Shown: positions 1-64,000 of the stretch, piece by piece
How the letters are laid out: each line of letters begins with the position of its first letter
Numbering within the stretch: the stretch's first letter is position 1
Assembly (NCBI GenBank): GCA_017431745.1
Contig: JAFRKK010000003.1
Coordinates: 67,927-131,926 of the forward strand
Source of the DNA: Candidatus Saccharimonadota bacterium
GTDB lineage: Bacteria; Patescibacteriota; Saccharimonadia; Saccharimonadales; Saccharimonadaceae
Length of the DNA: 64,000 bases
Direction of reading: 5' to 3'
Notes under the pieces: generated by a model
Told to the model about the DNA's origin: nothing
What the model saw: only the letters and a program-made list of their open reading frames with translations
Database searches by the model: none
Made by a program: the position numbers and the translations under genes

Positions 1-2
1 TG

Positions 3-290
3 GTTGCTTTCTTTGATGAAGAAGGTGTAGAAACGGGTGAAAGAATTGAGGCAACCTTAGAACAAAGAGAAGATGGTGTGTGGACAGTAACTTTCGTGAC
101 AAACCATTTGTCAACTTATGGAATTGTAGCTGTTGAAAATGGCTCGGAAGAAGGTGGTTCTGGTGCACCAGAGACTGGTACGATGACAGCGGCGGGTGCT
201 TCAGCGACTAATGCAGCGATTGTAACTGCTGTGGCAGTAGGTATACTTGTATCAATTGTTAGCTTCGCATATCTAATTCGACGTCGTTAA
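3..290 (+). CDS. C-terminal end of sortase-anchored surface protein (partial)
   Basis: The reading frame is open from the left edge and ends at 290, so only the last 95 residues are visible. The end has the layout of a cell-wall sorting signal: an APETG pentapeptide-like motif, a Thr/Ala-rich hydrophobic membrane segment, and a positively charged RRR tail. LPXTG-type signals are cut by sortase between Thr and Gly and the protein is joined to the cell wall; two sortase-fold proteins occur later in this window (46532-47212 and 54920-55489). The visible extracellular part is acidic and has no recognised domain. The true start lies outside the window. Confidence 0.75.
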   Translation, partial: VAFFDEEGVETGERIEATLEQREDGVWTVTFVTNHLSTYGIVAVENGSEEGGSGAPETGTMTAAGASATNAAIVTAVAVGILVSIVSFAYLIRRR

Positions 291-311
291 ACAAACACGA
301 TTGATAAACCG

Positions 312-338
312 AAAATCCCCTGAAAATCAGGGGATTTT
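312..338 (+). terminator. Intrinsic terminator after surface protein
   Basis: A perfect 12-bp inverted repeat (AAAATCCCCTGA / TCAGGGGATTTT) with a 3-nt loop ends in TTTT. It separates the surface protein gene from the ribosomal protein operon. Confidence 0.85.
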
Positions 339-341
339 CTC

Positions 342-370
342 TTGAATAATTTGGTATTTTGTGATATAAT
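342..370 (+). promoter_or_regulatory. Promoter of the rplF operon
   Basis: TTGAAT at 342-347, a 17-nt spacer, and TATAAT at 365-370 preceded by TGA give an extended -10 promoter. It lies directly behind the terminator, so rplF-rplO is transcribed independently of whatever lies upstream. A purine-rich site (AAAGGGAAAAG) precedes the rplF ATG. Confidence 0.85.
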
Positions 371-401
371 GGTACGGATATTAACATAAAAGGGAAAAGA
401 T

Positions 402-938
402 ATGAGTCGTATCGGAAAACAGCCCATCGAAATACCGACGGGAGTGACAATCACGGTCGGCGACAGCGAGATTACTGTTGCGGGCCCGAAGGGTCAACTC
501 ATCGTCCCAGTGCAACCTAAGACTAAGGCTGCAATCGATGGCAACATCTTGACCGTCACCCGTGAGGATGACGAGCCAAAGTCTCGAGCTTGGCACGGCT
601 TACAGCGCGCGTTGATTAATAATGCGGTTGTAGGTGTAACCAAGGGTTACGAGAAAAAACTAGAAGTAAATGGTGTAGGCTTTCGTCTATCTGGCGGTGG
701 TTCTGACATTGAAATGGCACTTGGGTTTTCGCACCCGGTGAAATATCATGCTCCAGAAGGCGTACAGCTAGCTACCAATAAGATGGAAATTACCGTTTCT
801 GGCATTGACAAACAAAAAGTCGGTCAGGTAGCGGCGGAAATCCGTTCACTGAAGAAACCGGAACCTTACAAGGGTAAAGGTATTAAGTATGTTGACGAAG
901 TAATCCTTCGGAAGGCAGGAAAGGCGGGTAAGAAGTAA
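402..938 (+). CDS. rplF: 50S ribosomal protein L6
   Basis: 178 residues, the usual length for L6. The N-terminus MSRIGKQPI and the C-terminal PEPYKGKGIKY motif, which contacts 23S rRNA near the sarcin-ricin loop, are clear. L6 is a large-subunit protein near the factor-binding site. It is the first gene of a four-gene operon and overlaps rplR (TAATGA). In most bacteria rpsH and rpsN precede it; here a promoter and a surface protein gene do, so the classical spc operon is broken upstream. Confidence 0.98.
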   Translation: MSRIGKQPIEIPTGVTITVGDSEITVAGPKGQLIVPVQPKTKAAIDGNILTVTREDDEPKSRAWHGLQRALINNAVVGVTKGYEKKLEVNGVGFRLSGGGSDIEMALGFSHPVKYHAPEGVQLATNKMEITVSGIDKQKVGQVAAEIRSLKKPEPYKGKGIKYVDEVILRKAGKAGKK

Positions 939-1267
939 TGAATAAAGTGTTTAGAGCAAAAAGAACTCGGGCCAAAATTCATGGTACCGCCGAAAGGCCA
1001 CGTCTTACAGTGTTTTTCTCGAATCAACACATTGTGGCACAAATTATAGATGACGATAAGGGTAAAACTCTGGTCTATGCGACTACAGTTGGTTCTAAAA
1101 TAACTGGAACTAAGACTGAAAAAGCCGCAAAAATTGGCGCAGAGATTGCGAAAAAAGCGAAAACCGCAAAGGTTAAAAAGGTCGTGTTTGACCGCGGTTC
1201 TAAATTATATGCGGGGCGGATGTCAGCACTTGCTGAGGCGGCTCGCAAAGAAGGATTGGAGTTTTAA
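938..1267 (+). CDS. rplR: 50S ribosomal protein L18
   Basis: 109 residues. It has the L18 pattern of a basic N-terminus (RAKRTRAKIHGT), the segment RPRLTVFFSNQHI, and a C-terminal VVFDRGSKLYAGRMSALAEAARKEGLEF. L18 binds 5S rRNA in the central protuberance. Its ATG overlaps the rplF stop and rpsE follows 2 nt after its stop, consistent with translational coupling. Confidence 0.97.
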   Translation: MNKVFRAKRTRAKIHGTAERPRLTVFFSNQHIVAQIIDDDKGKTLVYATTVGSKITGTKTEKAAKIGAEIAKKAKTAKVKKVVFDRGSKLYAGRMSALAEAARKEGLEF

Positions 1268-1269
1268 TT

Positions 1270-2016
1270 ATGGCTGAAACTGAGAAAAAAGCTCCGCGGG
1301 TAATCAATAAATCTGGTACTCTGAAGATGGAGGACAAGATTGCTGCAACTAAGCAGACCCGGGATATTTCGGGGCGCAGGATGGAGCGTCGCAATCGTCG
1401 CGATCGTCGCGGTGTCGATGCGGGGCCAAAAGAATTTGATGAAATTACCATTGCGGTGGATCGCGTATCGCGAACCGTAGCTGGTGGTCGCCGGATGCGA
1501 TTTAAGGCTTTGGTGGCGGTAGGAAACCGCAAAAACAAAGTTGGCGTGGGGGTAGCTAAGGGTAACGACGTAACAACTGCAGTGGCGAAAGCTACGCGCA
1601 AGGCAAAGAAGTCGATGATTACCTTCGCAATGAACGGTGAAACGATTTGCCACGAAACTCGGACTAAGGTGACTGGTGCTGATGTTTTGATGAAGCCAGC
1701 CGCGCCTGGTACTGGGATTATTGCTGGTGGTACAGTGCGTTCAATCGTTGGTCTTACCGGTGTAAAGAACTTGATTTCGAAGTCACTAGGTTCATCCAAT
1801 AAGGTGAACGTGGCTTATGCCGTAATCGAGGCTCTCAGTCAACAGACTCCTAGGAAGGAATGGACTGGAGTAAAGACTACTGAAAAGGCTGAAAAACCAG
1901 CAGCGAAAGCAGAGGCTAAGAAATCAGCCGCGAAAAAACCGGCTGCGAAGAAGGTAGCCGCTAAGACGGCCGCTAAGCCAGCTGCGAAAAAGTCCGCTAA
2001 GAAGGAGGACAAGTAA
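1270..2016 (+). CDS. rpsE: 30S ribosomal protein S5 with Lys/Ala tail
   Basis: 248 residues against about 165 in most bacteria. The double-stranded-RNA-binding and S5 C-terminal folds are present (FKALVAVGNRKNKVGVGVAKG, then GGTVRSIVGLTGVKNLISKSLGS). S5 takes part in mRNA unwinding and decoding accuracy. The extra length is at both ends: a basic N-terminal region and a final stretch of about 50 residues of PAAKKSA-like repeats, a disordered histone-H1-like tail. The gene overlaps rplO by the ATGA arrangement; rpmD (L30), normally between S5 and L15, is absent. Confidence 0.97.
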   Translation: MAETEKKAPRVINKSGTLKMEDKIAATKQTRDISGRRMERRNRRDRRGVDAGPKEFDEITIAVDRVSRTVAGGRRMRFKALVAVGNRKNKVGVGVAKGNDVTTAVAKATRKAKKSMITFAMNGETICHETRTKVTGADVLMKPAAPGTGIIAGGTVRSIVGLTGVKNLISKSLGSSNKVNVAYAVIEALSQQTPRKEWTGVKTTEKAEKPAAKAEAKKSAAKKPAAKKVAAKTAAKPAAKKSAKKEDK

Positions 2017-2480
2017 TGAAATACAATGATTTGAAAGTAGAGAAAAACACCCGTCCGTCTCGGAAGGGTCGCGGTATCTCGGCTGGTCAGGGTAAAACCG
2101 CTGGTCGTGGTACTAAAGGCCAAAAATCTCGTACTGGTCATCGCAAGATGCCGGCGGGCTTTATGGGCGGTCAGCGGGCGATTATGCAGGCTGTACCGAA
2201 ACTCAAGGGATTTAAATCAATTCATCCAAAGGCTGAAGTGGTTTATACTGATCGCTTAAATGAGCTTAAGGGTAAGGTCGATAACTTTAAGCTAGCTGAG
2301 GCTGCGATGATTTCCTCGCCGTTTTCTAAGGTAAAAGTAATTACTCGGGGTGAGTTGACCTCTAAGATTGACCTTGAAACGCAGTTTGCTTCGAAATCTG
2401 CTGTTGAAGCGATTAAGAAGGCTGGTGGTTCATTTAAAAAAGTTGCGATTCTTAAACGAGAGAGCAAGAAGGAAGCCTAA
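2016..2480 (+). CDS. rplO: 50S ribosomal protein L15
   Basis: 154 residues. The Gly/Arg-rich N-terminal extension (RKGRGISAGQGKTAGRGTKG) and the C-terminal domain ending in FKKVAIL are characteristic. L15 is a late-assembling large-subunit protein. It is the last gene of this operon; secY, which normally follows, is 42.6 kb downstream at 45118, and the intervening space starts with a palindromic region. Confidence 0.97.
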   Translation: MKYNDLKVEKNTRPSRKGRGISAGQGKTAGRGTKGQKSRTGHRKMPAGFMGGQRAIMQAVPKLKGFKSIHPKAEVVYTDRLNELKGKVDNFKLAEAAMISSPFSKVKVITRGELTSKIDLETQFASKSAVEAIKKAGGSFKKVAILKRESKKEA

Positions 2481-2538
2481 GCCCTTCCAAGAGCTTGGAT
2501 TTGTTTGCCTGTATTTATTACAACATAAGGCCAAGTAA

Positions 2539-2750
2539 GAAAACAGCTGAATAATGTTTTTCTCAGCGTTGAAATACGCGCCAAGATAAAAAATACAACA
2601 CTCGTCGGATTGTTTCGGAAATTACAGTTTCCTCAACAATCCGGAGAGTTGTATTTTTTATATGGGCGATTTCAAATGCTTCGAAAAACTATTATCCAGC
2701 TGTTTTTTAACGATTTCAAATGCTTCGAAAAACTATTATTCAGCTGTTTT
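2539..2750. repeat. Nested palindrome with 44-bp tandem repeat
   Basis: This fills most of the 320-nt gap after rplO. The outer arm AAAACAGCTGAATAATGTTTTT near 2540 is complementary to 2727-2750. Inside it, ATAAAAAATACAAC (about 2586-2599) pairs with GTTGTATTTTTTAT (2648-2661), enclosing CGGATTGTT / AACAATCCG. The right arm is duplicated: 2667-2706 and 2711-2750 are copies with a 44-nt period. On RNA it would fold into a long hairpin and may end the rplF operon. It looks related in design to the other palindromic elements here, with an AT-rich core. Confidence 0.7.
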
Positions 2751-2800
2751 AGTTGATTTTTATGCTATAATATATCTATTATTTAAGTGGAGAATCAGAG

Positions 2801-3511
2801 ATGGATGAAAAAGAGTTAAAAACTAGTACTAAACAGCGGTTTTTTATTATTTTGATTGCGATTTTGATGGTAGGGTCGATTATCGCAAGCTATGCGGCGA
2901 TTGTGATTAGTGGGAGCCAGGGGTCGTCGTCTGATACGCCAAAGGTAGATGAGGCGAAAATTGCGGAGCTAACTGAGCAATATGAGGCCAAACAAAAAGA
3001 ACTACCTGAGGCAAGTAAAGCGGATTTTGATAAATTTGTGAAATATAAGGCTGACACCGTAAAGGCTTATAACGAGGCTTCGGCAAATGAAAACGGTGTT
3101 CAAGCGCGGGATATTGAAAAGGGGTCAGGAGATAAGGTGACTACTGATAATTATTTGGCGTATTACATTGGGTGGTGTGCAGATGAGACGGTGTTTGATT
3201 CCTCGCTTGACAATGTGGAATCGCCAACAGCATTTAAGGGGGTGCTTGATCCATCGGTGGGGTTGATTGAAGGATGGATTAAAGGGGTGGAAGGGATGAG
3301 AATTAATGGAATTCGTGAAATTACTGTCCCTGGTGAGCTGGCTTACGGAGATACTCGGGAGATTTGTGGTGGGAAAAATAAACCTCTGAAGTTTATGATT
3401 ATGGCAATACCACGCGAAGGGGTGCCTGCTGAGCTAGTTGAAGTTCAAAAAAAATTGCAATATGCTTATTACGGGATAGATTACGACACTGTTTCAGGGA
3501 TGGAGGAATAA
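2801..3511 (+). CDS. Membrane-anchored FKBP-type peptidyl-prolyl isomerase
   Basis: 236 residues. Residues 1-12 are charged and cytoplasmic, about 13-37 form one membrane segment, then a Lys/Glu helical linker leads to an FKBP domain (about 105-215) with YYIGWCADETVFDSS, LIEGWIKGVEGMRINGIREITVP and LAYGD. FKBP domains isomerise X-Pro bonds and act as folding helpers; the anchor places this one outside the membrane. An extended -10 (TGCTATAAT, TATAAT at 2766-2771) lies upstream and GTGGAG serves as the ribosome site. Two Cys residues (near 126 and 189) could form a disulfide. Catalytic aromatic residues were not checked individually. Confidence 0.85.
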   Translation: MDEKELKTSTKQRFFIILIAILMVGSIIASYAAIVISGSQGSSSDTPKVDEAKIAELTEQYEAKQKELPEASKADFDKFVKYKADTVKAYNEASANENGVQARDIEKGSGDKVTTDNYLAYYIGWCADETVFDSSLDNVESPTAFKGVLDPSVGLIEGWIKGVEGMRINGIREITVPGELAYGDTREICGGKNKPLKFMIMAIPREGVPAELVEVQKKLQYAYYGIDYDTVSGMEE

Positions 3512-3557
3512 CAGAGGCGGTACAGGGGTGAAATTTATAGTTTTTGTGGTATTAGAC

Positions 3558-3586
3558 TTGACAATTTGGCATAAGCGTGATATAAT
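3558..3586 (+). promoter_or_regulatory. Consensus promoter
   Basis: TTGACA at 3558-3563, a 17-nt spacer and TATAAT at 3581-3586 with TGA just upstream. It is the strongest sigma-70-like promoter in the window and drives the small membrane protein gene at 3665, leaving a leader of about 70 nt that contains a GGTGCT / AGCACC hairpin. Confidence 0.9.
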
Positions 3587-3664
3587 AAGGAGGTAAATCG
3601 TTAATTGTGGTGCTAGATTACGATTCAAGCACCTGTTCATAGAATTTTCGGGGAGGGTAAGAAA

Positions 3665-3970
3665 ATGATGAACGGAATAACAGTATTAGTTATCTCTATG
3701 ATGATGATGTTTCTGGTTAGCAGAATGCTAAAAGGGAACACCTACATCGAAAAAATAGTGAAAGCTACAGCGTTTATACTGACAGCAATCTCAGGAACCG
3801 CTATCGTTAATAGTTCCTTTTACAAGATTTTTAATCTTTGTGAAAGATTAGCTGGCGCTAATGCAGTATTCGCCTTCATATGTGGCGTAATGGCAGGAGG
3901 AGCGGTTGTCCTGTTTCTGGCATTTTGCTGGGTAGGGCAGACTGCAGCAGATTGCGAGATAACTTTTTAA
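3665..3970 (+). CDS. Small three-segment membrane protein of unknown function
   Basis: 101 residues. Three hydrophobic stretches are visible (about 3-22, 33-53 and 68-93), the first very Met-rich (ISMMMMFLVS). There are no recognised catalytic motifs. It has its own consensus promoter, a GGGAGGG ribosome site 7 nt upstream of the ATG, and its own terminator, so it is a free-standing, probably well-expressed gene. Alternative start: the second Met codon directly after the first. Confidence 0.7.
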   Translation: MMNGITVLVISMMMMFLVSRMLKGNTYIEKIVKATAFILTAISGTAIVNSSFYKIFNLCERLAGANAVFAFICGVMAGGAVVLFLAFCWVGQTAADCEITF

Positions 3971-3973
3971 AAA

Positions 3974-4012
3974 CTGTGAAATTCCCTGGGACCACATATC
4001 CCGGGGATTTTT
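3974..4012 (+). terminator. Intrinsic terminator
   Basis: AATTCCCTGGG and CCCGGGGATT form a GC-rich stem with a short loop followed by TTTTTCT. Confidence 0.8.
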
Positions 4013-4044
4013 CTATGTTTTAGGTTCTGTGGTAAAATGGGGGT

Positions 4045-5451
4045 ATGGGAAAAACGTTTTTCTTTTATGATCTTGAGACCTCGGGGCTGAAGGCGCGAGA
4101 AGATCGGATTATGCAGTTTGCGGGGCAGAGGACTTCGATGGAGCTAACGCCGATTGGTGAGCCGGTGAATATTTTGGTAAAAATGACAGATGATGCGTTG
4201 CCGAGTCCGGGGGCGATAAATGTGACAGGGATTACGCCGCAGATGACGCTTGCAGATGGTATCAGTGAGGCGGAGTTTTGTAAGTATGTGACAGAAGAGG
4301 TGTTCGTGCCGGAAACTGTGGCGGTGGGATATAACACGGTGCGGTTTGATGATGAGTTTATGCGGGCGTGTTTATGGCGGAATTTTTATGACCCGTATGA
4401 ATGGGAGTGGAAAGACGGTAGGTCACGTTGGGATATGCTTGATGTGGTGCGAATGGTGCGGGCGCTACGGCCAGAAGGGATAAATTGGCCGGTGACGGAT
4501 GAAGGGAAGGCGACAAATCGTCTGGAGCTTTTGACGAAACTAAATGGGCTTTCGCATGAACACGCGCACGATGCTTTGTCGGATGTATATGCGACGATTG
4601 CGGTAGCGCGGATGATTCGGGAGAGACAGCCGAAATTGTTTGAATTTTTGTTTAAGATGCGAGGGAAAACGCAAGTTAAAAAGTTAGTGAATTTGGAGGA
4701 TAAAAAACCGTTTGTGTATGTTTCTGGAAGATATTCTTCTGAATTTGAAAAGACCACTGTCGCTGTAGCACTAACAGCGGGGCGCAACGGCAATGTGTTG
4801 GTATATGATCTTCGTTATAACTTGGAGGAAGTTTTAGAACAGAGCCCGAGGGAGAGTAAAAGCGTAGTGCAGCCGGAGCGCGAAGCGCCCCGCGCGAAAC
4901 GCTCTCCCGAGGACTCTGTTCTAAAAACTTTTTATCCGATTGTAAAGGAATTATGTTATAACAAATGCCCGGCTGTCGCCCCGCTGTCGGTGCTGCGCGA
5001 TGAGGATTGGGAGCGGATTGGGCTGACGCGCGAGGTGGTGGAGGAAAATTTGAGGATTTTGATGGAGCATCCGGAGTTTGCGGAGCAGATGCGGGAGCAA
5101 CATGAAAACCGGCCGGAATTCCCGCCAACGGTAGAACCGGAGGGGGCAATTTATGATGGGTTTTTGAATGATTCGGATAAGGTAAAAGTGGCGGCGGTGC
5201 GGAATGCGGAGCCAAGCAAATTAGCAGATTTTCATCCGGATTTTATTGATGAGAGACTGCCTGAATTATTGTTGCATTATAAGGGTCGGAACTTTCCGGA
5301 ATGTTTGTCGGAGTCGGAGGCGGCTGAGTACGAGGAATACCGGCGGGCTAGATTAGAAAGACAAGCGCCAAAATTCATGGCAGAAATTGAAAAAGTGGCA
5401 GATGATTTCGTGAAAGAAGAATTGATGTTGTATTTACAATCTTTAGCTTAA
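4045..5451 (+). CDS. sbcB: Exodeoxyribonuclease I, with in-frame palindromic insertion
   Basis: 468 residues, close to E. coli ExoI (475). It degrades single-stranded DNA 3' to 5' in recombination and mismatch repair. The DEDDh exonuclease domain (1-185) shows YDLETSG (D9, E11), GYNTVRFDDE (D102) and HAHDALSD (H175, D180), plus RNFYDPY and RWDMLDV, all shared with E. coli ExoI. The C-terminal SH3-like and helical parts follow. Residues about 262-295 are encoded by a palindromic element between the SH3-like and helical regions. A -10 TAAAAT at 4033-4038 ends 6 nt before the ATG and there is no ribosome site, so the mRNA is probably leaderless. The 3' end overlaps ldh on the other strand by 4 nt. 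Confidence 0.93.
   Translation: MGKTFFFYDLETSGLKAREDRIMQFAGQRTSMELTPIGEPVNILVKMTDDALPSPGAINVTGITPQMTLADGISEAEFCKYVTEEVFVPETVAVGYNTVRFDDEFMRACLWRNFYDPYEWEWKDGRSRWDMLDVVRMVRALRPEGINWPVTDEGKATNRLELLTKLNGLSHEHAHDALSDVYATIAVARMIRERQPKLFEFLFKMRGKTQVKKLVNLEDKKPFVYVSGRYSSEFEKTTVAVALTAGRNGNVLVYDLRYNLEEVLEQSPRESKSVVQPEREAPRAKRSPEDSVLKTFYPIVKELCYNKCPAVAPLSVLRDEDWERIGLTREVVEENLRILMEHPEFAEQMREQHENRPEFPPTVEPEGAIYDGFLNDSDKVKVAAVRNAEPSKLADFHPDFIDERLPELLLHYKGRNFPECLSESEAAEYEEYRRARLERQAPKFMAEIEKVADDFVKEELMLYLQSLA
4829..4928 (+). repeat. In-frame palindromic element in sbcB
   Basis: GTTTTAGAACAGAG (from 4831) is complementary to CTCTGTTCTAAAAAC (4914-4928). The core is GC-rich with an inner hairpin GCGCGAAGCGC and flanking CCCGAGGGAGAG / CTCTCCCGAGG. 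No stop codon occurs in the host frame; it encodes an Arg/Ser/Glu/Pro-rich loop. The core differs in sequence from the other copies, so it may belong to a second subfamily. Confidence 0.75.
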
Positions 5452-6362
5452 AGCTTGACGGATTTGATGGCTTTTTTCAGGGCGTTGATGGATTTTTGGA
5501 GGGCGACGCCTTCTTTTTCGGTGAGTTTGAGGTCGAGGCGGCGGATGGCGCCTGCGCGACCGACGACGGTGGGCCAACCAAAACAAGTGTCGGAAAATTG
5601 GTCGTAGGAAGAAACTGGAAGAACGCGCATTTCGTCGTTTAGGATACAGTTCAAGATACCAGCGACACAAGTGGCGATGCCGTAGCAGGTGTAGCCTTTT
5701 TTATCAATAATGTCATAGGCTTCGTTTTGGACGAAATCGGAAATATCGGTGCGAGTTTTGGCGGGAAGAAGTTCGGTGACTTTTTGGCCGCCGACATCAG
5801 CGAGTGACCAGAGGGTTAATTCGGTGTCGCCGTGTTCGCCGATTTGGTGAGCGTGGACAGATTTGGCGTTGACGTTCAGGATACCGGCGATGCGAGTGCG
5901 AAGCCGGGCGGTGTCAAGGACAGTGCCGGAGCCGATGACGCGTTCCGCAGGGAGGCCGGAAAATTTCATAGTGTAATAAGTGAGAACATCCATAGGGTTT
6001 GAAACAACTAGGAAAATACCGTTAAAGCCGGAGTCCATGATTTGTTCAATCATGCCCTTCAAAATGTTGACGTTTTTCTTGAGTAAATCCATGCGGGATT
6101 CACCGGGCTTTTGGGCAGCACCGGCGGTGATGACTACTACGTCGCAATCTTTGGCGTCTTTATAGGTGCCGTTTTTGATTTTGAGGTAGCTGGGTGCCAT
6201 GCTCATAGCGTCGCGAAGGTCCATAGCTTCGCCTTCGGCGTCGCGCGCGAGGATGTCGGTTAAGATAATTTCGTTGACAGCAGTGCGCTGGTTGAGTAAT
6301 GCGAAGGCAATACTGGCTCCGACGTTCCCAGTGCCCACGATCATGATCTTATTATTATCCAT
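5448..6362 (-). CDS. ldh: L-lactate dehydrogenase
   Basis: 304 residues from ATG 6362. It reduces pyruvate to L-lactate with NADH, regenerating NAD+ in fermentation. The Rossmann motif GTGNVGA (10-16), D36 for NAD specificity, substrate Arg in GESR (R90), D150 in VLDTARLR and catalytic H177 in GEHGD are all visible. An upstream in-frame start exists, but a -10 TATAAT (complement of 6369-6374) ends 6 nt before ATG 6362, so the transcript would begin at this codon and a longer protein is unlikely. L-malate dehydrogenase is the main alternative; the pattern around R90 favours lactate. Confidence 0.9.
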   Translation of the reverse strand: MDNNKIMIVGTGNVGASIAFALLNQRTAVNEIILTDILARDAEGEAMDLRDAMSMAPSYLKIKNGTYKDAKDCDVVVITAGAAQKPGESRMDLLKKNVNILKGMIEQIMDSGFNGIFLVVSNPMDVLTYYTMKFSGLPAERVIGSGTVLDTARLRTRIAGILNVNAKSVHAHQIGEHGDTELTLWSLADVGGQKVTELLPAKTRTDISDFVQNEAYDIIDKKGYTCYGIATCVAGILNCILNDEMRVLPVSSYDQFSDTCFGWPTVVGRAGAIRRLDLKLTEKEGVALQKSINALKKAIKSVKL

Positions 6363-6405
6363 AATACTATTATAGCATAAGCGGGATGAATTTTGGTGAA
6401 AAAAG

Positions 6406-6435
6406 TTGACGTGGAAATTATGGGTGTGATATAAT
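6406..6435 (+). promoter_or_regulatory. Promoter of FISUMP gene 1 leader
   Basis: TTGACG at 6406-6411, an 18-nt spacer and TATAAT at 6430-6435 with TGA upstream. The divergent ldh promoter lies about 40 nt away. Confidence 0.85.
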
Positions 6436-6436
6436 G

Positions 6437-6651
6437 GTGGTGCGATAGTTTGAAATTTTAAGATAATGGAAACCAAATTTTATTATTTGGAACTTAGTCG
6501 AGCTTGTTAACGGCATCGTTAGGATGTTTGAGCTTGACTTGGTTTTCCAAATTAGAGTTTCAGACTATCGCACCTAGCGGTGCCGTTTTTGTGAGGAAAC
6601 CTCAAAAGAAGTGTACCGCCTAGGGAATAGCAACTACTAAGAGAGGTATAC
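6437..6651 (+). ncRNA. Structured leader RNA with competing pairings (copy 1)
   Basis: The RNA starts near 6440. P1 pairs 6440-6455 with 6558-6573 (GTGCGATAG / CTATCGCAC). An inner stem pairs AGTCGAGCTT with GAGCTTGACT and carries loop motif A, ACGGCATCGTTAGG (6510-6523). Segment B, CCTAGCGGTGCCGT (6573-6586), is followed by TTTTT and can pair with A over 14 bp (two G-U) or with A', GTACCGCCTAGG (from 6613). The ribosome site GAGAGGT lies just before the ATG at 6652. The same plan precedes the other two FISUMP genes. Confidence 0.8.
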
Positions 6652-8397
6652 ATGAAAAGCATGAAGAAGTGCGTAGTCACTAAAGAAAAAATAAGCAAAA
6701 GCATTAAGCTGGATAAACGACGAAGCAATAGGCGACGTTCCAGCGCCGGTATGTTTTACACTTCTTCTGCCGGCGCTGTGACCTCGCTTATTTGTTTTGG
6801 CAATCAGAAAATGCTATCCAGGACACGGGTCGCTCCGGCCCGTCGTCACGGGCGGAGCGCCCTAATTCTCGGTCGTAACCTCCGAAATGTCCTGTATAGC
6901 ATTTTCCTGATTACCTTACCAGTACTCTTTGTTCATCAGGCTCACGCCACCGCCAGCACTCTCACCATCAGCGTCACAGACAGCGTAGCACTTAATATCA
7001 CTTCTATTAACAGTACTGGTACCTTTGCTACTTCAGACACATCAACCAACAATATTAGCATTAAAACCACTAATGGTACTGGCTATACACTAGGCATTAA
7101 AGCTTCAACTGAAGGCAGCAATGCCCTAAATGGAGCAAATAGTACTAGCATCCCCTCCCACACAGTATCAGCCGGTATCAGTGAAGCTACTTATAGTACA
7201 GATTCTACTTACAATAACACTTGGGGCTATAGACCAAGTAAACTAAACTCCACAGCAAACTCTAACTATCTCCCAGGCCCTACTAGTGCCAGTACAGCTA
7301 TCACTCTAGATAAAACTACTTCAGCTAACCCTACTTCTGCCAACAACTATAACCTAGCTATTGGCGTAAGAGTTGATGGTAATACTGCTGCAGGAGCTTA
7401 CTCTAATACCTTTATCATAACCGTAGTAGCTAACCCATCAATCTATTCCATCACCTACAACAAGAACACTACAGACACAGTATCTAACATGCCAACTAAC
7501 GTAGTAAACCAAGAAACATCTAGTGAAACAGTCACCCTAGCAAATAATACTCCAACTAGAACTGGCTACACTTTCCAAGACTGGTGTACAGTACAAGTAG
7601 CAGACGGAGCAACCTGTACTGGTACAGCCTACTCACCTGGAAGTACCTGGACCATAGATCAGACAGCTTCAACCAACTCCTTAACTCTTTATGCTAGGTG
7701 GAAAGCTTCAACTAACAAATATTGTACTAACTGGTCTACTTGTATGCAAAACACTACTAGTACAAAACCAGCTTGTGGTTCTACTATGACTGATGGTCGT
7801 GACGGCGCTACTTACACCACCGCCACCATAGGCAGTAAATGCTGGATGACTCAGAACCTTCGCTTCACCGGTGATGAGCTCAAAATAGATGAAACTAATA
7901 TTGATGAAGATAAGAATTTAACATGGGATGATCTAACTAATGGCTCCATCGAAGGTACGCCATGCTGGGGATACGGAAGTGTTTTTGTCACAAGCAATAT
8001 TAGAGGAGATGGTTATACCAAGCCATGCAAACACGACTCTAACGATACCTCTACTGGGGTTTGGTATAACTACGCAGGCGCAACGGCAGCCACCATAACT
8101 GGAATTAGCAATTCTGCTACTGCTAATTATAGCATTTGCCCAAAAGGCTGGCGTCTACCCACTGATAACGAGCAGAGTAGTATTCAAAGTCAAACTACCA
8201 CCTATTCTCCTATTTACGGCGGATATTACACTAACGGTAACCTTAATGAAGCTTCTACACGCGGACTGTGGTGGTCTTCCACTGCATATAGTAGTTTCGT
8301 CCGTAATCGCCTCTATTATGCCGAAGGTTCTTTAGTAACTTATTTTGGCGCTGCGCGCTATGAAGGGCTCTATGTCCGCTGCGTTAGGGATTCTTAG
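6652..8397 (+). CDS. Secreted FISUMP-domain surface protein 1
   Basis: 581 residues. An unusually long Lys/Arg-rich N-terminus (1-60) precedes the signal-peptide core (about 82-97, VLYSIFLITLPVLFV) and a likely AHA-TA cleavage site near 103. A Ser/Thr/Asn-rich stalk follows, then an InlB/Listeria-Bacteroides type repeat (about 266-350, ending LTLYARW), then a Fibrobacter-succinogenes-major-paralogous-type domain (about 370-581) with GSKCWMTQNLR, CPKGWRLPT, WWSSTAY and a final LYVRCVRD. Ligand unknown; such domains are extracellular. A palindromic element (6802-6912) runs into the signal peptide. Coding strand is C-rich, unlike the G-rich neighbours. Confidence 0.85.
   Translation: MKSMKKCVVTKEKISKSIKLDKRRSNRRRSSAGMFYTSSAGAVTSLICFGNQKMLSRTRVAPARRHGRSALILGRNLRNVLYSIFLITLPVLFVHQAHATASTLTISVTDSVALNITSINSTGTFATSDTSTNNISIKTTNGTGYTLGIKASTEGSNALNGANSTSIPSHTVSAGISEATYSTDSTYNNTWGYRPSKLNSTANSNYLPGPTSASTAITLDKTTSANPTSANNYNLAIGVRVDGNTAAGAYSNTFIITVVANPSIYSITYNKNTTDTVSNMPTNVVNQETSSETVTLANNTPTRTGYTFQDWCTVQVADGATCTGTAYSPGSTWTIDQTASTNSLTLYARWKASTNKYCTNWSTCMQNTTSTKPACGSTMTDGRDGATYTTATIGSKCWMTQNLRFTGDELKIDETNIDEDKNLTWDDLTNGSIEGTPCWGYGSVFVTSNIRGDGYTKPCKHDSNDTSTGVWYNYAGATAATITGISNSATANYSICPKGWRLPTDNEQSSIQSQTTTYSPIYGGYYTNGNLNEASTRGLWWSSTAYSSFVRNRLYYAEGSLVTYFGAARYEGLYVRCVRDS
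6802..6912 (+). repeat. In-frame palindromic element at the signal peptide of FISUMP 1
   Basis: Left arm 6802-6825 (AATCAGAAAATGCTATCCAG...) is complementary to right arm 6888-6912 (...TATAGCATTTTCCTGATT). The core holds GGACACGGGTCGC, an inner hairpin around CCCGTCGTCACGGG, and CTCGGTCGTAACCTCCGAA. It encodes residues about 51-87; the right arm encodes the first half of the hydrophobic core of the signal peptide. Core nearly identical to the second pheT copy in inverted orientation. Confidence 0.88.
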
Positions 8398-8417
8398 GCT
8401 CGCCGCTTGCTCTCCGT

Positions 8418-8444
8418 CCTAGCAACCGTAACTCCTAGCAACCG
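8418..8444 (+). repeat. Tandem CCTAGCAACCG motif downstream of FISUMP 1
   Basis: Two copies of CCTAGCAACCG (8418-8428 and 8434-8444) lie between the stop of the FISUMP gene and the promoter of the next gene. The same motif follows FISUMP gene 2 (28960-28970, with degenerate copies on either side). Role unknown. Confidence 0.6.
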
Positions 8445-8480
8445 CGATGAGTGGTAGTCGGAATGTGATATAATGGAATT

Positions 8481-10349
8481 ATGAAGATAAATAGGTTAGT
8501 ATTCTATTATATCATACTTATGCTAATTTGTCCAGTGTTGATAGGGGTGGGGCAGGTGAAAGCGGGAGTGAACGACTTTTACTTTAGTGATTTTATGGGG
8601 GATTATTATTTGAGTAAGGATGAAGAGGGGATATCGCATTTGAAAGTAAAAGAGGAGGTGATGGCGGTATTTCCGGACTTTAACCAAAATAAAGGGATTT
8701 GTCGGCAGATTCCGTTTACGAATCAGAATGGCAAGAATGTGACTTTGCCGAGACTCACGAAGGACGATATTAAAGTAACGCGGAATGGTAATCCGGAGCC
8801 GATCTACAGTATTGAGCGGGAGAATAATTATTACAATGTGTGTACGGGTACGGAGGAATATGTGCTGGGCGAGCAAGTTTATACTTTTGAGTATGAGTAT
8901 AGCAAGGTGGTGACGGATTTTGGGGACTATCAGGAACTGTACTGGGATACGAACGGAAATGGGGCGTCGCAGCGATTTGATAAGGTGACGGCTAGGGTGC
9001 ATTTTGAAGATGAAGCGATTTGGACGGGTGAGGCATGGTGCTATGTGGGTAAATATGGTGAAAGCGGGCAAAATAGATGTAAAGTATCCAAAACGGCAGA
9101 TGGGGCAACATTTGAGGCGGAGAACCTGAAGCCATACGAAAACTTGACGTTTGATGTAGAAATAGTGCCGAATACGTTTAAAATACCAGGACCAGTGAAG
9201 AATTATACTTATGTATGGTTGACGGTGGGGGCTGGAGTATTGTGCCTACTGGCGATTGGTTGGGAAGTGAAAAAGCTTATAAAAACGCGAGATAAAGCAA
9301 GGCACTATAAAGGATTCTTTGTAAAGCCGGAATATCAGGCGCACGGTGAGTATAGTTTGCCGGAGATGGCGGAGGTTTATCTTGGCAAAAAGAAGGATAT
9401 TAAGGTGGCGATGCTGCTAGAGCTCGTTGTGAAAAAGAAAATTGAGTTTAAAAAGGCAGATAAGCATAAATGGAAGATTGTGGTGAAAAGTTTAGATGGT
9501 TTGGATAGTGAGTATTTGGATCTCCTTACGATTTTGAATGGTGGAGAACGCCCGAAGCAAGGCGAAGAGATTGAACTGAGACGACGGACGGCTACTACTA
9601 AACTACTAACGGTACGTAAAACGATGGAAAATAAAATTGTGAAGGATTTGGAAAACGATAAATTGGTAGAAAGTAAATATAATTTTGGGAGTAGTGGAGC
9701 GCGGGGGCTAGTAAACGTGATAGCGATGGGCATTATTGTTGTGCCGGTGGTGGTAGCGTTGGGGATAATGCTGATGGGAGTTCTAGATGGGATGCTAGGG
9801 TTAGATAATGCATATGGACAAGAGCTGGTGTTTTATCCGTATTTTTATCAGACGGTTTTTGTGATGATACTGGTGACGGTGCCGGTGGTGGTGGCGTTGT
9901 CTGATGTGGCGCAAAAGTATGAAAAGCATACCTTGAAAGGGCTAGAAGCTTCACGCTATATGGATGGATTGAGGCTGTATATTGAGATGGCGGAAGCGGA
10001 ACGGATGAAAATGTTGCAAAGTGTAAAAGGGGCGGATACTTCGCCAGAAGGAGTGGTGAAGTTGTATGAAAAATTGCTTCCGTATGCGGCGGTGTTTGGG
10101 TTGGAAGAAAGCTGGATGAAAGAAATGAAAGAATTTTGCGAGGTAGAGGAAATTGAGATGCCGGATTATCTGATGCAGGGGTTGATAGTGTCAGATATGA
10201 TGCGGGCAGTGAATACGGCTTCGGCTTATGCGACTACGGCAACGACGATGTCTAGTTCAGGGGGCGGGTCATCTTCAGGGTTTTCTGGTGGGGGTGGCGG
10301 TGGATTTTCCGGTGGAGGGGGCGGAGGCGGCGGATTCGGGGGTAGATAG
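8481..10349 (+). CDS. DUF2207-type membrane protein with Gly-rich tail
   Basis: 622 residues. Signal peptide or membrane anchor 1-28; extracellular beta-rich DUF2207-type region (about 30-235) with VITP-like vertebrate-free motif EEVMAVFPDF; membrane segment about 243-264; cytoplasmic region; two more membrane segments (about 410-438 and 452-476); a final helical region; and a C-terminal Ser/Gly tail (about 590-622) of GGGG runs. YciQ/DUF2207 proteins are widespread with no settled function. A -10 TATAAT at 8469-8474 (preceded by TGTGA) ends 6 nt before the ATG with no ribosome site: probably leaderless. Confidence 0.82.
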   Translation: MKINRLVFYYIILMLICPVLIGVGQVKAGVNDFYFSDFMGDYYLSKDEEGISHLKVKEEVMAVFPDFNQNKGICRQIPFTNQNGKNVTLPRLTKDDIKVTRNGNPEPIYSIERENNYYNVCTGTEEYVLGEQVYTFEYEYSKVVTDFGDYQELYWDTNGNGASQRFDKVTARVHFEDEAIWTGEAWCYVGKYGESGQNRCKVSKTADGATFEAENLKPYENLTFDVEIVPNTFKIPGPVKNYTYVWLTVGAGVLCLLAIGWEVKKLIKTRDKARHYKGFFVKPEYQAHGEYSLPEMAEVYLGKKKDIKVAMLLELVVKKKIEFKKADKHKWKIVVKSLDGLDSEYLDLLTILNGGERPKQGEEIELRRRTATTKLLTVRKTMENKIVKDLENDKLVESKYNFGSSGARGLVNVIAMGIIVVPVVVALGIMLMGVLDGMLGLDNAYGQELVFYPYFYQTVFVMILVTVPVVVALSDVAQKYEKHTLKGLEASRYMDGLRLYIEMAEAERMKMLQSVKGADTSPEGVVKLYEKLLPYAAVFGLEESWMKEMKEFCEVEEIEMPDYLMQGLIVSDMMRAVNTASAYATTATTMSSSGGGSSSGFSGGGGGGFSGGGGGGGGFGGR

Positions 10350-10351
10350 AC

Positions 10352-10449
10352 TTTGGACTTTTCTTTGGGAAAGAAAAGTCCAGCAAAAGAAACCAGTAAG
10401 AAAATTAACTTGGAAGTGAATTCCAAGTTAATTTTTGAATATAGCATTT
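10352..10449 (+). terminator. Double-hairpin terminator array (copy 1)
   Basis: First hairpin: GGACTTTTCTTT / AAAGAAAAGTCC (about 10353-10382), followed by AGCAAAAGAAA. Second: AAAATTAACTTGGA / TTCCAAGTTAATTTT around AGTGAA (10411-10440), ending in T5. The same two-hairpin order with similar loops occurs at 22150-22240 and the second hairpin again at 23426-23463. Likely intrinsic termination; the next promoter (TGTTATAAT, TATAAT 10479-10484) follows at once. Confidence 0.8.
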
Positions 10450-10526
10450 TATTTATTCCATAAATAAAATGTTTATGTTATAATTAAAACATAAGTGAAA
10501 TCATTTATTAATTTTAATGAAGGAAA

Positions 10527-11585
10527 ATGAAAATGGATCCAGCAAATAATCCAACACCAACACCAAATCCGGAGCCGACGCCGGCACCGGAACCACCGGT
10601 TGCTCCAGCAGAACCGGCACCAGCAGAGTCAACTCCGGCTTCGGCAGAACCGGCACCTGTGCCAGAACCGGCGCCAGCTGCTCCGGCAGAACCGGCTGCA
10701 CCAAATCCAACACCAGTAAACCCGGTGGTGAATCCTGGTGCGAATCCAGAACCAGTTAATCCAGTGTTTCAACCGGGTAGCCAAGGTAGTTTTTCAGCGA
10801 CGGATCCAATTATGCAACCAGAAGCGCCAAAGGCACCAGACCCAGTAGAGGAAGAATTGAAAGCGCCAATGGAACCAGCAGGCCCAGCGCCAGGTTCGAT
10901 TGGCTCAGCAATGTCAGGCCCGACTGGGGCGCCGGCAGAAGCTCCAGCAGAGAATCCGTTTGCGGCCGCTTCACAGACCCAAACACCAAATGTATCGTTT
11001 ACAGATCCAGCTACTCAGCCTGAAGCTGCCCCAATGGGCGCAGCAAAACCGGCTGGTAAAAACAAGAAAACAACTTTGATTGCTTTGATCGCGGTAGCGG
11101 CGGTAGTTGTGGTGGTGCTGGTTGTGATTTTGGTGATGTCTTTGATGCCACAGGGCGGTAATTCTTCAAATCAAGCAAGTAACACTTCTGATAATTCTTC
11201 GGTAGAACCAGAAGACGAGCCGGAAGAGGACGAAGAAGCGACGGTGACGGGCGCTGATTCTTTGAGTTGCACTCGCAATATGACTCAGGAGGAGCTAGTG
11301 AACGTCAACGATGCGGTGTCGGGTGCGATTAACATTAGTGCAGAATTTGACAACGGCACGATGACTAGTATCTCGAGAGTAGATTCGGTAGTGTTTAGCG
11401 ATGAGGATGCAACTGCGACGGAACCAGTAGAAAATGAAGTTCACGAAGCGAAAGCAGCAGATTTGGATGCAACCAGCGCGTTGGTTTATTTCTTGAAAGC
11501 TGGTGCAGACGGTGTGATTGACCTGGAATTTGATGCAGTGCAGGCGAACTACGAAGACCTTGATTTCACCTGTGAAGTATTGTAA
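10527..11585 (+). CDS. Pro/Ala-rich single-pass membrane protein, unknown
   Basis: 352 residues. Residues 1-180 are low-complexity Pro/Ala/Glu (PAPEP, PAEPAP repeats), presumably cytoplasmic and disordered; about 182-206 is one membrane segment (LIALIAVAAVVVVVLVVILV); a Ser/Asn/Glu-rich linker leads to a C-terminal extracellular region of about 110 residues with two Cys (one in LSCTRNMTQEEL, one in FTCEVL) that may form a disulfide. No known family recognised. Similar tail domains with a paired Cys are common in Patescibacteria membrane proteins (general impression). A second Met two codons in is an alternative start. Confidence 0.7.
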   Translation: MKMDPANNPTPTPNPEPTPAPEPPVAPAEPAPAESTPASAEPAPVPEPAPAAPAEPAAPNPTPVNPVVNPGANPEPVNPVFQPGSQGSFSATDPIMQPEAPKAPDPVEEELKAPMEPAGPAPGSIGSAMSGPTGAPAEAPAENPFAAASQTQTPNVSFTDPATQPEAAPMGAAKPAGKNKKTTLIALIAVAAVVVVVLVVILVMSLMPQGGNSSNQASNTSDNSSVEPEDEPEEDEEATVTGADSLSCTRNMTQEELVNVNDAVSGAINISAEFDNGTMTSISRVDSVVFSDEDATATEPVENEVHEAKAADLDATSALVYFLKAGADGVIDLEFDAVQANYEDLDFTCEVL

Positions 11586-11594
11586 AATATTTGC

Positions 11595-13013
11595 ATGACG
11601 AAAAAGTATATTACGACGGCGATACCGTATATGAACGGTAATCCACATATTGGGCACGCAATGGATTATTGTTTGGCTGATGTGTGTGCTAGGTATTTGG
11701 CTTTGTCGGGTAATGAAGTGAGGTTTCAGGCTGGAACTGACGAACATGGTAGTAAAATCGCGCAAAAGGCGGATGAATTAGATGTTGAAGTGCAGACTTT
11801 TGTAGATGAAAAAGCCGAAACCTTTAAAGAATTTATTGCGAAATTAGGTGTGTCGTATACGGATTTTGTGCGGACGACGGATGAGTGGCATGAGCGACGA
11901 GTACAAGAAATTTGGCGAAAACTTGCTGATCATATTTATTTAGCAAAGTACGAAGGTTGGTATTGTACGGGTTGTGAAAGATTTATTACGGATAAAGAAT
12001 ATGAGGAAAACGGCGGAGTTTGCCCGGACCATTTAAAATCCTACGAGAAATTAGAAGAAGAAAATTATTACTTAAGACTTTCTGATTTTAAAGGACGACT
12101 AAAGAAGGCGATTGAAACGGACGAGATGTTAATCTTGCCGGACTTTCGGAAGAAGGAAATTTTGAAACTACTCGAAGAGTCGCCGGATATGTCAATTTCT
12201 AGACCGGTAACGCAATTAAAATGGGGAGTACCGGTGCCGGATGACCCTACGCAAGTGATGTATGTGTGGGTGGACGCGTTGTCTAATTATATTACAGTGC
12301 TGGGCTACCCGGAAGAAGATATTTCTGGTTGGTGGCCAGCTGCGGCACAGTTTGTAGGAAAAGACATTTTGAGATTTCATGCGATTATTTGGCCAGCGAT
12401 GCTGCTAGGATTAGGGTTACCGTTGCCGCGAGTTTTGGTTTCGCACGGAATGGTGTTAGCGGATGGACAGAAGATGAGTAAGTCAATTGGCAATGTAGTA
12501 GACCCGAATGAAGTGATTGACAAACACGGAATCGACGCTTTTAGATATTTCTTCTTGCGCCATATTGATACGTTTGCGGATTCAGATTTTACATGGGAAA
12601 AATTTGAGAATGCGTATAACAATGAGCTGGCGAATGATTTGGGGAATTTGGTGCAGCGACTCGCAACATTGGCAAGTAAAAATGGCATTAAATTAGAAAA
12701 TGAAACAAATGTGTCAAAACTTTCTCTGGAATATCAAGAATTAATGGACAAGTTCGAATTTGCGAAAGCTTTTGATTTGACATGGGAAAAAGTGCAGGGA
12801 CTGAATAAACGAATTGACGAGGAAAAACCGTGGGAGTTAGCGAAAAATGGTGAAAAGGAAAAGTTAGGAGAATGTTTAACTACGTTGATTGTGGATTTAT
12901 TGCAAGCGAATACGGAGCTTTCACCGTTTTTGCCAGAAGCAAGTAAAAAAATTGCTGCGATATTTGCGGGTGAAATTCAACCACCAACTACACCATTGTT
13001 CCCGAAGAATTAA
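11595..13013 (+). CDS. metG: Methionyl-tRNA synthetase
   Basis: 472 residues, a short form lacking the C-terminal dimerisation/tRNA-binding extension. It charges tRNA-Met. Class I signatures PHIGHA (HIGH, 18-21) and KMSKS (293-297) are intact; a CTGC...CPDH knuckle in the connective peptide suggests one zinc site. It starts 9 nt after the previous stop; a TAAAAT -10 (11583-11588), overlapping that stop codon, ends 6 nt before the ATG, so a leaderless transcript is likely. A terminator follows. Confidence 0.95.
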
Positions 13014-13016
13014 AAA

Positions 13017-13045
13017 ATAACCCCTCTTTAACGAGGGGTTATTTT
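13017..13045. terminator. Bidirectional intrinsic terminator
   Basis: AATAACCCCTC / GAGGGGTTATT with a 6-nt loop, A-run before and T-run after, between convergent metG and the aquaporin gene. Confidence 0.88.
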
Positions 13046-13055
13046 AAGTCGCAGT

Positions 13056-13958
13056 TTATTTGATTGGGTCTTCGAGTGAAACTCGCCCGAGGAAATCAGA
13101 TAGGTAGAATCCGATTACACCACCAATCATCGGGATAAGAGCGAAGCACGAAAGGGCTTGGCAAATACCACCGAGAATTTCACCAAATGATTCGCCAGCG
13201 GTTGGGAAGATTTGAAGCATCAAAGCAACGGCTGGGTTCATGATGAAGTTGCTGTTGAGCCCTAGGAAGGCTGCAGAAGCAACATAACCGACGAGAACAG
13301 CGAGAATAATACCACCAGCTACAACAGCTGCGAAGGTAAATACGCTGCGACGGTATTTGATAGCGCGAGCATAGAAGAACGCAATAATTGCAGCGCCTAG
13401 AAGTTCGACCATCGCGAAGATCCAGAACTGATTCTCACCGATAGCGGTGATAGCTGGCATGTCGTAGGCAGATTCGCCACCAGCAAGGTGGAACCCGTTA
13501 AAGATGAGCCAACCGAGCCAGGCACCGAGAATCTCAGCGATGATGTACATAACACCACGAATTACTGACATGCGGCGGGTAGCCATCATACCAACGACAA
13601 TGATTGGGTTGAGGCAGGCGCCTGAGAAGGCATAAACTGCAATCAACACAGCGATGACAGCAAAGCCGTAAGTAGCGATGCTGGCGATACCCATCAATGA
13701 AACTGAAAGAAGTAACAATGCGATGAGCATGGTGCCGAGGATTTCCCCAAGCAATGCGCCGTAGAATTTATGTTTGATAAAGATAGTAAGGATGCTTTCT
13801 TTTTCTTCGTATTTGCGTGCGAAGAAACCGACGAAGCAAGCCTTTTCGGTTTTAGGAGCTGCGGTTTCGGTCTTAACGACTGGCTTTGCGGCAGCTTTTG
13901 ATTTGGTCGATTTGGCCTTGTCAGACTTGGTCGACTTATTCGACTTTTTGGTCGCCAT
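13056..13958 (-). CDS. MIP-family channel (aquaporin-like)
   Basis: 300 residues. An N-terminal Lys/Ser/Ala-rich tail (1-45) precedes six hydrophobic segments. The two half-helix signatures of the major intrinsic protein family are present as SGACLNPIIV (NPI in place of the first NPA) and NFIMNPAVAL (intact NPA). The family conducts water or small solutes such as glycerol. The first-loop change is tolerated in some members and may alter selectivity. AGGAGG lies before the ATG; promoter TGATATAAT is read from the complement of 13988-13993. Substrate unknown. Confidence 0.82.
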   Translation of the reverse strand: MATKKSNKSTKSDKAKSTKSKAAAKPVVKTETAAPKTEKACFVGFFARKYEEKESILTIFIKHKFYGALLGEILGTMLIALLLLSVSLMGIASIATYGFAVIAVLIAVYAFSGACLNPIIVVGMMATRRMSVIRGVMYIIAEILGAWLGWLIFNGFHLAGGESAYDMPAITAIGENQFWIFAMVELLGAAIIAFFYARAIKYRRSVFTFAAVVAGGIILAVLVGYVASAAFLGLNSNFIMNPAVALMLQIFPTAGESFGEILGGICQALSCFALIPMIGGVIGFYLSDFLGRVSLEDPIK

Positions 13959-13987
13959 TTATTCCTCCTTTAAATAATATTTATATT

Positions 13988-14014
13988 ATTATATCACAAA
14001 AATCGTGTTATAAT
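13988..14014. promoter_or_regulatory. Divergent -10 boxes between aquaporin and small membrane protein genes
   Basis: Complement of 13988-13993 is TATAAT with upstream TGTGA, for the aquaporin gene; TATAAT at 14009-14014 with upstream TGT serves the gene at 14050. The two -35 regions overlap the opposite transcription unit, so the promoters probably compete. Confidence 0.75.
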
Positions 14015-14049
14015 AAAAAAGTTATCAAAATAATTTATTTAGGAAAAGT

Positions 14050-14289
14050 ATGGGAGTAATTGTAAACAAAAAAGAAGAGCAAGACGAGTTAACTAGGAGG
14101 ATTAATGCTGACTTGCGTGCGAAGGCAACAGATACGGCAGAAATCGAAAAGGATGGGTCAGATGTGGATTTAGCGGAAGACGCAGAGTATTTGAAGGACT
14201 TAAAAAAGACAGGGCGATTTAGTTGGATTTGGATTGTGCTGGTGGTACTAGCGGTAATATCGCTAGTGGTGATTTTTGGCGGATTTTAA
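14050..14289 (+). CDS. Small C-terminal-anchored protein, unknown
   Basis: 79 residues: a charged helical region (1-55) and one C-terminal membrane segment (about 57-77, WIWIVLVVLAVISLVVIF) ending in GGF. This tail-anchored topology puts most of the protein in the cytoplasm. AGGAAAA precedes the ATG. It sits 22 nt before the large membrane protein gene, which has its own -10 box. Confidence 0.68.
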   Translation: MGVIVNKKEEQDELTRRINADLRAKATDTAEIEKDGSDVDLAEDAEYLKDLKKTGRFSWIWIVLVVLAVISLVVIFGGF

Positions 14290-14311
14290 ATATAAGTGAT
14301 ATAATAATTGT

Positions 14312-16879
14312 ATGGATAATGGCTCGAATAATAGTGCTGAAAAGCATCCGGTGAGGGATTCGGCGAATGAGAGCATACGGCCGGGGTTTTTGGGTGGTCA
14401 AGGCGGGGGAGAGACGCCGGCGGAAGGAAAGGTTAATCTAAGTCGAGAAGCAGCGGCTGACGAGCTAGGAAATAATGAGGCGGCGGCAGCTAGTGCGCCA
14501 AGTGCAACAGGTGCGGCTGGGCTGGCGGCTGGTTTAAGAAAAAGTGAGGTAGGTGGCGGCGGATTCTTTTCGGGTACGGGGCGCAGCTTAGCTGAGGGTA
14601 AAAAAGCGTTCAATAAGGCTAAACTTATTAAAGCGTCAGCAGGGGGAGGAGTCTTGGTAGCGATTTTGGCGGTGGCGGTGTTAGTGGTAGGTACGCCGAT
14701 TTTTATGATTGGGAATTTGGATTATAATTTGATGGGTTCACTAGGTTTTACGAATACGGTGAATATTCTGGAGGAGCAAGCTGAGTATGTGACGGGTGAG
14801 CAGTTAGCAAAGGGTGAAGTGCCGGCGGACTATGCAGCAGATTTGGCTAAAGCAGGAATTCAGGTGGGACAGGTAACAGTGGCAGGAGATTTTGTCCCGA
14901 CTAATAAATATATCGCAAACGTGGATGAGCTGAATGAAATAGCGGCAGTGGGGAGTGGTTTTCAGGCAAATAGTGCGGAGGGGGAGCTAGCGGCATTATT
15001 TGACAATGAAGTGATTACGGCGGCGGATTTTGTGGCGGCGGTAGAGTCAAACCCAAAGATGTACATGGCGTTTACAGAGGGAGCGGATATTTCGGCAAGG
15101 TATTATTATAGCGAAGATGTGGATAAGACTTATAACGCTATGGGGCTAAAGAGGTGGGCGTTCCAGGCCTGGGAAGCGACTGGTGATCCAAAGGTGGACC
15201 AAAATAATTATGATGAAATTTTAAAAAGCATACTTGACGTAGAATCTTCAACTGATGGTGGGTATGATTGCGGGGAAGTATGCTCGGGCGTTAACTTGAC
15301 GGGCGATGCAGAAGATATTTTGGATGAATTTTGGAACCCAAATGATAGCGCGGCGCAGCTTTTGAACTCAGCGGTTTCATCGGAAGAATCATACAAGGCA
15401 GCGAGTGCGTTTATGGCGATTGAGGAGCCTTTACAGAGAACGCGAATTGATGGAGATGGTCCAGCGAATGAGGTGATGAATACTTTGAATGATGATTCGA
15501 TTGAGGTGACTTATGTTGATGTGACTACTGGTGAAGAAGTGACGAAGGGGCTGTCGATTATTGAAACGCCGAATTTCATTGCTGCGGCATCGGGCGGTGG
15601 CTTTGACAAGGCGGAAGCGGCAAACTTTTCGCGTGACCGAGTGCTTAAATTGACTGATGCTAATTCGTGGGTAGTTGAAGATACGGTGATTGCTACAGAT
15701 GGGAGGAAAAAATCAGAAATAGGTGTCGGTTCAATTTTCGATGGACCAGTAGATTTATACTCAGCAGAAAGCAGTGTACAGATTGCTTTGTCAGATACTA
15801 ATGCGAATTTGCATACTTCGGTTGTGGGAGGAAACCGGATTGTGGAAGGTGGAGCTTTTCTTTCTAATATGATTAATCAACATGCGATTGGTGCGATGCC
15901 TTCTGATGCGGGGACGGTGGCGAATTATAGCCATGAAGTAAAAAAAGTCGCTGCGCGTAAAGCGGAGGCGGAGCGTGCGACGAGAAACCCGTTTGATATT
16001 TCGTCGCCAAATACCTTTATGGGGAGTATAGCTCATGGATTGGCGAATATGATGATTCAAAATCGTGTGACTAAATCTCCTGTGGTGTCGGCGATTGGTG
16101 CTGTGATGAGTTATGCAGGGAATGCTACGAACGGTTTGTTTGGCGGAGCATTGGCGGACGGTAATAGCAAATCTTATTTAGACACTTCTGGTGAAAATTG
16201 TGAAACTGCATGGTCAATTGGCTCGACGGCGGATCTTTATTGTACGCAAAATAATACTATTTATACTGGATTGATGGATAAGACAAAAGAATACTGGGAT
16301 AAAAAGTTTGACGATGAGTATTATAAAGAATACTATGAAGATTGGGTGAAGAAAGGAATGGCGCGATGGGTTTGGGGAACGAAAGACACGATTGCGTGCG
16401 GGAACAGTGGCATTACGGGTGTATTGTTTAACTTTTTGGATATTTGTGCAAGCGGTGATGATGTAGCTACTGGGGCGGAATTTGTGATGAGTGATGATAA
16501 TCCTATGATTAAAGAGTTTTCGGGGTATACTTTGTACAATACAGTGGCATCGCTTTTGAGCGGGGAGCAAAGTGAAGCGTCGATGATTCTGGAAGACCTT
16601 TATGCAGAGGAGCCATTAGATAATTCGCGGGCGGGGATTGTGGCGAGGCGTTCAGGCATGACGAAGCGTGAGGCGGAAGTGGCGCTGGCGTATGCGGATT
16701 ATTTGAATATGGTGGCTAGGTACGATGCTTCGAATCGATATGCGTTTGGTGAGGTAGAGTTTGAAATGCCGGAAAAGAGTTTGCTGGAAGAATATTCCGA
16801 AAAAATAAATGGTGACTTGTATTGTTTCTGGCGAGGTCGTAATGAATACGGTGACGTAAGAAATCGTAATTTTGCTTAA
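14312..16879 (+). CDS. Large membrane-anchored protein of unknown function
   Basis: 855 residues. A disordered Gly/Ala/Ser-rich N-terminus (1-110) precedes one strong membrane segment (about 112-135, GVLVAILAVAVLVVG) and a large region of about 700 residues, acidic, with scattered Cys (CGEVCSG near 310; further Cys near 630-720). No family recognised with certainty; a gene of this shape next to a small anchored protein is suggestive of a surface or secretion apparatus component, but that is inference. A -10 TATAAT (14300-14305) ends 6 nt before the ATG: probably leaderless. Confidence 0.7.
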   Translation: MDNGSNNSAEKHPVRDSANESIRPGFLGGQGGGETPAEGKVNLSREAAADELGNNEAAAASAPSATGAAGLAAGLRKSEVGGGGFFSGTGRSLAEGKKAFNKAKLIKASAGGGVLVAILAVAVLVVGTPIFMIGNLDYNLMGSLGFTNTVNILEEQAEYVTGEQLAKGEVPADYAADLAKAGIQVGQVTVAGDFVPTNKYIANVDELNEIAAVGSGFQANSAEGELAALFDNEVITAADFVAAVESNPKMYMAFTEGADISARYYYSEDVDKTYNAMGLKRWAFQAWEATGDPKVDQNNYDEILKSILDVESSTDGGYDCGEVCSGVNLTGDAEDILDEFWNPNDSAAQLLNSAVSSEESYKAASAFMAIEEPLQRTRIDGDGPANEVMNTLNDDSIEVTYVDVTTGEEVTKGLSIIETPNFIAAASGGGFDKAEAANFSRDRVLKLTDANSWVVEDTVIATDGRKKSEIGVGSIFDGPVDLYSAESSVQIALSDTNANLHTSVVGGNRIVEGGAFLSNMINQHAIGAMPSDAGTVANYSHEVKKVAARKAEAERATRNPFDISSPNTFMGSIAHGLANMMIQNRVTKSPVVSAIGAVMSYAGNATNGLFGGALADGNSKSYLDTSGENCETAWSIGSTADLYCTQNNTIYTGLMDKTKEYWDKKFDDEYYKEYYEDWVKKGMARWVWGTKDTIACGNSGITGVLFNFLDICASGDDVATGAEFVMSDDNPMIKEFSGYTLYNTVASLLSGEQSEASMILEDLYAEEPLDNSRAGIVARRSGMTKREAEVALAYADYLNMVARYDASNRYAFGEVEFEMPEKSLLEEYSEKINGDLYCFWRGRNEYGDVRNRNFA

Positions 16880-16930
16880 AGTTTGAAGTGGTGATATAAT
16901 AATATAGATATATTATATGTGGAGTTATTA

Positions 16931-17890
16931 ATGGAAAAACTTGAGAAACTAAAACAGGAGTTAAAAAAAATAAATGCTGAGGCGGCCAGCGTAAAGGATT
17001 TGCCGGTTGAGAAACGAGCGGAGTTTGGACGAAAGATAAATGCGAAAAAACAAGAAGTGTTGGCTAAACTAGCCGAAGCGGAGAAAGCTTTGATTGACGT
17101 AGCGGCGGAGCCGATCGATGTGACGGCGTGGTCGGGAACGAATGAGGCTATGCCTGAGTTTTATTCAACCGAATTAGGGTCTAAGCATCCATTGATGACG
17201 GAGCTTAATCGAGTGGTAGAAATTTACCAGATGATGGGCTTTGAAGTGATGGAGAGTCGGCAACTTGATGATGAATTCCACATGTTTGATTCTTTGAATT
17301 TTGCAAAAGAGCATCCGGCGCGTGATGGTTATGATACCTTCCGAACAGAAGAAGGATTGATCCCGCCGGCACATACTTCAACAATGCAACATCGGGCTTT
17401 GAAGAAATATAAATATAAACTTGAGCAGGGGGAGCCGGTGGCGGTAGTAGTGCCGGGTCGGGTTTACCGAAATGAAGATGTAGATGCGACACATGAGCAT
17501 ACTTTTTATCAGTGTGAAGGAATTTTTGTGTCGGAAAATTGTACGCTTGGGAATATGTTAGGGGTGCTACGCGAATTCTTTGAGCGATATTACGAGCAGA
17601 AATTGGAGATTAGGACGCAACCGGGATATTTCCCATTTACGGAGCCATCGGTAGAGTTTATGATTGAAAAACCGAAAGTTTTGGGTGGTAAAAAAGGCGA
17701 CTGGTTGGAAATGCTAGGTTGCGGAATGATTCATCCGAATGTATTAAAAATGGCTGGAATTGATCCTAATAAGTATCATGGGTTTGCTTGGGGTGGCGGA
17801 ATTGACCGCTTAGTATTGCTGCGTTATGGACTGGGCGATATACGAGTGTTCGAGAGTGGTAATCTTAATTTCTTAAGGGAGTTTAATTAA
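16931..17890 (+). CDS. pheS: Phenylalanyl-tRNA synthetase alpha chain
   Basis: 319 residues from ATG 16931; a GTG 12 nt upstream overlaps the GTGGAG ribosome site and is unlikely to be the start. The alpha subunit carries the class II catalytic core; motif 2/3-like segments TFYQCEGIF, GYFPFTEPSVE and GFAWGGGIDRLVLLRYGLGDIR are visible, after an N-terminal coiled-coil. It works as a heterotetramer with PheT, encoded 1 nt downstream. Promoter TGATATAAT with TATAAT at 16895-16900. Confidence 0.96.
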   Translation: MEKLEKLKQELKKINAEAASVKDLPVEKRAEFGRKINAKKQEVLAKLAEAEKALIDVAAEPIDVTAWSGTNEAMPEFYSTELGSKHPLMTELNRVVEIYQMMGFEVMESRQLDDEFHMFDSLNFAKEHPARDGYDTFRTEEGLIPPAHTSTMQHRALKKYKYKLEQGEPVAVVVPGRVYRNEDVDATHEHTFYQCEGIFVSENCTLGNMLGVLREFFERYYEQKLEIRTQPGYFPFTEPSVEFMIEKPKVLGGKKGDWLEMLGCGMIHPNVLKMAGIDPNKYHGFAWGGGIDRLVLLRYGLGDIRVFESGNLNFLREFN

Positions 17891-17891
17891 T

Positions 17892-20333
17892 ATGAGAATT
17901 TCACTAAACTGGTTAAAAAAGTTTGTAGATATCAAGATTTCGGACGAAGGGTTAGTGCGCTTGATTGGAGCACGATTGGTGGAGGTGGAAGACGTAATTG
18001 ATGAAACGCATAAATACGACAAAATCTATGTAGTAAAAGTGGTAGAAGCCGAGAAAATCCCGGACACGCATTTGACAAGGTGCATGATTGATTGTGGCGA
18101 AAAAGAATTGGTGCAAGTAATGTGCGGGGCGCCAAACGTACACGAAGGAATGTTGGCGGCTTGGATTGCGCCGGGAGCGGTGGTGCCAGCGTCGGTACAC
18201 GAAGACGCGCCGTTTGTGATTGGCACTCGTAAGATGCTTGGGAAATATGATTCGCACGGGATGTTGGCGGCAGCAGACGAATTAGACATTGGTGAGGACC
18301 ATGAAGGGATTATTGAAATTGATCCGGAAATGGCTAAGCCGGGGGATTTACTCGCGGATGTCTTTGGATTAAACGATAAGATACTTGATATCGAAAACAA
18401 GTCCTTGACGCATCGGCCGGATTGTTTCGGAATGATTGGGTTTGCCAGAGAAGTTGCTGGGATACTTGGGCAGCGATTTGAAATGGACTTTTCGAGGGAT
18501 TTCGGAGGCTGCTGCCGAGATGGAGCGCCCGAGCCCCGTGAAGACGGGCGCGAGGGACGCGACCCGAGAAAAGTGCCATTTAAATTGCTGCCAGATATCA
18601 AGATCTCTGACAATACAATCTGTCCGAGACTGACGGCGGTGGTGATGGAAAAGCATGGTGAAATCAAGAAGAAATACTTGACCTATATCGATACGGTGCT
18701 TGCGAAATCTGGAATGAAACCGATTAGCCCAATTGTGGATGCCACGAATTATTTGATGCTACTGACTGGGCAGCCTTTGCATGCTTATGATTATGATAAA
18801 TTCGTGAAGGTAGGAAAGACGGATAAGCCAATTATTGGTGTGAGACTGGCGAAGAAAAACGAAAAGCTGACTTTGTTAGATGATACTGATTTGGTGCTGA
18901 ACGAAAATGATATTATCATTACGTCAAATGATGTTCCAGTCGGGTTGGCGGGGGCGAAGGGTGGTAAGTCGACGATGATTGATGAGAATACAAAAAACAT
19001 ATTACTTGAAGTGGCGACGTTCTCTTTGTTTAACCTGCGCAAGACGCAAATGGCGCACGGCGTGTTTACGGAGGCGATTACGCGTTATACTAAGGGGCAA
19101 CCTCCATATCAGACTTTGGCAGTGGCCGAGAAATGTGCGGAGATGTTGGCGGAAGGATTTAAAGTGGCAGGGGTAGCGGATAAATATCCGAAACCGGAAA
19201 AACCGAGTGTTGTAAAAATTACAACAAATGAGATTAACGGTTTGCTTGGAACGGATTATTCTACCGAATTAATCACAAAGACGCTAGAGAACGTAGGATT
19301 TCAGATAACTTCTGTTTCGGACCGTTCGGAGGTTACGACCGAGAAAGAGGGCGCTTCGCCCGTGACGACGGGCCGAAGCGACCCGTGTCCGAAACAGATA
19401 GTTATTGAAATCCTCGTACCGGAGTGGCGGACAGATATTCATATCAAGGAAGACATCATTGAGGAAGTAGGTCGACTGCTCGGCTATGATAACATTAAGC
19501 CGGTTTTGCCAGCTCATTATACTGCCGAGAGGAACAAGATGTTCGAAATGAAGCGACAGATTCGGGATTTGATGGCAAGATATGGAGCGAGTGAGCTTTT
19601 GACTTATAGTTTTGTGAGTGAGCAGCTACTCGAAAAAGCTGGGCTTGATGTGAAGAATTCGTATAGAATCGTGAATTCGATTTCGCCGGAATTACAACTA
19701 GTTCGGCAGTCAATTGTGCCGAGTTTGCTAGACAAGTCGTTCATGAACCAAAAGTTGCCGGTGGATAAGTTTGCGATTTATGAAATGAATACGGTTTATC
19801 GGAAGGATTTGGGGCTGACTGACGAGAAAGTGCCGACGGAGAAGGTGTCGCTAGGCTTTGTAGTGGCGGAGCGGAAGAATCAAGAAACTGCGTACTATAA
19901 GGCGAAAAAATATGCGGCAAAATTATTTGAAGAGTTAAATATTGTAGTAGAATTTGTACCACTTAAGAGTAACAAATTAGCAGAAGCTAAACCATTTGAA
20001 GTAAAAAGGTCGGCGGAGATTTTGGTGGATGGTAAATACATTGGTGTTGTGGGTGAATTTAAGAATTCGGTGCGGAGTGCGTTTAAGCTGGCGCCATATT
20101 TGGCTGGGTTTGAGGTAGATATGGAAACGCTTGTGACACAAATGTCGCATAAAAAACAGATTAATTTGAAAGAACAGAAACCTGAGGACTTAACCTTGAC
20201 GACGGACAAGAGTTATGCGGCGGCTTTAGCTGAAGTGCAGAAGAAATATCCAGAGGCAAAAATTAAACCTGGCACAATTTATCAAGCTGAAGGGCAGAAG
20301 ACGCGTAATATCACTTTCCATATTGAAAAATAA
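17892..20333 (+). CDS. pheT: Phenylalanyl-tRNA synthetase beta chain, with two palindromic insertions
   Basis: 813 residues. An EMAP-type tRNA-binding domain (about 39-150), B3/B4 editing region with HRPDCFGMIGFAREVAG and GQPLHAYDYDK, B5 domain, catalytic-like domain and a C-terminal anticodon-binding FDX-ACB domain (about 720-813) are recognisable. Residues about 193-234 and 469-507 come from palindromic elements in opposite orientations; both fall between conserved blocks and keep the frame open. It starts 1 nt after pheS, so the two subunits are coupled. Confidence 0.95.
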   Translation: MRISLNWLKKFVDIKISDEGLVRLIGARLVEVEDVIDETHKYDKIYVVKVVEAEKIPDTHLTRCMIDCGEKELVQVMCGAPNVHEGMLAAWIAPGAVVPASVHEDAPFVIGTRKMLGKYDSHGMLAAADELDIGEDHEGIIEIDPEMAKPGDLLADVFGLNDKILDIENKSLTHRPDCFGMIGFAREVAGILGQRFEMDFSRDFGGCCRDGAPEPREDGREGRDPRKVPFKLLPDIKISDNTICPRLTAVVMEKHGEIKKKYLTYIDTVLAKSGMKPISPIVDATNYLMLLTGQPLHAYDYDKFVKVGKTDKPIIGVRLAKKNEKLTLLDDTDLVLNENDIIITSNDVPVGLAGAKGGKSTMIDENTKNILLEVATFSLFNLRKTQMAHGVFTEAITRYTKGQPPYQTLAVAEKCAEMLAEGFKVAGVADKYPKPEKPSVVKITTNEINGLLGTDYSTELITKTLENVGFQITSVSDRSEVTTEKEGASPVTTGRSDPCPKQIVIEILVPEWRTDIHIKEDIIEEVGRLLGYDNIKPVLPAHYTAERNKMFEMKRQIRDLMARYGASELLTYSFVSEQLLEKAGLDVKNSYRIVNSISPELQLVRQSIVPSLLDKSFMNQKLPVDKFAIYEMNTVYRKDLGLTDEKVPTEKVSLGFVVAERKNQETAYYKAKKYAAKLFEELNIVVEFVPLKSNKLAEAKPFEVKRSAEILVDGKYIGVVGEFKNSVRSAFKLAPYLAGFEVDMETLVTQMSHKKQINLKEQKPEDLTLTTDKSYAAALAEVQKKYPEAKIKPGTIYQAEGQKTRNITFHIEK
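18469..18592 (-). repeat. In-frame palindromic element 1 in pheT
   Basis: Left arm 18469-18496 (GGCAGCGATTTGAAATGGAC...) is complementary to right arm 18565-18592 (...GTGCCATTTAAATTGCTGCC). The core 18497-18564 contains GAGCCCCGTGAAGACGGGCG and is almost identical, inverted, to the intergenic copy after rpoC (44951-45070). It encodes an Arg/Gly/Glu/Pro-rich loop. Confidence 0.9.
19296..19413 (-). repeat. In-frame palindromic element 2 in pheT
   Basis: Arms 19296-19322 (GGATTTCAGATAACTTCTGT...) and 19387-19413 (...ACAGATAGTTATTGAAATCC) are complementary with a few mismatches. The core matches the FISUMP 1 copy in inverted orientation; where the inner stem differs (GCTCCG to GCTTCG) the opposite strand changes to match (CGGAGC to CGAAGC). 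Confidence 0.9.
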
Positions 20334-20369
20334 TTTGAAATCTTTTAATACTTATGTTAATATAGGGTT

Positions 20370-21131
20370 ATGATACTTTTAGATTCGGTTACGAAAAAAT
20401 ATCCGGGTGATACTGAGCCTGCGCTAGATTCGGTTTCGCTGCATATTGAGCCTAATGAGTTTGCATTTCTAGTAGGAAAATCAGGAGCAGGTAAATCAAC
20501 CTTGATGAAGATGATCACGAAAGAAGAAAGCCCGGATTCTGGGAAGATTATCATTGGCGGGATTGATTTAGATTATGTGAAAAAGCGTCATATTCCGGGA
20601 TATCGGCGACGACTAGGCGTGGTGTTTCAGGATTTTAAGTTGTTGCCGCGGAGAACGGTGTATGAAAATGTGGCTTTTGCACTTGAAATTGCTGGGATGA
20701 GCAATAAGGAAATTCGTAAGACTGTGCCGAAAGTATTGGAACTAGTTGATTTGTCGGACCAGGCGAAAAAGTTTCCACATCAGTTATCGGGTGGACAACA
20801 ACAGCGAGTGTCGATTGCGCGTTCAGTCGCGAGACAGCCGAAGATTTTGATTGCGGACGAGCCGACGGCGAACCTAGATAAGCTGACTACAAAGGAAATT
20901 ATTGACCTGTTGAAGAAAATTAATGATTTTGGCACGACAATTTTGGTGACGACACACAATGAAAATATCGTGAATAATTTACAAAAACGGGTGATCACGA
21001 TGAAAAACGGTAAGATTATTAGTGACCAGAAGAATGGTGGGTTCTATAAACTGGACGGGAAGCCGGAGCCGGCGCGGCGAGTACAAACGCCGGGGCATGC
21101 TTTGCGCCCGAAAAGGAAGGTAATACAATAA
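20370..21131 (+). CDS. ftsE: Cell division ATP-binding protein FtsE
   Basis: 253 residues. ABC ATPase with Walker A GKSGAGKS, signature LSGGQQQRV, Walker B ILIADEP and switch His in VTTHN. FtsE and FtsX form a membrane complex that passes a divisome signal to periplasmic or extracellular peptidoglycan hydrolases. It overlaps the ftsX operon by 1-nt spacing. The C-terminal 25 residues are basic. A TGT-TAATAT box (20358-20363) ends 6 nt before the ATG: probably leaderless. Confidence 0.94.
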   Translation: MILLDSVTKKYPGDTEPALDSVSLHIEPNEFAFLVGKSGAGKSTLMKMITKEESPDSGKIIIGGIDLDYVKKRHIPGYRRRLGVVFQDFKLLPRRTVYENVAFALEIAGMSNKEIRKTVPKVLELVDLSDQAKKFPHQLSGGQQQRVSIARSVARQPKILIADEPTANLDKLTTKEIIDLLKKINDFGTTILVTTHNENIVNNLQKRVITMKNGKIISDQKNGGFYKLDGKPEPARRVQTPGHALRPKRKVIQ

Positions 21132-21132
21132 A

Positions 21133-22158
21133 ATGACTAAGGTGGAAAAAGAAAAAAAGCTAAAAACCGTATCGAAAAAAAGTTTGAAGACGATGCAGAA
21201 GACGCGTGGGCACCACAAGGTGCGGGAAAAAGCGCGAATTGTGAAGTACGGTACTAAGGGATTCGGACGGAATATTTGGTTGTCGACCGCGGCGACGGTA
21301 GTGATGGCGATCACCTTGATTATTTTGTTTGTGACGGTGGTGGCAAGTGTGATTTTGACCTCGACAGCGGATTTGATGAAAGACAAAATTGACATTACGA
21401 TTTATTTTAAGCCAAATACCTCGCAGGAGGCTTTGGACGAACTTGCGGCAGACATGAGTTCGGATTCAAACGTAAAAAGCGTGGAGACTTCGACTTCGGA
21501 AGAGGAGTACGAAAAGTTTTTGGCTGAAAATAGCGAGAGTGAGGATATTATCAATATTCTAGATGACGAAATGACAAAGATGATGATAGCAAAGATGCAG
21601 GCAACGATGCGGATTAAGGTGTATGATGTAGATAATCTAGACAGTATTCGGGACAAAGTAGATAATAGCGAACTATTTAGAAACTATACTGATAAAGATA
21701 AAGCGCCGACTTACGATGTGAACCGAGCGGAAATTGCGACGATTAATTCTTGGGCGCGAATTGCGAGGACAGGAGGCGTGATACTAGCAGCAGTGTTCTT
21801 GGTGATTTCAATTTTGATTATTTTCTCGACGATTCGGATGGCGATTTTCTCGCGGCGGGAAGAAATTTACATGATGAAGTTGGTGGGGGCGGACAAGAGT
21901 TTTATTCGTGGGCCGTTTTTGATTGAAGCGGAGATTTGCGGAGTGATTGCTGGGATAGTGGCTGGTGCAATATCATTTGCTGGGTTTATGTTTTTGTCTC
22001 CGAAGTTGGCATCGTATGGGATTGACGTGAGTGTGATTACTAATGTGCTGGAATCAAATAAGTTGATTTTGGTGTTCTTGGTATTTATTGGGCTTGGAAT
22101 TGTGATTGGGCGGATTTCATCGTGGCTTGCGGTGTCGAAATATTTACACAAAGCTTAG
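21133..22158 (+). CDS. ftsX: Cell division protein FtsX
   Basis: 341 residues: Lys-rich N-terminal tail of about 50 residues, membrane segment near 58-80, an extracellular domain (about 85-210), then three membrane segments with the FtsX/MacB-type SRREEIYMMKLVGA motif between the second and third. It is the transmembrane partner of FtsE and probably activates the CHAP hydrolase encoded next. Confidence 0.93.
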   Translation: MTKVEKEKKLKTVSKKSLKTMQKTRGHHKVREKARIVKYGTKGFGRNIWLSTAATVVMAITLIILFVTVVASVILTSTADLMKDKIDITIYFKPNTSQEALDELAADMSSDSNVKSVETSTSEEEYEKFLAENSESEDIINILDDEMTKMMIAKMQATMRIKVYDVDNLDSIRDKVDNSELFRNYTDKDKAPTYDVNRAEIATINSWARIARTGGVILAAVFLVISILIIFSTIRMAIFSRREEIYMMKLVGADKSFIRGPFLIEAEICGVIAGIVAGAISFAGFMFLSPKLASYGIDVSVITNVLESNKLILVFLVFIGLGIVIGRISSWLAVSKYLHKA

Positions 22159-22257
22159 TTCAAACTTTCTTTGGAAAAGAAAGTTTGGCAAAGAAATAAT
22201 AAAAATCAAATCAGAAGTGAATTCCGATTTGATTTTTGATTATGATTATGATAATAT
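22150..22257 (+). repeat. Double-hairpin terminator array with promoter (copy 2)
   Basis: CAAACTTTCTTT / AAGAAAGTTTG, then GCAAAGAAA, then AAATCAAATC / GATTTGATTT around AGAAGTGAATTCC with a T5 tail, then GATTATGATTATGATAATAT, which contains a TGA-TAATAT -10 box (22252-22257) ending 6 nt before the next ATG. The same order of parts occurs at 10352 and in part at 23426. Confidence 0.8.
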
Positions 22258-22263
22258 ATTAAT

Positions 22264-23406
22264 ATGGTAATACTAAGAAACAAAAAAATAAAAATATACA
22301 TAATGATTCCAGTAGTGTTGGCTACTGTTTTTGGTGTAGTGATTAATTCGAGGGTAGATGCTTATATTTGTAAGCCGGGAGATACGAAATGTGAGGAAGC
22401 AAAGAAAAACATGCAGGACAATCAGAGTGCGGCGAATAGCTACACAAAGAAGGCGGACTCAGTGGGAGCGATTATTGAGCAGTTGAACGACGAAATTAGC
22501 AGTCTAAATAACGTGATTGCGGAAAATGAGGCAGAAGTAAAGCGATTGAATAAGGAAATCGAAAAAACAGAAGAAAAGTTGGAGGATGAGCAGTCGGCAT
22601 TAGCAGAGTTACTTGTTAACATGCATTTTGAATCAGATGCGGAGCCGATTAGGATTTTGGCGGGGGCGACTTCAATTTCAGATTTAGCGGAGAAAGCAGC
22701 GCGCGACGAAGTGGTAAAACAGGAAATCGCAACGGCAAGTGATAAAGTAAAAGCAGCGAAGGAACAATTGAATAAGGAAAAGGAAGAAGTAGAAGCAAAG
22801 TTGAAGGAGAATGAGTCGAGCCGTTCGCTTTTGGCATCGAAACAAGCGGACCAGAAGGATTTGAAAGAAAAGTACGAGAAAAATGCTGATGATGCGTCGG
22901 CAGTAGCGGCTTATTGGGAAAAGCAATTCCAAGCTTTGGCATGGACGCCGCCTTCCAATACTTCGGGTAACGGTAACAGGTGGGCTGGCACCAGTAATAC
23001 CTATCCTTATGCGGGGAATTGTCCACAAGATAACGTACAGTATAGTGCCTATGGTGGTGCGGTGTGTCAGTGTACGAGTTATGCTAGCTGGAAGGCAAAA
23101 GAAAAATGGGGCATTACCAATAACTGGGGTGGGAATGCTTATTCTTATGAAAATGGAGCAGGGCGTTATGTGCCAGGTAGTGGAATTTATTCCTATGTGG
23201 ATTCGAGTCCGGCGCCGTACACAATTGCAATTTGGAAGAGCGGGCCATATGGACACGTGGCTTGGGTGGAAAGCGTGAATGCAGATGGTTCGATTAACAT
23301 TTCTGAATATAACGTGAACTGGCCATCGATTGGCTGTTATATTGGTGACTATTGTTCAAGGACTGGAGTAGGCTCGGCTGGTGTTAGATTCCTACACTTT
23401 AACTAA
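22264..23406 (+). CDS. Secreted coiled-coil CHAP-domain peptidoglycan hydrolase
   Basis: 380 residues. Signal peptide or anchor 1-30; a long coiled coil (about 40-215, Glu/Lys/Leu heptads); a CHAP amidase/endopeptidase domain (about 245-380) with CQCTSYASWKAKEKWG (catalytic Cys) and YGHVAWVESVN (catalytic His). This is the architecture of PcsB/CwlO-type hydrolases controlled by FtsEX, and it follows ftsEX directly. It probably splits septal peptidoglycan. Start is set by a leaderless-type -10 box. Confidence 0.88.
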   Translation: MVILRNKKIKIYIMIPVVLATVFGVVINSRVDAYICKPGDTKCEEAKKNMQDNQSAANSYTKKADSVGAIIEQLNDEISSLNNVIAENEAEVKRLNKEIEKTEEKLEDEQSALAELLVNMHFESDAEPIRILAGATSISDLAEKAARDEVVKQEIATASDKVKAAKEQLNKEKEEVEAKLKENESSRSLLASKQADQKDLKEKYEKNADDASAVAAYWEKQFQALAWTPPSNTSGNGNRWAGTSNTYPYAGNCPQDNVQYSAYGGAVCQCTSYASWKAKEKWGITNNWGGNAYSYENGAGRYVPGSGIYSYVDSSPAPYTIAIWKSGPYGHVAWVESVNADGSINISEYNVNWPSIGCYIGDYCSRTGVGSAGVRFLHFN

Positions 23407-23425
23407 TTTGGTAAAAAACTAGTGT

Positions 23426-23483
23426 AAAAATCAACTTGGAGGTGAATTCCAAGTTGATTTTCGAATATGATTATGATAATATA
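23426..23483 (+). repeat. Hairpin terminator plus promoter (copy 3)
   Basis: AAAATCAACTTGGA / TTCCAAGTTGATTTT around GGTGAA, then GAATATGATTATGATAATAT. Hairpin, loop and the following promoter sequence closely match copy 2; here the ATG of the next gene is 13 nt after the -10 box rather than 6. Confidence 0.78.
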
Positions 23484-23495
23484 TTAAAGATAAAT

Positions 23496-24698
23496 ATGGA
23501 AAACAACAAAGAAAAACAAGAGTGGAAGGAACGAAAAGTATCCCTGGGGAATGCGATTATTATTGGCGCAGTATTGGCGTTTGTGGGTCTGGTAGTGGGA
23601 GTAAACTGGAAGAATTGGTTTGGAGGCTATGGGCCATATTTAGGGATTGGGGCTAATAATTCAGATGTTGATTGGTCGGCGCTAGATGAAGTTTATGGTA
23701 AACTAGCATCTTCGTATGATGGTGAAATTTCGAAAGAAGCAGTAGTTGAAGGAGCAAAAAAAGGGCTGACCGAGGCTTTGGGTGATAAATATACGGTTTA
23801 CATGGATGCAGAAGCGGCAGCGGATTTTACAGATGATTTGCACGGTAATGTGGGTGCAGGAATTGGTGTAGAAATGGGGCTTAGGGATGGTTATGTGAGA
23901 GTACTTAGGACTTTGCCAGATAATCCGGCGCGAAGGGCAGGGATTTTGGCTGGTGATATTTTGTATAAAGTTAATGGTGAAGAGGTTTATAGTTTAGAAA
24001 GTGACGAAATTGCTAAAAGAGTACGCGGTGAACCGGGAACCGAAGTGGAAGTGACGATTGTGCGGGATGGCGAGGAAAAGACTTTCAAACTGAAGCGCGA
24101 AGAGATTAATAATGTGTCGGCCTATGTGGACTATGATGGGAAGACGGCAATTATTACGGTGACGCGATTTGACAATGATACCGGGACGCTGATTCAAGGT
24201 TTTGTGGGGAAGTTTAAAGAAAAGGGCATCGATAAGGTGATTTTGGATTTGCGCGGCAATGGTGGAGGTTATGTTGCGGCGGCGAAAGATTTGCTAGGAC
24301 TATGGATCGATGGTGATGTGATTTTGAAACAAAAGTCGAAACATTTTGGTGACACAGAAGAAAAAACAAGTTCGGGTAAAGCAACTTTGGCAGATATGAA
24401 AACGATTGTACTAATTAATGGCTCGACGGCTTCGGCTTCGGAAATTGTGGCGGGAGCGTTGCAGGATTACGGTAAAGCTACTTTGGTAGGTGAGAAGACT
24501 TACGGGAAGGGTGTGGTGCAGCAGCTTTATGATTTGTCCGGTGGAACTAAATTGAAGGTCACTACGGCCTCATGGTTTACGCCAAAGGACCGTTCGATTA
24601 ACGGTGAGGGGATTGTGCCGGATGTGGAAGTTGAGCGAACTTACGAAGACATTAATGCAATGCGGGATCCGCAACTAGATAAAGCGAAAAAATTATGA
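23496..24698 (+). CDS. S41-family C-terminal processing protease
   Basis: 400 residues from ATG 23496 (a longer frame would begin inside the terminator hairpin and is rejected). Membrane anchor about 17-40; PDZ domain about 115-200 (GAGIGVEM, AGILAGDILYKVNG); S41 protease core with GNGGG, the catalytic Ser in STASASEI and the Lys in GEKTYGKGVVQ. CtpA/CtpB-type proteases process cell-envelope proteins and often sit beside ftsEX. Likely regulates the adjacent hydrolase or other surface proteins. Its stop overlaps the next ATG (ATGA). Confidence 0.92.
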   Translation: MENNKEKQEWKERKVSLGNAIIIGAVLAFVGLVVGVNWKNWFGGYGPYLGIGANNSDVDWSALDEVYGKLASSYDGEISKEAVVEGAKKGLTEALGDKYTVYMDAEAAADFTDDLHGNVGAGIGVEMGLRDGYVRVLRTLPDNPARRAGILAGDILYKVNGEEVYSLESDEIAKRVRGEPGTEVEVTIVRDGEEKTFKLKREEINNVSAYVDYDGKTAIITVTRFDNDTGTLIQGFVGKFKEKGIDKVILDLRGNGGGYVAAAKDLLGLWIDGDVILKQKSKHFGDTEEKTSSGKATLADMKTIVLINGSTASASEIVAGALQDYGKATLVGEKTYGKGVVQQLYDLSGGTKLKVTTASWFTPKDRSINGEGIVPDVEVERTYEDINAMRDPQLDKAKKL

Positions 24699-25915
24699 AA
24701 ATTGTAATTGCGACAGCGGTTTACTATCCTCAGATTAACGGGGTGGCGGTGTTTTCGCATAATTTGGCTCGGGGATTAGTGGCGCGAGGTTTGGAGGTAC
24801 TGGTGATTTGTCCATCGCAAACTGGGCGTTCGTATACGCAGGTAGTGGATGGAGTAAAGGTGTGTTATTTGAAGTCGGTGGATGTAAAGGTGTATCCAGA
24901 CCAAATTCATGAGATTCCGAAAAGGCGAAGATTGTTTTACCGGCATGGACTAAAAGTGTCGGTGTTTCCGAAGCGAGAAGTTGCGGAGATTTTAACTGAT
25001 TTTCAACCTGATGTGGTACACGTGCAGGTGTCGGACCCGGTGGGGTTATCGGTGGTGTCGTGGGCTAGGAAACATGGGGTGCCAGTAGTAACTACGGAAC
25101 ACAATCAACCAGAAGTATTAACTGATCCGCTACATGTGCCGCGGATATTGAAAAAACCGGCAAATGCTTTGCTTTATTCGTATTTTCGGAATCGACAAAG
25201 CAAGAGTGATTTTGTGACGATGCCAACGAAACAAGCGATTTATAATTTACTGTCGCGGGGACGGGAATTAGGGGTGCCAGTAGCGGCGGTGTCAAATGGG
25301 GTAGACCTATCGCGATTTAAGCCAGGGAAGGCGCCGGCGGAAATTTACGAAAAATATGGCTTGATGTGTGATGCCCCGACAGTATTATATGTGGGGCGGG
25401 TAGATCCGGAAAAGAAAGTTGGACTAGTGATTGAAGCGTTTTTGAAGGCTGATATACCGGGAGCGCAGCTAGTGATTGTGGGGGATGGAGTGGACAAGGC
25501 GAAATTGATGCGAAAATATGGTGATGTTGATGCGGTGAAATTTTTGGGACGAGTGGTGGGTTCGGATTTATATGAGCTGTATAAGGTTGGCTGGGTGTTT
25601 GCTACGGCATCGGAAATTGAAACGCAAGGAATTGTGCTGATTGAGGCAGCAGCGTGTGGATTACCGCTAGTTGCGGTGGATGCGGGGGCGGTGTCGGAAG
25701 TGTGTATTGATGAGGAGAATGGCTATTTGTGTGAGCCGGGGTCGGTACCGGAAATCGCCGCAGCGATGAAAAAGATTTTGACGGATGATAAATTGCGAGC
25801 GAAATTTTCTAAGAAGTCGCTCGCGGTAGCGAAGGAGCATGATTTTGAGACTACGCTAGATCGGTTTATTAATATTTATAATAAAGTGGCTGAGGGGCGG
25901 AAAACTAATCGGTAA
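24695..25915 (+). CDS. GT4-family glycosyltransferase
   Basis: 406 residues. Two Rossmann-like halves: N-terminal acceptor domain with YPQINGVAVFSHNLA and VVHVQVSDPVGL, C-terminal nucleotide-sugar domain with LYVGRVDPEKKV, FLGRV and the E-x7-E element of ETQGIVLIEAAACGLPLVA. Resembles lipid or envelope glycan transferases that add mannose or glucose to diacylglycerol or phosphatidylinositol; the exact substrate cannot be read from sequence. Overlaps the protease gene by 4 nt, so it belongs to the envelope block. Confidence 0.85.
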   Translation: MKIVIATAVYYPQINGVAVFSHNLARGLVARGLEVLVICPSQTGRSYTQVVDGVKVCYLKSVDVKVYPDQIHEIPKRRRLFYRHGLKVSVFPKREVAEILTDFQPDVVHVQVSDPVGLSVVSWARKHGVPVVTTEHNQPEVLTDPLHVPRILKKPANALLYSYFRNRQSKSDFVTMPTKQAIYNLLSRGRELGVPVAAVSNGVDLSRFKPGKAPAEIYEKYGLMCDAPTVLYVGRVDPEKKVGLVIEAFLKADIPGAQLVIVGDGVDKAKLMRKYGDVDAVKFLGRVVGSDLYELYKVGWVFATASEIETQGIVLIEAAACGLPLVAVDAGAVSEVCIDEENGYLCEPGSVPEIAAAMKKILTDDKLRAKFSKKSLAVAKEHDFETTLDRFINIYNKVAEGRKTNR

Positions 25916-25979
25916 AAAATAACTGAAGAGTTGCGTTTCTATACTTGATTTTTTCCGAAACAGGTTGTATAATAGGTTT

Positions 25980-26876
25980 ATGGAATATTTAGATGTTAGT
26001 CAAATAGCAAAAAAATGGGGGATTTCGGAGCGGGCTGTACGGAAGTATTGTGCTGAAAATAGAATTGAAGGAGCGAAACAGGAGAAAGGTATTTGGCTGA
26101 TTCCGGAGGGTGCTGAAAAGCCAGAGCGAATTAATAAATCACAAGGTAAAGAATTGACATTACTGCAAGTTTTGCGACGCGAAGATCGTTTACGGGTGAA
26201 GGGTGGTATTTATCATAAGGTTCAAGTAGAATTGACTTACAATTCTAATCATATTGAAGGAAGTCGTTTGACTGAGGATCAGACGAGATATATTTTTGAA
26301 ACTAACACGGTGGGTGCTTTGAAGAAATATGAGGGGATTCGAGTAGATGATGTAGTGGAAACGGCGAACCATTTTCGGTGTATTGATTATATTATCGAAA
26401 ATGCGAATCGTAAACTGAGCGAACGGATGATTAAAAAACTACATTTTATTTTGAAAAATGGGACGAGCGATTCGTTGCAGGATTGGTTTGCAGTAGGTGA
26501 ATATAAGAAAATGCCAAATGAAGTAGGCGGTATGGAAACGACCCCCCCGGAAAAAGTGCCAGAAGAAATGCGGAAGTTAATTAAAAAATATCGCGCGAGG
26601 AAAGTTTTGGGTTTTCATGATTTATTAGCATTTCATTATGAGTTTGAAAGAATTCATCCATTTCAAGACGGCAATGGGCGAGTGGGAAGACTAATTTTAT
26701 TCAAGGAATGTTTGCGGCTTAATGTTGTGCCGTTTATTATTGATGAGGAATTAAAAATGTTTTATTATCGCGGGTTGAAGGAATGGCCAAAGCAGCCAGG
26801 GTATTTGACGGATACTTGCCGAGCTGCGCAGGATAAGTTCAAAAAATACCTGGAGTATTACCGGATTAGTTTTTGA
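25980..26876 (+). CDS. Fic-domain protein with N-terminal helix-turn-helix
   Basis: 298 residues from ATG 25980. Residues 1-50 look like a helix-turn-helix DNA-binding domain (LDVSQIAKKWGISERAVRKYC). The Fic core has the full HPFQDGNGRVGR motif (226-237) for AMP or other NMP transfer to hydroxyls. An inhibitory-type motif SNHIEG (89-94) lies upstream, so it is probably auto-inhibited (class II). TTGATT (25945-25950), 17 nt, TATAAT (25968-25973), then 6 nt to ATG: leaderless. An in-frame Met 5 codons upstream would overlap the promoter. Could regulate itself; targets unknown. Confidence 0.88.
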   Translation: MEYLDVSQIAKKWGISERAVRKYCAENRIEGAKQEKGIWLIPEGAEKPERINKSQGKELTLLQVLRREDRLRVKGGIYHKVQVELTYNSNHIEGSRLTEDQTRYIFETNTVGALKKYEGIRVDDVVETANHFRCIDYIIENANRKLSERMIKKLHFILKNGTSDSLQDWFAVGEYKKMPNEVGGMETTPPEKVPEEMRKLIKKYRARKVLGFHDLLAFHYEFERIHPFQDGNGRVGRLILFKECLRLNVVPFIIDEELKMFYYRGLKEWPKQPGYLTDTCRAAQDKFKKYLEYYRISF

Positions 26877-26930
26877 TCATAATATGTGAAAAATGAGGGT
26901 TGCGGAGGGGGGATTTTTTGTGATATAATG

Positions 26931-27153
26931 GTAGTGCAAACAATTGGTAATTTATACATTAGTAATTTTAGTATTAAAGGCTTGAGCAGTAGAATGGCAT
27001 CGTAAGGAAGTCGTTGCTCAAGTTGGTTAATACTAATGTGGGTTATCGATTGTTTGCACCCCTTGCGGTGCCATTTTTATGTACGCCTTTTGTAAATATG
27101 GCACCGTAAGGGGGATAAAGGCAATTAAAAGGCAAAGTGAGGTAAATAAAGCC
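26931..27153 (+). ncRNA. Structured leader RNA with competing pairings (copy 2)
   Basis: Promoter TATAAT at 26924-26929 with TGA. P1: GTGCAAACAAT (26934-26944) / ATTGTTTGCAC (27049-27059). Inner stem CTTGAGCAG / TTGCTCAAG carries loop A, ATGGCATCGTAAGGA (26994-27008). Segment B, CCCCTTGCGGTGCCAT (27059-27074), ends in TTTTT and can pair with A (two G-U) or with A', ATGGCACCGTAAGGGG (27098-27113). GAGGT before the ATG serves as ribosome site. Confidence 0.82.
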
Positions 27154-28851
27154 ATGAAGTCAATTAATAAAAAGATTATAATCTCGGGCATGTGTTATGC
27201 CTCACCATTATTGTTGTTACTAGTATTATTCTCTTCTTGTAATATCGCCCATGCTGTCACCTTTGAATCCGAACAAGGCGTCGCCTTCACCTTTAATCCT
27301 ACAGTCACTATTTCTATTACGGGTGGTACTGGAGCAAGCAGTGATGGACTCACTATCACTAACCTCACCCCAGGTGATGTAAAGGATAGCAATATCATCA
27401 CAGTCAGCGCCTCTGCCAATACTCCACTAGGCTATAGCCTAAGTAGTACAGTAGGTAGTAGTACCTATAACACCACAGAACTCAGAAAAGATGGTACTAG
27501 TACTGCTAATAAGTTCACTAACCTCACTGCTAATGTCTCATCCCTTTCTAACTTCTCGGATAACACTTGGGGCTATTCCTATTCTACAGACTCCGGCTCT
27601 ACCTGGATTAGTGGTGATATTACTAGCACTACAGCAACTGGCTATAATGGCCTACCTATCTACACCTCGTCTAGCCCTATCAAACTCATTAACTCCAGTG
27701 CTGCTGGTTCCTCATCCATTAAGTTCAAAATAGGCGCTAAAGCCAGCACCAGCCAAATCGCTGGTACTTATAATAACGTGATTAACTTTATTGGTACAAG
27801 TAAAGTAGTAACTACTACCTACACTATTAACTACAATGATCCTAGTGGAGAAGCTACCGTTATGCCTACACCTAACCCATTACAAGGTACTGATACTACA
27901 GGTAATGCTGCAGTAAAGATTAGTTCTACTGTACCAGTACGAGACGGCTACATGTTTAAAGGCTGGTGTACATCCCAAACAAGTGACGATACCTGCTCCA
28001 GTGACGTAGTCCAACCAGGCGGCCTCGTAGCCCTCAACCCTGGCACTTCATCTACCACCGCTACGGTTAACAAGACTATCTATGCGATGTGGAAGAGCAA
28101 TCTTAAGATGCAGAACCTAGATCCGTCTAAGTGCACCACTACTGCAACCACTGTTATAGACAATCGCGATAGCGAAGAGTATCTCGTTCAACGCCTTGCT
28201 GATGGCAAATGCTGGATGCTAGACAACCTAAGACTAGACCTCACTAACTCCACAATCCTAAACGGCTTAACCACCTCTAACACCCACGTGGATTCAGCCT
28301 CTCTCACTTCCCTCAAATCCGGTAACCGTAGTGCTGGTAACCAATATGCCAGTAGTGGCTTCGTTAAATGGGATTCTAGTAGTAGCTCTAGTGTCTACAA
28401 CCAGGCCAAAGCCAATGCAGACTACAAAGACACTACTACCACATCATATGGTGAAGGTAGCGGTAAAATAGGCGTTTACTACAACTACTGTGCTGCCTCT
28501 GCTGGCTCTTATTGCTACGACAGTGGCGCCGGTACCGGTAATGCTTCTTACGATCTTTGCCCAGCTGGTTGGCGCATGCCAACAAGCGGCTCCTCCGGTG
28601 AATACCAAGCCCTTTATACAGCCTATAGTAGTGATGTCGCAAGCTTCCTAAACGCTCTTTCTACGCCTCTCTCTGGTTTCTTCTACGATGGCTCGGCGAA
28701 CTATCAGGGCACGGACGGCTACTTCTGGTCTTCTACTTACATCAATGCTTACAGTATGTACCGCCTCTACGTCAATTCTAGCAATGTGAATCCGTTCGGC
28801 AGCTATAATCGCTACTACGGTTACTCTGTTAGGTGCTTACTGGGTTCTTAG
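27154..28851 (+). CDS. Secreted FISUMP-domain surface protein 2
   Basis: 565 residues from ATG 27154 (AGTGAGGTAA ribosome site; an upstream in-frame ATG lies inside the leader hairpin). Signal peptide 1-34 with a Cys in LLVLFSSCNIAHA. Ser/Thr-rich extracellular region; InlB/Listeria-Bacteroides type repeat (about 225-320, ending TIYAMW); FISUMP domain (about 330-565) with GKCWMLDNLRL, CPAGWRMPT, YFWSSTYI and a final YSVRCLLGS. No sorting signal or C-terminal anchor is visible, so attachment is unexplained. Paralogue of the genes at 6652 and 55881. Confidence 0.85.
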   Translation: MKSINKKIIISGMCYASPLLLLLVLFSSCNIAHAVTFESEQGVAFTFNPTVTISITGGTGASSDGLTITNLTPGDVKDSNIITVSASANTPLGYSLSSTVGSSTYNTTELRKDGTSTANKFTNLTANVSSLSNFSDNTWGYSYSTDSGSTWISGDITSTTATGYNGLPIYTSSSPIKLINSSAAGSSSIKFKIGAKASTSQIAGTYNNVINFIGTSKVVTTTYTINYNDPSGEATVMPTPNPLQGTDTTGNAAVKISSTVPVRDGYMFKGWCTSQTSDDTCSSDVVQPGGLVALNPGTSSTTATVNKTIYAMWKSNLKMQNLDPSKCTTTATTVIDNRDSEEYLVQRLADGKCWMLDNLRLDLTNSTILNGLTTSNTHVDSASLTSLKSGNRSAGNQYASSGFVKWDSSSSSSVYNQAKANADYKDTTTTSYGEGSGKIGVYYNYCAASAGSYCYDSGAGTGNASYDLCPAGWRMPTSGSSGEYQALYTAYSSDVASFLNALSTPLSGFFYDGSANYQGTDGYFWSSTYINAYSMYRLYVNSSNVNPFGSYNRYYGYSVRCLLGS

Positions 28852-28990
28852 TTGTATAGGGTCTGCGTTTTCTTGCGCTTTCCCCTCTCTCCATTCTGGA
28901 AGATAGCGTCGCCTGACCAAGGGGAAGGAGACGCGGAAAGCTCCCTAACAACCCTGGCCCCTAGCAACCGTGGTGCCTAGTAGCGAAATG
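28852..28990 (+). repeat. Intergenic hairpin and CCTAGCAACCG repeats after FISUMP 2
   Basis: A stem TTTCCCCT / AGGGGAA with flanking GCG / CGC spans about 28890-28935. It is followed by CCTAACAACC (28944-28953), CCTAGCAACCG (28960-28970) and CCTAG (28976-28980), the motif also found after FISUMP gene 1. The leuS -10 box follows. Confidence 0.55.
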
Positions 28991-29006
28991 TGGTATAATT
29001 TATGGT

Positions 29007-31448
29007 ATGGATAGATATGAACCGCTGAAAATAGAGCAAAAATGGCAAAAGATTTGGGACGCTGAAGAGGCATTTAAGGCTCTTGAGGAAGAGGGGCGAC
29101 CAAAGATGATGCTAGCTGAAATGTTCCCGTACCCATCGGGAGCGGGGCTTCATGTGGGGCATGTAAGGAATTTTACGATTGTGGATGTGTTGACGCGGTT
29201 TTACCGGCAACAGGGGCTAAACGTGCTCCGACCGTTTGGCTATGATACTTTTGGACTGCCAGCGGAGAATTATGCAATTAAAACTGGTACGGCGCCACAA
29301 GAAGTGACGAAGGAAAATATTGCAAATTTCCGAAATCAAGCGAAGAAGCTAGGCTATGCGATTGATTGGTCGCGTGAGATTAATACTTCGGATCCGGAAT
29401 ATTATAAATGGACGCAGTGGTGCTTTTTGCAGCTATATAAAAAGGGATTAGCCTATCAGAAAGAATCATATCAGTGGTGGTGCCCGGAAGACCAGACAGT
29501 TCTCGCAAATGAGCAAGTAGAAAATGGTAAATGCTGGCGATGTGGTCATGAGGTTGAAAAGAAGAAAATGAAGCAGTGGTTTTTCAAGATTACGGAATAT
29601 GCGGATGAGCTTCTCGACGAGATTGATAATTTGGAGTGGCCAGAGAAGATTAAAACGATGCAGAAGAATTGGATCGGGCGGTCAGTGGGTGCCGAAATAG
29701 AGTTTAAACTCTTAGCACCATCTTTCTCGGGACGCTCCTCGCGCCCGTCTTCACGGGGCTCGTCGCTGAGTCCTCGTAGCGACTGCGGATTCCCCTCGAA
29801 AGAGGCGCTTACGAGCTTAAACTCCATCACCGTTTTTACCACTAGACCGGATACAATTTTAGGTGCTACATTTATCGTTGTGGCGCCGGAGTATCAAGGG
29901 CTGGAATACATTGTGTCGGATGATGCGCGTGAGGAGGTGATGAAGTATAAGGCGGAGGCGTTGAAGAAGTCGGAGATCGAAAGGCAGGAGAATAAGGAGA
30001 AGACTGGTGTATTTACGGGGGCTTATGCGGTGAACCCAGCTACAAAAGAGAAAATCCCAATTTGGGTGGCGGATTATGTGCTAGCGGGGTATGGGACTGG
30101 TGCGATTATGGCGGTGCCAGCATATGACGAAAGGGACCGTGAATTTGCAGAGAAGTTTGATTTGCCGGTAGTGGAAGCAGAGCTGATTGACAGAGATTTA
30201 TATGGTGCACCGAAAGTGATGTATAAGATGCGAGATTGGCTGATTAGCCGTCAAAGGTATTGGGGTTGTCCGATTCCGATTGCTTATGACAAGGAGGGAA
30301 ATCCGCATCCGATTCCAGAAGACCAGTTGCCGGTGATGCTGCCGGAGATTGAAGACTATAAACCGGATGCTTCGGGAAGGAGTGCACTTGCAAAAGCGAA
30401 GGATTGGCTGAAGGTGGAGATTGACGGTGAGGAAATGACTAGGGAAACTGATACGCTAGATGGGTATGCGTGTTCCTCGTGGTATTTGTGGCGATATGCT
30501 TCGCCTCATGATACGAAAGCCGCGTGGGATGCGGAAGCGATTAAATACTGGGAGCCGGTAGATTATTATTGTGGGGGCGACCATGCAGTGGCGCACTTAC
30601 TTTATATTAGATTTTGGTGTAAGTTTTTCGCGGACCAGGGGTATCTACCCTTTAGAGAGCCGATCAAGAGATTGCTCTACAATGGCTACATCAATGCACC
30701 GGATGGAAAGAAAATGTCAAAATCCAAAGGAAATGTGATTGACCCACTGGATGTAATTAATGATGGATATGGTGCAGATACTCTTAGAACCTACGAAATG
30801 TTCATCGGGCCATATGACCTTGATGCGGCATGGGATACAAGGAGTGTTGGCGGTGTATATCGCTTCCTTAACCGTTGTTATAACCTCTTGGAAGCTGTAA
30901 AAGCCTCTTCTGAGGGGAATCCGCAGTCGCTACGAGGACTCAGCGACGAGCCCCGTGAAGACGGGCGCGAGGAGCGTCCCGAAGAAGATGGCTTTACAGC
31001 TTCCAATGCTGCTATTAGAAACAAGACGATTAAGAAGGTGACGGAAGATATACACCGGTACAGCTTCAATACTGCGGTGGCGGCGTTGATGGAATATGTG
31101 AACGAGCTTTATAAATCAGGGGCGGAAAAGGAAGATTTGGTGGTGCTTGCGAAATTGCTTAAACCCTTTGCACCACATTTGGCAAGTGAAATGCTAGAAC
31201 GATTTGATGCAGACGATGAGTGGCCAAAATGGGATGAAAAGTATTTGGTGGCAGAAACAGTAGAACTAGTGGCACAAGTGAATGGAAAACTACGAGCGAA
31301 ATTTGAAGTGTCGGTAGATGATTTGGAGGATGAAGATAAGATTATTAAGATGGTGTTAGCTGATAAAAAAATTCAGAAATATACCGAAAATGGCGTGAAA
31401 AAGACAATTTTTGTAAAGAAAAATAATTTAGTGAACATTGTAGTATAA
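29007..31448 (+). CDS. leuS: Leucyl-tRNA synthetase, with two palindromic insertions
   Basis: 813 residues. Class I signatures LHVGH (49-52) and KMSKS (569-573); Zn-like CPED / CWRC knuckle; CP1 editing domain with VFTTRPDT; final anticodon-binding and C-terminal domains. Residues about 232-273 (start of the editing domain, between GAEIEFK and SITVFTTRPD) and 628-667 (after the KMSKS helix bundle begins) are encoded by palindromic elements with an identical 70-nt core in opposite orientations. A TATAAT (28994-28999) ends 7 nt before the ATG: leaderless or nearly so. Confidence 0.95.
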   Translation: MDRYEPLKIEQKWQKIWDAEEAFKALEEEGRPKMMLAEMFPYPSGAGLHVGHVRNFTIVDVLTRFYRQQGLNVLRPFGYDTFGLPAENYAIKTGTAPQEVTKENIANFRNQAKKLGYAIDWSREINTSDPEYYKWTQWCFLQLYKKGLAYQKESYQWWCPEDQTVLANEQVENGKCWRCGHEVEKKKMKQWFFKITEYADELLDEIDNLEWPEKIKTMQKNWIGRSVGAEIEFKLLAPSFSGRSSRPSSRGSSLSPRSDCGFPSKEALTSLNSITVFTTRPDTILGATFIVVAPEYQGLEYIVSDDAREEVMKYKAEALKKSEIERQENKEKTGVFTGAYAVNPATKEKIPIWVADYVLAGYGTGAIMAVPAYDERDREFAEKFDLPVVEAELIDRDLYGAPKVMYKMRDWLISRQRYWGCPIPIAYDKEGNPHPIPEDQLPVMLPEIEDYKPDASGRSALAKAKDWLKVEIDGEEMTRETDTLDGYACSSWYLWRYASPHDTKAAWDAEAIKYWEPVDYYCGGDHAVAHLLYIRFWCKFFADQGYLPFREPIKRLLYNGYINAPDGKKMSKSKGNVIDPLDVINDGYGADTLRTYEMFIGPYDLDAAWDTRSVGGVYRFLNRCYNLLEAVKASSEGNPQSLRGLSDEPREDGREERPEEDGFTASNAAIRNKTIKKVTEDIHRYSFNTAVAALMEYVNELYKSGAEKEDLVVLAKLLKPFAPHLASEMLERFDADDEWPKWDEKYLVAETVELVAQVNGKLRAKFEVSVDDLEDEDKIIKMVLADKKIQKYTENGVKKTIFVKKNNLVNIVV
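29700..29824 (+). repeat. In-frame palindromic element 1 in leuS
   Basis: Core 29728-29797 (70 nt) with inner hairpin GCGCCCGTCTTCACGGGGC. Left arm 29700-29727 (GAGTTTAAACTCTTAGCACC...) and right arm to 29824 (...TTACGAGCTTAAACTC) are complementary. Encodes a Ser/Arg-rich loop. The core is identical to the reverse complement of 30912-30981. The minus strand is also open across the element. Confidence 0.93.
30888..31006 (-). repeat. In-frame palindromic element 2 in leuS
   Basis: Core 30912-30981 is the exact reverse complement of 29728-29797. Arms TTGGAAGCTGTAAAAGCC... (from 30888) and ...GGCTTTACAGCTTCCAA (to 31006) are complementary and unrelated to the arms of copy 1. Encodes a Glu/Arg/Asp-rich loop. 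Confidence 0.93.
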
Positions 31449-31449
31449 G

Positions 31450-31968
31450 ATGAAGCTTTGGTTGGTATTAGATAATATTCGGTCTACCTATAATGTGGGA
31501 GCGATTCTCCGGACGGCGGAAGGGTTAGGGGTGGATAAGGTGATTTTGTCGGGATATACACCGAGGGTTCATGACGTTAATCTGCTGCCACATCTTCGCG
31601 ACAAGTTAGACCGTGAAATCCACAAAACGGCATTAGGGGCGGAGGATATGCTAGAAATTTATTCATCTGGTGATATAATTTCAGATATTTCAAAATGGCG
31701 TGAACAGGGGTGGCAAATTGTGGGTCTGGAAAATAATATCGAAAACGTGCCGATTTATGCCCTGAACGACCCCAAATTAAAGGAAAAACTGACAGAGAAA
31801 ACAGTGCTGATTCTAGGGGAGGAAGTAAATGGGATAGATTATTCGCTCCATGATATAATTGACCTGTTTATAGAGATACCGATGAAGGGGCAGAAAGAAT
31901 CGTTTAATGTATCGGTGGCGGCAGGAATTGCGCTTTATGAATTGATGAACCAAGAAAAAGCCGCCTAA
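31450..31968 (+). CDS. SpoU/TrmH-family RNA 2'-O-methyltransferase
   Basis: 172 residues, a small SPOUT enzyme. Motif 1 NIRSTYNVGAILRTAEG, motif 2 LILGEEVNGI and motif 3 IEIPMKGQKESFNVSVAAGIALYE form the knotted AdoMet site. It methylates ribose in tRNA or rRNA; the substrate cannot be told. Begins 1 nt after the leuS stop. Confidence 0.9.
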   Translation: MKLWLVLDNIRSTYNVGAILRTAEGLGVDKVILSGYTPRVHDVNLLPHLRDKLDREIHKTALGAEDMLEIYSSGDIISDISKWREQGWQIVGLENNIENVPIYALNDPKLKEKLTEKTVLILGEEVNGIDYSLHDIIDLFIEIPMKGQKESFNVSVAAGIALYELMNQEKAA

Positions 31969-31980
31969 TATAAGGCGGCT
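31959..31980 (-). terminator. Terminator for the minus-strand orphan
   Basis: AGCCGCCT / AGGCGGCT hairpin; on the minus strand it is followed by T5. The plus-strand stop TAA lies in the loop. Confidence 0.8.
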
Positions 31981-31989
31981 AAAGGTGCG

Positions 31990-32610
31990 TTATTTGATTT
32001 TAACCCATGTAAATTTTTTTGGATTGACTCGTAAAACCTTGAACTCTTTGTCGAGATAGGTGGTAACTATGATTGGCTTGCCTTTGTATTCTTGCTCATT
32101 TAGTTCGGCTTTTTCGTACCAAACGCCAACCGTTTCCTCCTGATTAGTGGAATAGACGCCGACGTATTTATGCTTCCTTTTGGGAGCTTCGGCTATTTCG
32201 TGAAAACCCGAATCGGCGAGGAACAATATCCAATCAAATTCTGTGAATTTTATCTTATCGGTTTTTGCCGGCCACTCACCGGTGGCTTCGCGAATTTTCC
32301 AAGCGATATAGCTAGTGTCGTGTTTGACGATGCAACCGCTGAGGTCAGTGACTAATGAGTAGTACTGCTTGCTGTGGTGTTCCGGCCAATTGGCAAATTC
32401 CGGTTGGCAATAAGGCCATGGATAGGAATTACACCAATATTTGCCGGCGAGTGTTTCCTCGGTAATTTCTTTTTGCATCGGAGTTTTAATAAATGATTCA
32501 ACGACCGTTAGGTATAGCGATTGATAAAAACTTCGCCTTGCTTTGCTGTTGCAGTATCTTGGGCAGGAATTCATCGCCCATTTATTGACGTCTTCGATTG
32601 TAACTCTCAT
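31990..32610 (-). CDS. Unknown protein, Trp/Cys/Tyr-rich
   Basis: 206 residues, cytoplasmic by composition, no membrane segment. Cys at CPRYCNSK, YWCNSYPWPYCQPEF and GCIVKHD. No family recognised. A strong AAGGGGGG ribosome site and a TGC-TACAAT box on the complement of about 32656-32662 precede it. The 5' region shares CTTATTTGAATTTTAACAGT with the leader of the other minus-strand orphan (32935-33534). Base composition differs from neighbours (less G on the coding strand); possibly an accessory gene. Confidence 0.65.
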   Translation of the reverse strand: MRVTIEDVNKWAMNSCPRYCNSKARRSFYQSLYLTVVESFIKTPMQKEITEETLAGKYWCNSYPWPYCQPEFANWPEHHSKQYYSLVTDLSGCIVKHDTSYIAWKIREATGEWPAKTDKIKFTEFDWILFLADSGFHEIAEAPKRKHKYVGVYSTNQEETVGVWYEKAELNEQEYKGKPIIVTTYLDKEFKVLRVNPKKFTWVKIK

Positions 32611-32707
32611 ATACCCCCCTTAAACTGTTAAAATTCAAATAAGCTTTATGATTGTAGCATATTTTGTGTGTTTTGGCAAATGAATGGGGGTCTGGTATAA
32701 TAAAACT

Positions 32708-32911
32708 ATGAGTAAAGTAACAGTTTATACTACGCCGACGTGTATTTATTGCCATGCGTTGATGGATTGGCTAGACGAGAAGGGGGTTGAATATGTCGAG
32801 AAGGATGCAACGAAGGAAAAAAATATTGATACGGTGCCGGTGACAGTGATTGGTGGGGAGCGGATTGTGGGGTTTGATCGCCCGGCAATTAAAAGGGCAC
32901 TTGCGAAGTAG
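32708..32911 (+). CDS. Glutaredoxin-like (NrdH-type) thiol protein
   Basis: 67 residues from ATG 32708. Thioredoxin fold with active-site CIYC in TPTCIYCHALMDWL, the cis-Pro segment VPVTVIGGERIVGFD. Such proteins reduce ribonucleotide reductase or other disulfides. A TATAAT (32696-32701) ends 6 nt before this ATG, so an upstream in-frame Met inside the promoter is not used and the mRNA is leaderless. Confidence 0.9.
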   Translation: MSKVTVYTTPTCIYCHALMDWLDEKGVEYVEKDATKEKNIDTVPVTVIGGERIVGFDRPAIKRALAK

Positions 32912-32922
32912 CAATATGAAAA

Positions 32923-32945
32923 AACCCGAGTGTGTTACTCGGGTT
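32923..32945 (-). terminator. Hairpin terminator, minus strand
   Basis: AACCCGAGT / ACTCGGGTT with 5-nt loop; A-run upstream gives U-run on the minus strand. The stop of the minus-strand gene sits in the loop. May act both ways. Confidence 0.82.
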
Positions 32946-33534
32946 CGTTAGAGTAGTCCGGGAGTTCTTTCTCGTTTGTAGATCCTTTGGAATCAACTGG
33001 TAGTTTTGGCGTTTTTGGCGTTTCGTCGTTGGTGTTTTTCCTGTTGGAATTGATATTTAGAGCGATGCTTATTTCCTTTTTGGTTGTTGAGTCAAGAACA
33101 GCCGAATCGCTATTTTTATAATGTTCTTTGACGATTTCGACGCCAAGATTCATTTTAGTAGAGTCTTCTTCAAAAGTCTCAGCGAGTTGGTTGAACTCCT
33201 CCCTCGTGTAAGTAATGTCATAAGGGAGTTTTTCAGAGGCACTAGTTGGCTTATCATGTATCTCAATTTCCTTCTCAGGTTTTCCGAGAAATTGATTTAG
33301 AAAACTTGTGCCGGTCGTGGCATCAACATATACGATATCGTAAGCTAGCTCTTCAGCATCCAACGAGATGATTTCGTAGCGCTGCTCGAGTATAGTGTTA
33401 TTTAATCTGCTGATTTGGCTTTTATAGTCTTTTTCCACGTTGCTTTGTACGGAGTGTGAGATAATACCACACACAACTCCGGTTATCATTGCGCCTAACA
33501 ACGCACTAGATAAACTATTACGAATACCATTCAT
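32935..33534 (-). CDS. Single-anchor extracellular protein, unknown
   Basis: 199 residues. One N-terminal membrane segment (about 9-28, SALLGAMITGVVCGIISH), a short coiled coil, and a hydrophilic Lys/Glu/Asn-rich remainder ending in a Pro/Lys/Asn low-complexity tail. No family recognised. GGAGGGGG precedes the ATG; TGA-TAAAAT promoter about 80-90 nt upstream. Confidence 0.62.
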   Translation of the reverse strand: MNGIRNSLSSALLGAMITGVVCGIISHSVQSNVEKDYKSQISRLNNTILEQRYEIISLDAEELAYDIVYVDATTGTSFLNQFLGKPEKEIEIHDKPTSASEKLPYDITYTREEFNQLAETFEEDSTKMNLGVEIVKEHYKNSDSAVLDSTTKKEISIALNINSNRKNTNDETPKTPKLPVDSKGSTNEKELPDYSNEPE

Positions 33535-33742
33535 AATCCCCCTCCTTTATGAAATTATGCTATAAACTCCTGAACTGTTAATTTGCAAATAGGATAAAAT
33601 AACCTATAGCTTTATTTTATCATACTTTTGTTTATTTGTCAATATGCTAAAGCATAAAATCGGAGTTTGTAAAGGTATTGCGAAGATATGAAAAACGTGG
33701 TAAAATGGGTAAAATTATCTATTAAACTATTAAAGGAGTAAA

Positions 33743-33904
33743 ATGCCTGAACCTAAGAAACAGAGTAGCCCACGCAAGACTGGGCTTCGGAGGAGTCATC
33801 TTAGGCTGGAACTCGCTAAGCGGGTGAATAAAATTTCACCGGTTAAAGCGTTCGAGACCAAGAAAAAGACCCCGAATTTAAAAGTTAAAACTAAGAAGAA
33901 ATAA
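33743..33904 (+). CDS. rpmF: 50S ribosomal protein L32, cysteine-free
   Basis: 53 residues; start MPEPKKQSSPRKTGLRRSHL matches the N-terminal L32 pattern (PKKKTS..RR..RR). The zinc-ribbon Cys pairs that usually follow are missing, replaced by a basic tail. AAAGGAG ribosome site 7 nt upstream; promoter TGG-TAAAAT at 33701-33706. Too short for routine calling, but placed before nusB and rnc as in many bacteria where rpmF and rnc are neighbours. Confidence 0.8.
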   Translation: MPEPKKQSSPRKTGLRRSHLRLELAKRVNKISPVKAFETKKKTPNLKVKTKKK

Positions 33905-33916
33905 GAGAAATTTAAA

Positions 33917-34528
33917 ATGGCAAGTAATCGACATTTAGGTAGAGTAATTGTACTCCAGAGTCTATATGAATATGAACTGAGGACTTTGGCTGGGGACAAA
34001 AACGTCGAGCTGGACATTGTGGTGGCGAAGAATATTGAGCCATATGAGAAAGCGCTGGGGGATACCGAATTTGTGTATAATTTAGCGCGAAAGGTGGCAG
34101 AGAATTTCGAAACGCTGGATAAGGCGCTCGCGCCAATGGCGCCGGAGTGGCCGATTGAATCAATCGCGGCGGTAGATCGCAATGTTCTAAGGATGGGACT
34201 ATATGAACTTTCGGAATGTGGGGACAGTATCCCACCGAAGGTTGCCATTAACGAAGCAGTGGAACTAGCAAAAGCTTTTGGCAGTGATAATTCGTCGAGG
34301 TTTGTGAACGGAGTGCTAGGGACGGCTTATAAGAAGTTAGGAATTTCAGAAGAAAACAATGGACAAAAAGACAAGACCAGTAAAGGCAAATCGACCGACA
34401 AGGCCGATGAGACCAGTAAGGCCGACAAGACCAGCAAAGCCGGCAAGGGCGGTAAACCCGACGAGGGTGGCAAGGCCGACGATGGCAACAAGCCTGGAAA
34501 CGGAACCGAAGGCGAAAAGAGCGCTTAA
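33917..34528 (+). CDS. nusB: Transcription antitermination factor NusB with low-complexity tail
   Basis: 203 residues. NusB domain 1-145: helical bundle with NRHLGRVIVLQSLYEYE, AAVDRNVLRMGLYEL and KVAINEAVELAKAFGSDNSSRFVNGVLG. NusB binds boxA RNA with S10 in rRNA antitermination. Residues about 150-203 are a Lys/Thr/Asp/Gly low-complexity tail encoded by the same DNA that starts the nudix gene in another frame. Confidence 0.93.
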   Translation: MASNRHLGRVIVLQSLYEYELRTLAGDKNVELDIVVAKNIEPYEKALGDTEFVYNLARKVAENFETLDKALAPMAPEWPIESIAAVDRNVLRMGLYELSECGDSIPPKVAINEAVELAKAFGSDNSSRFVNGVLGTAYKKLGISEENNGQKDKTSKGKSTDKADETSKADKTSKAGKGGKPDEGGKADDGNKPGNGTEGEKSA

Positions 34529-35054
34529 GGTACCAGAGGCTTTGCCAGATGAGCGGATTAAAGAGACGGCTTTTGATAAACTGAAATCAGCGGTGTTTCA
34601 TAAAAAAACCGCGATTCAGGCGATTGTGAGGGAGCCGACTTCGGGCGGGATTGTTTTTCGATTTACGCCAGATAAGAAGGATATTGAGATTCTGTTGATT
34701 CAGGACTCGAAGGAACGCTGGACTATCCCGAAGGGGCATATTGAGCCAGGCGAAACAGCTAAAATGACGGCGCGGCGAGAAATTGAGGAAGAGACTGGTT
34801 TACAGAATGTTTCGGTGCTGTCGTGGCTAGGAAAGATTCATTTTAAATATCGCCGGATGGATAAACTGGTATTGATGACGACACAGGTTTATTTAGTGCA
34901 GTCTTTAGATAGTCATGAAACGCCAACGCCGGAGAAATGGATGAAGGGAATCAAGTGGTTTTCGTTTGCGGAGGCGCTGAATGCGATTGAGTATGAAGAT
35001 ATTGAAAAATTAATGTTGATTGCGAAGAAGAAAATTCGCGCGGGCGATTATTAA
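34359..35054 (+). CDS. NUDIX hydrolase, start overlapping nusB by 170 nt
   Basis: 231 residues as called. The NUDIX box GHIEPGETAKMTARREIEEETGL fits GX5EX7REUXEEXGU. Family members hydrolyse nucleoside diphosphate derivatives (8-oxo-dGTP, Ap4A and others). The N-terminal 45 residues are Arg/Pro/Thr repeats read in the +1 frame of the nusB tail. An alternative ATG at 34482 would shorten the overlap to 47 nt; neither start has a strong ribosome site, so the start is unsure. Confidence 0.85.
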   Translation: MDKKTRPVKANRPTRPMRPVRPTRPAKPARAVNPTRVARPTMATSLETEPKAKRALKVPEALPDERIKETAFDKLKSAVFHKKTAIQAIVREPTSGGIVFRFTPDKKDIEILLIQDSKERWTIPKGHIEPGETAKMTARREIEEETGLQNVSVLSWLGKIHFKYRRMDKLVLMTTQVYLVQSLDSHETPTPEKWMKGIKWFSFAEALNAIEYEDIEKLMLIAKKKIRAGDY

Positions 35055-35071
35055 ATTAATAAAGGAGGACG

Positions 35072-35815
35072 ATGGATTATACGCCATATATTGAATTTGC
35101 GAAGGAAAAACTGGGGTGTGAGTTTAATGATATTCAGCTTCTAGTGACTGCTTTGACGCACCGAAGCTATGTGAATGAGCATAAGAACGAAAGTGAACAT
35201 AATGAAAGATTAGAGTTTTTGGGTGATGCGGTGCTGGAATTAGTTACTTCAGATTTTTTGTATCGAACATACGACGAACCTGAGGGAATTATGACGGCAG
35301 TGCGAGCAGCGTTGGTTCGGACGGAGTCAATTTGCGAAGCTGGAAAAGAATTAGGTTATGCGCCGCTTGTTAGGATGTCTAAAGGGGAGCAACAGGGACT
35401 GGAACGAGCGCATGACGTGATACTAGCGGACTGTTTTGAAGCGGTAGTGGGGGCGGTGTATTTAGATCAGGGGTATGAAGCGGCGCGAGAGCTGATTAAT
35501 AAGTGTATTATTTCAAAAATTGATGTGGTGATAGAAGAAGGGCTTTGGCGGGATCCGAAATCGTATTTACAAGAGTTGGCGCAGAAATTTGAAGGGGTGA
35601 CGCCGGTGTACCATACTTTGAAAGATGAGGGGCCGGATCATAATAAAATGTTTACAGTAGGATTATACGTGGAAGAGCGTTTAATAGGGACCGGCTCTGG
35701 GCACTCAAAACAGGATGCGCAAACTGAGGCGGCGCGTGAGGGGATTCGGTGGTATCGGCAAAACCATCCAGGGGAAATTGAAGAGGGATTGAAGTTGCAT
35801 AAATCTAAAGAATAG
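35072..35815 (+). CDS. rnc: Ribonuclease III
   Basis: 247 residues. Catalytic signature NERLEFLGDAVLE (44-56) with acidic residues for two-metal cleavage, second acid cluster ADCFEAVVGAVYLDQG, and a C-terminal dsRNA-binding domain (about 160-235). Cuts double-stranded RNA in rRNA and mRNA maturation; long hairpins from the palindromic elements would be natural substrates. AAAGGAGG 7 nt upstream of ATG. Confidence 0.96.
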   Translation: MDYTPYIEFAKEKLGCEFNDIQLLVTALTHRSYVNEHKNESEHNERLEFLGDAVLELVTSDFLYRTYDEPEGIMTAVRAALVRTESICEAGKELGYAPLVRMSKGEQQGLERAHDVILADCFEAVVGAVYLDQGYEAARELINKCIISKIDVVIEEGLWRDPKSYLQELAQKFEGVTPVYHTLKDEGPDHNKMFTVGLYVEERLIGTGSGHSKQDAQTEAAREGIRWYRQNHPGEIEEGLKLHKSKE

Positions 35816-35825
35816 TCGTTTGTCA

Positions 35826-35854
35826 TTGACTTTTTAGGGGTTTTGTGGTATAAT
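35826..35854 (+). promoter_or_regulatory. Promoter of unknown gene at 35903
   Basis: TTGACT (35826-35831), 17 nt, TATAAT (35849-35854) with TGG upstream. The leader contains CTGT / ACAG around a T6 loop directly before GGAGGGG. Confidence 0.85.
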
Positions 35855-35902
35855 TGGGGGTAGTAAGTTATTGCTGTCAGTTTTTTACAGGAGGGGTGTA
35901 AA

Positions 35903-36307
35903 ATGGCAGAGGACATTAAAGTTACAGATGAATGCAAAAGATACTGGGCGTATGTCCTTGCTGTACTAGATGCGGCGGGTGATTACTCTTCGGCAGTTAA
36001 GCTCTATGTCAATTTAGAGGATGCGGCTACTGCTCAGGCTGTTCAGCCTGTTTTCGTGGAATACTACGATGGGAAGATGTCTAAGCTCAGGGAGGCAATC
36101 GTTTACCGAGAGAATCAGTTTTATGTTAAAGTTAACAAGCTGAATATCCTGTGTAAGCAGCATGGACTGAGGCAGATAACGAAACCGAAGGTTTTGTTAG
36201 ATTTGTTGCTTAGCCCAAACAGGAGAAGGTCTTATCGTGAAAAAGTAAAAAGACGCCTGAAAAAAGGTATCATTTGCCAGATTCAAGATTTTGAGGTTAA
36301 GAAGTAA
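35903..36307 (+). CDS. Unknown small basic protein
   Basis: 134 residues; helical, acidic N-terminal half and strongly basic C-terminal half (NRRRSYREKVKRRLKKG), which suggests nucleic-acid or ribosome contact. No family recognised. Own promoter and terminator. Confidence 0.65.
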   Translation: MAEDIKVTDECKRYWAYVLAVLDAAGDYSSAVKLYVNLEDAATAQAVQPVFVEYYDGKMSKLREAIVYRENQFYVKVNKLNILCKQHGLRQITKPKVLLDLLLSPNRRRSYREKVKRRLKKGIICQIQDFEVKK

Positions 36308-36310
36308 CCT

Positions 36311-36336
36311 CTTGGGAGATTTTAAATCTCCCTTTT
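36311..36336 (+). terminator. Intrinsic terminator
   Basis: GGGAGATTT / AAATCTCCC followed by TTTTCTTTT. Confidence 0.9.
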
Positions 36337-36391
36337 CTTTTGGTTTGTTTTATGATATAATGAGGTGGATATTAATTTTTAAGGAGAAAAA

Positions 36392-36769
36392 ATGCTAGCG
36401 ATTCGCATGCAACGTAAGGGCCGGGCGCATTCACCTACGTACCGGATAGTCGTCCAAGAAGCGCAGCGCCACCCACTTTCGGGGCGCGTAGTGGCTGAGG
36501 TCGGCAACTATAACCCTGAAACTAAGGCTTTGACCTTAGACAAAAAATTGGTGGAAAAATATCTTTCAAATGGTGCACAACCATCCACTAGAGTAGCGTT
36601 TATTTTGAAGAAAAATGGCGTGAAACTACCAAAATGGGTCAAGCTGGCACCAGTGAAGAAAGCTACAGCAAAACATGCTGATAAACTTCGTAAGAATCAG
36701 CCAAAGGAAGAGGCTCCGGCTGAGGCTGAGGCTCCTGCTGAAGAAGTTGCTGATTCAGCTGAAGCATAA
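36392..36769 (+). CDS. rpsP: 30S ribosomal protein S16 with acidic tail
   Basis: 125 residues; core 1-85 has MLAIRMQRKGRAHSPTYRIVVQE and VGNYNPE. The C-terminal extension is Glu/Ala/Pro-rich. S16 is an early assembly protein. TGA-TATAAT promoter (36356-36361) and AAGGAG ribosome site. rimM and trmD, usual partners, are not here. Confidence 0.97.
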   Translation: MLAIRMQRKGRAHSPTYRIVVQEAQRHPLSGRVVAEVGNYNPETKALTLDKKLVEKYLSNGAQPSTRVAFILKKNGVKLPKWVKLAPVKKATAKHADKLRKNQPKEEAPAEAEAPAEEVADSAEA

Positions 36770-36776
36770 CTATAAA

Positions 36777-36800
36777 ATAGTCCCTGCGGGGACTATTCTT
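36777..36800 (+). terminator. Intrinsic terminator
   Basis: ATAGTCCC / GGGGACTAT with 3-nt loop followed by TCTT. Directly before the KH gene promoter (TGG-TATAAT, 36805-36810). Confidence 0.85.
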
Positions 36801-36841
36801 GTGGTATAATTGTATCAATAACAATTTAACAGGAGAAATAC

Positions 36842-37267
36842 ATGGCTACTATTGACCAACAATTCGTAGAATATATCGTAAAAACCTTAGTCAACAATCC
36901 CGATAAGGTAGCAGTAGAACGGAAAATCGATGAGAAGGGAGTTTTGCTCTCTCTTACCGTGGACCCTTCTGATGTGGGACGTGTAATTGGTAAGCGTGGA
37001 GTGACGGCGCAGGCAATTCGAGTTTTGCTCCGAGCACTTGGTACTAAGCAAGACGCGCGCTATAACTTGAAGATTGTAAATACTGACGAAGAAGGTAATC
37101 CGCTGCGTGAGGAGAAATCTGAGGAAAAACCGGCTGAGAAAGAGGAAACTATAGAAGAGGTTGAGGAAGTTGAAGAGACTGAAGAGGAGCCAGAAGAGGA
37201 AGAGTCTTCAGAGCTGGCTGAGAAAACTCGGGCAGAGCTTGCTGATCTTGATGATCTAGATATCTAA
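36842..37267 (+). CDS. KH-domain RNA-binding protein (KhpA-like) with acidic tail
   Basis: 141 residues; KH domain 1-75 with GRVIGKRGVTAQAIRVLL (GxxG loop). Residues 85-141 are a Glu-rich acidic tail, absent in the 75-residue KhpA of other bacteria. Next to rpsP as in most Gram-positive genomes. Binds RNA, probably with a KhpB partner. Confidence 0.92.
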   Translation: MATIDQQFVEYIVKTLVNNPDKVAVERKIDEKGVLLSLTVDPSDVGRVIGKRGVTAQAIRVLLRALGTKQDARYNLKIVNTDEEGNPLREEKSEEKPAEKEETIEEVEEVEETEEEPEEEESSELAEKTRAELADLDDLDI

Positions 37268-37373
37268 ATTCTTGCCAAAACCCGCCATCTTGGCATTTTT
37301 CCTCGTTCGCTCTATCAATAATAGCGCTTCACTCGGAGAAAATACCAACCTGGCGGGTTTTTGTTAAGAATTT
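37266..37373 (+). repeat. Palindromic element / terminator after KH gene
   Basis: AAATTCTTGCCAAAACCCGCCA (37266-37287) pairs with 37351-37373; an inner arm TTGGCATTTTT pairs with AAAATACCAA; the loop contains CTCGTTCGCTC and GCGCTTCACTCGG. The right arm ends in TTTTTG. The loop shares CGCTTCACTCG with the element at 47206-47374. Confidence 0.75.
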
Positions 37374-37385
37374 AAAAAATAGGTA

Positions 37386-37413
37386 TTGACAAGTTCCAAA
37401 ACTTAAGTATAAT
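37386..37413 (+). promoter_or_regulatory. Promoter of rpoB-rpoC
   Basis: TTGACA (37386-37391), 16-nt spacer, TATAAT (37408-37413). The only clear promoter before rpoB. Confidence 0.85.
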
Positions 37414-37419
37414 TAAACA

Positions 37420-37730
37420 TAAGCTAACTAACTGCGAGTTTGCTTACAAGATAACATAAGTTGAGAGTTTTATATGTCTAAAAAACGCGTTTTTCGTTGA
37501 AAACGTGTTTTTTGGTTGTTTTGGGCTTGATTTTTTAGCAAGAATGCGCTAAACTAGATATTAAGAAGCAGTGTGCTCGGTTTTTCTATGACTCTAGAAG
37601 TAGCGAGGCTAGAGTAAAAACGAGCAGTAATCTTCGGCGCTGAGACAATTTAGACGCATAAGGGTATGGAGTGCTGTGTGCTCTAAAATTGTCAAAAAAG
37701 ATTATCAACACTAATAATAAAAGAGGTAGA
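37420..37730 (+). promoter_or_regulatory. Long structured leader of rpoB
   Basis: About 310 nt with at least three hairpins: AAAACGCGTTTT / AAAACGTGTTTTTT near 37478-37513 with a U-rich tail, so possibly an attenuator; TGCTCGGTTTTT...CTCTAG / CTAGAG...AAAAACGAGCA (about 37571-37630); and GACAATTTAGA / CTCTAAAATTGTC (about 37644-37695). Upstream rplJ-rplL are absent, so rpoBC has its own control region. AGAGG precedes the rpoB ATG. Confidence 0.65.
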
Positions 37731-40700
37731 ATGGCTACAAAACCGAAATTAGGTGAAAGAGTTTTTTTCACCGAAGGTGACCAAGCACTGCCAATTCCGG
37801 ATCTGACTATCCACCAGAAGGATTCGTGGGCAGACTTTGTCGAAAATGGCCTCAAGGAAGTTTTTGATGAACTCAACCCGATAGATGACTATACGGGACA
37901 GAAGCTTTCTTTGAGGTTTAAAGATTATTATTTTAAAGACCCAAAGGAAACCGAGCAGGAAGCGAAATACAATCTTGCAACCTATGAGGCGCCTTTGCAT
38001 GTAATGGTGGAGCTGGAAAATAAAACCACCGGCGAAAAGAAAGAACAGGATATTTACTTTGGTGATTATCCGTGGATGACCGAGCGGGCAACCTTTATCA
38101 TCAATGGGACCGAGCGGGTGATTGTATCGCAGTTGATTCGCTCAGCTGGGGTATTTTTCAATGCCAATACGATTGGACTACGCAATTATTACGGTGCGAA
38201 GGTGATTCCGGGCCGGGGCGCGTGGTTGGAATTTGAAACTGCGGCGAACGGTGCAATGTATGTAAAAATTGACCGCCGACGTAAAATTCCAGTGACAACG
38301 TTCCTTAGAGCACTTGGAATGAGCCAGTCAGATATTAAGAAGAATTTTGAAAAGGTAGATAATGGTGACAAAAAATACATTGAGGCGACGCTGGAGAAGG
38401 ATACAACTTCTACTCAAGGCGAAGCATTACTAGAAGTTTATCGAAGGCTTCGGCCGGGCGATCTTGCGACGGTAGAAAATGCGAAATCGATGATTGAGCG
38501 GACTTTCTTTGACCCGAAGCGTTATGATTATTCAGAGGTGGGACGGTTTAAGATGAACCGTCGGTTGCATAAGGATACACAAAACAAGCCAAAGTATCGG
38601 ACTTTGCAAATGGATGATGTGGTGGATATCATCAGAGAAATTATTCGTTTGAATAATACACAAGAAGCTCCGGATGACATTGACTCGCTTTCAAATCGTC
38701 GAGTGAAATTGGTTGGTGAATTGGTGCAGCGACAATTTCGTTTAGGGATGCTAAGGCTCCAACGTAACATCCTTGACAGAATGTCGATGGCAAATCTAGA
38801 GGAAGTGACTCCTTCGCAACTTTTGAACCCACGGCCAGTGGTAGCAGCGGTGAAGGAATTCTTTGCTACTTCACAGCTTTCGCAGCTGATGGACGAAGTA
38901 AACCCTTACTCGGAGCTTGCGCATAAGAGACGCCTAAGTTCAATGGGGCCAGGTGGTTTAACTCGTGAACGAGCCGGTTTTGACGTACGGGATGCGCACC
39001 CGACGCATTACGGTAGAATTTGTACAGTGGAGACGCCAGAGGGTGGTAACGTGGGTCTCGTGCTTAACTTTGCGACTTATGCCAGAATTAATAAGTATGG
39101 TTTTATTGAGGCGCCTTATCGAGTAGTGAAGAATGGTAAAGTGACCGATGAAGTAGTTTATATGGATGCAGACACCGAAAACGACATGGTGATTGCAGAC
39201 GCTTCGGTGAAATTAGATAAAAATGGTAAATTTGTAGAAGATTGGGTATCTGCTCGGGTGCATGGAGCGCCGGCCCAGGTGGAGGCTAGCAAAGTTACTC
39301 ATATTGATGCGGCACATAAGGAAATTCTCGGTACTTCGGCCTCGCTAATTCCGTTTGTCGAGAAAAACCGGGTTGACCGCTCGCTCATGGCCTGCGCGAT
39401 GCAGAAGCAGGCAGTGCCACTTCTTCGCCAAGATAATCCAGTAGTGGGGACCGGGATTGAGCGTGAAGTTGCCAAAAACACTTCACAGCTAGTAATGGCC
39501 GCTGGCCCTGGTACGGTGAAAAAAGCCGATGGCGAATCAGTAATTGTAACCTACAATAAGGGTGGTGACGTAGAATATAAACTTCAACATTTTGAAAAAA
39601 CTAACGATGATCGTTGTTACAACCAGCGCTGTGCGGTAGCACGAGGTCAAAAAGTCAAAAAAGGTGATACTTTGATTGAAGGAGCATCCATCAATAATGG
39701 CGAATTGGCGCTCGGCCGAGATTTGATTGTAGCATTTATGCCGTGGCGGGGTTACAACATGGACGACGCTATAGTGATTTCGAATCGTTTGGTTGAAGAT
39801 GACACTTTGACATCGATTAATATTAAAGATTTTGATGTAGAAGTGCGTGAAACTAAACTTGGCCCAGAGCAAGTAACGCGGGATATCCCGAATGTATCAG
39901 AACACTCCTTAAGGCATCTTGATGAGGATGGCATTGTGACGGTGGGCTCTGAAGTTTCAAATGGCGATATCTTGGTTGGGAAAATTACCCCTAAGGGCGA
40001 ACAAGAACTCAGCTCTGAAGAGCGTTTGCTTCGTGCAATCTTTGGCGAAAAAGCGAAAGATGTCCGCGATACTTCAGTGCGGATGAACGGCTCTTCGACC
40101 GGTAAAGTGGTGGATGTACGCGTCTATACGCGTGATCAGGGCCACGAATTAAAGGCCGGCGTGATTATGCAAATTAAAATCTTTGTGGCTGAGATGCGTA
40201 AGATTGGCGTAGGCGATAAGCTGGCTGGTCGCCATGGCAACAAGGGTGTGGTTTCACGGATTTTGCCAGTAGAGGATATGCCGTTTATGGAAGATGGTAC
40301 GCCAGTAGACGTGGTACTTTCACCAATGGGCGTGCCTTCACGTATGAATCTAGGGCAGTTATTTGAAACTCACTTAGGTATGGCAGCGAAGGCGCTAGGT
40401 TATAAGGTGGCCACGCCGTCCTTTAACGGAGTGCCAGATGAGGTAATTTCTGATGAGCTTGAAAAAGCTGGGTTTGCTCGCGATGGTCGAGTGCAACTTT
40501 ACGATGGTCTTACTGGTGAACCATTTAACGAAAGAACCAGTGTTGGCGTGATGCATATGTTGAAGCTTCACCACATGGTGGAAGATAAAATTCACGCTCG
40601 TTCAACCGGTCCTTACACGATGGTGACACAGCAGCCACTTGGTGGTAAAGCTCAAAATGGTGGTCAGCGTTTCGGGGAAATGGAGGTCTGGGCACTAGAG

Positions 40701-41111
40701 GCTTACGGTGCAGCAACTACTTTGCAGGAAATGCTGACAATTAAATCAGATGATGTTTATGGTCGAGCAAAAGCTTATGAAGCGATTATCAAGCACGAGC
40801 CAATTGAGGGACCAAAACTCCCAGAAGGCTTTAACGTGTTAGTAAAAGAGCTTCAAGGACTTGGGCTCAAGGTAGACCTTCTTGACCATGGTGAGTCAGC
40901 TGATGCGGGCGACGTGATTGAGCGAACCTCAAAAGACATTGAAAAGGATAAAGACGATCAATCCATCTATGATCAACATAAAAAAGATACCGAACCACAA
41001 ATTCTTGACCTCGATGACTCAGAGGCTGAGGCGATGATGGCGGATGAAGGTATTGAGATAACGGAGATTGACGAAGATGATGGTACCGTTGATCTCGGAG
41101 AGGAGTTCTAA
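37731..41111 (+). CDS. rpoB: RNA polymerase beta subunit
   Basis: 1126 residues from ATG 37731. N-terminal protrusion and lobe, the rifampicin-pocket region (SQLSQLMDEVNPYSELAHKRRLSSMGPGGL), DDAIVIS, the KGVVSRILPVEDMPFMEDGTPVD segment and the clamp region at the end, plus an acidic C-terminal tail (about 1050-1126). In the rifampicin pocket the usual FMDQ-NPL-E and THKRR are LMDE, NPYSE and AHKRR: Gln513 is replaced by Glu and His526 sits after Ala, so natural rifampicin response may differ. rpoC follows 1 nt later. Confidence 0.98.
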   Translation: MATKPKLGERVFFTEGDQALPIPDLTIHQKDSWADFVENGLKEVFDELNPIDDYTGQKLSLRFKDYYFKDPKETEQEAKYNLATYEAPLHVMVELENKTTGEKKEQDIYFGDYPWMTERATFIINGTERVIVSQLIRSAGVFFNANTIGLRNYYGAKVIPGRGAWLEFETAANGAMYVKIDRRRKIPVTTFLRALGMSQSDIKKNFEKVDNGDKKYIEATLEKDTTSTQGEALLEVYRRLRPGDLATVENAKSMIERTFFDPKRYDYSEVGRFKMNRRLHKDTQNKPKYRTLQMDDVVDIIREIIRLNNTQEAPDDIDSLSNRRVKLVGELVQRQFRLGMLRLQRNILDRMSMANLEEVTPSQLLNPRPVVAAVKEFFATSQLSQLMDEVNPYSELAHKRRLSSMGPGGLTRERAGFDVRDAHPTHYGRICTVETPEGGNVGLVLNFATYARINKYGFIEAPYRVVKNGKVTDEVVYMDADTENDMVIADASVKLDKNGKFVEDWVSARVHGAPAQVEASKVTHIDAAHKEILGTSASLIPFVEKNRVDRSLMACAMQKQAVPLLRQDNPVVGTGIEREVAKNTSQLVMAAGPGTVKKADGESVIVTYNKGGDVEYKLQHFEKTNDDRCYNQRCAVARGQKVKKGDTLIEGASINNGELALGRDLIVAFMPWRGYNMDDAIVISNRLVEDDTLTSINIKDFDVEVRETKLGPEQVTRDIPNVSEHSLRHLDEDGIVTVGSEVSNGDILVGKITPKGEQELSSEERLLRAIFGEKAKDVRDTSVRMNGSSTGKVVDVRVYTRDQGHELKAGVIMQIKIFVAEMRKIGVGDKLAGRHGNKGVVSRILPVEDMPFMEDGTPVDVVLSPMGVPSRMNLGQLFETHLGMAAKALGYKVATPSFNGVPDEVISDELEKAGFARDGRVQLYDGLTGEPFNERTSVGVMHMLKLHHMVEDKIHARSTGPYTMVTQQPLGGKAQNGGQRFGEMEVWALEAYGAATTLQEMLTIKSDDVYGRAKAYEAIIKHEPIEGPKLPEGFNVLVKELQGLGLKVDLLDHGESADAGDVIERTSKDIEKDKDDQSIYDQHKKDTEPQILDLDDSEAEAMMADEGIEITEIDEDDGTVDLGEEF

Positions 41112-41112
41112 G

Positions 41113-44100
41113 ATGGCTTGGATGGATAATTTCATTAGCGCTTCGGACTTTGACTCGATTAGGCTATCGGTAGCAAGCCGCGACGATATCTTAAATTGGA
41201 GTTATGGCGAAGTAACGAAGCCAGAAACGATCAATTATCGGACTCAAAAACCAGAACGTGATGGTTTGTTCTGTGAAAGAATTTTTGGGCCGACTAAGGA
41301 TATTAATCCGCACGATAGTAAGCTAAAGGGTGTACGTTCACGCGAACAGGCAGTAGATAAAGAAGGTAATTTGGTAACTAAATCCATTACGCGTCGGGAA
41401 CGAATGGGGCACATTGCTTTGGCTGCTCCAGTAGCGCATATTTGGTTTATGCGTGGGGTGCCTTCGGCGTTGTCTCTACTACTTGATATGACTGTGAAAA
41501 ACATCGAGAAAGTAGTTTACTTTGCAACTTATCTGATTACAGATGCAAAAACCGATGAAATCCAAAAAGTTTTGGAAGACTTGGAGAGCCAAACTATGGC
41601 TGCTCGTGATGCGATAAGACTTCGTTATGAAAAAGAGTCGAAAGCAGAAGGTGCAGACGTTAAAGCTTTAGCAGAAGCTCAGACTAAGGAGTTGGAAGAG
41701 CTTGAAGAAGATTACAATGCAAAGAAGTCGATGCTCGAATCCTTTAAGAAGGGCGGAGTAATTACGGAAGTACAATATCGCAATTTGCCAGACGAATATG
41801 CAGATTTGATTGAAGTAGAAATGGGCGCAACGGCTATCCAAAAAATGCTTGCCGAAATCGACCTCGATAAATTGATTGAGGATTTGAAAAAGCAAGAAGC
41901 TGAGGCTAAGGGGCAAAAAGAAAAGAAGTTACAGAAACGCTTGAAGACTCTAGAAGGTATGAATGCGGCGGGGATTCGCCCGACGGATTTGATGCTGACT
42001 GCGATTCCGGTAATTCCACCAGATTTACGTCCGATGATTGCGCTCCCTGGTGGACGATTTGCGACTTCAGACCTAAACGACTTGTATCGGCGGGTAATTA
42101 ACCGGAATAATCGGTTGAAAAAGCTGCTAGACTTGAATGCGCCAGAGGTGATTTGCCGCAACGAGATGCGGATGCTACAGGAAGCGGTAGATGCGTTGAT
42201 TGATAATTCAGCGGCGCATGGTACTCGGGGCGCGAATGCTTCGAATGGTCGTCGAAAACTGAAATCATTATCTGATTTATTGAAGGGTAAGCAAGGGCGA
42301 TTCCGTCAAAACTTGCTCGGTAAGCGAGTAGATTACTCAGGACGATCGGTGATTGTGGTAGGTCCAGAATTAAAGCTTAACGAATGTGGCCTGCCTAAGC
42401 AGATGGCTCTAGAACTCTTTAAACCATTTGTGATTTCATGGTTGATTGGTAATGAATATGCTTCGAATATCCGAGCGGCTTCGAGATTGATTGAAGCCAA
42501 AGAAACCGTAGTTTGGGATGCTCTAGACGATGTAATTCGTGGTAAGTATGTGCTCCTTAACCGTGCACCTTCGCTACACCGTTTGTCGGTACAGGCTTTC
42601 CAGCCAAGATTGATTGATGGTAAGGCAATTAAATTACATCCTTTGGTAGCTTCAGGATTTAATGCTGACTATGACGGCGACCAGATGGCGGTGCATTTAC
42701 CACTTTCAAGCGCTGCACAGGCAGAAGCTAAGGAGTTGATGGCGGCATCGAAGAATTTGCTGAAACCAGCAGACGGTTCGCCAGTGCTTGCAATTTACCA
42801 GGACGTGGTACTAGGTGCTTATTACTTGACTTATGATAAGCCAGGGACAGATACAGATACGCCAAAGGCATTCTCGAGCGTTTACGAGGCGGAAATGGCT
42901 TACGATCAGGGAATTATTCAGTTGCAAACTCCGATTCGGGTGTTCGCAAAGCGAGAAATCCGTGATACGACTTTGGGCCGAGTAATCTTTAATGAGATTT
43001 TGCCAAAGGATTATCCGTTTGATAATTCAGTACAAACGAAAAAACATCTTTCTAAAGTAATGGCGGACATCTTCGACCTATATGGCTCAGAAGTGATGGT
43101 AAAGACTGCCGACGCTTTGAAAGATTTAGCGTTTGAGTACGAAACGATAGCATCGATTTCTACGGCAAAAGATGACTACCCGACTTATGACGAAATTGAT
43201 GATTTCGTAGCAGAGGGTGATGCGAAAACTGCGCTTATTCAGGAACAATTTAACGATGGTTTAGTGACCGAGGAAGAGCGACATAAGTTGACCGTAGCAA
43301 ACTGGCGAGAGATTGATAAGAAAATCTCAGAGTTCCTTTCGGGTAAACTATCGGAAATGGACACTGATATTGCGGTGATGGTAAACTCTGGTGCTCGTGG
43401 TAATATTTCGAACATCAAGCTGGCATCAGCGGAGATTGGTATCATGGTGGATATCAACAACAACGAAATTGAGTTGCCAGTGAAGTCTTCTTATAAGAAG
43501 GGTTTGAACACGCTGGAATCCTTTATTGCGACGCGAGGAGCGCGGCAGGGTCAGGTGTCGACGGCGCTTCGTACGGCAGATTCTGGTTACCTTACTCGTC
43601 GGTTGGTGGATGTGTCGCAAGATGTGTTTACTACTGATGAAGAAGCTGAAGATCCAGGCTTTACGGTTTATCGTAATGAAACTGAGGCTTCGGGGATTGA
43701 ATTCTCGGCGCGGATTGTTGGTCGTTATACGGCTGAAGCGGTGCCGGGCTACCTAGAAAAAGATGAGCTAATTACTAAGGAAATGGCAGAACAAATTGAG
43801 GCTGACGAAAAAGTTGATTCGGTTAAGATTCAGTCGATTTTGTCAACAACGGCAGTGGAAGGTATTCCGCGTCGAGCTTATGGTGTGGATATGGCGACTA
43901 GAGTGTTGGTAGCTGCTAATGAGCCGGTTGGGGTGATTGCGGCACAGTCATTAGGTGAGCCAGGTACCCAGCTGACACTTGATACTAAGCACGGTTCAGG
44001 GCTTGCAGGTTCGGGTGCGATTGCGCGTGGTCTTCCGCGTGTGGAAGAGCTTCTTGAGGCACGAACGCCGAAGGGTCAGGCTTTTGTTTCGCCAATCGAT

Positions 44101-44946
44101 GGGGTAGTGGAAATTTGGGAAGACGGTAACCATTACGTTGCTCAAATTACTCCACAAGCAGGCGAGATTAAAAAGTTTGCCCTAGATGGCCGTAAGCCAG
44201 CTGTTAAAGATGGTGAAAACGTTTCTGCAGGTGCGACTTTGGTACGCAAGAGTGGCGATAAAGCTGCGATTAAGGCACCAATGGATGGTATCGTGGAATT
44301 AGTAAAAGACGGCATTATCTTAGTTGGTACGGCTACCTCGTCGGTAAAGATTGAGATTCCAGGTGATGCGGAACTTGTGGTAAAGTCAAATGACTCGGTG
44401 GTAGCTGGTGACAGATTAACTACTGGTTCTTTGAATTTGCAAGACCTTTTGAAATATAAGGGCGTTGAAGCAACTGAACGCTACATCATGAATGATGTAT
44501 TAAATGTGTACGCGGCGCAAGGTCACGAGATTTCACCAAAACATCTCGAAATCTTAGTACGACAGATGTTCTCAAGGGTCCAAATTAATGATCCTGGAGA
44601 CTCCTCGTTCGTGTCAGGTGATATTACTTCTCGTGCGGCGGTGACTTTGGAAAACAAGGAACTAGAAGCTGCCGGGAAAGCTCCAGCAACGTACACCAAT
44701 TTGTTGCTCGGTATCACGAAGGTGTCAATCTTCTCGGATTCGTTCTTGTCAGCAGCATCGTTCCAGGATACTACTCGAGTGCTTATCAACGCAGCCATTA
44801 ATGGTCGCGTAGATCACCTTAAGGGGTTGAAGGAAAACGTGATTATCGGTCGCAAGATTCCGGTAGGGACAGGGGTAGCACCGCTTTCGGATTTTGAAAC
44901 TCCGGATTCGAAGATACCTACTGAAGAGGATCTCGAGAATCTATAA
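41113..44946 (+). CDS. rpoC: RNA polymerase beta' subunit
   Basis: 1277 residues from ATG 41113 (GAGGAG site). Contains the catalytic NADYDGDQMAVHLPLS (three Mg-binding Asp), the RQNLLGKRVDYSGRSVIVVGPEL switch region, the trigger-loop region SGARGN...GARQGQVSTALRTADSGYLTRRLVDVSQD and AAQSLGEPGTQLT. The N-terminal zinc ribbon (CxCxC..C) normally at the start is not visible: the N-terminus reads directly into the ..PERDGLFCERIFGP block. A coiled-coil of Lys/Glu-rich residues (about 190-290) replaces part of the clamp helices. Confidence 0.98.
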   Translation: MAWMDNFISASDFDSIRLSVASRDDILNWSYGEVTKPETINYRTQKPERDGLFCERIFGPTKDINPHDSKLKGVRSREQAVDKEGNLVTKSITRRERMGHIALAAPVAHIWFMRGVPSALSLLLDMTVKNIEKVVYFATYLITDAKTDEIQKVLEDLESQTMAARDAIRLRYEKESKAEGADVKALAEAQTKELEELEEDYNAKKSMLESFKKGGVITEVQYRNLPDEYADLIEVEMGATAIQKMLAEIDLDKLIEDLKKQEAEAKGQKEKKLQKRLKTLEGMNAAGIRPTDLMLTAIPVIPPDLRPMIALPGGRFATSDLNDLYRRVINRNNRLKKLLDLNAPEVICRNEMRMLQEAVDALIDNSAAHGTRGANASNGRRKLKSLSDLLKGKQGRFRQNLLGKRVDYSGRSVIVVGPELKLNECGLPKQMALELFKPFVISWLIGNEYASNIRAASRLIEAKETVVWDALDDVIRGKYVLLNRAPSLHRLSVQAFQPRLIDGKAIKLHPLVASGFNADYDGDQMAVHLPLSSAAQAEAKELMAASKNLLKPADGSPVLAIYQDVVLGAYYLTYDKPGTDTDTPKAFSSVYEAEMAYDQGIIQLQTPIRVFAKREIRDTTLGRVIFNEILPKDYPFDNSVQTKKHLSKVMADIFDLYGSEVMVKTADALKDLAFEYETIASISTAKDDYPTYDEIDDFVAEGDAKTALIQEQFNDGLVTEEERHKLTVANWREIDKKISEFLSGKLSEMDTDIAVMVNSGARGNISNIKLASAEIGIMVDINNNEIELPVKSSYKKGLNTLESFIATRGARQGQVSTALRTADSGYLTRRLVDVSQDVFTTDEEAEDPGFTVYRNETEASGIEFSARIVGRYTAEAVPGYLEKDELITKEMAEQIEADEKVDSVKIQSILSTTAVEGIPRRAYGVDMATRVLVAANEPVGVIAAQSLGEPGTQLTLDTKHGSGLAGSGAIARGLPRVEELLEARTPKGQAFVSPIDGVVEIWEDGNHYVAQITPQAGEIKKFALDGRKPAVKDGENVSAGATLVRKSGDKAAIKAPMDGIVELVKDGIILVGTATSSVKIEIPGDAELVVKSNDSVVAGDRLTTGSLNLQDLLKYKGVEATERYIMNDVLNVYAAQGHEISPKHLEILVRQMFSRVQINDPGDSSFVSGDITSRAAVTLENKELEAAGKAPATYTNLLLGITKVSIFSDSFLSAASFQDTTRVLINAAINGRVDHLKGLKENVIIGRKIPVGTGVAPLSDFETPDSKIPTEEDLENL

Positions 44947-44950
44947 GCAT

Positions 44951-45070
44951 AAACAACTGAATAATATCATTCGGGGTCGCGTCCCTCGCGCCCGTCTTCA
45001 CGGGGCTCGGGCGCTAATCCTCGGCAGCAGCCTCCGGAATCCCCCGAATTGATATTATTCCAGTTGTTTT
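44951..45070 (+). repeat. Palindromic element between rpoC and secY
   Basis: Arms AAACAACTGAATAATATCA... (44951-44976) and ...GATATTATTCCAGTTGTTTT (45041-45070); the right arm ends in T6, so the outer hairpin can act as the rpoC terminator. The core (about 44975-45044) is inverted relative to pheT copy 1 and about 95% identical. Confidence 0.9.
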
Positions 45071-45117
45071 TTGTCCAAAAGTATGATAATATGGTTATTA
45101 GTTACTAAGAGGTTTTT

Positions 45118-46548
45118 ATGCATTTCAAGACGATTTTCAGATCACTAAAGAATAAGGACATGTTGAAGCGAGTTTTGGCGATACTTGGAATTATCGTGGC
45201 ATATCGATTGCTTGCACAAATTCCAGTGCCGATGGGTGATGCGGCGACCTTTAAGGAGGCGGTATCTAATCTCCTGGATAAGTCGGATTTTTCATCGTTC
45301 TTGAATTTGATTTCTGGTGGTGGGTTGGCCTCATTTAGTATTATTCTAGTTGGGCTTTCGCCATATATTACGGGGTCAATTGTGGTGCAGTTGATTACGA
45401 AGGCGGTGCCTAGGCTAGAAGAGCTGTCGAACGATGGTGAAACTGGAAGACGGAAGATTAACCAGTGGACGCGGATTTTGACGGTACCACTAGCGATTGT
45501 GCAGTCGGTGGCATATATCTTTATTTTATACCAGCAGGTGGTAGGGGCAAACATAGCGACAGAGTTTGTGCCAACGGCGGGTGACTGGGTGCTTTCAGTG
45601 ACGGCGATGACAGCTGGTTCGGTGATTTTGATGTGGATGGGTGAGTTGATTACCGAGCAAGGGATTGGGAATGGTATTTCAACGTTGATTGTGGCATCGA
45701 TTGTGTCGCAGCTGCCGAACACAATGGCAACGCTAGGCGCATCACTAACTGATACGTCGAATGGCATGTTGAACTTATTTGGCATGGATTTGCCGTTGAA
45801 TCCAACGACGTTCTGGATTATTCTGGGCTTTGCGGTGGCGATGCTAGGAGTGATTTATTTCTTGGTGAAACTAAATGAAGCGCAGCGGATTATTACAGTA
45901 AATTATGCAAAGCGTGTACATGGTAATTCATCGTATGGCGGAATTAAATCTATATTACCAATTAAAATTATTGCGGCAGGGGTGATTCCGGTAATTTTCG
46001 CGACTGCGTTCTTGTCATTGCCAGCGTTGGTTGGTCAGGTGATCATGACGGTGGATGCCGGGAACGAAACAGGGGCTTGGTTGGTACAGACTTTTTCAGC
46101 GCCAAGTGCTAGTAATTTCGCAGCAATGTATCCGAATGGGATTACGGCGCAATGGTTTGTATATCCGGCGATGTATTTCCTATTGGTGTTTATGTTTACT
46201 TATTTCTATACTTCGATTATTTTCAATACGAAGGAAATTGCGGATAATTTGCAGAAGCAGGGTGGTTTCATTGAGGGGGTGAGGCCGGGAATTCAAACAG
46301 CAGACTACTTGTCTAAGGTCGTAAATCGGTTAGATTTGTTTGGCGCATTGGCGCTGGGCCTCGTGGCGATGTTGCCGTTTATTACAGATTATATCTTTAT
46401 TATGGTAACTGGGGCGCCGATTGGGTTGTCGATTTCCGGTACGGGGCTTCTCATTATTGTGACGGTGGCGCTAGAGAATCTACGGTCGATAGATTCGAGA
46501 GCTTTAATGATAACTTATGACGATTTTGGTGATGAGCTTGAAAATTAA
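45118..46548 (+). CDS. secY: Preprotein translocase subunit SecY
   Basis: 476 residues, ten membrane segments. SecY landmarks: GLSPYITGSIVVQLI, GxGISTLI as GNGISTLIVASIVSQLP, the cytoplasmic loop YAKRVHGN and FNTKEIADNLQKQGGFIEGVRPG. Forms the SecYEG channel for export. Own promoter TGA-TAATAT (45087-45092). It is detached from rplO, its usual upstream partner. The sortase gene overlaps its last 17 nt. Confidence 0.97.
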   Translation: MHFKTIFRSLKNKDMLKRVLAILGIIVAYRLLAQIPVPMGDAATFKEAVSNLLDKSDFSSFLNLISGGGLASFSIILVGLSPYITGSIVVQLITKAVPRLEELSNDGETGRRKINQWTRILTVPLAIVQSVAYIFILYQQVVGANIATEFVPTAGDWVLSVTAMTAGSVILMWMGELITEQGIGNGISTLIVASIVSQLPNTMATLGASLTDTSNGMLNLFGMDLPLNPTTFWIILGFAVAMLGVIYFLVKLNEAQRIITVNYAKRVHGNSSYGGIKSILPIKIIAAGVIPVIFATAFLSLPALVGQVIMTVDAGNETGAWLVQTFSAPSASNFAAMYPNGITAQWFVYPAMYFLLVFMFTYFYTSIIFNTKEIADNLQKQGGFIEGVRPGIQTADYLSKVVNRLDLFGALALGLVAMLPFITDYIFIMVTGAPIGLSISGTGLLIIVTVALENLRSIDSRALMITYDDFGDELEN

Positions 46549-47212
46549 GGGTTGGCGAAAAATTGTGAAGTGGGTGGCGTGGAGCTTGCTTGCGGTGCTT
46601 TTGATTGTGTTTATTGTGCGGGTTTTGGTGTTTGAAAACAATTATTATGGTGAAAAAGAAGGGAGTGAACGTTCAGGCGCGGTGATTCAGGAGGACACTG
46701 ATCTAGACGAAACTGAGCCAACGAAAGATGAAATTGCAGAATACAAAGTGGCACCGGATAGGCCACGATATTTGACTGTTGAGAAATTGGGGGTGAAAAA
46801 TTCACGGATTTTGCCGATGAACGTGAATGCTTCCGGGGAACTTGATACGCCTAGAAACATTTTTGATGTGGGATGGTATGTGGCTTCAGGTAAACCAGGA
46901 CAAGGTGGTACACTAGTGATTGACGGACACAATGGTGGGCCACACGTACACGGCGTTTTTAAAAACTTGCCGGATCTTGCGGCAGGCGACATAATTAGAG
47001 TAGAACGAGGGGATGGAGCAGTGTTCAACTATAAAGTGGTAGAAAATAAAACCGTGCCGCTGGCGGATTCGGATGCGTATATGAGTGCGGCGTCGAGATC
47101 ACCAGAACCGGGTAAGGAATCGGTAACCTTGATTTCTTGTACTGGGGAATGGTCGCAGGCACAAGGAACCTATTTGTCGCGGCAATTTACACGAGCAATT
47201 CTAATAGACTAA
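46532..47212 (+). CDS. Sortase (transpeptidase)
   Basis: 226 residues from ATG 46532. N-terminal anchor (about 11-31), linker, then sortase beta-barrel with catalytic His in VIDGHNGG, Cys in TLISCTGEW and Arg in YLSRQFTRA. It attaches proteins with LPXTG-like signals (as in the 3-290 fragment) to the envelope. Its overlap with secY links export to anchoring. Class F-like by the short sequence; class not certain. Confidence 0.92.
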   Translation: MSLKIKGWRKIVKWVAWSLLAVLLIVFIVRVLVFENNYYGEKEGSERSGAVIQEDTDLDETEPTKDEIAEYKVAPDRPRYLTVEKLGVKNSRILPMNVNASGELDTPRNIFDVGWYVASGKPGQGGTLVIDGHNGGPHVHGVFKNLPDLAAGDIIRVERGDGAVFNYKVVENKTVPLADSDAYMSAASRSPEPGKESVTLISCTGEWSQAQGTYLSRQFTRAILID

Positions 47213-47374
47213 AATATAATTATTTTTTCGCGCTTCACTCGCGTCAAGTGTTTTGAGATGATTTTTTTAACGAAAAAAATGTCGTCTTGTCTTCGCCGCG
47301 CTGACATTTTTTCTAAAAATCATTTCAAAACACTTGGCTCGTTCAATGCTCAAAAATAATCATATTTTAGTCTT
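47206..47374 (+). repeat. Nested palindromic element before infA
   Basis: Outer arms AGACTAAAATATAATTATTTTT (47206) and AAAAATAATCATATTTTAGTCT (to 47373). Inner arms AAGTGTTTTGAGATGATTTTT and AAAAATCATTTCAAAACACTT, then AAAAAAATGTC / GACATTTTTT. Between the stems lie CGCGCTTCACTCGCG and CTCGTTCAATGCTC. Follows the sortase stop immediately. Confidence 0.8.
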
Positions 47375-47414
47375 TACAAACACTATTTCGTATGTTATAC
47401 TTAAGAGGTAATTT

Positions 47415-47636
47415 ATGGCTAGTCAAAAGGAAGTGATTAAGCTCACGGGTAGTGTTGTTGAAGCACTGCCGAATACCCAGTTTCGGGTGGAACTCGAGAA
47501 TGGTCATATTATTGTTGCCCATATGAGTGGACGTATGCGAAAAAATTATATTCGTTTAGTCCCGGGTGACAAAGTCGAGGTTGAGTTAACCCCTTACGAT
47601 TTGACAAAGGGTAGAATCAGTTTTCGACTTAAATAA
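47415..47636 (+). CDS. infA: Translation initiation factor IF-1
   Basis: 73 residues, OB fold, typical: [39 protein letters not shown]. Binds the ribosomal A site in initiation. Promoter TTTACA (47373), 17 nt, TATACT (47396-47401); AAGAGG site. First gene of a second ribosomal cluster. Confidence 0.97.
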
Positions 47637-47784
47637 TAATATTAATTGTTGTAATTTTTACAACAGTTAGTGTGGAGTAAAATGGTGCTAGATACTAGTT
47701 GCAAAAGTATTTAGCAACAGAGCTTGATACTAACGCGTTGAATTAATTACAACGCTAAAATGGAAGGAAGGGTATTTTGACACT

Positions 47785-47901
47785 ATGAAAGTACGTGCAA
47801 GTGTTAAAAAAATCTCCCCCGATGACATTATCGTACGCCGGAAGGGTGTATTAAGGGTCATCAATAAGAAAAAACCTAAGAATAAGCAAAGGCAGGGTTA
47901 A
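47785..47901 (+). CDS. rpmJ: 50S ribosomal protein L36, cysteine-free
   Basis: 38 residues: [10 protein letters not shown]...VRRKG...KNKQRQG, the L36 frame. The Cys/His zinc site is gone (C-minus form). GGAAGGAAGGG lies upstream of the ATG. Located between infA and rpsM as in most bacteria. The 147 nt before it contain a TTGTTGTAA / TTACAACA hairpin. Confidence 0.92.
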
Positions 47902-47905
47902 ATAT

Positions 47906-48292
47906 ATGGCTAGAATAGCTAGTGTAGTAATCCCGTCAGATAAGCAAGTGTGGATTGCGCTGACTTATGTGTATGGGATTGGTCGGACGACCAGTAAAAA
48001 AATCCTTGCGGAGGCTAAAATCGAGCCTACCACTCGGGTGAAAGATCTCACCGAGGCTGACGAACAGAAAATTAACGACATTATTTCGAAGAAATATCGT
48101 GTTGAGGGTGATCTTCGTCGCATCGTGAGCAATAATATTAAACGTATTAAGGATATTAATTCTTACAAGGGAATGCGTCACAAGGCGAAGTTGCCAGTCA
48201 ACGGCCAGCGTACTCGAACGAATGCACGTACTCGGAAGGGTAAGGCGATCGCGGTCGGTGGTGCACAACCTAAGGCGGCAAGTAAGACTTAA
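47906..48292 (+). CDS. rpsM: 30S ribosomal protein S13
   Basis: 128 residues; [49 protein letters not shown] and the [11 protein letters not shown] tail. Sits at the head of the small subunit and contacts P-site tRNA. Confidence 0.98.
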
Positions 48293-48302
48293 GGAGTAAA
48301 TT

Positions 48303-48767
48303 ATGGCAGAAGATGAAATTAAAAATGCGACTGCTGAGGCTACTGATGAAGTGAAAGCCACTGATGAGCAAGCGAAAGTAGCAGCTCCGAAGTCGAAAGC
48401 AAAAAAAGGTAAAAGAATCGTTAATAGTGGCGAAGTTCACATTCAGTCGACTTTCAACAATACTATTATCAGTGTTACTGATAAAACTGGCGGAGTATTG
48501 ACCGCTTCGAGCGCGGGGGCCAATGGTTTTCGTGGGTCGAAGAAAGGTACCGCATTTGCAGCTGGTGTAGCGGCAGAAAAAGCTTTAAATCTCGCAAAGA
48601 AAAACCACGCGTTAAATTCTGTAGATGTTTATGTGTCTGGAATTGGCTTGGGTCGAGATGCGGCAGTTCGAGCAGTGGCGACGGCTGGAATTAAGATTGA
48701 TAGTATTACCGATGTGACCCCGATTCAGCATGGTGGTGTAAGGCCGAAGGGAGAAAGGAAACCATAA
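48303..48767 (+). CDS. rpsK: 30S ribosomal protein S11, extended N-terminus
   Basis: 154 residues; S11 core from about 40 with GEVHIQSTFNNTIISVTD, SSAGANGFRGSKKGTAFAA, DVTPIQHGGVRPKGERKP. About 35 extra acidic/Lys-rich residues lead. Overlaps rpsD (TAATG). Confidence 0.97.
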   Translation: MAEDEIKNATAEATDEVKATDEQAKVAAPKSKAKKGKRIVNSGEVHIQSTFNNTIISVTDKTGGVLTASSAGANGFRGSKKGTAFAAGVAAEKALNLAKKNHALNSVDVYVSGIGLGRDAAVRAVATAGIKIDSITDVTPIQHGGVRPKGERKP

Positions 48768-49384
48768 TGGCAAGAGACACAGGACCGATTGTTAAACAAA
48801 GCCGTCGTGAGGGTACAGCGCTCGCGCCAAAAGCCCACAAAGTGATGGCAAAAAAATCCGGAATTCCGGGTGAGCATGGTGACAAAAGGCAACGGGGTGG
48901 TAGCTTGTATCTCACTCAGCTCAGAGAAAAGCAAAAAGTACGCCGAATGTATGGTTTGCTAGAGAAACAATTTGCTAAAATGATGCGTGAAGCCCAAAAA
49001 ACCGAAGGTTTGACAGGCGAAAAGCTCTTGGAGTTCCTAGAGAGGCGAGCAGATAACGCAGTTTATCGAGCAGGATTTGCTTTGACTAGGCGCCAAGCAC
49101 GACAATTAGTATCACACGGACACTTTACTTTGAACGGTCATCGAATCGATGTACCATCGATTCGTTTGAACCCGGGTGATGTTCTAGAGGTTCGTCCAAA
49201 ATCAGCGAAGTCTGAATATTTCAAGAATCTTCCGAATATCATCGGAGCGGCGAACGCGACGCCACTTTCCTGGATGAAGGTCGACGGCAAGAAAATGAAA
49301 ATTGAAATTACTGGTCTTCCAAAACGTGAAGAAATGGAAGCTGGTATTAATGAACAATTAATCGTTGAGTACTACTCACGCTAA
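48767..49384 (+). CDS. rpsD: 30S ribosomal protein S4
   Basis: 205 residues; ARDTGPIVKQSRREG start, S4 RNA-binding domain with RRADNAVYRAGFALTRRQARQLVSHGHFTLNG. No zinc Cys cluster. Primary 16S binder and often a translational regulator. Confidence 0.97.
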   Translation: MARDTGPIVKQSRREGTALAPKAHKVMAKKSGIPGEHGDKRQRGGSLYLTQLREKQKVRRMYGLLEKQFAKMMREAQKTEGLTGEKLLEFLERRADNAVYRAGFALTRRQARQLVSHGHFTLNGHRIDVPSIRLNPGDVLEVRPKSAKSEYFKNLPNIIGAANATPLSWMKVDGKKMKIEITGLPKREEMEAGINEQLIVEYYSR

Positions 49385-49397
49385 GGAGAAATAGAAT

Positions 49398-50351
49398 ATG
49401 ACAACAAAGAATATTCACGAGGCCAAGTTAGAATCCGTTAAGGAGCTCGGCGAAAATAGTGCAGAGTTTGTGATTAAACCACTTTATCCTGGATACGGTA
49501 ACACGCTTGGTAATTCGCTGAGAAGGGTGCTCCTTTCGAGCGTGAAGGGGGCGGCGATTACGGCGTTCTCGATCAACGGGACCACACACGAATTTGCAGC
49601 GATTAAAGGCGTGCGTGAAGACGTGGTGGACATTATGTTAAACTTGAAAAATATCCGGTTTAAGGTTCACACAGACGAGCCAGTAGAGTTGACTTTGGAA
49701 ATCAAAGGAGAAAAACAGACTTCTGACAAGGATGGTGATAAACGCGTAGTAGCAGGTGACATTAAACTACCGGCTGAGGTGGAAGTCGCTAATCCGAACC
49801 AGACAATTTGTCATATTGATGATCCAAAATTCAACTTAAAGATGCGCTTTGTGGTAGAAACTGGACGGGGTTATCTCACGATTGAAAACTCAAGCGAAGG
49901 TCGAGTCCATTCGGATATGATTGCGATTGACGCGGTGTTTACACCAGTACTGAGAGTTCGTTACAAAGTAGAGAACACTCGTGTTGGGCAGGACACCAGT
50001 TTGCAACAGTTGACTTTGACGGTAGATACTGATGGCACAATCACGCCAAAAGAAGCGTTTGAGGAAGCTGCCGCGATTCTGGTGAATCAATATCAGGCTT
50101 TGGCCGGTGGTACGAAGGTTGATTCGGCGCCAGCACCAGGTGGTGAAAGCCAAGAAGAAGATAGCGGGTTGAAAATGTCAATTGAAGAATTAGACCTTTC
50201 GGCGCGCACAACTAACGCATTACTAAACAATGACATTCGGACAGTAAAAGAACTCGTGGATTTGCCCGAGGCTGACTTGAAGGATCTCAAAGGTTTTGGG
50301 TCGAAAGCGTTAGAGGAAGTTAAAGAAAGAATATCGGAGATTAAGTTTTAA
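49398..50351 (+). CDS. rpoA: RNA polymerase alpha subunit
   Basis: 317 residues. NTD with YPGYGNTLGNSLRRVLLSS (dimerisation), CTD (about 255-317) with MSIEELDLSARTTNALLNN and LKGFGSKALEEVKERI, which binds UP elements and activators. Ribosomal gene neighbours are as in Firmicutes. Confidence 0.98.
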   Translation: MTTKNIHEAKLESVKELGENSAEFVIKPLYPGYGNTLGNSLRRVLLSSVKGAAITAFSINGTTHEFAAIKGVREDVVDIMLNLKNIRFKVHTDEPVELTLEIKGEKQTSDKDGDKRVVAGDIKLPAEVEVANPNQTICHIDDPKFNLKMRFVVETGRGYLTIENSSEGRVHSDMIAIDAVFTPVLRVRYKVENTRVGQDTSLQQLTLTVDTDGTITPKEAFEEAAAILVNQYQALAGGTKVDSAPAPGGESQEEDSGLKMSIEELDLSARTTNALLNNDIRTVKELVDLPEADLKDLKGFGSKALEEVKERISEIKF

Positions 50352-50352
50352 A

Positions 50353-50799
50353 ATGCATAGGCACGGAATTAGAGGTCGAAAATTCGGCCGAGAAACTGAC
50401 CAAAGACGCGCACTGATGCGGGGACTGATGAGCTCTTTGATTAAATATCAAACGATTACGACAACTTTGGCTCGTTGTAAAGAAACGCGGCGTGAGTTGG
50501 AGAAGCTAATTACACTCGCGAAAAAGGGTGGTCTAGCTAATCGACGGCTAATTATTGCACGGCTGAACGATTTAGAGGCAGCAGCACTTTTGGTCGACGT
50601 AATTGCGCCACAGATTAAGAGAAGCTCAGGCTATCTTCGGATTGAGCGGGCGGGTTTCCGTCGGGGTGATAACTCCGAGATGGGAACGATTAGCTTTGTT
50701 GACGAAATCGACTTAGAGAAGTTGGACAATAAAGTAGAAGTTGAGGCTAAAAAACCAGCCGCAAAAGCTACTAAGCCAGCGAAGAAGGAGGATAAATAA
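50353..50799 (+). CDS. rplQ: 50S ribosomal protein L17
   Basis: 148 residues; MHRHGIRGRKFGRETDQRRALMRGL and RLNDLEAAALLV. A Lys/Ala-rich tail is added. Overlaps rplM (ATGA). Confidence 0.97.
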   Translation: MHRHGIRGRKFGRETDQRRALMRGLMSSLIKYQTITTTLARCKETRRELEKLITLAKKGGLANRRLIIARLNDLEAAALLVDVIAPQIKRSSGYLRIERAGFRRGDNSEMGTISFVDEIDLEKLDNKVEVEAKKPAAKATKPAKKEDK

Positions 50800-51224
50800 T
50801 GAAAACTTATTCTCAGAAAGCAAAAGAAATGAACCGCGAATGGTGGATTATTGATGCGTCATCTATGCCTCTTGGCAAGTTGGCCGTGGTGATTGCGGAT
50901 AAATTGATGGGGAAATCGAAAGTTACCTATACTCCACACATTGATAACGGCGACTATGTAGTAGTGATTAATGCCAAGAATTTGGTAGTGACTGGTGATA
51001 AAATGCTTCGGAAGAAGTATTATCGTCACAGTGGTTATGCGGGTGGTTTGAAGGAACTTCGACTTGAGGAAGTAATTGAAAAAGACCCGTCACGAGCTGT
51101 GGTGGCCGCAGTGAAGGGGATGCTTCCGAAGAATAAATTAGCAGCTGAGCGTTTGAAGAGGCTTCGTGTATTTGATGGAGCAGAGCATGCTCATGCGGCG
51201 CAAAATCCGAAGGAGATTAAATAA
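50799..51224 (+). CDS. rplM: 50S ribosomal protein L13
   Basis: 141 residues; WWIIDASSMPLGKLAVVIADKLMGK, KKYYRHSGYAGGL, KGMLPKNKL. Overlaps rpsI by ATG/TAA. Confidence 0.97.
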   Translation: MKTYSQKAKEMNREWWIIDASSMPLGKLAVVIADKLMGKSKVTYTPHIDNGDYVVVINAKNLVVTGDKMLRKKYYRHSGYAGGLKELRLEEVIEKDPSRAVVAAVKGMLPKNKLAAERLKRLRVFDGAEHAHAAQNPKEIK

Positions 51225-51625
51225 TGGTAAGTACGAAAAAATACACCTACGGGCTTGGGCGACGTAAAGCTGCGACTGCTTCGGCACGGCTTTACAAAGG
51301 TAAAGGTGAAATTACAATCAATGATAAGCCGGCTCTAGTATATCTCTCTGGAAATAAAACCTATTTAGCAGAGATTACTGATCCGTTGGCGCTTGCGGGA
51401 AAGCAAAAAGATTACGATATTACCATTCTAGTTAAAGGTGGTGGGCTAGCAGGACAGGTAGATGCGATTAAGCTTGCTATTTCGAAAGCCCTCGTAACTG
51501 AGGCGGCCGATCTTCGTCCAGTTTTGAAGAAGGCTGGAATGATGAAACGTGATCCTAGAGAAAAAGAACGCAAGAAATATGGCTTGCGCTCGGCACGCAA
51601 GAAAGAGCAGTTCAGCAAACGATAG
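51224..51625 (+). CDS. rpsI: 30S ribosomal protein S9
   Basis: 133 residues; YGLGRRKAATASARLYKG, KGGGLAGQVDAIKLAISKAL, DPREKERKKYGLRSARKKEQFSKR; the final Lys-Arg contacts P-site tRNA. Last gene of the cluster. Confidence 0.98.
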   Translation: MVSTKKYTYGLGRRKAATASARLYKGKGEITINDKPALVYLSGNKTYLAEITDPLALAGKQKDYDITILVKGGGLAGQVDAIKLAISKALVTEAADLRPVLKKAGMMKRDPREKERKKYGLRSARKKEQFSKR

Positions 51626-51630
51626 GTTAA

Positions 51631-51748
51631 ACAATCAAAAAAGCACTTCTCGGACACGCGTCGTTTTCCCCTGTCGCCACAGGGGAAAACGCGCTAATTC
51701 TCGCCTTGCCAGGCTCCGAAATGTCCTCAAAGTGCTTTTTCTGATTGT
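51631..51748 (+). repeat. Palindromic element after rpsI
   Basis: Arms ACAATCAAAAAAGCACTT... (51631) and ...AAGTGCTTTTTCTGATTGT (to 51748). Core begins GGACACGCGTCG and ends GGCTCCGAAATGTCC as in the FISUMP 1 and pheT copies; the inner hairpin is CCCCTGTCGCCACAGGGG instead of CCCGTCGTCACGGG, keeping the fold with changed bases. The T5 run in the right arm may terminate the operon. Confidence 0.9.
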
Positions 51749-51783
51749 CTCTCTCATCGTTTCATGGTATAATAATCTTGCAT

Positions 51784-51859
51784 GGGGTGTTAGCTCAGTT
51801 GGTAGAGCGACTGGTTCGCAATCAGTAGGTCAGGAGTTCGAATCTCCTACACTCCACCA
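51784..51859 (+). tRNA. tRNA-Ala (CGC)
   Basis: 76 nt with encoded CCA. Acceptor GGGGTGT / ACACTCC has the G3-U70 pair that identifies Ala; anticodon loop TTCGCAA. Promoter TGG-TATAAT at 51768-51773. Confidence 0.93.
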
Positions 51860-51970
51860 TTGATAGATTATGGAAATCATTGTATAATATGTATTATGAA
51901 CCAATTAGGTTTATTTTTTTGTGGAGAGTTTGTGATATAATTAAATCAAGTTATAGAAAGTGGAGGAAAA

Positions 51971-52936
51971 ATGAGTAAATTTGATGAGCAATATATTGAT
52001 TTGTGCAAGCGGATTTTGGCTGAGGGTGAAAAAATTACGAATTATAAAAAATCAGATTCTAGAAGTGCAAAGGTAGCCCAAGCGATACCTGACCATACAG
52101 CACAGGGGTCGAGTGCAGCGGCAACCATTCGTTTACCACATCAGGTGCTTTCGTTTGACCTAAGCGAGGAATTTCCGATTTTGACTAGCAAAAAAGTGGC
52201 GTTTAAAACAGCGGTGCTGGAGATTTTGTGGATATATCAGCAGGCGTCGAATGATGTTAGGTGGCTGCAGGAGCGAGGAATTAAAATTTGGAATGAGTGG
52301 GAAATTGCTGAAGATGGGTCGTATCAGGGGCGAAATTTAAATGAAATCTTTGCAAACAAACATCCAGAAGAAGAGACGCAAAATTTTGCGCATACGATTG
52401 GCACAGCTTATGGTTGGATTGTGAAGCGGTATGATTTAATCTCTAATTTAATTGAAACTTTGAAATCTAACCCGGGGAATCGGCGGATGGTGCTTAGCTT
52501 GTGGCAAAATGAATGGCTTGAAACGGCAGCGTTGCCTTCCTGCGTGTGGAATTCACAGTGGAATGTGACGGATGGTCGGTTGAATCTACTAGTGACTTCA
52601 CGTTCGTCAGATGTGCCACTAGGGTTGCCATTTAACGTGGTACAATATGCGGTTTTGTGTCATTTGATTGCACAGTCGGTAGGGGTGGAACCAGGGCAAA
52701 TGACATTTATTACTAATGATGCGCATATTTATGAGAATCAGATTGAAGGGATAAAAGAGCAAATAGCGCGTTATGATAAAGCGGTGGGGAATGGGACTTT
52801 GCCGAAGGCGCCGAAACTATGGCTAAACCCAGAGGTGAAGGATTTTTATCAGTTTGATAGCTCACGGGAGCTTAAAGATATTAAACTCGAAGGATATGAA
52901 AACCTCGGTGTGATTAAAATGCCAGTTACGGAGTAA
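51971..52936 (+). CDS. thyA: Thymidylate synthase
   Basis: 321 residues. Makes dTMP from dUMP using methylene-tetrahydrofolate. Folate and dUMP site segments LPHQVLSFDLSEEFPILTSKKV, NPGNRRMVLSLWQNEWLETAALPSC (catalytic Cys), SRSSDVPLGLPFNVVQYAVL and ITNDAHIYENQ. Promoter TGA-TATAAT 51936-51941, GGAGG site. First of a three-gene operon that closes the thymidylate cycle. Confidence 0.95.
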   Translation: MSKFDEQYIDLCKRILAEGEKITNYKKSDSRSAKVAQAIPDHTAQGSSAAATIRLPHQVLSFDLSEEFPILTSKKVAFKTAVLEILWIYQQASNDVRWLQERGIKIWNEWEIAEDGSYQGRNLNEIFANKHPEEETQNFAHTIGTAYGWIVKRYDLISNLIETLKSNPGNRRMVLSLWQNEWLETAALPSCVWNSQWNVTDGRLNLLVTSRSSDVPLGLPFNVVQYAVLCHLIAQSVGVEPGQMTFITNDAHIYENQIEGIKEQIARYDKAVGNGTLPKAPKLWLNPEVKDFYQFDSSRELKDIKLEGYENLGVIKMPVTE

Positions 52937-52938
52937 AG

Positions 52939-53421
52939 ATGATTAGTGTAATTGCGTGTATCGGAAAAAATTTGGAATTAGGGAAAAATGGGGGCTTGTG
53001 TTTCCGTATTCCGGAGGATATGCGGTATTTTAAAGAGACGACGATGGGTCATAAAGTGGTGATGGGGCGAAAAACTTGGGATTCTTTGCCTGGGAAGCTA
53101 CCGGGGCGCGAGAATATTGTAATCTCGCGACATGAGGTGCCGGGGGCGGACAAGGTAATACATGCGCCAGAGGAATATTTTCAAGAAAATGCAAATACAG
53201 AGGAGGAGATATTTGTAATTGGGGGCGGAATGGTGTATTTTGAGGCTTTACCTTATGCGCGAAATTTGTATTTAACAGAGGTAGATGCAGATGTTCAGGA
53301 TGCGGACTCTTATTTTCCGGAATTTGATAGGAGTTTGTATGAAAAACAGATTATGGGGGAAGGACGGAAGGATGATTTAGCCTATACTTTCGTGAAATAT
53401 GTAAAAAAGGAGGTAAAATGA
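52939..53421 (+). CDS. folA: Dihydrofolate reductase
   Basis: 160 residues; ISVIACIGKNLELGKNGGLCFRIPEDMRYFKETTMG, VVMGRKTWDSLP, FVIGGGMVYFEALP. Regenerates tetrahydrofolate after ThyA. Starts 2 nt after thyA; the TGA stop overlaps glyA ATG. Confidence 0.94.
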   Translation: MISVIACIGKNLELGKNGGLCFRIPEDMRYFKETTMGHKVVMGRKTWDSLPGKLPGRENIVISRHEVPGADKVIHAPEEYFQENANTEEEIFVIGGGMVYFEALPYARNLYLTEVDADVQDADSYFPEFDRSLYEKQIMGEGRKDDLAYTFVKYVKKEVK

Positions 53422-54791
53422 AGGATTTGGTGTTTGATTTGATAGAGGAAGAAAAAACTCGGCAAAAAGAGGGGTTGGAATTGATTCCGAGCGAGAACTA
53501 TGTGTCTTCTGAGGTACTTGAGGCGATGGGGTCGGTGTTAACCAATAAGTACTCTGAGGGGTATCCGAGTTTTGAGGGGGTACCAGGATGGGATGAAGAG
53601 AAAATAGCGCGTGAAGTTTTGCCGAATTACCGCTATTACGGGGGTCAGGTAAATGTAGATAGAATAGAGCGCCTGGCGATTGACCGGGCTTGCCGGTTAT
53701 TTGAGGCGGATCATGCAAACGTACAACCCCATTCAGGGGCAAATGCGAATGAGGCGGTGTATTTTGCTTGGTGTGAGCCAGGAGATAAGATTCTCGCAAT
53801 GGATTTAGGCCACGGTGGGCATTTGACACATGGCTCACCAGTGACGAGGAGCGCGAAGATTTATGATTTTGTAGCTTATGGTACGGATAAGGGTGGCGAT
53901 ATTGATTATGGACAGATGGAGTCATTGGCGCTTTCAGAGGACGTGAAACTGATTTTGGTGGGTTATTCGGCCTTTATGAAAGTACCGGATTTTAAGAAAG
54001 CCTCTGAGATTCGAGATAAAGCAGAAAAAAAGTGGGGGCATGAGATACTACTGATGGCAGATATGGCCCATGTGGCGGGACTAATTGCGGCTGGAGTACA
54101 TCCTAACCCCTTGAAATATGGCTTTAACGTGATGACTACGACTACACATAAGACTCTTAGAGGGCCACGCGGAGGGTTGATTTTGACGATGGGGGTGGTT
54201 GGATCGCCTCTTAAAAAGATTCCAGAGAAGAAGCTTGAAATTATTCCGACTTTAGTTGACAAAGCGGTGTTTCCGGGGACGCAAGGTGGGCCATTGGAGC
54301 ATGTGATTGCGGCAAAAGCCGTGGCATTTGGTGAAGCTTTAAAACCAGAGTTTAAGGAGTATGCGAAGAAGATTGTTGAGAATGCGAAGGCGTTGGCGGA
54401 TGAGCTTATTTCTAATGGATTTGTGCTGCAAGGGGGTGGGACAGAGAACCATTTGATTTTGATTGATATGATGAAGAGTTATGGCGTTACAGGGAAAATG
54501 TATGAAAAAGCACTAGATATGGTGGGGCTGACTTTGAATGCTAATTCGCTCCCTGGTGATAAGGGAGGGGCATTTAAACCTAACGGAGTGAGGCTTGGGA
54601 CGCCAGCAATTACAACTAGGGGGCTTGGAACTGCTGAAATGAAATTATTGGCGGGGTGGATGAAAGAGGTCGCGATTGTTTGTCAAAAGGCGGAAACAGA
54701 GGAGAATTTGCGGAATTATGCAGAGGAACTCGCGAAGATTCATAATGAAGTAACAGAGGTGGCGTTGAAATTCCCAGTGCCAAGTTTATAG
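53418..54791 (+). CDS. glyA: Serine hydroxymethyltransferase
   Basis: 457 residues. PLP enzyme; LIPSENYVSSEVLEAMGS, NKYSEGYP, HSGANANEAVYF, the PLP Lys in TTTTHKTLRGPRGG, and FPGTQGGPLEHVIAAKAVAF. Supplies methylene-tetrahydrofolate from serine. With thyA and folA it forms the complete dTMP cycle. About 40 residues longer than E. coli GlyA, near residues 95-145. Confidence 0.96.
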   Translation: MKDLVFDLIEEEKTRQKEGLELIPSENYVSSEVLEAMGSVLTNKYSEGYPSFEGVPGWDEEKIAREVLPNYRYYGGQVNVDRIERLAIDRACRLFEADHANVQPHSGANANEAVYFAWCEPGDKILAMDLGHGGHLTHGSPVTRSAKIYDFVAYGTDKGGDIDYGQMESLALSEDVKLILVGYSAFMKVPDFKKASEIRDKAEKKWGHEILLMADMAHVAGLIAAGVHPNPLKYGFNVMTTTTHKTLRGPRGGLILTMGVVGSPLKKIPEKKLEIIPTLVDKAVFPGTQGGPLEHVIAAKAVAFGEALKPEFKEYAKKIVENAKALADELISNGFVLQGGGTENHLILIDMMKSYGVTGKMYEKALDMVGLTLNANSLPGDKGGAFKPNGVRLGTPAITTRGLGTAEMKLLAGWMKEVAIVCQKAETEENLRNYAEELAKIHNEVTEVALKFPVPSL

Positions 54792-54857
54792 GGGTGGGGG
54801 TTGAACTTTATAGAGGTGGGCTGTAGGTTGTATAGTACTATAAGCTTGAGCATAATA

Positions 54858-54886
54858 TTGACAAAAAGGCTAATCTGTGCTATAAT
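54858..54886 (+). promoter_or_regulatory. Promoter of sortase-fold gene
   Basis: TTGACA (54858-54863), 17 nt, TATAAT (54881-54886) with TGC upstream. Confidence 0.88.
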
Positions 54887-54919
54887 ATAAGTATAAATTG
54901 GTTGTATATGGGAGTTATT

Positions 54920-55489
54920 ATGATTAAGAAGATGTTATTGTTACTATTTGCTAGTTTGATGACGGTTGTGATGTCGCCTAGTATTTTGACAGCGGCTGAC
55001 ACCGTGAACGTGGTGAGCGTTTCTGATGCCAAGGCAGTAGAAACCGTGGAACCAGAACCAGAACCTGAACCGGTAGTAGCAAAGGCGCCTGCGGCGGGTC
55101 ATTTGACTCCTGCTACACCAGTGATTTCTAACTATACGGTGATGAATTACGTGGGTACTTTTGATGCATTTGAAAGTAGTGCTTATTCGCTTGCTGATGG
55201 AGTAATTTATAAATTCAATAAGATGGTTTATGGCCATAGTCGGTCAACGGCGCTTTCTAACCTTAGTTCAAAATACGCTGGGGAAACTATTACGGTGACG
55301 GAGGGTGGCGTGACGACTTCTTATAAGGTGGCTGCTAGCGTGCATTATTCGATTGAGCAATTAAATGTGACTGAAGAGAATGGCATGACGGTAATGAGCA
55401 ATATTGCGTTTAAGGCCAAAGATCATTCAATTGCTTTGTTTACCTGTGAGGGGAATGGTCGTCGGGTGGTGTTTGCGGACGCGGTATAA
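54920..55489 (+). CDS. Secreted sortase-fold protein
   Basis: 189 residues from ATG 54920 (GGGAG site). Signal peptide 1-26; Pro/Glu repeat linker (EPEPEPEP); C-terminal region (about 65-189) with VYGHSRSTALSNL, YAGETITV, SIALFTCEGNGRRVVFADA. His, Cys and Arg are in the order and spacing of class D/F-like sortases. It lacks a membrane anchor, so it may be released or be a non-canonical sortase. Could instead be an inactive homologue; activity untested. Confidence 0.72.
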   Translation: MIKKMLLLLFASLMTVVMSPSILTAADTVNVVSVSDAKAVETVEPEPEPEPVVAKAPAAGHLTPATPVISNYTVMNYVGTFDAFESSAYSLADGVIYKFNKMVYGHSRSTALSNLSSKYAGETITVTEGGVTTSYKVAASVHYSIEQLNVTEENGMTVMSNIAFKAKDHSIALFTCEGNGRRVVFADAV

Positions 55490-55542
55490 AAAAGGCTATT
55501 ACTATTATATTACGTTTTAGGAAAACCAATGAAAAAACATAA

Positions 55543-55565
55543 CAGCTCCGGAATATCCGGAGCTG
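55543..55565 (-). terminator. Perfect GC-rich hairpin
   Basis: CAGCTCCGGA / TCCGGAGCTG with 3-nt loop. The U-run is on the minus strand (TTATGTTTTTT), so termination would act on minus transcripts; on the plus strand it may still protect the 3' end. Confidence 0.65.
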
Positions 55566-55641
55566 AAACATAAGAGTTTTCCACAGGAAGATACAAAACC
55601 AGCTAATATTTAAACAAATGTTCAGAAAGTATGATAAAATG

Positions 55642-55880
55642 GTATTGCAATACTCAAGCATTTAATAAATGCCAAATCCATTTGTTCTTTAGCGGGCATA
55701 ATTTAAAAGGTGAACATGGCGCCGTAAGGAACCAACTTTTTAGGTTATGTCGTAAGATTTGGCTTAAATGGTTGAGTATTGCACCCCTTGCGGTGCCATT
55801 TTTATACCCTCACTTAGATGCTTCATGTAGGAGTAAAGATGGTGCCGTAAGGGGGAGCAAATAAACTAAGTGAGGTAATA
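55642..55880 (+). ncRNA. Structured leader RNA with competing pairings (copy 3)
   Basis: -10 TGA-TAAAAT at 55635-55640. P1: TGCAATACTCAA (55646-55657) / TTGAGTATTGCA (55772-55783). A: ATGGCGCCGTAAGGA (55716-55730). B: CCCCTTGCGGTGCCAT (55784-55799) plus TTTTT. A': ATGGTGCCGTAAGGGG (55839-55854). Every difference from copy 2 keeps pairing through G-U or compensating pairs. AGTGAGGTAA before the ATG. Confidence 0.82.
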
Positions 55881-57338
55881 ATGAAGCAACAAAAGAATAA
55901 TAGTCAAAAAATTATACATAGAAGGCAGGTTCCATCCATCATAGCCGGAGCCTTGCTACTAGTCACGCTCCTAACTGGCACTATACTAACTAATTCCGCC
56001 GTCAAAGCGGACAACACCAAAACCGATTCTTCCAACGTCTCAGTCACCGTCAATTCCGCCTGTACCATGAAGGGTGGTAGTGACGGTACAAGCGATACAG
56101 GAAATAGCATTTATAGTGCCACTATAGACCCCGGTACCGTAGCTGAAATCAACGGTAGCAAACTCACTACCATTTGCAACGATCCTAACGGTTACTCACT
56201 TTATGCTATCGGCTATTCTAATGATGCTTATGTTACGCCCACTAACACTCAAATGATTGGTGCGTATGGCAATATCAACACAGGCACTAATACCACTGGT
56301 GACAACAGTAGCTGGTCTATGAAACTAGCTGCAGCATCCGGTGTTACTCCACCCACCATTCTCAATAATTTTGACAACTACCACGTTGTCCCGGCTACCT
56401 ATACTCAAATTGCTAAATATACCTCCTCTACTTCATCTGGTACTGCTGCTGGCGCTGCAGTTCAAGCCAAATACCAAGTCTATATTAGCAGTGGCCAATT
56501 GGCCGGCACTTACACCGGCAAAGTCAAGTATACGATGGTTCATCCTAACAATGCTGCTGCACCTAGTACCAAGACCATTGCCGATGCTACTTATATGCAA
56601 GAAGTCGGCTCCTGCCCAGCCACGCTCACCACCGGTATGGTCTATCAGCTAACAGACAATCGTGATAACCAAAAATACTTAGTAGCCAGACTCAAGGACG
56701 GTAACTGCTGGATGCTCCAAAACCTCAAGCTCGGTCGCTCTACCTCAACCCTCACATTAACTCCTACTAACTCAGACGTAGGTAGCAATTACGTCCTAGA
56801 CAACAAACTCCCATCCCCAGGTAAATTCCATGCCTACACCATAGATGGAGTAGCCAACCAAAACAACAGCACTGAGTATTACTGTACTGGTGATGGCACG
56901 GCTAGCGACTGGGAATCCTGCTACTATAACTGGTACACTGCCACGGCTGGTACTGGTACTACATACATCGCCACCCAGGGCCAAAACGTTAATAATAGTA
57001 TCTGTCCAGCCGGCTGGACCTTGCCTACTCAACCTCAGTTCCAACAACTCTACAACCAATACCCATCCGCTGCCGAGATGCTAGTAGCAAATCCAACTGC
57101 TACTAAGGAAAACACCCCAACCGTAGGCCAAGTTACTAATACTCCGGGTTTCCTCCTTAGCGGCAACTACAACACTGGCGGTGCCTACGGTCTGGGCTCC
57201 AACGGCCGCTACTGGTCTCGTACCGCGTGCTCAGCGCAGCTCGGGCACTACCTGTACGTGAATACTTCGGGCGTCTACCCTGAGGACGCCAACTACAAGT
57301 ACCTCGGCGTCGCAGTCCGTTGCGTGGCGAATTCCTAG
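55881..57338 (+). CDS. Secreted FISUMP-domain surface protein 3
   Basis: 485 residues. Signal peptide 1-43; Ser/Thr/Asn-rich beta region (about 45-230); FISUMP domain (about 240-485) with DGNCWMLQNLKLG, CPAGWTLPTQPQF, YWSRTACSAQ and final VAVRCVANS. No InlB-type repeat, unlike the other two. The last 39 codons (from about 57219) use G or C in the third position in 31 cases, unlike the rest of the gene. Confidence 0.85.
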   Translation: MKQQKNNSQKIIHRRQVPSIIAGALLLVTLLTGTILTNSAVKADNTKTDSSNVSVTVNSACTMKGGSDGTSDTGNSIYSATIDPGTVAEINGSKLTTICNDPNGYSLYAIGYSNDAYVTPTNTQMIGAYGNINTGTNTTGDNSSWSMKLAAASGVTPPTILNNFDNYHVVPATYTQIAKYTSSTSSGTAAGAAVQAKYQVYISSGQLAGTYTGKVKYTMVHPNNAAAPSTKTIADATYMQEVGSCPATLTTGMVYQLTDNRDNQKYLVARLKDGNCWMLQNLKLGRSTSTLTLTPTNSDVGSNYVLDNKLPSPGKFHAYTIDGVANQNNSTEYYCTGDGTASDWESCYYNWYTATAGTGTTYIATQGQNVNNSICPAGWTLPTQPQFQQLYNQYPSAAEMLVANPTATKENTPTVGQVTNTPGFLLSGNYNTGGAYGLGSNGRYWSRTACSAQLGHYLYVNTSGVYPEDANYKYLGVAVRCVANS

Positions 57339-57355
57339 CGCCGTCAGCCCAATCT

Positions 57356-57391
57356 AAACGGGAATGTTACCAAAAGTAGCATTCCCGTTTT
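57356..57391 (+). terminator. Intrinsic terminator
   Basis: AAACGGGAATGTTAC / GTAGCATTCCCGTTTT, a strong stem with one mismatch, ends FISUMP gene 3. Confidence 0.9.
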
Positions 57392-57487
57392 GATCGCTCC
57401 AAAGCTCCACCATCAACTTTCCCAGACAGTGAGATTTCTTATGGTAGGAAGAGTGGGCAAATTGTTGATATTTCTGCCCTAGTTTGA

Positions 57488-57655
57488 TATAATGTAATTA
57501 TCGAAGCTCTTGCAGGGCGCAGTATGTGCTTAGCGCGAGAGCTTCTTTTTTGTTACTCATGTAGTTCCAACGCCAAGCGATAAATCGCCACAATTAAGAA
57601 CTGTGCATTTAATCGTGCTAGTGGCGTTGATGCCATTTTTATTATAACATTTTTT
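57488..57655 (+). ncRNA. Candidate small RNA(s) with own promoter
   Basis: TGA-TATAAT (57488-57493) is followed at about 57501 by GAAGCTCT...AGAGCTTC TTTTTT, a terminator-like hairpin with an inner GGCGC / GCGC stem. Beyond it, CAACGCCA / TGGCGTTG spans about 57570-57637 and ends ATGCCATTTTTAT, similar to the B segment tail in the FISUMP leaders. No gene follows. Either a roughly 50-nt sRNA or an orphaned leader. Confidence 0.5.
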
Positions 57656-57696
57656 AGGGGTTTTGCAGGCTTTTTTAATATGTGGATAGTGATTAG

Positions 57697-57824
57697 GGGG
57701 TAGGTCGGTATTTTTTACTCCGCAAAAAATACAACGCCGGGCGTCGTCTCGGAGAATCTTAAATAAATTTAAGATTCTCGCTCGCCTCCTACGGCGTCCG
57801 AACCTGCGGTTCGCGACCTACCCC
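57697..57824. repeat. Palindromic element with nested hairpins
   Basis: GGGGTAGGTCG / CGACCTACCCC outer arms enclose AGAATCTTAAAT / ATTTAAGATTCT and two arms with CGCCGGGCGTCG and CTACGGCGTCCG. Lies in a 534-nt gene-free stretch. Confidence 0.7.
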
Positions 57825-57837
57825 ACAATATCAGAAA

Positions 57838-57871
57838 ATAAATAAAGAGCCTTTGGCTCTTTCTTTATTTT
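57838..57871. terminator. Bidirectional terminator
   Basis: AAATAAAGAGCC / GGCTCTTTCTTTATTT with A-run and T-run; it serves the minus-strand tRNA-Tyr. Confidence 0.85.
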
Positions 57872-57872
57872 C

Positions 57873-57958
57873 TGGTGCTGGAGGTAGGACTCGAACCTAC
57901 GAAGCGCGAAGCGCGAGAGATTTACAGTCTCTTGTCATTGCCACTAGACGACTCCAGC
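57873..57958 (-). tRNA. tRNA-Tyr (GTA), minus copy
   Basis: 86 nt with encoded CCA; GCTGGAG / CTCCAGC acceptor, anticodon GTA, long class II variable arm (GCGCTTCGCGC). Nearly identical to the plus copy at 61757-61841; they differ mainly in the variable arm. Confidence 0.93.
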
Positions 57959-58002
57959 AGTATGTTAATTATTATAACAGACCTGCGTTGATAAATCAAT
58001 AT

Positions 58003-58791
58003 TTAAATCCGCTTTCGGCCGGCGTGGGTTTTGACTACCTTGGTGCTAGCTTTAGCCTTAGCTGGGGTTTTGGTACTACTGGCGGTCCTGGAGCCAACTA
58101 AACGTCGACGGCGGACTATGGGTTTTTGTGGCTTTTTCTTAGCTACGACTTTCTTTTCGCGGCGTTTTTTGGCGTTATTGTCTTTGATGATTTGCTCTTC
58201 GATTCGGGCGGCGGTAATGGTTGCCGCTTCGGTGTCGCCAGTGGACTCGTAAATTGCTAAAATTTGCCGGAGAGTAGATACTTTTGGATCTAGCTCAAAT
58301 GCACTTTCTAGCGCCTCTAGAGCTTTTTTGTTGTTGCCGAGTTTTTCTTCTGCTTTGGCCAAAGCTATAAAACGTGAAGGCACGTCACCCTCGAGGGCGA
58401 TTGCTTGATTGAAAGCCATTTCGGCTTTTTCGTAGGCGCCGGTCTCAAGGTAAATGAGCCCTGCGTTATGAATTGAAGCTGGGTTGTTGTCAAGCGATTG
58501 TGCGATTTCAAAACATTCGACTGCTTCGTCATATTTTTGTCCTTTGGCGTATAAAATACCTAGCCGGTTATAGGCGGCGGCGTTTTTTTCGTCGAATTTC
58601 AAAATGGTAAGGAGGGCCTTTTCGGCACGAGAAGGTTTGTGCTCCTTCATTGAAGTCTGCGCAACTTGCCATAATTTTTTCATTTGGGCATTGTACTTGG
58701 GGGATTTTACTTCTTCCTTTTTCCGAGGTTCCATTGGGAAAAGAAAACAAAGATACAACGTAAAAAGTATAATCGCAAATATTGCTATCAT
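58003..58791 (-). CDS. Membrane-anchored TPR protein
   Basis: 262 residues: N-terminal membrane segment (1-18), about four TPR repeats (45-195; AYNRLGILYAKGQKYDEAVECFEIA and similar), and a Lys/Arg/Ala-rich C-terminal tail. Likely a scaffold. On the minus strand TGT-TAAAAT (complement of 58798-58803) ends 6 nt before the ATG, overlapping the holB stop: leaderless. Confidence 0.82.
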   Translation of the reverse strand: MIAIFAIILFTLYLCFLFPMEPRKKEEVKSPKYNAQMKKLWQVAQTSMKEHKPSRAEKALLTILKFDEKNAAAYNRLGILYAKGQKYDEAVECFEIAQSLDNNPASIHNAGLIYLETGAYEKAEMAFNQAIALEGDVPSRFIALAKAEEKLGNNKKALEALESAFELDPKVSTLRQILAIYESTGDTEAATITAARIEEQIIKDNNAKKRREKKVVAKKKPQKPIVRRRRLVGSRTASSTKTPAKAKASTKVVKTHAGRKRI

Positions 58792-58800
58792 ATAACTATT

Positions 58801-59457
58801 TTAACATAAATTCGAAACAATTTGTAGTTTCACATGGCCATTTTGGGCTACTGCGTCATAGGCGGCTAAAAATCGAGGGAGTTTCTTAATGAAAACGGTT
58901 TTTTTGGTGATGAAATAAGTTTGATAAAGCATTTCAATTGCCACCTCAAGGACTTCTAAAGTGTAGTTTCTTACGCCATCCTTTTTCTTGGTGATTTCTT
59001 CTACTACTGCTACGAGGTCGGCTCCTTTGGCGACTAGGAGCTTTTTGGCGAGTTCTTTGGTTTTGGGGTTGGCGGTGATTTCTTTATTCGCGGGTGTTTT
59101 AAGAATGTAGAGCGCGGTGCGGCTGAGGATGGTCGGAAGAATTAAAGAGGGCATACTGGTGACTAAAATAAAATGCACTTTGTCGCCGGGCTCTTCCAGG
59201 CTTTTGAGCAAGGCGCTGGCGGCTTCCGCATTGAGAGCTTCCGCTGGACGAATGATGATAAATAAATCCGCAACTTGTTTGGCGGCTAAGCGTGGCAAGA
59301 GTTTACGTATCTGTTCGATGGTAATAACGGTTTTTTCTTCTGGCTGCAAAATGATTGCGTTTTTGATGTTTATAGGGATATCGTCCGGTATGACGAATAC
59401 TGCAGCGTGAGTCTTTTTGGCGATTTTTGGAATATCAGAGGCTGATTCAAAAAACAT
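58801..59457 (-). CDS. holB: DNA polymerase III delta' subunit (HolB-like)
   Basis: 218 residues from ATG 59457 (AGGAG site in the rluD end; overlaps rluD by 11 nt). The region LFIIIRPAEALNAEAASALLKSLEEPGDKVHFILVTSMPSLILPTILSRT is the clamp-loader core, where NAEAANALLKTLEEPP is usual. Walker A and zinc site are absent and the protein is short (330 usual), so a reduced, non-ATPase form. Confidence 0.82.
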   Translation of the reverse strand: MFFESASDIPKIAKKTHAAVFVIPDDIPINIKNAIILQPEEKTVITIEQIRKLLPRLAAKQVADLFIIIRPAEALNAEAASALLKSLEEPGDKVHFILVTSMPSLILPTILSRTALYILKTPANKEITANPKTKELAKKLLVAKGADLVAVVEEITKKKDGVRNYTLEVLEVAIEMLYQTYFITKKTVFIKKLPRFLAAYDAVAQNGHVKLQIVSNLC

Positions 59458-60349
59458 TTTTAAACTCCTGCGGCAAGGGCACGGTAAAAGTTTTGACCCC
59501 ACCTGCAGGCAATTTGATTTCTAGTTTTTCGGCGTGTAAATATAGCCGTGTTGGTTTTAGATTGAGGGCTGCGGTGGCTTTTGCATCGCCGTATACTCGG
59601 TCGCCGAGAATTGGATGGCCAAGGTATTTCATGTGGACTCTGAGTTGGTGGGTGCGCCCGGTAGTGGGCCTTAGTTCTACCAGTGATAGCTTACCGTTAG
59701 TTTCTAGAACTTTGTAGAAAGTTTCTGCGGGCTTGCCATTTGCGTCTACTAGGAAGGTGGTTGGCCGCTTGAGGTTACGGATTAGAGGGAGGTCTAGTCG
59801 TGCGGCTTCAAGCTTTAATTGGCCAAGGACTACTGCGGCGTAAGTTTTGCGGACCACGCGGTCTTTGAACTCTTTTTTTAAAAAGGCTTGGACTTCGGGA
59901 GTTTTGGCTAGAATTACCACTCCTGAGGTGTCGCGGTCTAGGCGATGTGCAACATAGCCGTAATCGGCTAAGGTTTTTTCTGGGCAGTATTCGCCGCGTG
60001 GTTCGCTGAGCATGCCACAGGGTTTATTTACTACTAAAACGTCTGCATCTTCATAGATTGTTTCAAGTTTGACGTCGGCGTTGCGTACTTCCTCTGGCAA
60101 AGTCAACTCAATGTGCACACCGCGTTCGAATTTTTGGTTGGATTTTACTGCTAATTCGCCGTCAACTGTGACGTAGCCACTTTCGATAAATTTTTGCAGA
60201 GTTGAACGGTTGTAGCTTTTGAAAATTTCAGTAAGCAATATGTCTAGGCGTACTTTTTCTGGTTTTTCTTCTTCAGCTTCTAAAACTACATCGCCGTTAA
60301 TGACTCGCGACATGGCTGGTTTGCTGAATTTTTTGCCAGTCTTAATCAT
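59447..60349 (-). CDS. RluA/RluD-family rRNA pseudouridine synthase
   Basis: 300 residues: S4 domain (about 35-95), catalytic YVAHRLDRDTSGVVILAK with the Asp nucleophile, and ELRPTTGRTHQLRVHMKYLGHPILGD. Isomerises uridine in 23S rRNA. Overlaps trpS by 4 nt (ATGA). Confidence 0.94.
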   Translation of the reverse strand: MIKTGKKFSKPAMSRVINGDVVLEAEEEKPEKVRLDILLTEIFKSYNRSTLQKFIESGYVTVDGELAVKSNQKFERGVHIELTLPEEVRNADVKLETIYEDADVLVVNKPCGMLSEPRGEYCPEKTLADYGYVAHRLDRDTSGVVILAKTPEVQAFLKKEFKDRVVRKTYAAVVLGQLKLEAARLDLPLIRNLKRPTTFLVDANGKPAETFYKVLETNGKLSLVELRPTTGRTHQLRVHMKYLGHPILGDRVYGDAKATAALNLKPTRLYLHAEKLEIKLPAGGVKTFTVPLPQEFKNVF

Positions 60350-61386
60350 GCGAAATAATTAATCCCCATTGCGTCTTTGACTTCGGCTAAGGTTGCATCG
60401 GCGGCAGCGTTGGCTTTTTTGGTGCCGGCTTTTAAGATGTCCATTAGCTCGTCCTTTTTATCGGCTAATTCGACGCGACGTTTGGCGATTGGCGAAAGTT
60501 CTTTGTCTAGAACTTCAAAGAGGAATTTTTTGATTCTGCCGTCACCGATACCGCCCTTTTTGTAGGCGTTTTTTAATTCGTCTAGATTTTTGAATTCTGG
60601 ATAAAAGTCTTTGAATGAATCATTTGTTGCAAAAGCTTCGAGGTAAGTGAACAAGACGTTGCCTTTTAGGATTCCTGGTTCGTTAATGTCGCGCGGGAAA
60701 GTGACGATACTGTTGACCTTTTTCTTGATGGTGGCAGAGTCGTCTGATAAATAAATACAGTTGCCGATGGATTTGCTCATTTTTTCGTTACCGTCGGTGC
60801 CGGGCAGACGCATACAGACTTCGTTGTCCGGGAGCAGGGCTTTACACTCTACTAGGACGTCTTTTTTGTAAATACGATTAAACGAACGGACGATTTCACG
60901 AGTTTGTTCGAGCATTGGTTCTTGATCTTCACCGACCGGCACTAAATTGGCCTTGAAAGCAGTGATGTCGGCGGCTTGACTAACTGGATAATTTATAAAA
61001 CCAATTGGCACGGAGCGACCGAAGGCCTTGGATTTAATTTCGGTTTTTACTGTGGGGTTACGCAAAACTCGGCTATAGGGCACAAAATTCATATAGTATG
61101 CGGTGAGCTCTGGCAAGGCGCGGATTTCTGATTGAATCAGGAAGGTCATTTTTTTGGGGTCTAAACCTACAGCGAGGTAATCCATCATTAGTTCTAAAAC
61201 GCTGCTACGCACTTTTTGGGGGTTATCTGCGTTGTCGGTAAGGGCCTGTGCATCAGCAATCATCATGTAAAACTCGTCATATTTACCTTCGTTTTGGAGT
61301 TTGAGGCGATTTCTGAGGCTGCCAACATAATGCCCAATATGCAAATGTCCGGTGGGTCGGTCCCCTGTCATAATAATATTTTTCAT
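60346..61386 (-). CDS. trpS: Tryptophanyl-tRNA synthetase
   Basis: 346 residues. GDRPTGHLHIGHYVGSLRN (HIGH), VGEDQEPMLEQTREIVRSFN and [21 protein letters not shown] box (complement of 61393-61398) ends 6 nt before the ATG: leaderless. Confidence 0.96.
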   Translation of the reverse strand: MKNIIMTGDRPTGHLHIGHYVGSLRNRLKLQNEGKYDEFYMMIADAQALTDNADNPQKVRSSVLELMMDYLAVGLDPKKMTFLIQSEIRALPELTAYYMNFVPYSRVLRNPTVKTEIKSKAFGRSVPIGFINYPVSQAADITAFKANLVPVGEDQEPMLEQTREIVRSFNRIYKKDVLVECKALLPDNEVCMRLPGTDGNEKMSKSIGNCIYLSDDSATIKKKVNSIVTFPRDINEPGILKGNVLFTYLEAFATNDSFKDFYPEFKNLDELKNAYKKGGIGDGRIKKFLFEVLDKELSPIAKRRVELADKKDELMDILKAGTKKANAAADATLAEVKDAMGINYFA

Positions 61387-61392
61387 TCTTCC

Positions 61393-61417
61393 ATTTTATC
61401 ACACATTGTGTTAAAAT
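61393..61417. promoter_or_regulatory. Divergent -10 boxes, trpS and tRNA-Ala
   Basis: Minus: TAAAAT (61398-61393). Plus: TAAAAT (61412-61417) with TGT upstream, 9 nt before tRNA-Ala. The -35 regions cross. Confidence 0.75.
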
Positions 61418-61426
61418 AAAAATATA

Positions 61427-61503
61427 GGGGCATTAGCTCATTTGGCTAGAGCGCTTCCATGGCATGGAAGAGGTGAAGAGTTCGAATCTCTTATGCTCCA
61501 CCA
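61427..61503 (+). tRNA. tRNA-Ala (GGC)
   Basis: 77 nt with CCA. Acceptor GGGGCAT / ATGCTCC with G3-U70; anticodon loop ATGGCAT. Confidence 0.93.
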
Positions 61504-61515
61504 ATTAAAACAGTT

Positions 61516-61558
61516 GCCGCGATAGCTCAGTTGGTAGAGCGCATCCATGGTAAGGAGA
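61516..61558 (+). pseudogene. Truncated tRNA-Thr 5' half
   Basis: GCCGCGATAGCTCAGTTGG and the anticodon loop ATGGTAA match tRNA-Thr at 61669-61744, but the sequence stops resembling a tRNA just after the loop; no T-arm or acceptor 3' strand follows in the next 110 nt. Confidence 0.8.
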
Positions 61559-61668
61559 GACACCCACCCCTATTGAAAAACTGGGCTAAAAGGGAGCAAA
61601 TTTAGAAGAGATTCCACCTTAAAAAATTGAACTAAACGATTCCAAAAAAGTTTGGCATAGAGTAATAT

Positions 61669-61744
61669 GCCGTGATAGCTCAGTTGGCAGAGCGTCGCCA
61701 TGGTAAGGCGAAGGTCGCCGGTTCAAACCCGGCTCACGGCTCCA
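61669..61744 (+). tRNA. tRNA-Thr (GGT)
   Basis: 76 nt with CCA; acceptor GCCGTGA / TCACGGC, anticodon stem CGCC / GGCG with loop ATGGTAA. Confidence 0.93.
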
Positions 61745-61756
61745 TAGAACCAAATT

Positions 61757-61841
61757 GCTGGAGTCGTCTAGTGGCAATGACAAGAGACTGTAAATCTCTC
61801 GCTTTCGAGCTTCGTAGGTTCGAGTCCTACCTCCAGCACCA
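61757..61841 (+). tRNA. tRNA-Tyr (GTA), plus copy
   Basis: 85 nt with CCA, class II variable arm. Inverted relative to 57873-57958. Possible integration target for the prophage that seems to start after it. Confidence 0.93.
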
Positions 61842-61857
61842 ATCTAGCCCTTAAGAT

Positions 61858-61900
61858 ACCGCATTTGATTTCACAAAGTTGAAATTAAGTGCGGTTTTTT
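61858..61900 (+). terminator. Intrinsic terminator of tRNA cluster
   Basis: ACCGCATTTGATTTCA / TTGAAATTAAGTGCGGT followed by T6. Confidence 0.9.
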
Positions 61901-61999
61901 AATGCTTCCAAGGACCACTAATCGCATTCTTCGTTAATAGATTATATGGTCTTAGAGCGGTGAACCCGCTAGTACAACTTCCATAATATAAAATTTAAG

Positions 62000-62283
62000 C
62001 AAAGGAGTTTTTATGAAAACTTGATCTATTTTAGACCTTCCATAAATGCTCCGGCTCGTAGTACGAGTTATTCCTCCAACTTATAATTCTGTTATTTACG
62101 AGCCGGAACATGATAGAGGTTTTATCCGGATCGATAAGTGCCGCAATTGAGTTAAGGCAAAGACCAAAAGTACACAGCACTTTATCTGCCGACTATAAAG
62201 AGGATTTTCCTCGCAAACCTTGTCGATCCAGACAAGACCTCTATCCATACCTCGATTTTCGAGCACCTCTATCTAGGAGGTAA
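62000..62283 (+). ncRNA. Structured RNA region before methyltransferase
   Basis: A strong AAAGGAG site precedes ATGAAAACTTGA (62012-62023), a three-codon ORF. Then TCCGGCTCGTA / TACGAGCCGGA; a 26-bp helix from ATAGAGGTTTTATCCGGATC... (about 62114-62139) with ...GATCCAGACAAGACCTCTAT (about 62219-62244), its differences all being G-U pairs; an inner GATAAGTGC / GCACTTTATC; and short hairpins GAGG/CCTC and CTCGATTTTCGAG. GGAGGTAA leads into the methyltransferase ATG. Family not recognised. Confidence 0.6.
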
Positions 62284-63342
62284 ATGAAAGTTTTAGAATT
62301 ATTTGGTGGGATTGGCGCTTGTTCTGCTGCGCTTAAACGACTTGGATTTAATCTTGATATCGAGTGTGTAGAAATTGACCGTTTTGCAGTTCAGAGTTTT
62401 AATGCGGTTCATGGAACCAATTTCGTTCCGACCGATATTCGTGATTGGGATAAAGATATTGAAGTTGATTTAATTATGCACGGAAGTCCTTGTCAGGACT
62501 TTTCTGTTGCTGGGCTCAATAAAGGTGGCGATGAGGGTTCTGGCACTCGTTCTTCTCTTATGTATGAAACTCTCCGTATTGTTGAGAAGCTTCGTCCAAA
62601 GTATGTTATCTGGGAGAATGTAAAAAATCTCCTTTCGGCTAAGCATCGCCATAATTTTGACGCATATCAGGCTCGTATGGTTGAGCTTGGCTATAATGAT
62701 CACTATCAGGTCTTAAACGCTCGCGATTATGGAGTTCCTCAAAATCGGGAGCGCGTTTTTACGATTAGCATTCGGAGCGATTTGCCGGATACTTTCGTAT
62801 TTCCCGAAAAGCAACCGTTAACCGTTCGTCTTAGTGACATTCTCGAGCAAAATGTTGATAAGAAATACTACCTATCAGAAAAAGCTTTAGATTGTTTCTT
62901 GTCGGATGGTACTGGCAATTATCCTCGCCGTGAACGTTTCTTTTCAAATATCTTTCGGAAGAATCAGAACATTGGTAATTCTATCACGACCAACGCAGGT
63001 TCGCGCCCGACGGATAATTTTGTGGTTGCTTCTCGTGGTCGTGATCCAGAAAATTCGAGCCGACGTACAGCTGGTGGAACTTTTAAGCAAAGGTTGGAGC
63101 CTCGCCTTGATGGCGTCACTAATACGCTTACCACCGTTCAAAAAGACAACCTTATCGCTGAACTTCGTGATTGTCGGATTCGAAAGCTTACTCCGCGAGA
63201 ATGTTGGCGATTGATGGGGTTTTCCGATGAAGATTTCGATAAAGCTTCTAAAGTTTGCTCTAATACCCAACTTTATCGTCAAGCAGGTAATTCTATTGTC
63301 GTAAATGTCCTCGAAGCGATTTTCAAAAATCTATTATTTTAG
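62284..63342 (+). CDS. C5 cytosine DNA methyltransferase (phage type)
   Basis: 352 residues. Motif I MKVLELFGGIGACSAAL, IV GSPCQDFSVAG (catalytic Cys), VI IWENVKNLL, VIII QNRERVFTISIR, X RQAGNSIVVNVLEAI. Target recognition region about 215-290. Methylates cytosine in a specific site; no restriction enzyme is adjacent, so a self-protecting phage enzyme is likely. Codons are T/C-rich, unlike the chromosome genes. Its end overlaps the convergent tail gene by 4 nt. Confidence 0.93.
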   Translation: MKVLELFGGIGACSAALKRLGFNLDIECVEIDRFAVQSFNAVHGTNFVPTDIRDWDKDIEVDLIMHGSPCQDFSVAGLNKGGDEGSGTRSSLMYETLRIVEKLRPKYVIWENVKNLLSAKHRHNFDAYQARMVELGYNDHYQVLNARDYGVPQNRERVFTISIRSDLPDTFVFPEKQPLTVRLSDILEQNVDKKYYLSEKALDCFLSDGTGNYPRRERFFSNIFRKNQNIGNSITTNAGSRPTDNFVVASRGRDPENSSRRTAGGTFKQRLEPRLDGVTNTLTTVQKDNLIAELRDCRIRKLTPRECWRLMGFSDEDFDKASKVCSNTQLYRQAGNSIVVNVLEAIFKNLLF

Positions 63343-64000
63343 GCTGTCCGTTTCCACATATAAACGGTGATGTATGGTTGTCGGTTTTCGTGCGAACCAC
63401 TACCACCGGTGTTCTGGTTTGTTGCTGTCGTGCCACCGGTATAATCTTGTTGCCAACCATCTTGCGCCCAGCTGTTCGCTGGTGATGTGTATCCATAGCC
63501 CGACAAATTACCTGCGGCGTATGAATTCCATCTATTATAAGTCGTGTGAGAATGAGAATTCTGCGTGTGAGTATGGCTCGGCATTTCGGCTATGGTCAAT
63601 GTATGTTTTTCTTCGCCACCGGTTGCTTCTACGGTTGAGTAGTTTGTGGTTCCGTTTGAACCTATACCTACTGGCACGCGTCCGGCACCCCACGCTATCC
63701 AAGTTCCGCCATAAATGGCCTGAACTTTGGCAGCCGTATTTAGTGTCGTCGTCATAATAATCTGCCCAACATGACTAGAAACCAGTGGCACGCCTTTCGA
63801 GTAGACTGGCCCATCTACTTCGAGGTGTCCGCGATCGCCACTAGCCAAAGTTTTGCTTGGCCTCATTCCGATAGAAACTCTGCCATCCACACCAATAAAG
63901 AAGTTCGGCATTCCGATAGAAAGCGACAGGTCGGTCGCGGTGTTAGAGAAAGTGTCTACGGCTCGCACTTGCACATCCCATTGGTAATTATTGTCGAGCG
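63339..64000 (-). CDS. Phage tail fibre/collar-like protein, C-terminal part (partial)
   Basis: The frame is open to the right window edge, so the start is outside. Shows GGEEKHTLTIAEMPSHTHTQ, a His/Ser/Gly-rich stretch and the ending QPYITVYMWKRTA, typical of tail and baseplate tip proteins of siphophages. With the methyltransferase this points to a prophage extending to the right. Confidence 0.85.
   Translation of the reverse strand, partial: LDNNYQWDVQVRAVDTFSNTATDLSLSIGMPNFFIGVDGRVSIGMRPSKTLASGDRGHLEVDGPVYSKGVPLVSSHVGQIIMTTTLNTAAKVQAIYGGTWIAWGAGRVPVGIGSNGTTNYSTVEATGGEEKHTLTIAEMPSHTHTQNSHSHTTYNRWNSYAAGNLSGYGYTSPANSWAQDGWQQDYTGGTTATNQNTGGSGSHENRQPYITVYMWKRTA

Follow-up and report, generated by a model that had tools for sequence, protein, structure and literature searches.

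A candidate transcription attenuator with a loop-to-terminator pseudoknot in the leaders of Saccharibacteria surface-protein genes

The window analysed here is a stretch of 64,000 nucleotides from a Candidatus Saccharimonadota genome. It contains three genes for surface or exported proteins, each preceded by a structured leader, and all of the features described lie on the forward strand. The first leader precedes a FISUMP surface-protein gene (6652-8397; Pfam PF09603, 36.6 bits, cut-off 33.9). Its -10 box, TATAAT (6430-6435), is followed 5 nt downstream by the beginning of helix P1, which places the expected transcription start at the P1 base. Folding and alignment place the core element at 6441-6590 (covariance model match G000:C3:74367-74516, where G000 is the genome of the window), and this element comprises P1, P2, a U-rich side hairpin, P3 with its loop A, P1', segment B and a U-tract. 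Loop A (AACGGCAUCGUUAGG, 6509-6523) is the complement of B (CCUAGCGGUGCCG, 6573-6585, defined by sequence and alignment), and the two form a duplex of 15 bp with an energy of -26.1 kcal/mol. The U-tract follows at 6586-6590. A short hairpin, T (GCACC-UAGC-GGUGC, 6570-6583, -6.8 kcal/mol), is a candidate intrinsic terminator stem that is found family-wide; in this copy the 3' base of P1 serves as its 5' arm. Further downstream are A' (6612-6625), a weak partner of B that is not significant alone (locus L057, p 0.06), and the ribosome-binding site (6640-6646).

The second leader has a -10 box, TATAAT, at 26924-26929 and a core element at 26935-27078, again placed by folding and alignment (model match G000:C3:94861-95004). 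Loop A (AUGGCAUCGUAAGG, 26994-27007) pairs with B (CCUUGCGGUGCCA, 27061-27073, from sequence and alignment) over 15 bp at -25.3 kcal/mol. Hairpin T, detected in a terminator scan, is GCACC-CCUUGC-GGUGC (27056-27071, -6.7 kcal/mol), and the U-tract occupies 27074-27078. A' at 27098-27114 is a near-perfect partner of B (locus L062, p 0.00), and the ribosome-binding site is at 27137-27142. The gene behind this leader (27154-28851) encodes an exported surface protein with a FISUMP-like C-terminus, ...YYGYSVRCLLGS, without a Pfam FISUMP match.

The third leader begins after a -10 box, TAAAAT, at 55635-55640. Folding and alignment give a core element at 55646-55803 (model match G000:C3:123572-123729), in which loop A (AUGGCGCCGUAAGG, 55716-55729) forms a duplex of 14 bp and -26.8 kcal/mol with B (55786-55798, from sequence and alignment). 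Hairpin T has the same sequence as in the second copy, GCACC-CCUUGC-GGUGC (55781-55796, -6.8 kcal/mol), and is followed by the U-tract at 55799-55803. A' is found at 55839-55855 (locus L056, p 0.00) and the ribosome-binding region at 55866-55875. The gene (55881-57338) is the second FISUMP surface-protein gene that is confirmed by Pfam (PF09603, 50.1 bits). In this copy the spacer that follows the putative terminator contains CCUCACUUAG (55808-55817), which is perfectly complementary over 10 nt to the ribosome site CUAAGUGAGG (55866-55875), a match that is significant for its own UTR type.

The initial annotation of this DNA had described leaders at these three places, and the promoter, P1, loop A, B with its five Us, A', ribosome site and gene were located in each. 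It had also called all three genes FISUMP. This holds for genes 1 and 3, which pass the Pfam cut-off (Fib_succ_major, FISUMP). Gene 2 falls below the cut-off; it encodes an exported protein that has the C-terminal VRC signature in common with the FISUMP genes.

The three window leaders fold 8.5-9.1 standard deviations better than their own dinucleotide shuffles (z -8.5 to -9.1). An alignment of 17 copies extracted from the same genome has two-sided changes in 12 of the 16 pairs of P1 and in 5 of the 13 pairs of the long A:B helix. In this alignment 91% (91.3%) of the P1 and A:B cells are paired, compared with 39-51% when the partners are slid, and its covariation score was reached by none of 500 shuffles. 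P1 had been proposed to be kept in form and not in sequence, and A:B to be a pseudoknot with compensatory changes; both proposals are borne out. A covariance search across Saccharibacteria, which had been suggested as a check, recovered homologues in which P1 and A:B covary. Among 33 elements, mostly from other genera, 91.6% of the P1 and A:B cells are paired (40-52% when slid), with 92 two-sided changes over the two helices.

A segment complementary to B is present within the loop in all 121 of the elements first collected. These elements were found by models that include A and B, so its presence is partly a matter of selection, the compensatory changes are not. Own A:B partners pair better than swapped ones (z 17.8, to which relatedness among the elements contributes). 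The mean duplex has 14 pairs and an energy of -24.5 kcal/mol, a value that does not yet include a pseudoknot penalty.

In the window's genus only A and the two As 5' of it are strongly conserved in the loop, in other genera the tail after A is partly conserved as well. The loop bases of the U-rich side hairpin are also partly conserved. A pairing between this side-hairpin loop and the A-rich flank of A was considered and rejected, as own partners pair no better than swapped ones (z -1.7).

The position of the leader is regular. In 143 of 158 elements the end of a -10-like hexamer lies 5-6 nt ahead of P1, and the extended -10 TG is found in 122 of the 158. An open reading frame with a ribosome site lies within 150 nt downstream on the same strand in 102 of 116 loci, at a median distance of 54 nt. 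A stand-alone small RNA that has its own promoter and terminator and merely adjoins genes is highly improbable on these counts, and also because the many copies each have their own gene. The promoter, compact fold and terminator would define an RNA of 120-150 nt, as such a small RNA would need, and many genomes have a single copy. DNA-level readings, such as an integron attC-like site or an inversion, were considered as well, but helix pairs that change in compensation, a constant promoter spacing and the location of the genes speak for RNA. The leader is almost certainly a real class of cis-regulatory RNA.

Hairpin T was overlooked in the initial annotation. In all three window copies it reads GCACC-loop-GGUGC and connects the 3' base of P1 with B immediately upstream of the U-tract. 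When the last 27 nt of each element were folded, a local hairpin of -4 kcal/mol or lower that ends within 3 nt of the U-tract was found in 152 of 159 elements. The mean energy in this test was -7.5 kcal/mol, compared with -4.7 kcal/mol when the 5' sides were shuffled. A hairpin followed by a U-tract is the established form of an intrinsic terminator. The form of T with its U-tract, between promoter and gene, matches an ordinary one, and we infer from this form that T is likely to be an intrinsic terminator.

The arms of T change together. In the window's genus the hairpin is GCACC/GGUGC; in other genera B is GGUGUC and the 3' base of P1 is GACACC or ACACC, which form an equivalent local hairpin directly before the U-tract. 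The arm combinations GCACC/GGUGC, ACACC/GGUGU and ACACC/GGUGC occur 93, 17 and 13 times, and GCACC/GGUGU does not occur (0). Further variants are GACAACC/GGUUGUC (L258), GACGACC/GGUCGUC (L259), GACACC-ACGCGU-GGUGUC (L257 and L261) and GACACC-UUGUG-GGUGUC (L240), and in each of these five loci loop A is altered and its pairing is kept. Between L258 and L259 an A-U pair of T is exchanged for G-C with a matching A to G change in loop A, and thus a single position of B keeps both of its partners. The core of T is mostly near-invariant, so its covariation represents fewer independent events than that of A:B, and part of the contrast between arms coincides with the division into genera. Thirteen elements of the window's genus have lost the outer pair of T, and several GGCG variants have a broken core.

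P1 and A:B thus share strands with T and all three covary, which is the pattern of an attenuator. A:B and P1 both take strands from T, which suggests that A:B together with P1 would be the ON form and T the OFF form; this reading also explains why the base of P1 resembles B. We propose that transcription would start at the base of P1 and that the RNA would fold into P1, P2, the U-rich side hairpin and P3, with A exposed in the P3 loop. As B emerges it would face two mutually exclusive partners, the 3' base of P1 and loop A. Pairing with the former would give hairpin T followed by five Us, an intrinsic terminator, so that the gene is OFF and an RNA of ~145 nt is released. Pairing with the latter, a long-range pseudoknot of ~10-15 bp, would keep P1 closed and T unformed, so that the polymerase reads through and the gene is ON. 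The balance between the two may be set by a ligand, a protein, an ion or folding kinetics. P1, A:B, T and the promoter position have comparative sequence support, as does the presence of a gene after the leader at most loci; termination by T, antitermination by A:B and control of the choice by a signal are the predicted parts of the mechanism.

On this comparative evidence, the assignment of T as terminator and A:B as antiterminator is probable. The A:B duplex is far stronger than T, as would be required of an antiterminator (mean -24.5 compared with -6.8 kcal/mol, with no pseudoknot penalty included). Several observations count against the mechanism. Apart from the near-invariant core and the broken pairs of T described above, formation of T costs P1 only 3-4 bp, A:B abuts the U-tract too and could itself terminate, and the positive relation that docking would lead one to expect between the length of P1+P2 and that of P3 is absent (rho -0.20). 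A length ruler for docking was rejected on this last result, though the mean lengths, 24 bp against 13 plus about 14, would fit a U-turn.

That A:B abuts the U-tract, and that T is weakened in some elements, leaves room for the reading implied by the wording of the initial annotation, in which the A:B pseudoknot is itself the terminator helix. T would then be incidental, and A' would rescue B in transcripts that escape. A:B is GC-rich, covaries and runs directly into the U-tract (UGGC:GCCA then U5), it is kept where T is weakened, and A' would be given a simple job. T is, however, a standard terminator hairpin in nearly all elements and covaries in distant homologues, and an ON state would be missing if the two helices both acted as terminators. 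B of the other genera also retains GGUGU, the match to ACACC of P1, even at the price of a G-U wobble in its pairing with A (26 of 33 sequences). We therefore consider termination by A:B unlikely, and the preferred reading is the inverse, that A:B prevents termination by T.

A' had been presented as forming with B an alternative hairpin close to the ribosome site. This pairing is supported. It is significant in 77 of 112 loci (p<=0.02 against shuffles), about 70% of those tested, and own B:A' partners outscore swapped ones with a z of 9.4, to which relatedness among the elements contributes. It is weak in copy 1 and not universal, and A' was not recognised in the homologues from other genera. 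A' lies after the U-tract and therefore cannot decide termination. These patterns indicate that A' is an addition at the level of the genus and not a core part; in the window's genus it may take B over and hold it in the full-length mRNA.

A translational switch, in which pairing of B with A' or with upstream sequence would expose or hide the ribosome site, has these well-supported A' loci and the perfect spacer match of copy 3 in its favour. Pairing between the spacer (U-tract to A') and the ribosome site is significant in just 4 of 19 UTR types (p<0.05, median p 0.455), and general masking of the ribosome site by the spacer was rejected. Since many members also lack A', such a switch is very unlikely, and transcription attenuation through T and A:B remains the preferred reading.

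The leader is present in ~22 copies in the 744 kb (0.74 Mb) genome of the window, that is the three of the window and at least 19 elsewhere. A scan of the genome with the B pattern gave ~18 candidate loci, and covariance model R1 gave 21 matches, to which the later model R3 adds 2. The matches at the end of contig C13 and the start of C6 overlap; they represent a single copy split between contigs and were counted once. The copy number is approximate because contigs break inside leader-gene junctions (C5:1-127, C10:1-127, C6:1-141 and the C13 end). The ends of C5 and C10 have an identical 127 bases, and near-identical paralogues exist.

One gene of the family in this genome (L032, G000:C1:100416) represents a natural deletion. 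It has lost P1, P2, P3 and loop A and has kept the promoter, B immediately after it, and A'. The start of the gene is nearly identical among several paralogues (window gene 6652, L037, L039, L043, L049, L256 and L262; MKSMKKC... with RRSSAGMFYTSSAGAVTSL), and in these same paralogues the sequence from P1 to P3 is almost unrelated. Either the leader evolves far more rapidly than the start of the coding sequence, or it is swapped as a unit.

In a search of 100 relatives the element was found in 28 genomes, nearly all of the same genus, with up to 31 matches per genome. A DNA pattern scan of named genomes gave almost only Candidatus Saccharibacteria, many of them from animal gut metagenomes. With a broader model the element was also identified, in single copy, in further genera and families of this order, and model R3, which was built from other-genus copies, matches 86 of 393 genomes and 39 of 156 genera of the order. 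The claim that the leader is a shared cis-regulatory element is supported. R3 gave no matches outside the order in a phylum-wide sample of 287 genomes. Model R2 gave one weak match outside the order (G588, E 6.9e-5), in a sequence (L234) without a convincing arrangement. Leaders with Saccharibacteria-like surface genes are also found in rabbit-gut assemblies labelled Oscillospiraceae, Dysosmobacter or Clostridia (L143, L147, L151, L158, L159 and L175), these are most likely mis-binned Saccharibacteria contigs.

All 20 of the readable genes after leaders in the window's genome look like genes for exported proteins, and most of them have a FISUMP domain or a FISUMP C-terminal signature. The leader is not an obligate partner of FISUMP; two genomes (G004 and G047) have more than 30 FISUMP matches and zero leader matches, and the number of FISUMP copies does not vary with the leader. 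The genes after the leader in other genera are diverse and include TM2-like and other small membrane proteins, uncharacterised exported proteins and a DNA methylase. Very similar leaders precede unrelated genes in L214 and L215, which belong to the same genus, and in L218, L222 and L224, which belong to different families. This suggests that the leader has been re-used or moved as a regulatory cassette.

The downstream genes are without a metabolic theme, which counts against a metabolite as the signal. The initial annotation had called the leader riboswitch-like; for ligand sensing we found no positive evidence. A strict metabolite-binding riboswitch, with a small molecule in the junction or a loop, would be compatible with the attenuator. 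The aptamer-like fold with its pseudoknot and overlapping terminator, the single copies before varied genes in many genera and the conserved loop bases of the U-rich side hairpin all agree with it. Most metabolite pockets have strongly conserved positions, unlike the loop of the window's genus, which conserves little outside A, and we regard a strict metabolite switch as rather doubtful. Because of this poor conservation we consider a signal from a protein, an RNA, an ion or kinetics no less likely. Gating by temperature, magnesium, the speed of transcription, a trans RNA or an RNA-binding protein, which is also compatible with the attenuator, has a chance only a little short of even. Conservation is found mainly at the bases that pair with B, and a long docking helix would naturally be sensitive to ions, temperature and kinetics; the conserved loop of the side hairpin is left without explanation by such gating.

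The leader had been said to belong to no known RNA family, and searches of Rfam 15 agree with this. Only tRNAs scored above the gathering threshold in the window, and permissive scans gave only sub-threshold matches. In 20 homologous loci the same library identified only RNase P and one tRNA, located elsewhere in the loci.

Several known leaders have related designs. Fluoride and ZTP riboswitches control transcription; their pseudoknot lends stability to the aptamer and, through a shared strand, prevents a terminator hairpin from forming, which makes an ON switch. The proposed mechanism resembles them in that a pseudoknot would exclude a strand-sharing terminator hairpin and turn the gene ON. 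It differs in that the pseudoknot is ~10-15 bp long and joins the P3 hairpin loop to the 3' arm of the terminator, and the fold is unrelated, with no Rfam match. In the cobalamin riboswitch, L5 and L13 form a kissing loop. The leader likewise pairs an aptamer loop with the downstream expression platform, whereas its pairing is much longer, the base of P1 overlaps the terminator and there is no Rfam match. T-box leaders share with it the competition between terminator and antiterminator, and a UGGNACCG-like string is found in A' and A. Membership of the T-box family was rejected, as there is no Rfam T-box match, the UGGN string is not invariant (A has the variants GGGC, AGGC and UAGC) and the genes are not linked to amino acids.

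In the literature covered we found no such leader described; the motif tables of a large microbiome RNA survey (PMC8040213) may hold an unnamed entry. Judged from its sequence patterns, the family is best labelled a putative new class of 5'-leader transcription attenuator that is common to many genes. An architecture in which a long covarying helix lets a hairpin loop capture the terminator's 3' arm would extend the known attenuator designs.

Two reverse-transcriptase genes are present in the window's genome. Each lies in a cassette that contains a FISUMP-type target gene, an unidentified open reading frame, the reverse transcriptase and an inverted template repeat (G000:C1:100300-104500, L271; G000:C6:31300-35200, L272). 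The variable repeats, at the 3' ends of these target genes, differ from their templates almost exclusively at adenines, with 19 of 19 differences for TR1/VR1 and 21 of 24 for TR2/VR2. The reverse transcriptase, the template repeat and these adenine-directed differences identify the cassettes as diversity-generating retroelements. Such elements are already known in Patescibacteria (PMC8144416), and a term search of that paper gave no mention of such a leader.

Compared with template 2, two leader-bearing genes outside the cassettes, at ~22.9 kb of C10 and ~59.4 kb of C1, have 16 of 16 and 23 of 24 of their differences, respectively, at adenines. Window gene 3 has an older-looking match to this template (TR2) at 57141-57326, with 23 of 40 differences on template adenines. 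Both cassettes appear also to diversify genes elsewhere in the genome, and the sequence comparison indicates that at least some of the leader-controlled genes are retroelement targets. Several leader genes resemble the target genes of PMC8144416 in having template-related variable regions with adenine-directed changes. The leader itself, however, also precedes unrelated genes in other genera.

Little is known about gene regulation in ultrasmall, host-dependent bacteria. A switch on ~22 genes in 0.74 Mb would amount to a major layer of control; many of these genes encode variable surface proteins with possible host contact. Tentatively, and with a chance somewhat below even, the leader may represent an undescribed class of RNA sensor of episymbiotic Saccharibacteria. 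A pseudoknot of ~10-15 bp between loop and terminator would act as antiterminator, and the sensor, copied 20-30 times per genome in some species, would gate retroelement-diversified surface proteins by one signal, possibly host-derived. Finding this signal would open a direct way into host sensing by such bacteria. The gene at L032, which adjoins the first reverse transcriptase as its target, is the one without the switch, as if it had been freed from it.

Follow-up and report, generated by a model that had tools for sequence, protein, structure and literature searches.

Introduction

Rickettsia palindromic elements (RPEs) are ~100-nt palindromic repeats that lie in frame in open reading frames (ORFs) and occur in both orientations. 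They are reported to lose their repeat identity over time (PMC6649704). In Nematomorpha mitochondria, long inverted repeats inside coding genes keep identical arms, for which template switching has been proposed (PMC6649704). Template switching between inverted repeats has been described to yield homogenised arms and an inverted spacer (PMC8604942), and the process can also create a stem in one step (PMC8794818). In yeast, fold-back inverted duplications of about 5–34 bp have been documented (PMC11724301). The mitochondrial hairpin elements of sponges (RHE) and yeast (bypassing elements) form dispersed hairpins as well, those of yeast lying inside genes.

The elements analyzed here, from a 64,000-nt stretch of a Saccharibacteria genome (the window), resemble each of these systems in part. 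By their features they are like RPEs and similar elements, being ~100-nt in-frame palindromes in ORFs in both orientations, but their arms are locus-specific and kept complementary, they use several unrelated cores with G-A edges, and they reside in another organism. They share with the Nematomorpha palindromes a position inside coding genes and long arms that are kept matching; no shared mobile core has been described there, however, whereas the present cores are found repeatedly, at many loci, and undergo flips and swaps. The elements are linked to quasipalindrome template-switch mutations by their homogenised arms and inverted spacers (PMC8604942), although ordinary cases of such mutations are small changes in existing repeats and here a dispersed core lies at each site. 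The likeness to the mitochondrial hairpins is one of description; the yeast elements are reported to stay untranslated, whereas here the reading frame is open through the insert, so translational bypassing is not needed. No description of such hairpin elements in Saccharibacteria was found in searches of an open-access library.

Saccharibacteria of this group are tiny gut bacteria. The source genome of the window (744 kb, 13 contigs) belongs to a Candidatus Saccharibacteria species in a Nanosyncoccus-like genus, and its nearest named relatives are ruminant-gut MAGs and Ca. Nanosyncoccus alces. The genome set for the genus comprised 174 genomes. When 148 genomes of the order were searched with the core, at limited sensitivity, the matches lay in this genus, apart from those in one further genome of the family.

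Results and Discussion

Shared Core and Locus-Specific Arms

At least 30 copies of core A were found in the source genome, through searches and in individual stretches of sequence. All 30 copies recovered genome-wide fold as hairpins whose tip is the shared GC-rich core, and the outer 15–28 bp of each copy are unique to its locus and pair with each other. This is what a sequence-only reading of the window had described as arms complementary within a copy and unrelated between loci, and the pattern holds for both pheT copies, both leuS copies, those at 6802–6912 and 44951–45069, and the full set of 30. The pairing is imperfect in some copies, with bulges or a 2 × 2 mismatch at the core edge. 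As with RPEs, these ~100-nt palindromic inserts lie in frame within ORFs: 27 of the 30 copies are inside an ORF of at least 150 aa whose frame stays open through the element, and both core orientations occur. A bulge-tolerant scan (arm score ≥17, spacer ≤170) detected 138 inverted repeats of this type in 1.66 Mb and none in codon-shuffled copies, which excludes chance. Assembly or amplification chimeras do not explain the elements either, because the same copies with the same arms are found in independently assembled species (L003/L108, L009/L102 and L015/L096). The copies of the window are listed in Table 1.

Table 1. Core-A hairpin copies in the window (positions count from its first nucleotide)
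Feature	Position	Strand	Remarks
pheT copy 1, 5' locus-specific arm	18469..18493	+	near-perfect complement of 3' arm
pheT copy 1, core A with GA...GA edges	18494..18567	+	in frame in pheT (17892-20333)
pheT copy 1, 3' locus-specific arm	18568..18592	+	near-perfect complement of 5' arm
pheT copy 2, 5' arm	19291..19322	+	outer part matches empty allele of G124
pheT copy 2, core A	19323..19386	+	
pheT copy 2, 3' arm	19387..19417	+	near-perfect complement of 5' arm
leuS copy 1, arm coding EFKL	29700..29719	-	outer part = native codons
leuS copy 1, core A, reverse orientation	29720..29803	-	
leuS copy 1, arm inverse to EFKL arm	29804..29824	-	outer part fits native strand
leuS copy 2, 5' arm (inverse copy)	30888..30911	+	
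leuS copy 2, core A with GA/GA edge	30912..30982	+	
leuS copy 2, 3' arm (native)	30983..31006	+	present in empty allele of G060
Core-A copy	6802..6912	-	arms 6802-6825 / 6888-6912; in frame in ORF 6652-8397
Core-A copy, intergenic	44951..45069	-	arms 44951-44976 / 45042-45069
Further core-A-like copy	51631..51748	-	arms 51631-51656 / 51722-51748; upstream of tRNA-Ala

At the site of the intergenic copy, the relative G124 lacks the element and carries a different hairpin. The window also holds other inverted repeats. One, at 4832–4926 inside ORF 4045–5451, has 25-nt near-perfect arms around a different GC-rich core. Long AT-rich inverted repeats at 2540–2706, 37265–37374, 47206–47373 and 55646–55783 are mostly intergenic and terminator-like, and core-like centers are seen in them in relatives. 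Two near-identical tRNA-Tyr genes in opposite orientation, ~3.8 kb apart (57873–57958 and 61757–61841), form an 85-bp inverted repeat.

Core Families and the G-A Edge

Other cores, again with locus-specific arms, occur in the relatives and in the source genome: family B (GGGAGTAAGACTCGG...), family C (GGACCGTAAGCTTGG...) and AT-rich ones. The three unlike families A, B and C have one boundary in common, a tandem G-A mismatch (e.g., window 30910–30912 / 30982–30984). In oriented copies, GA stands opposite GA at the core edge in 40 of 72 A, 7 of 7 B and 15 of 24 C copies, and GA/GA is the commonest 2 × 2 internal loop over all repeats (43 versus 12 for the next), counts that are inflated by the orientation of the fetched loci and the relatedness of the copies. 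This common edge was not part of the earlier reading; its presence on different cores hints at a structure recognized by some protein.

Occupied and Empty Alleles

The origin of the arms was examined by comparing occupied with empty alleles. Copy 2 of leuS is missing from the relative G060, whose LeuS is 98% identical over residues 1–630. The empty allele, ...CTTACAAGAGGCCTCTACAGCCTCTAATGCTGC..., matches the right arm of the copy, TTTACAGCTTCCAATGCTGC, and the left arm is the inverse. In addition, the left flank of that allele agrees with part of the left arm, over codons of L-E-A, and so a short natural repeat may have been present before the insert; the allele contains the short inverted repeat AGAGGC/GCCTCT. 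The conserved I-(D/E)-F codons of leuS site 1 lie in the left arm, and in seven occupied alleles the right arm has their inverse, N-S-I/V. This motif stands ahead of the next strand in 7 of 25 occupied versus 1 of 55 empty alleles (Fisher p = 0.0009; the window and L133 share theirs by descent). In the copy at L016, within a gene that we take from its motifs to encode alanyl-tRNA synthetase (AlaRS), the downstream arm is native and the other arm is its inverse, absent from the empty allele. By eye, leuS site 2 has a native right arm in L143, L146 and L179 and a native left arm in L151. Judging from these alignments, several loci show an inverse copy on one side, which may be either side of the core. 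A fixed rule by which the native arm is always the one 3' of the oriented core was rejected, with AlaRS, pheT copy 2, L196 and L137 as clear exceptions in a hand tally; the 10:1 excess of TC/GA over GA/TC at healed edges would agree with this rule, although it comes from related copies that are not independent.

The sequence-only reading had held that one arm of leuS copy 1 encodes EFKL of the editing domain, which is correct, and that the other arm must be a newly made inverse copy. The distribution of N-S-I/V favors the second claim, whereas the site 1 profile scores, which fall on both sides, and a 10-bp inverted repeat in the empty allele of G124 speak against it. Its broader proposal, that insertion makes an inverted duplication of the target, for example by template switching, draws support from leuS sites 1 and 2, AlaRS, the homogenised arms and the flipped cores; it is not borne out generally, since in many cases the empty allele has neither arm (e.g., L160 versus L154 and L155 versus L160). 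No direct target-site duplication was noticed in a non-systematic look through the alignments of empty and occupied alleles.

Some of the pairs with an armless empty allele are probably losses of the element. L198 is best read as a loss at the downstream leuS site because the outgroups L199 and L205 are occupied there with related arms, and taking every empty site with a near-zero gap as ancestral was rejected on this ground. The armless alleles bear on a second explanation, in which the unit that moves extends beyond the shared core and brings along its own stem from the donor, the two arms then diverging fast and in step. The absence of both arms in L160 versus L154 and L155 versus L160 fits such carry-over, as do some inner arm common to the copies L011:1492 and L012:1480 and a site where the inner arms change together with the core while the outer arms stay. 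We nevertheless consider it improbable: within one genome, each of 30 copies has outer arms of its own, several arms code for residues conserved in the very gene that hosts them, and L202 versus L198 looks like the loss just described. In its pure form, with the arms wholly derived from the donor, it was rejected, since outer arms are not common to different copies.

Alternatively, a mobile core could enter a natural inverted repeat at its loop, turning the existing stem into arms whose pairing is perfected later. Short inverted repeats are indeed found in empty alleles at leuS copy 2, at leuS copy 1 (the 10 bp of G124) and at ligA, where empty G124 has the short natural repeat CATCAG/CTGATG and a protein of ordinary length. 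Outer arms kept at orthologous sites while the core family changes, and nested insertions in cores of G124, point the same way. An exact repeat of at least 7 nt between the halves of leuS site 1 is present, however, in only 3 of 55 true empty alleles (a count that leaves out L182, with its truncated insert, and in which the pattern skipped L134, with 10 bp), and many other empty sites lack any arms. Empty alleles with long arms look like relics. At L002:1808, both outer arms persist in G060, on the two sides of a 4-nt direct repeat (CGAG), and G124 has neither arm; given the direct repeats and the armless G124, the G060 allele looks like a deletion relic. The 10-bp repeat of G124 at leuS site 1 is possibly a relic too, because the more distant L182 has a truncated form of the same insert. 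Empty sites already holding both arms, which the sequence-only reading had named as the observation that would refute its proposal, are thus local (ligA and leuS copy 1, 6–10 bp; L002:1808) and not general, and we regard insertion into natural repeats as a rather unlikely origin of the arms overall. The earlier alternative of insertion into existing hairpins survives in another form, as it seems to occur as core exchange inside older arms.

Paired Change, Flips and Swaps

The dynamics were followed in 28 non-overlapping orthologous pairs with homologous arms. Arm columns that changed on both sides and still pair number 37, versus 0.8 expected under independence, and 77 changed on one side; among the 28 pairs, 6 have the core inverted between conserved arms and 4 have a core of another family. 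These counts are approximate, being subject to alignment choices and shared ancestry. The arms evolve as one unit. Core flips are seen among close species (L225/L226, L202/L203 and L235/L242), and L228/L231/L253 combine a core flip with new arms. At the site of L234/L239/L240/L246, half of an A core is replaced by a C core.

Two further observations concern leuS. The LeuRS loop at window 30850–31040, with its equivalents in L133–L212, is a hotspot that carries an insert in 24 of 61 species, comprising several types of core in more than one orientation. The core of leuS copy 1 (window 29719–29806) is identical in G060 (L066), where nearby leuS DNA is clearly diverged, which suggests recent exchange or constraint.

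Paired changes could also come from selection for pairing, if the hairpin works in RNA or protects the gene and compensatory changes are selected one by one. The strong excess of paired changes and the stable folds are consistent with such selection. The same essential loops are empty in most relatives, however, core orientation flips freely, and an Rfam search of the pheT region matched no family, so that this explanation seems very improbable to us.

Proposed Mechanism

We put the chance at about even that the elements are hairpin tips spreading by an unproven route, with arms that are built, homogenised and flipped by fold-back template switching. The elements would be small tips with a core of ~40–80 nt (families A, B and C) and GA-GG...CC-GA edges, mostly in frame inside genes, on a locus-specific stem derived at least in part from host flank. 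A DNA strand ending in the hairpin would fold back, and copying of the adjacent flank from its 3' end would leave the opposite side with a reverse-complement arm. In later rounds of fold-back or template switching, one arm could be copied onto the other, so that both change together, the core could be inverted between the arms, or a different core could take over the tip. Both described signs of template switching are found here, homogenised arms and spacer inversion, and several unrelated cores behave alike. The pattern looks like recurrent miscopying at hairpins, not like standard transposition. The many sites with neither arm in the empty allele and the two-sided profile scores at leuS site 1 count against fold-back copying. 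Moreover, random template switching alone predicts neither the GA/GA edge common to unlike cores nor the spread of cores to new loci.

As to the machinery, REP/RAYT systems likewise place dispersed GC-rich palindromes in a bacterium, but REPs are extragenic, and no Y1 (RAYT) transposase was found here in 24 genomes of the genus, with positive controls, and RAYT-driven movement was rejected on that basis. SbcD did not exceed the cut-off in any of 40 Saccharibacteria (three hits were weak and sub-threshold; of 14 control genomes, 13 gave a signal), and hairpins of this kind may therefore escape cleavage in the group. In yeast, fold-back inverted duplications are promoted when Mre11, the eukaryotic counterpart, is lost (PMC10622511), and by analogy the lack of SbcD might have this effect here; against such a role, SbcD absence spans the whole order sample, whereas the element is nearly confined to one genus.

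A bolder, more doubtful possibility is that several unrelated cores in one bacterial genus make use of a mobile hairpin of a new kind, which has tandem G-A mismatches as end marks and, on inserting, produces an inverted copy of the target flank. We know of no transposable element with the latter signature.

Significance

Selfish palindromes inside genes and stem-building template switching, usually seen apart, are joined in these elements. They also carry a warning that paired changes in a stem need not imply RNA function. Across dozens of species of the genus, the same codon positions in essential genes can be compared in their occupied, empty, flipped and swapped states, which makes the origin, spread and lasting pairing of long bacterial hairpins testable.
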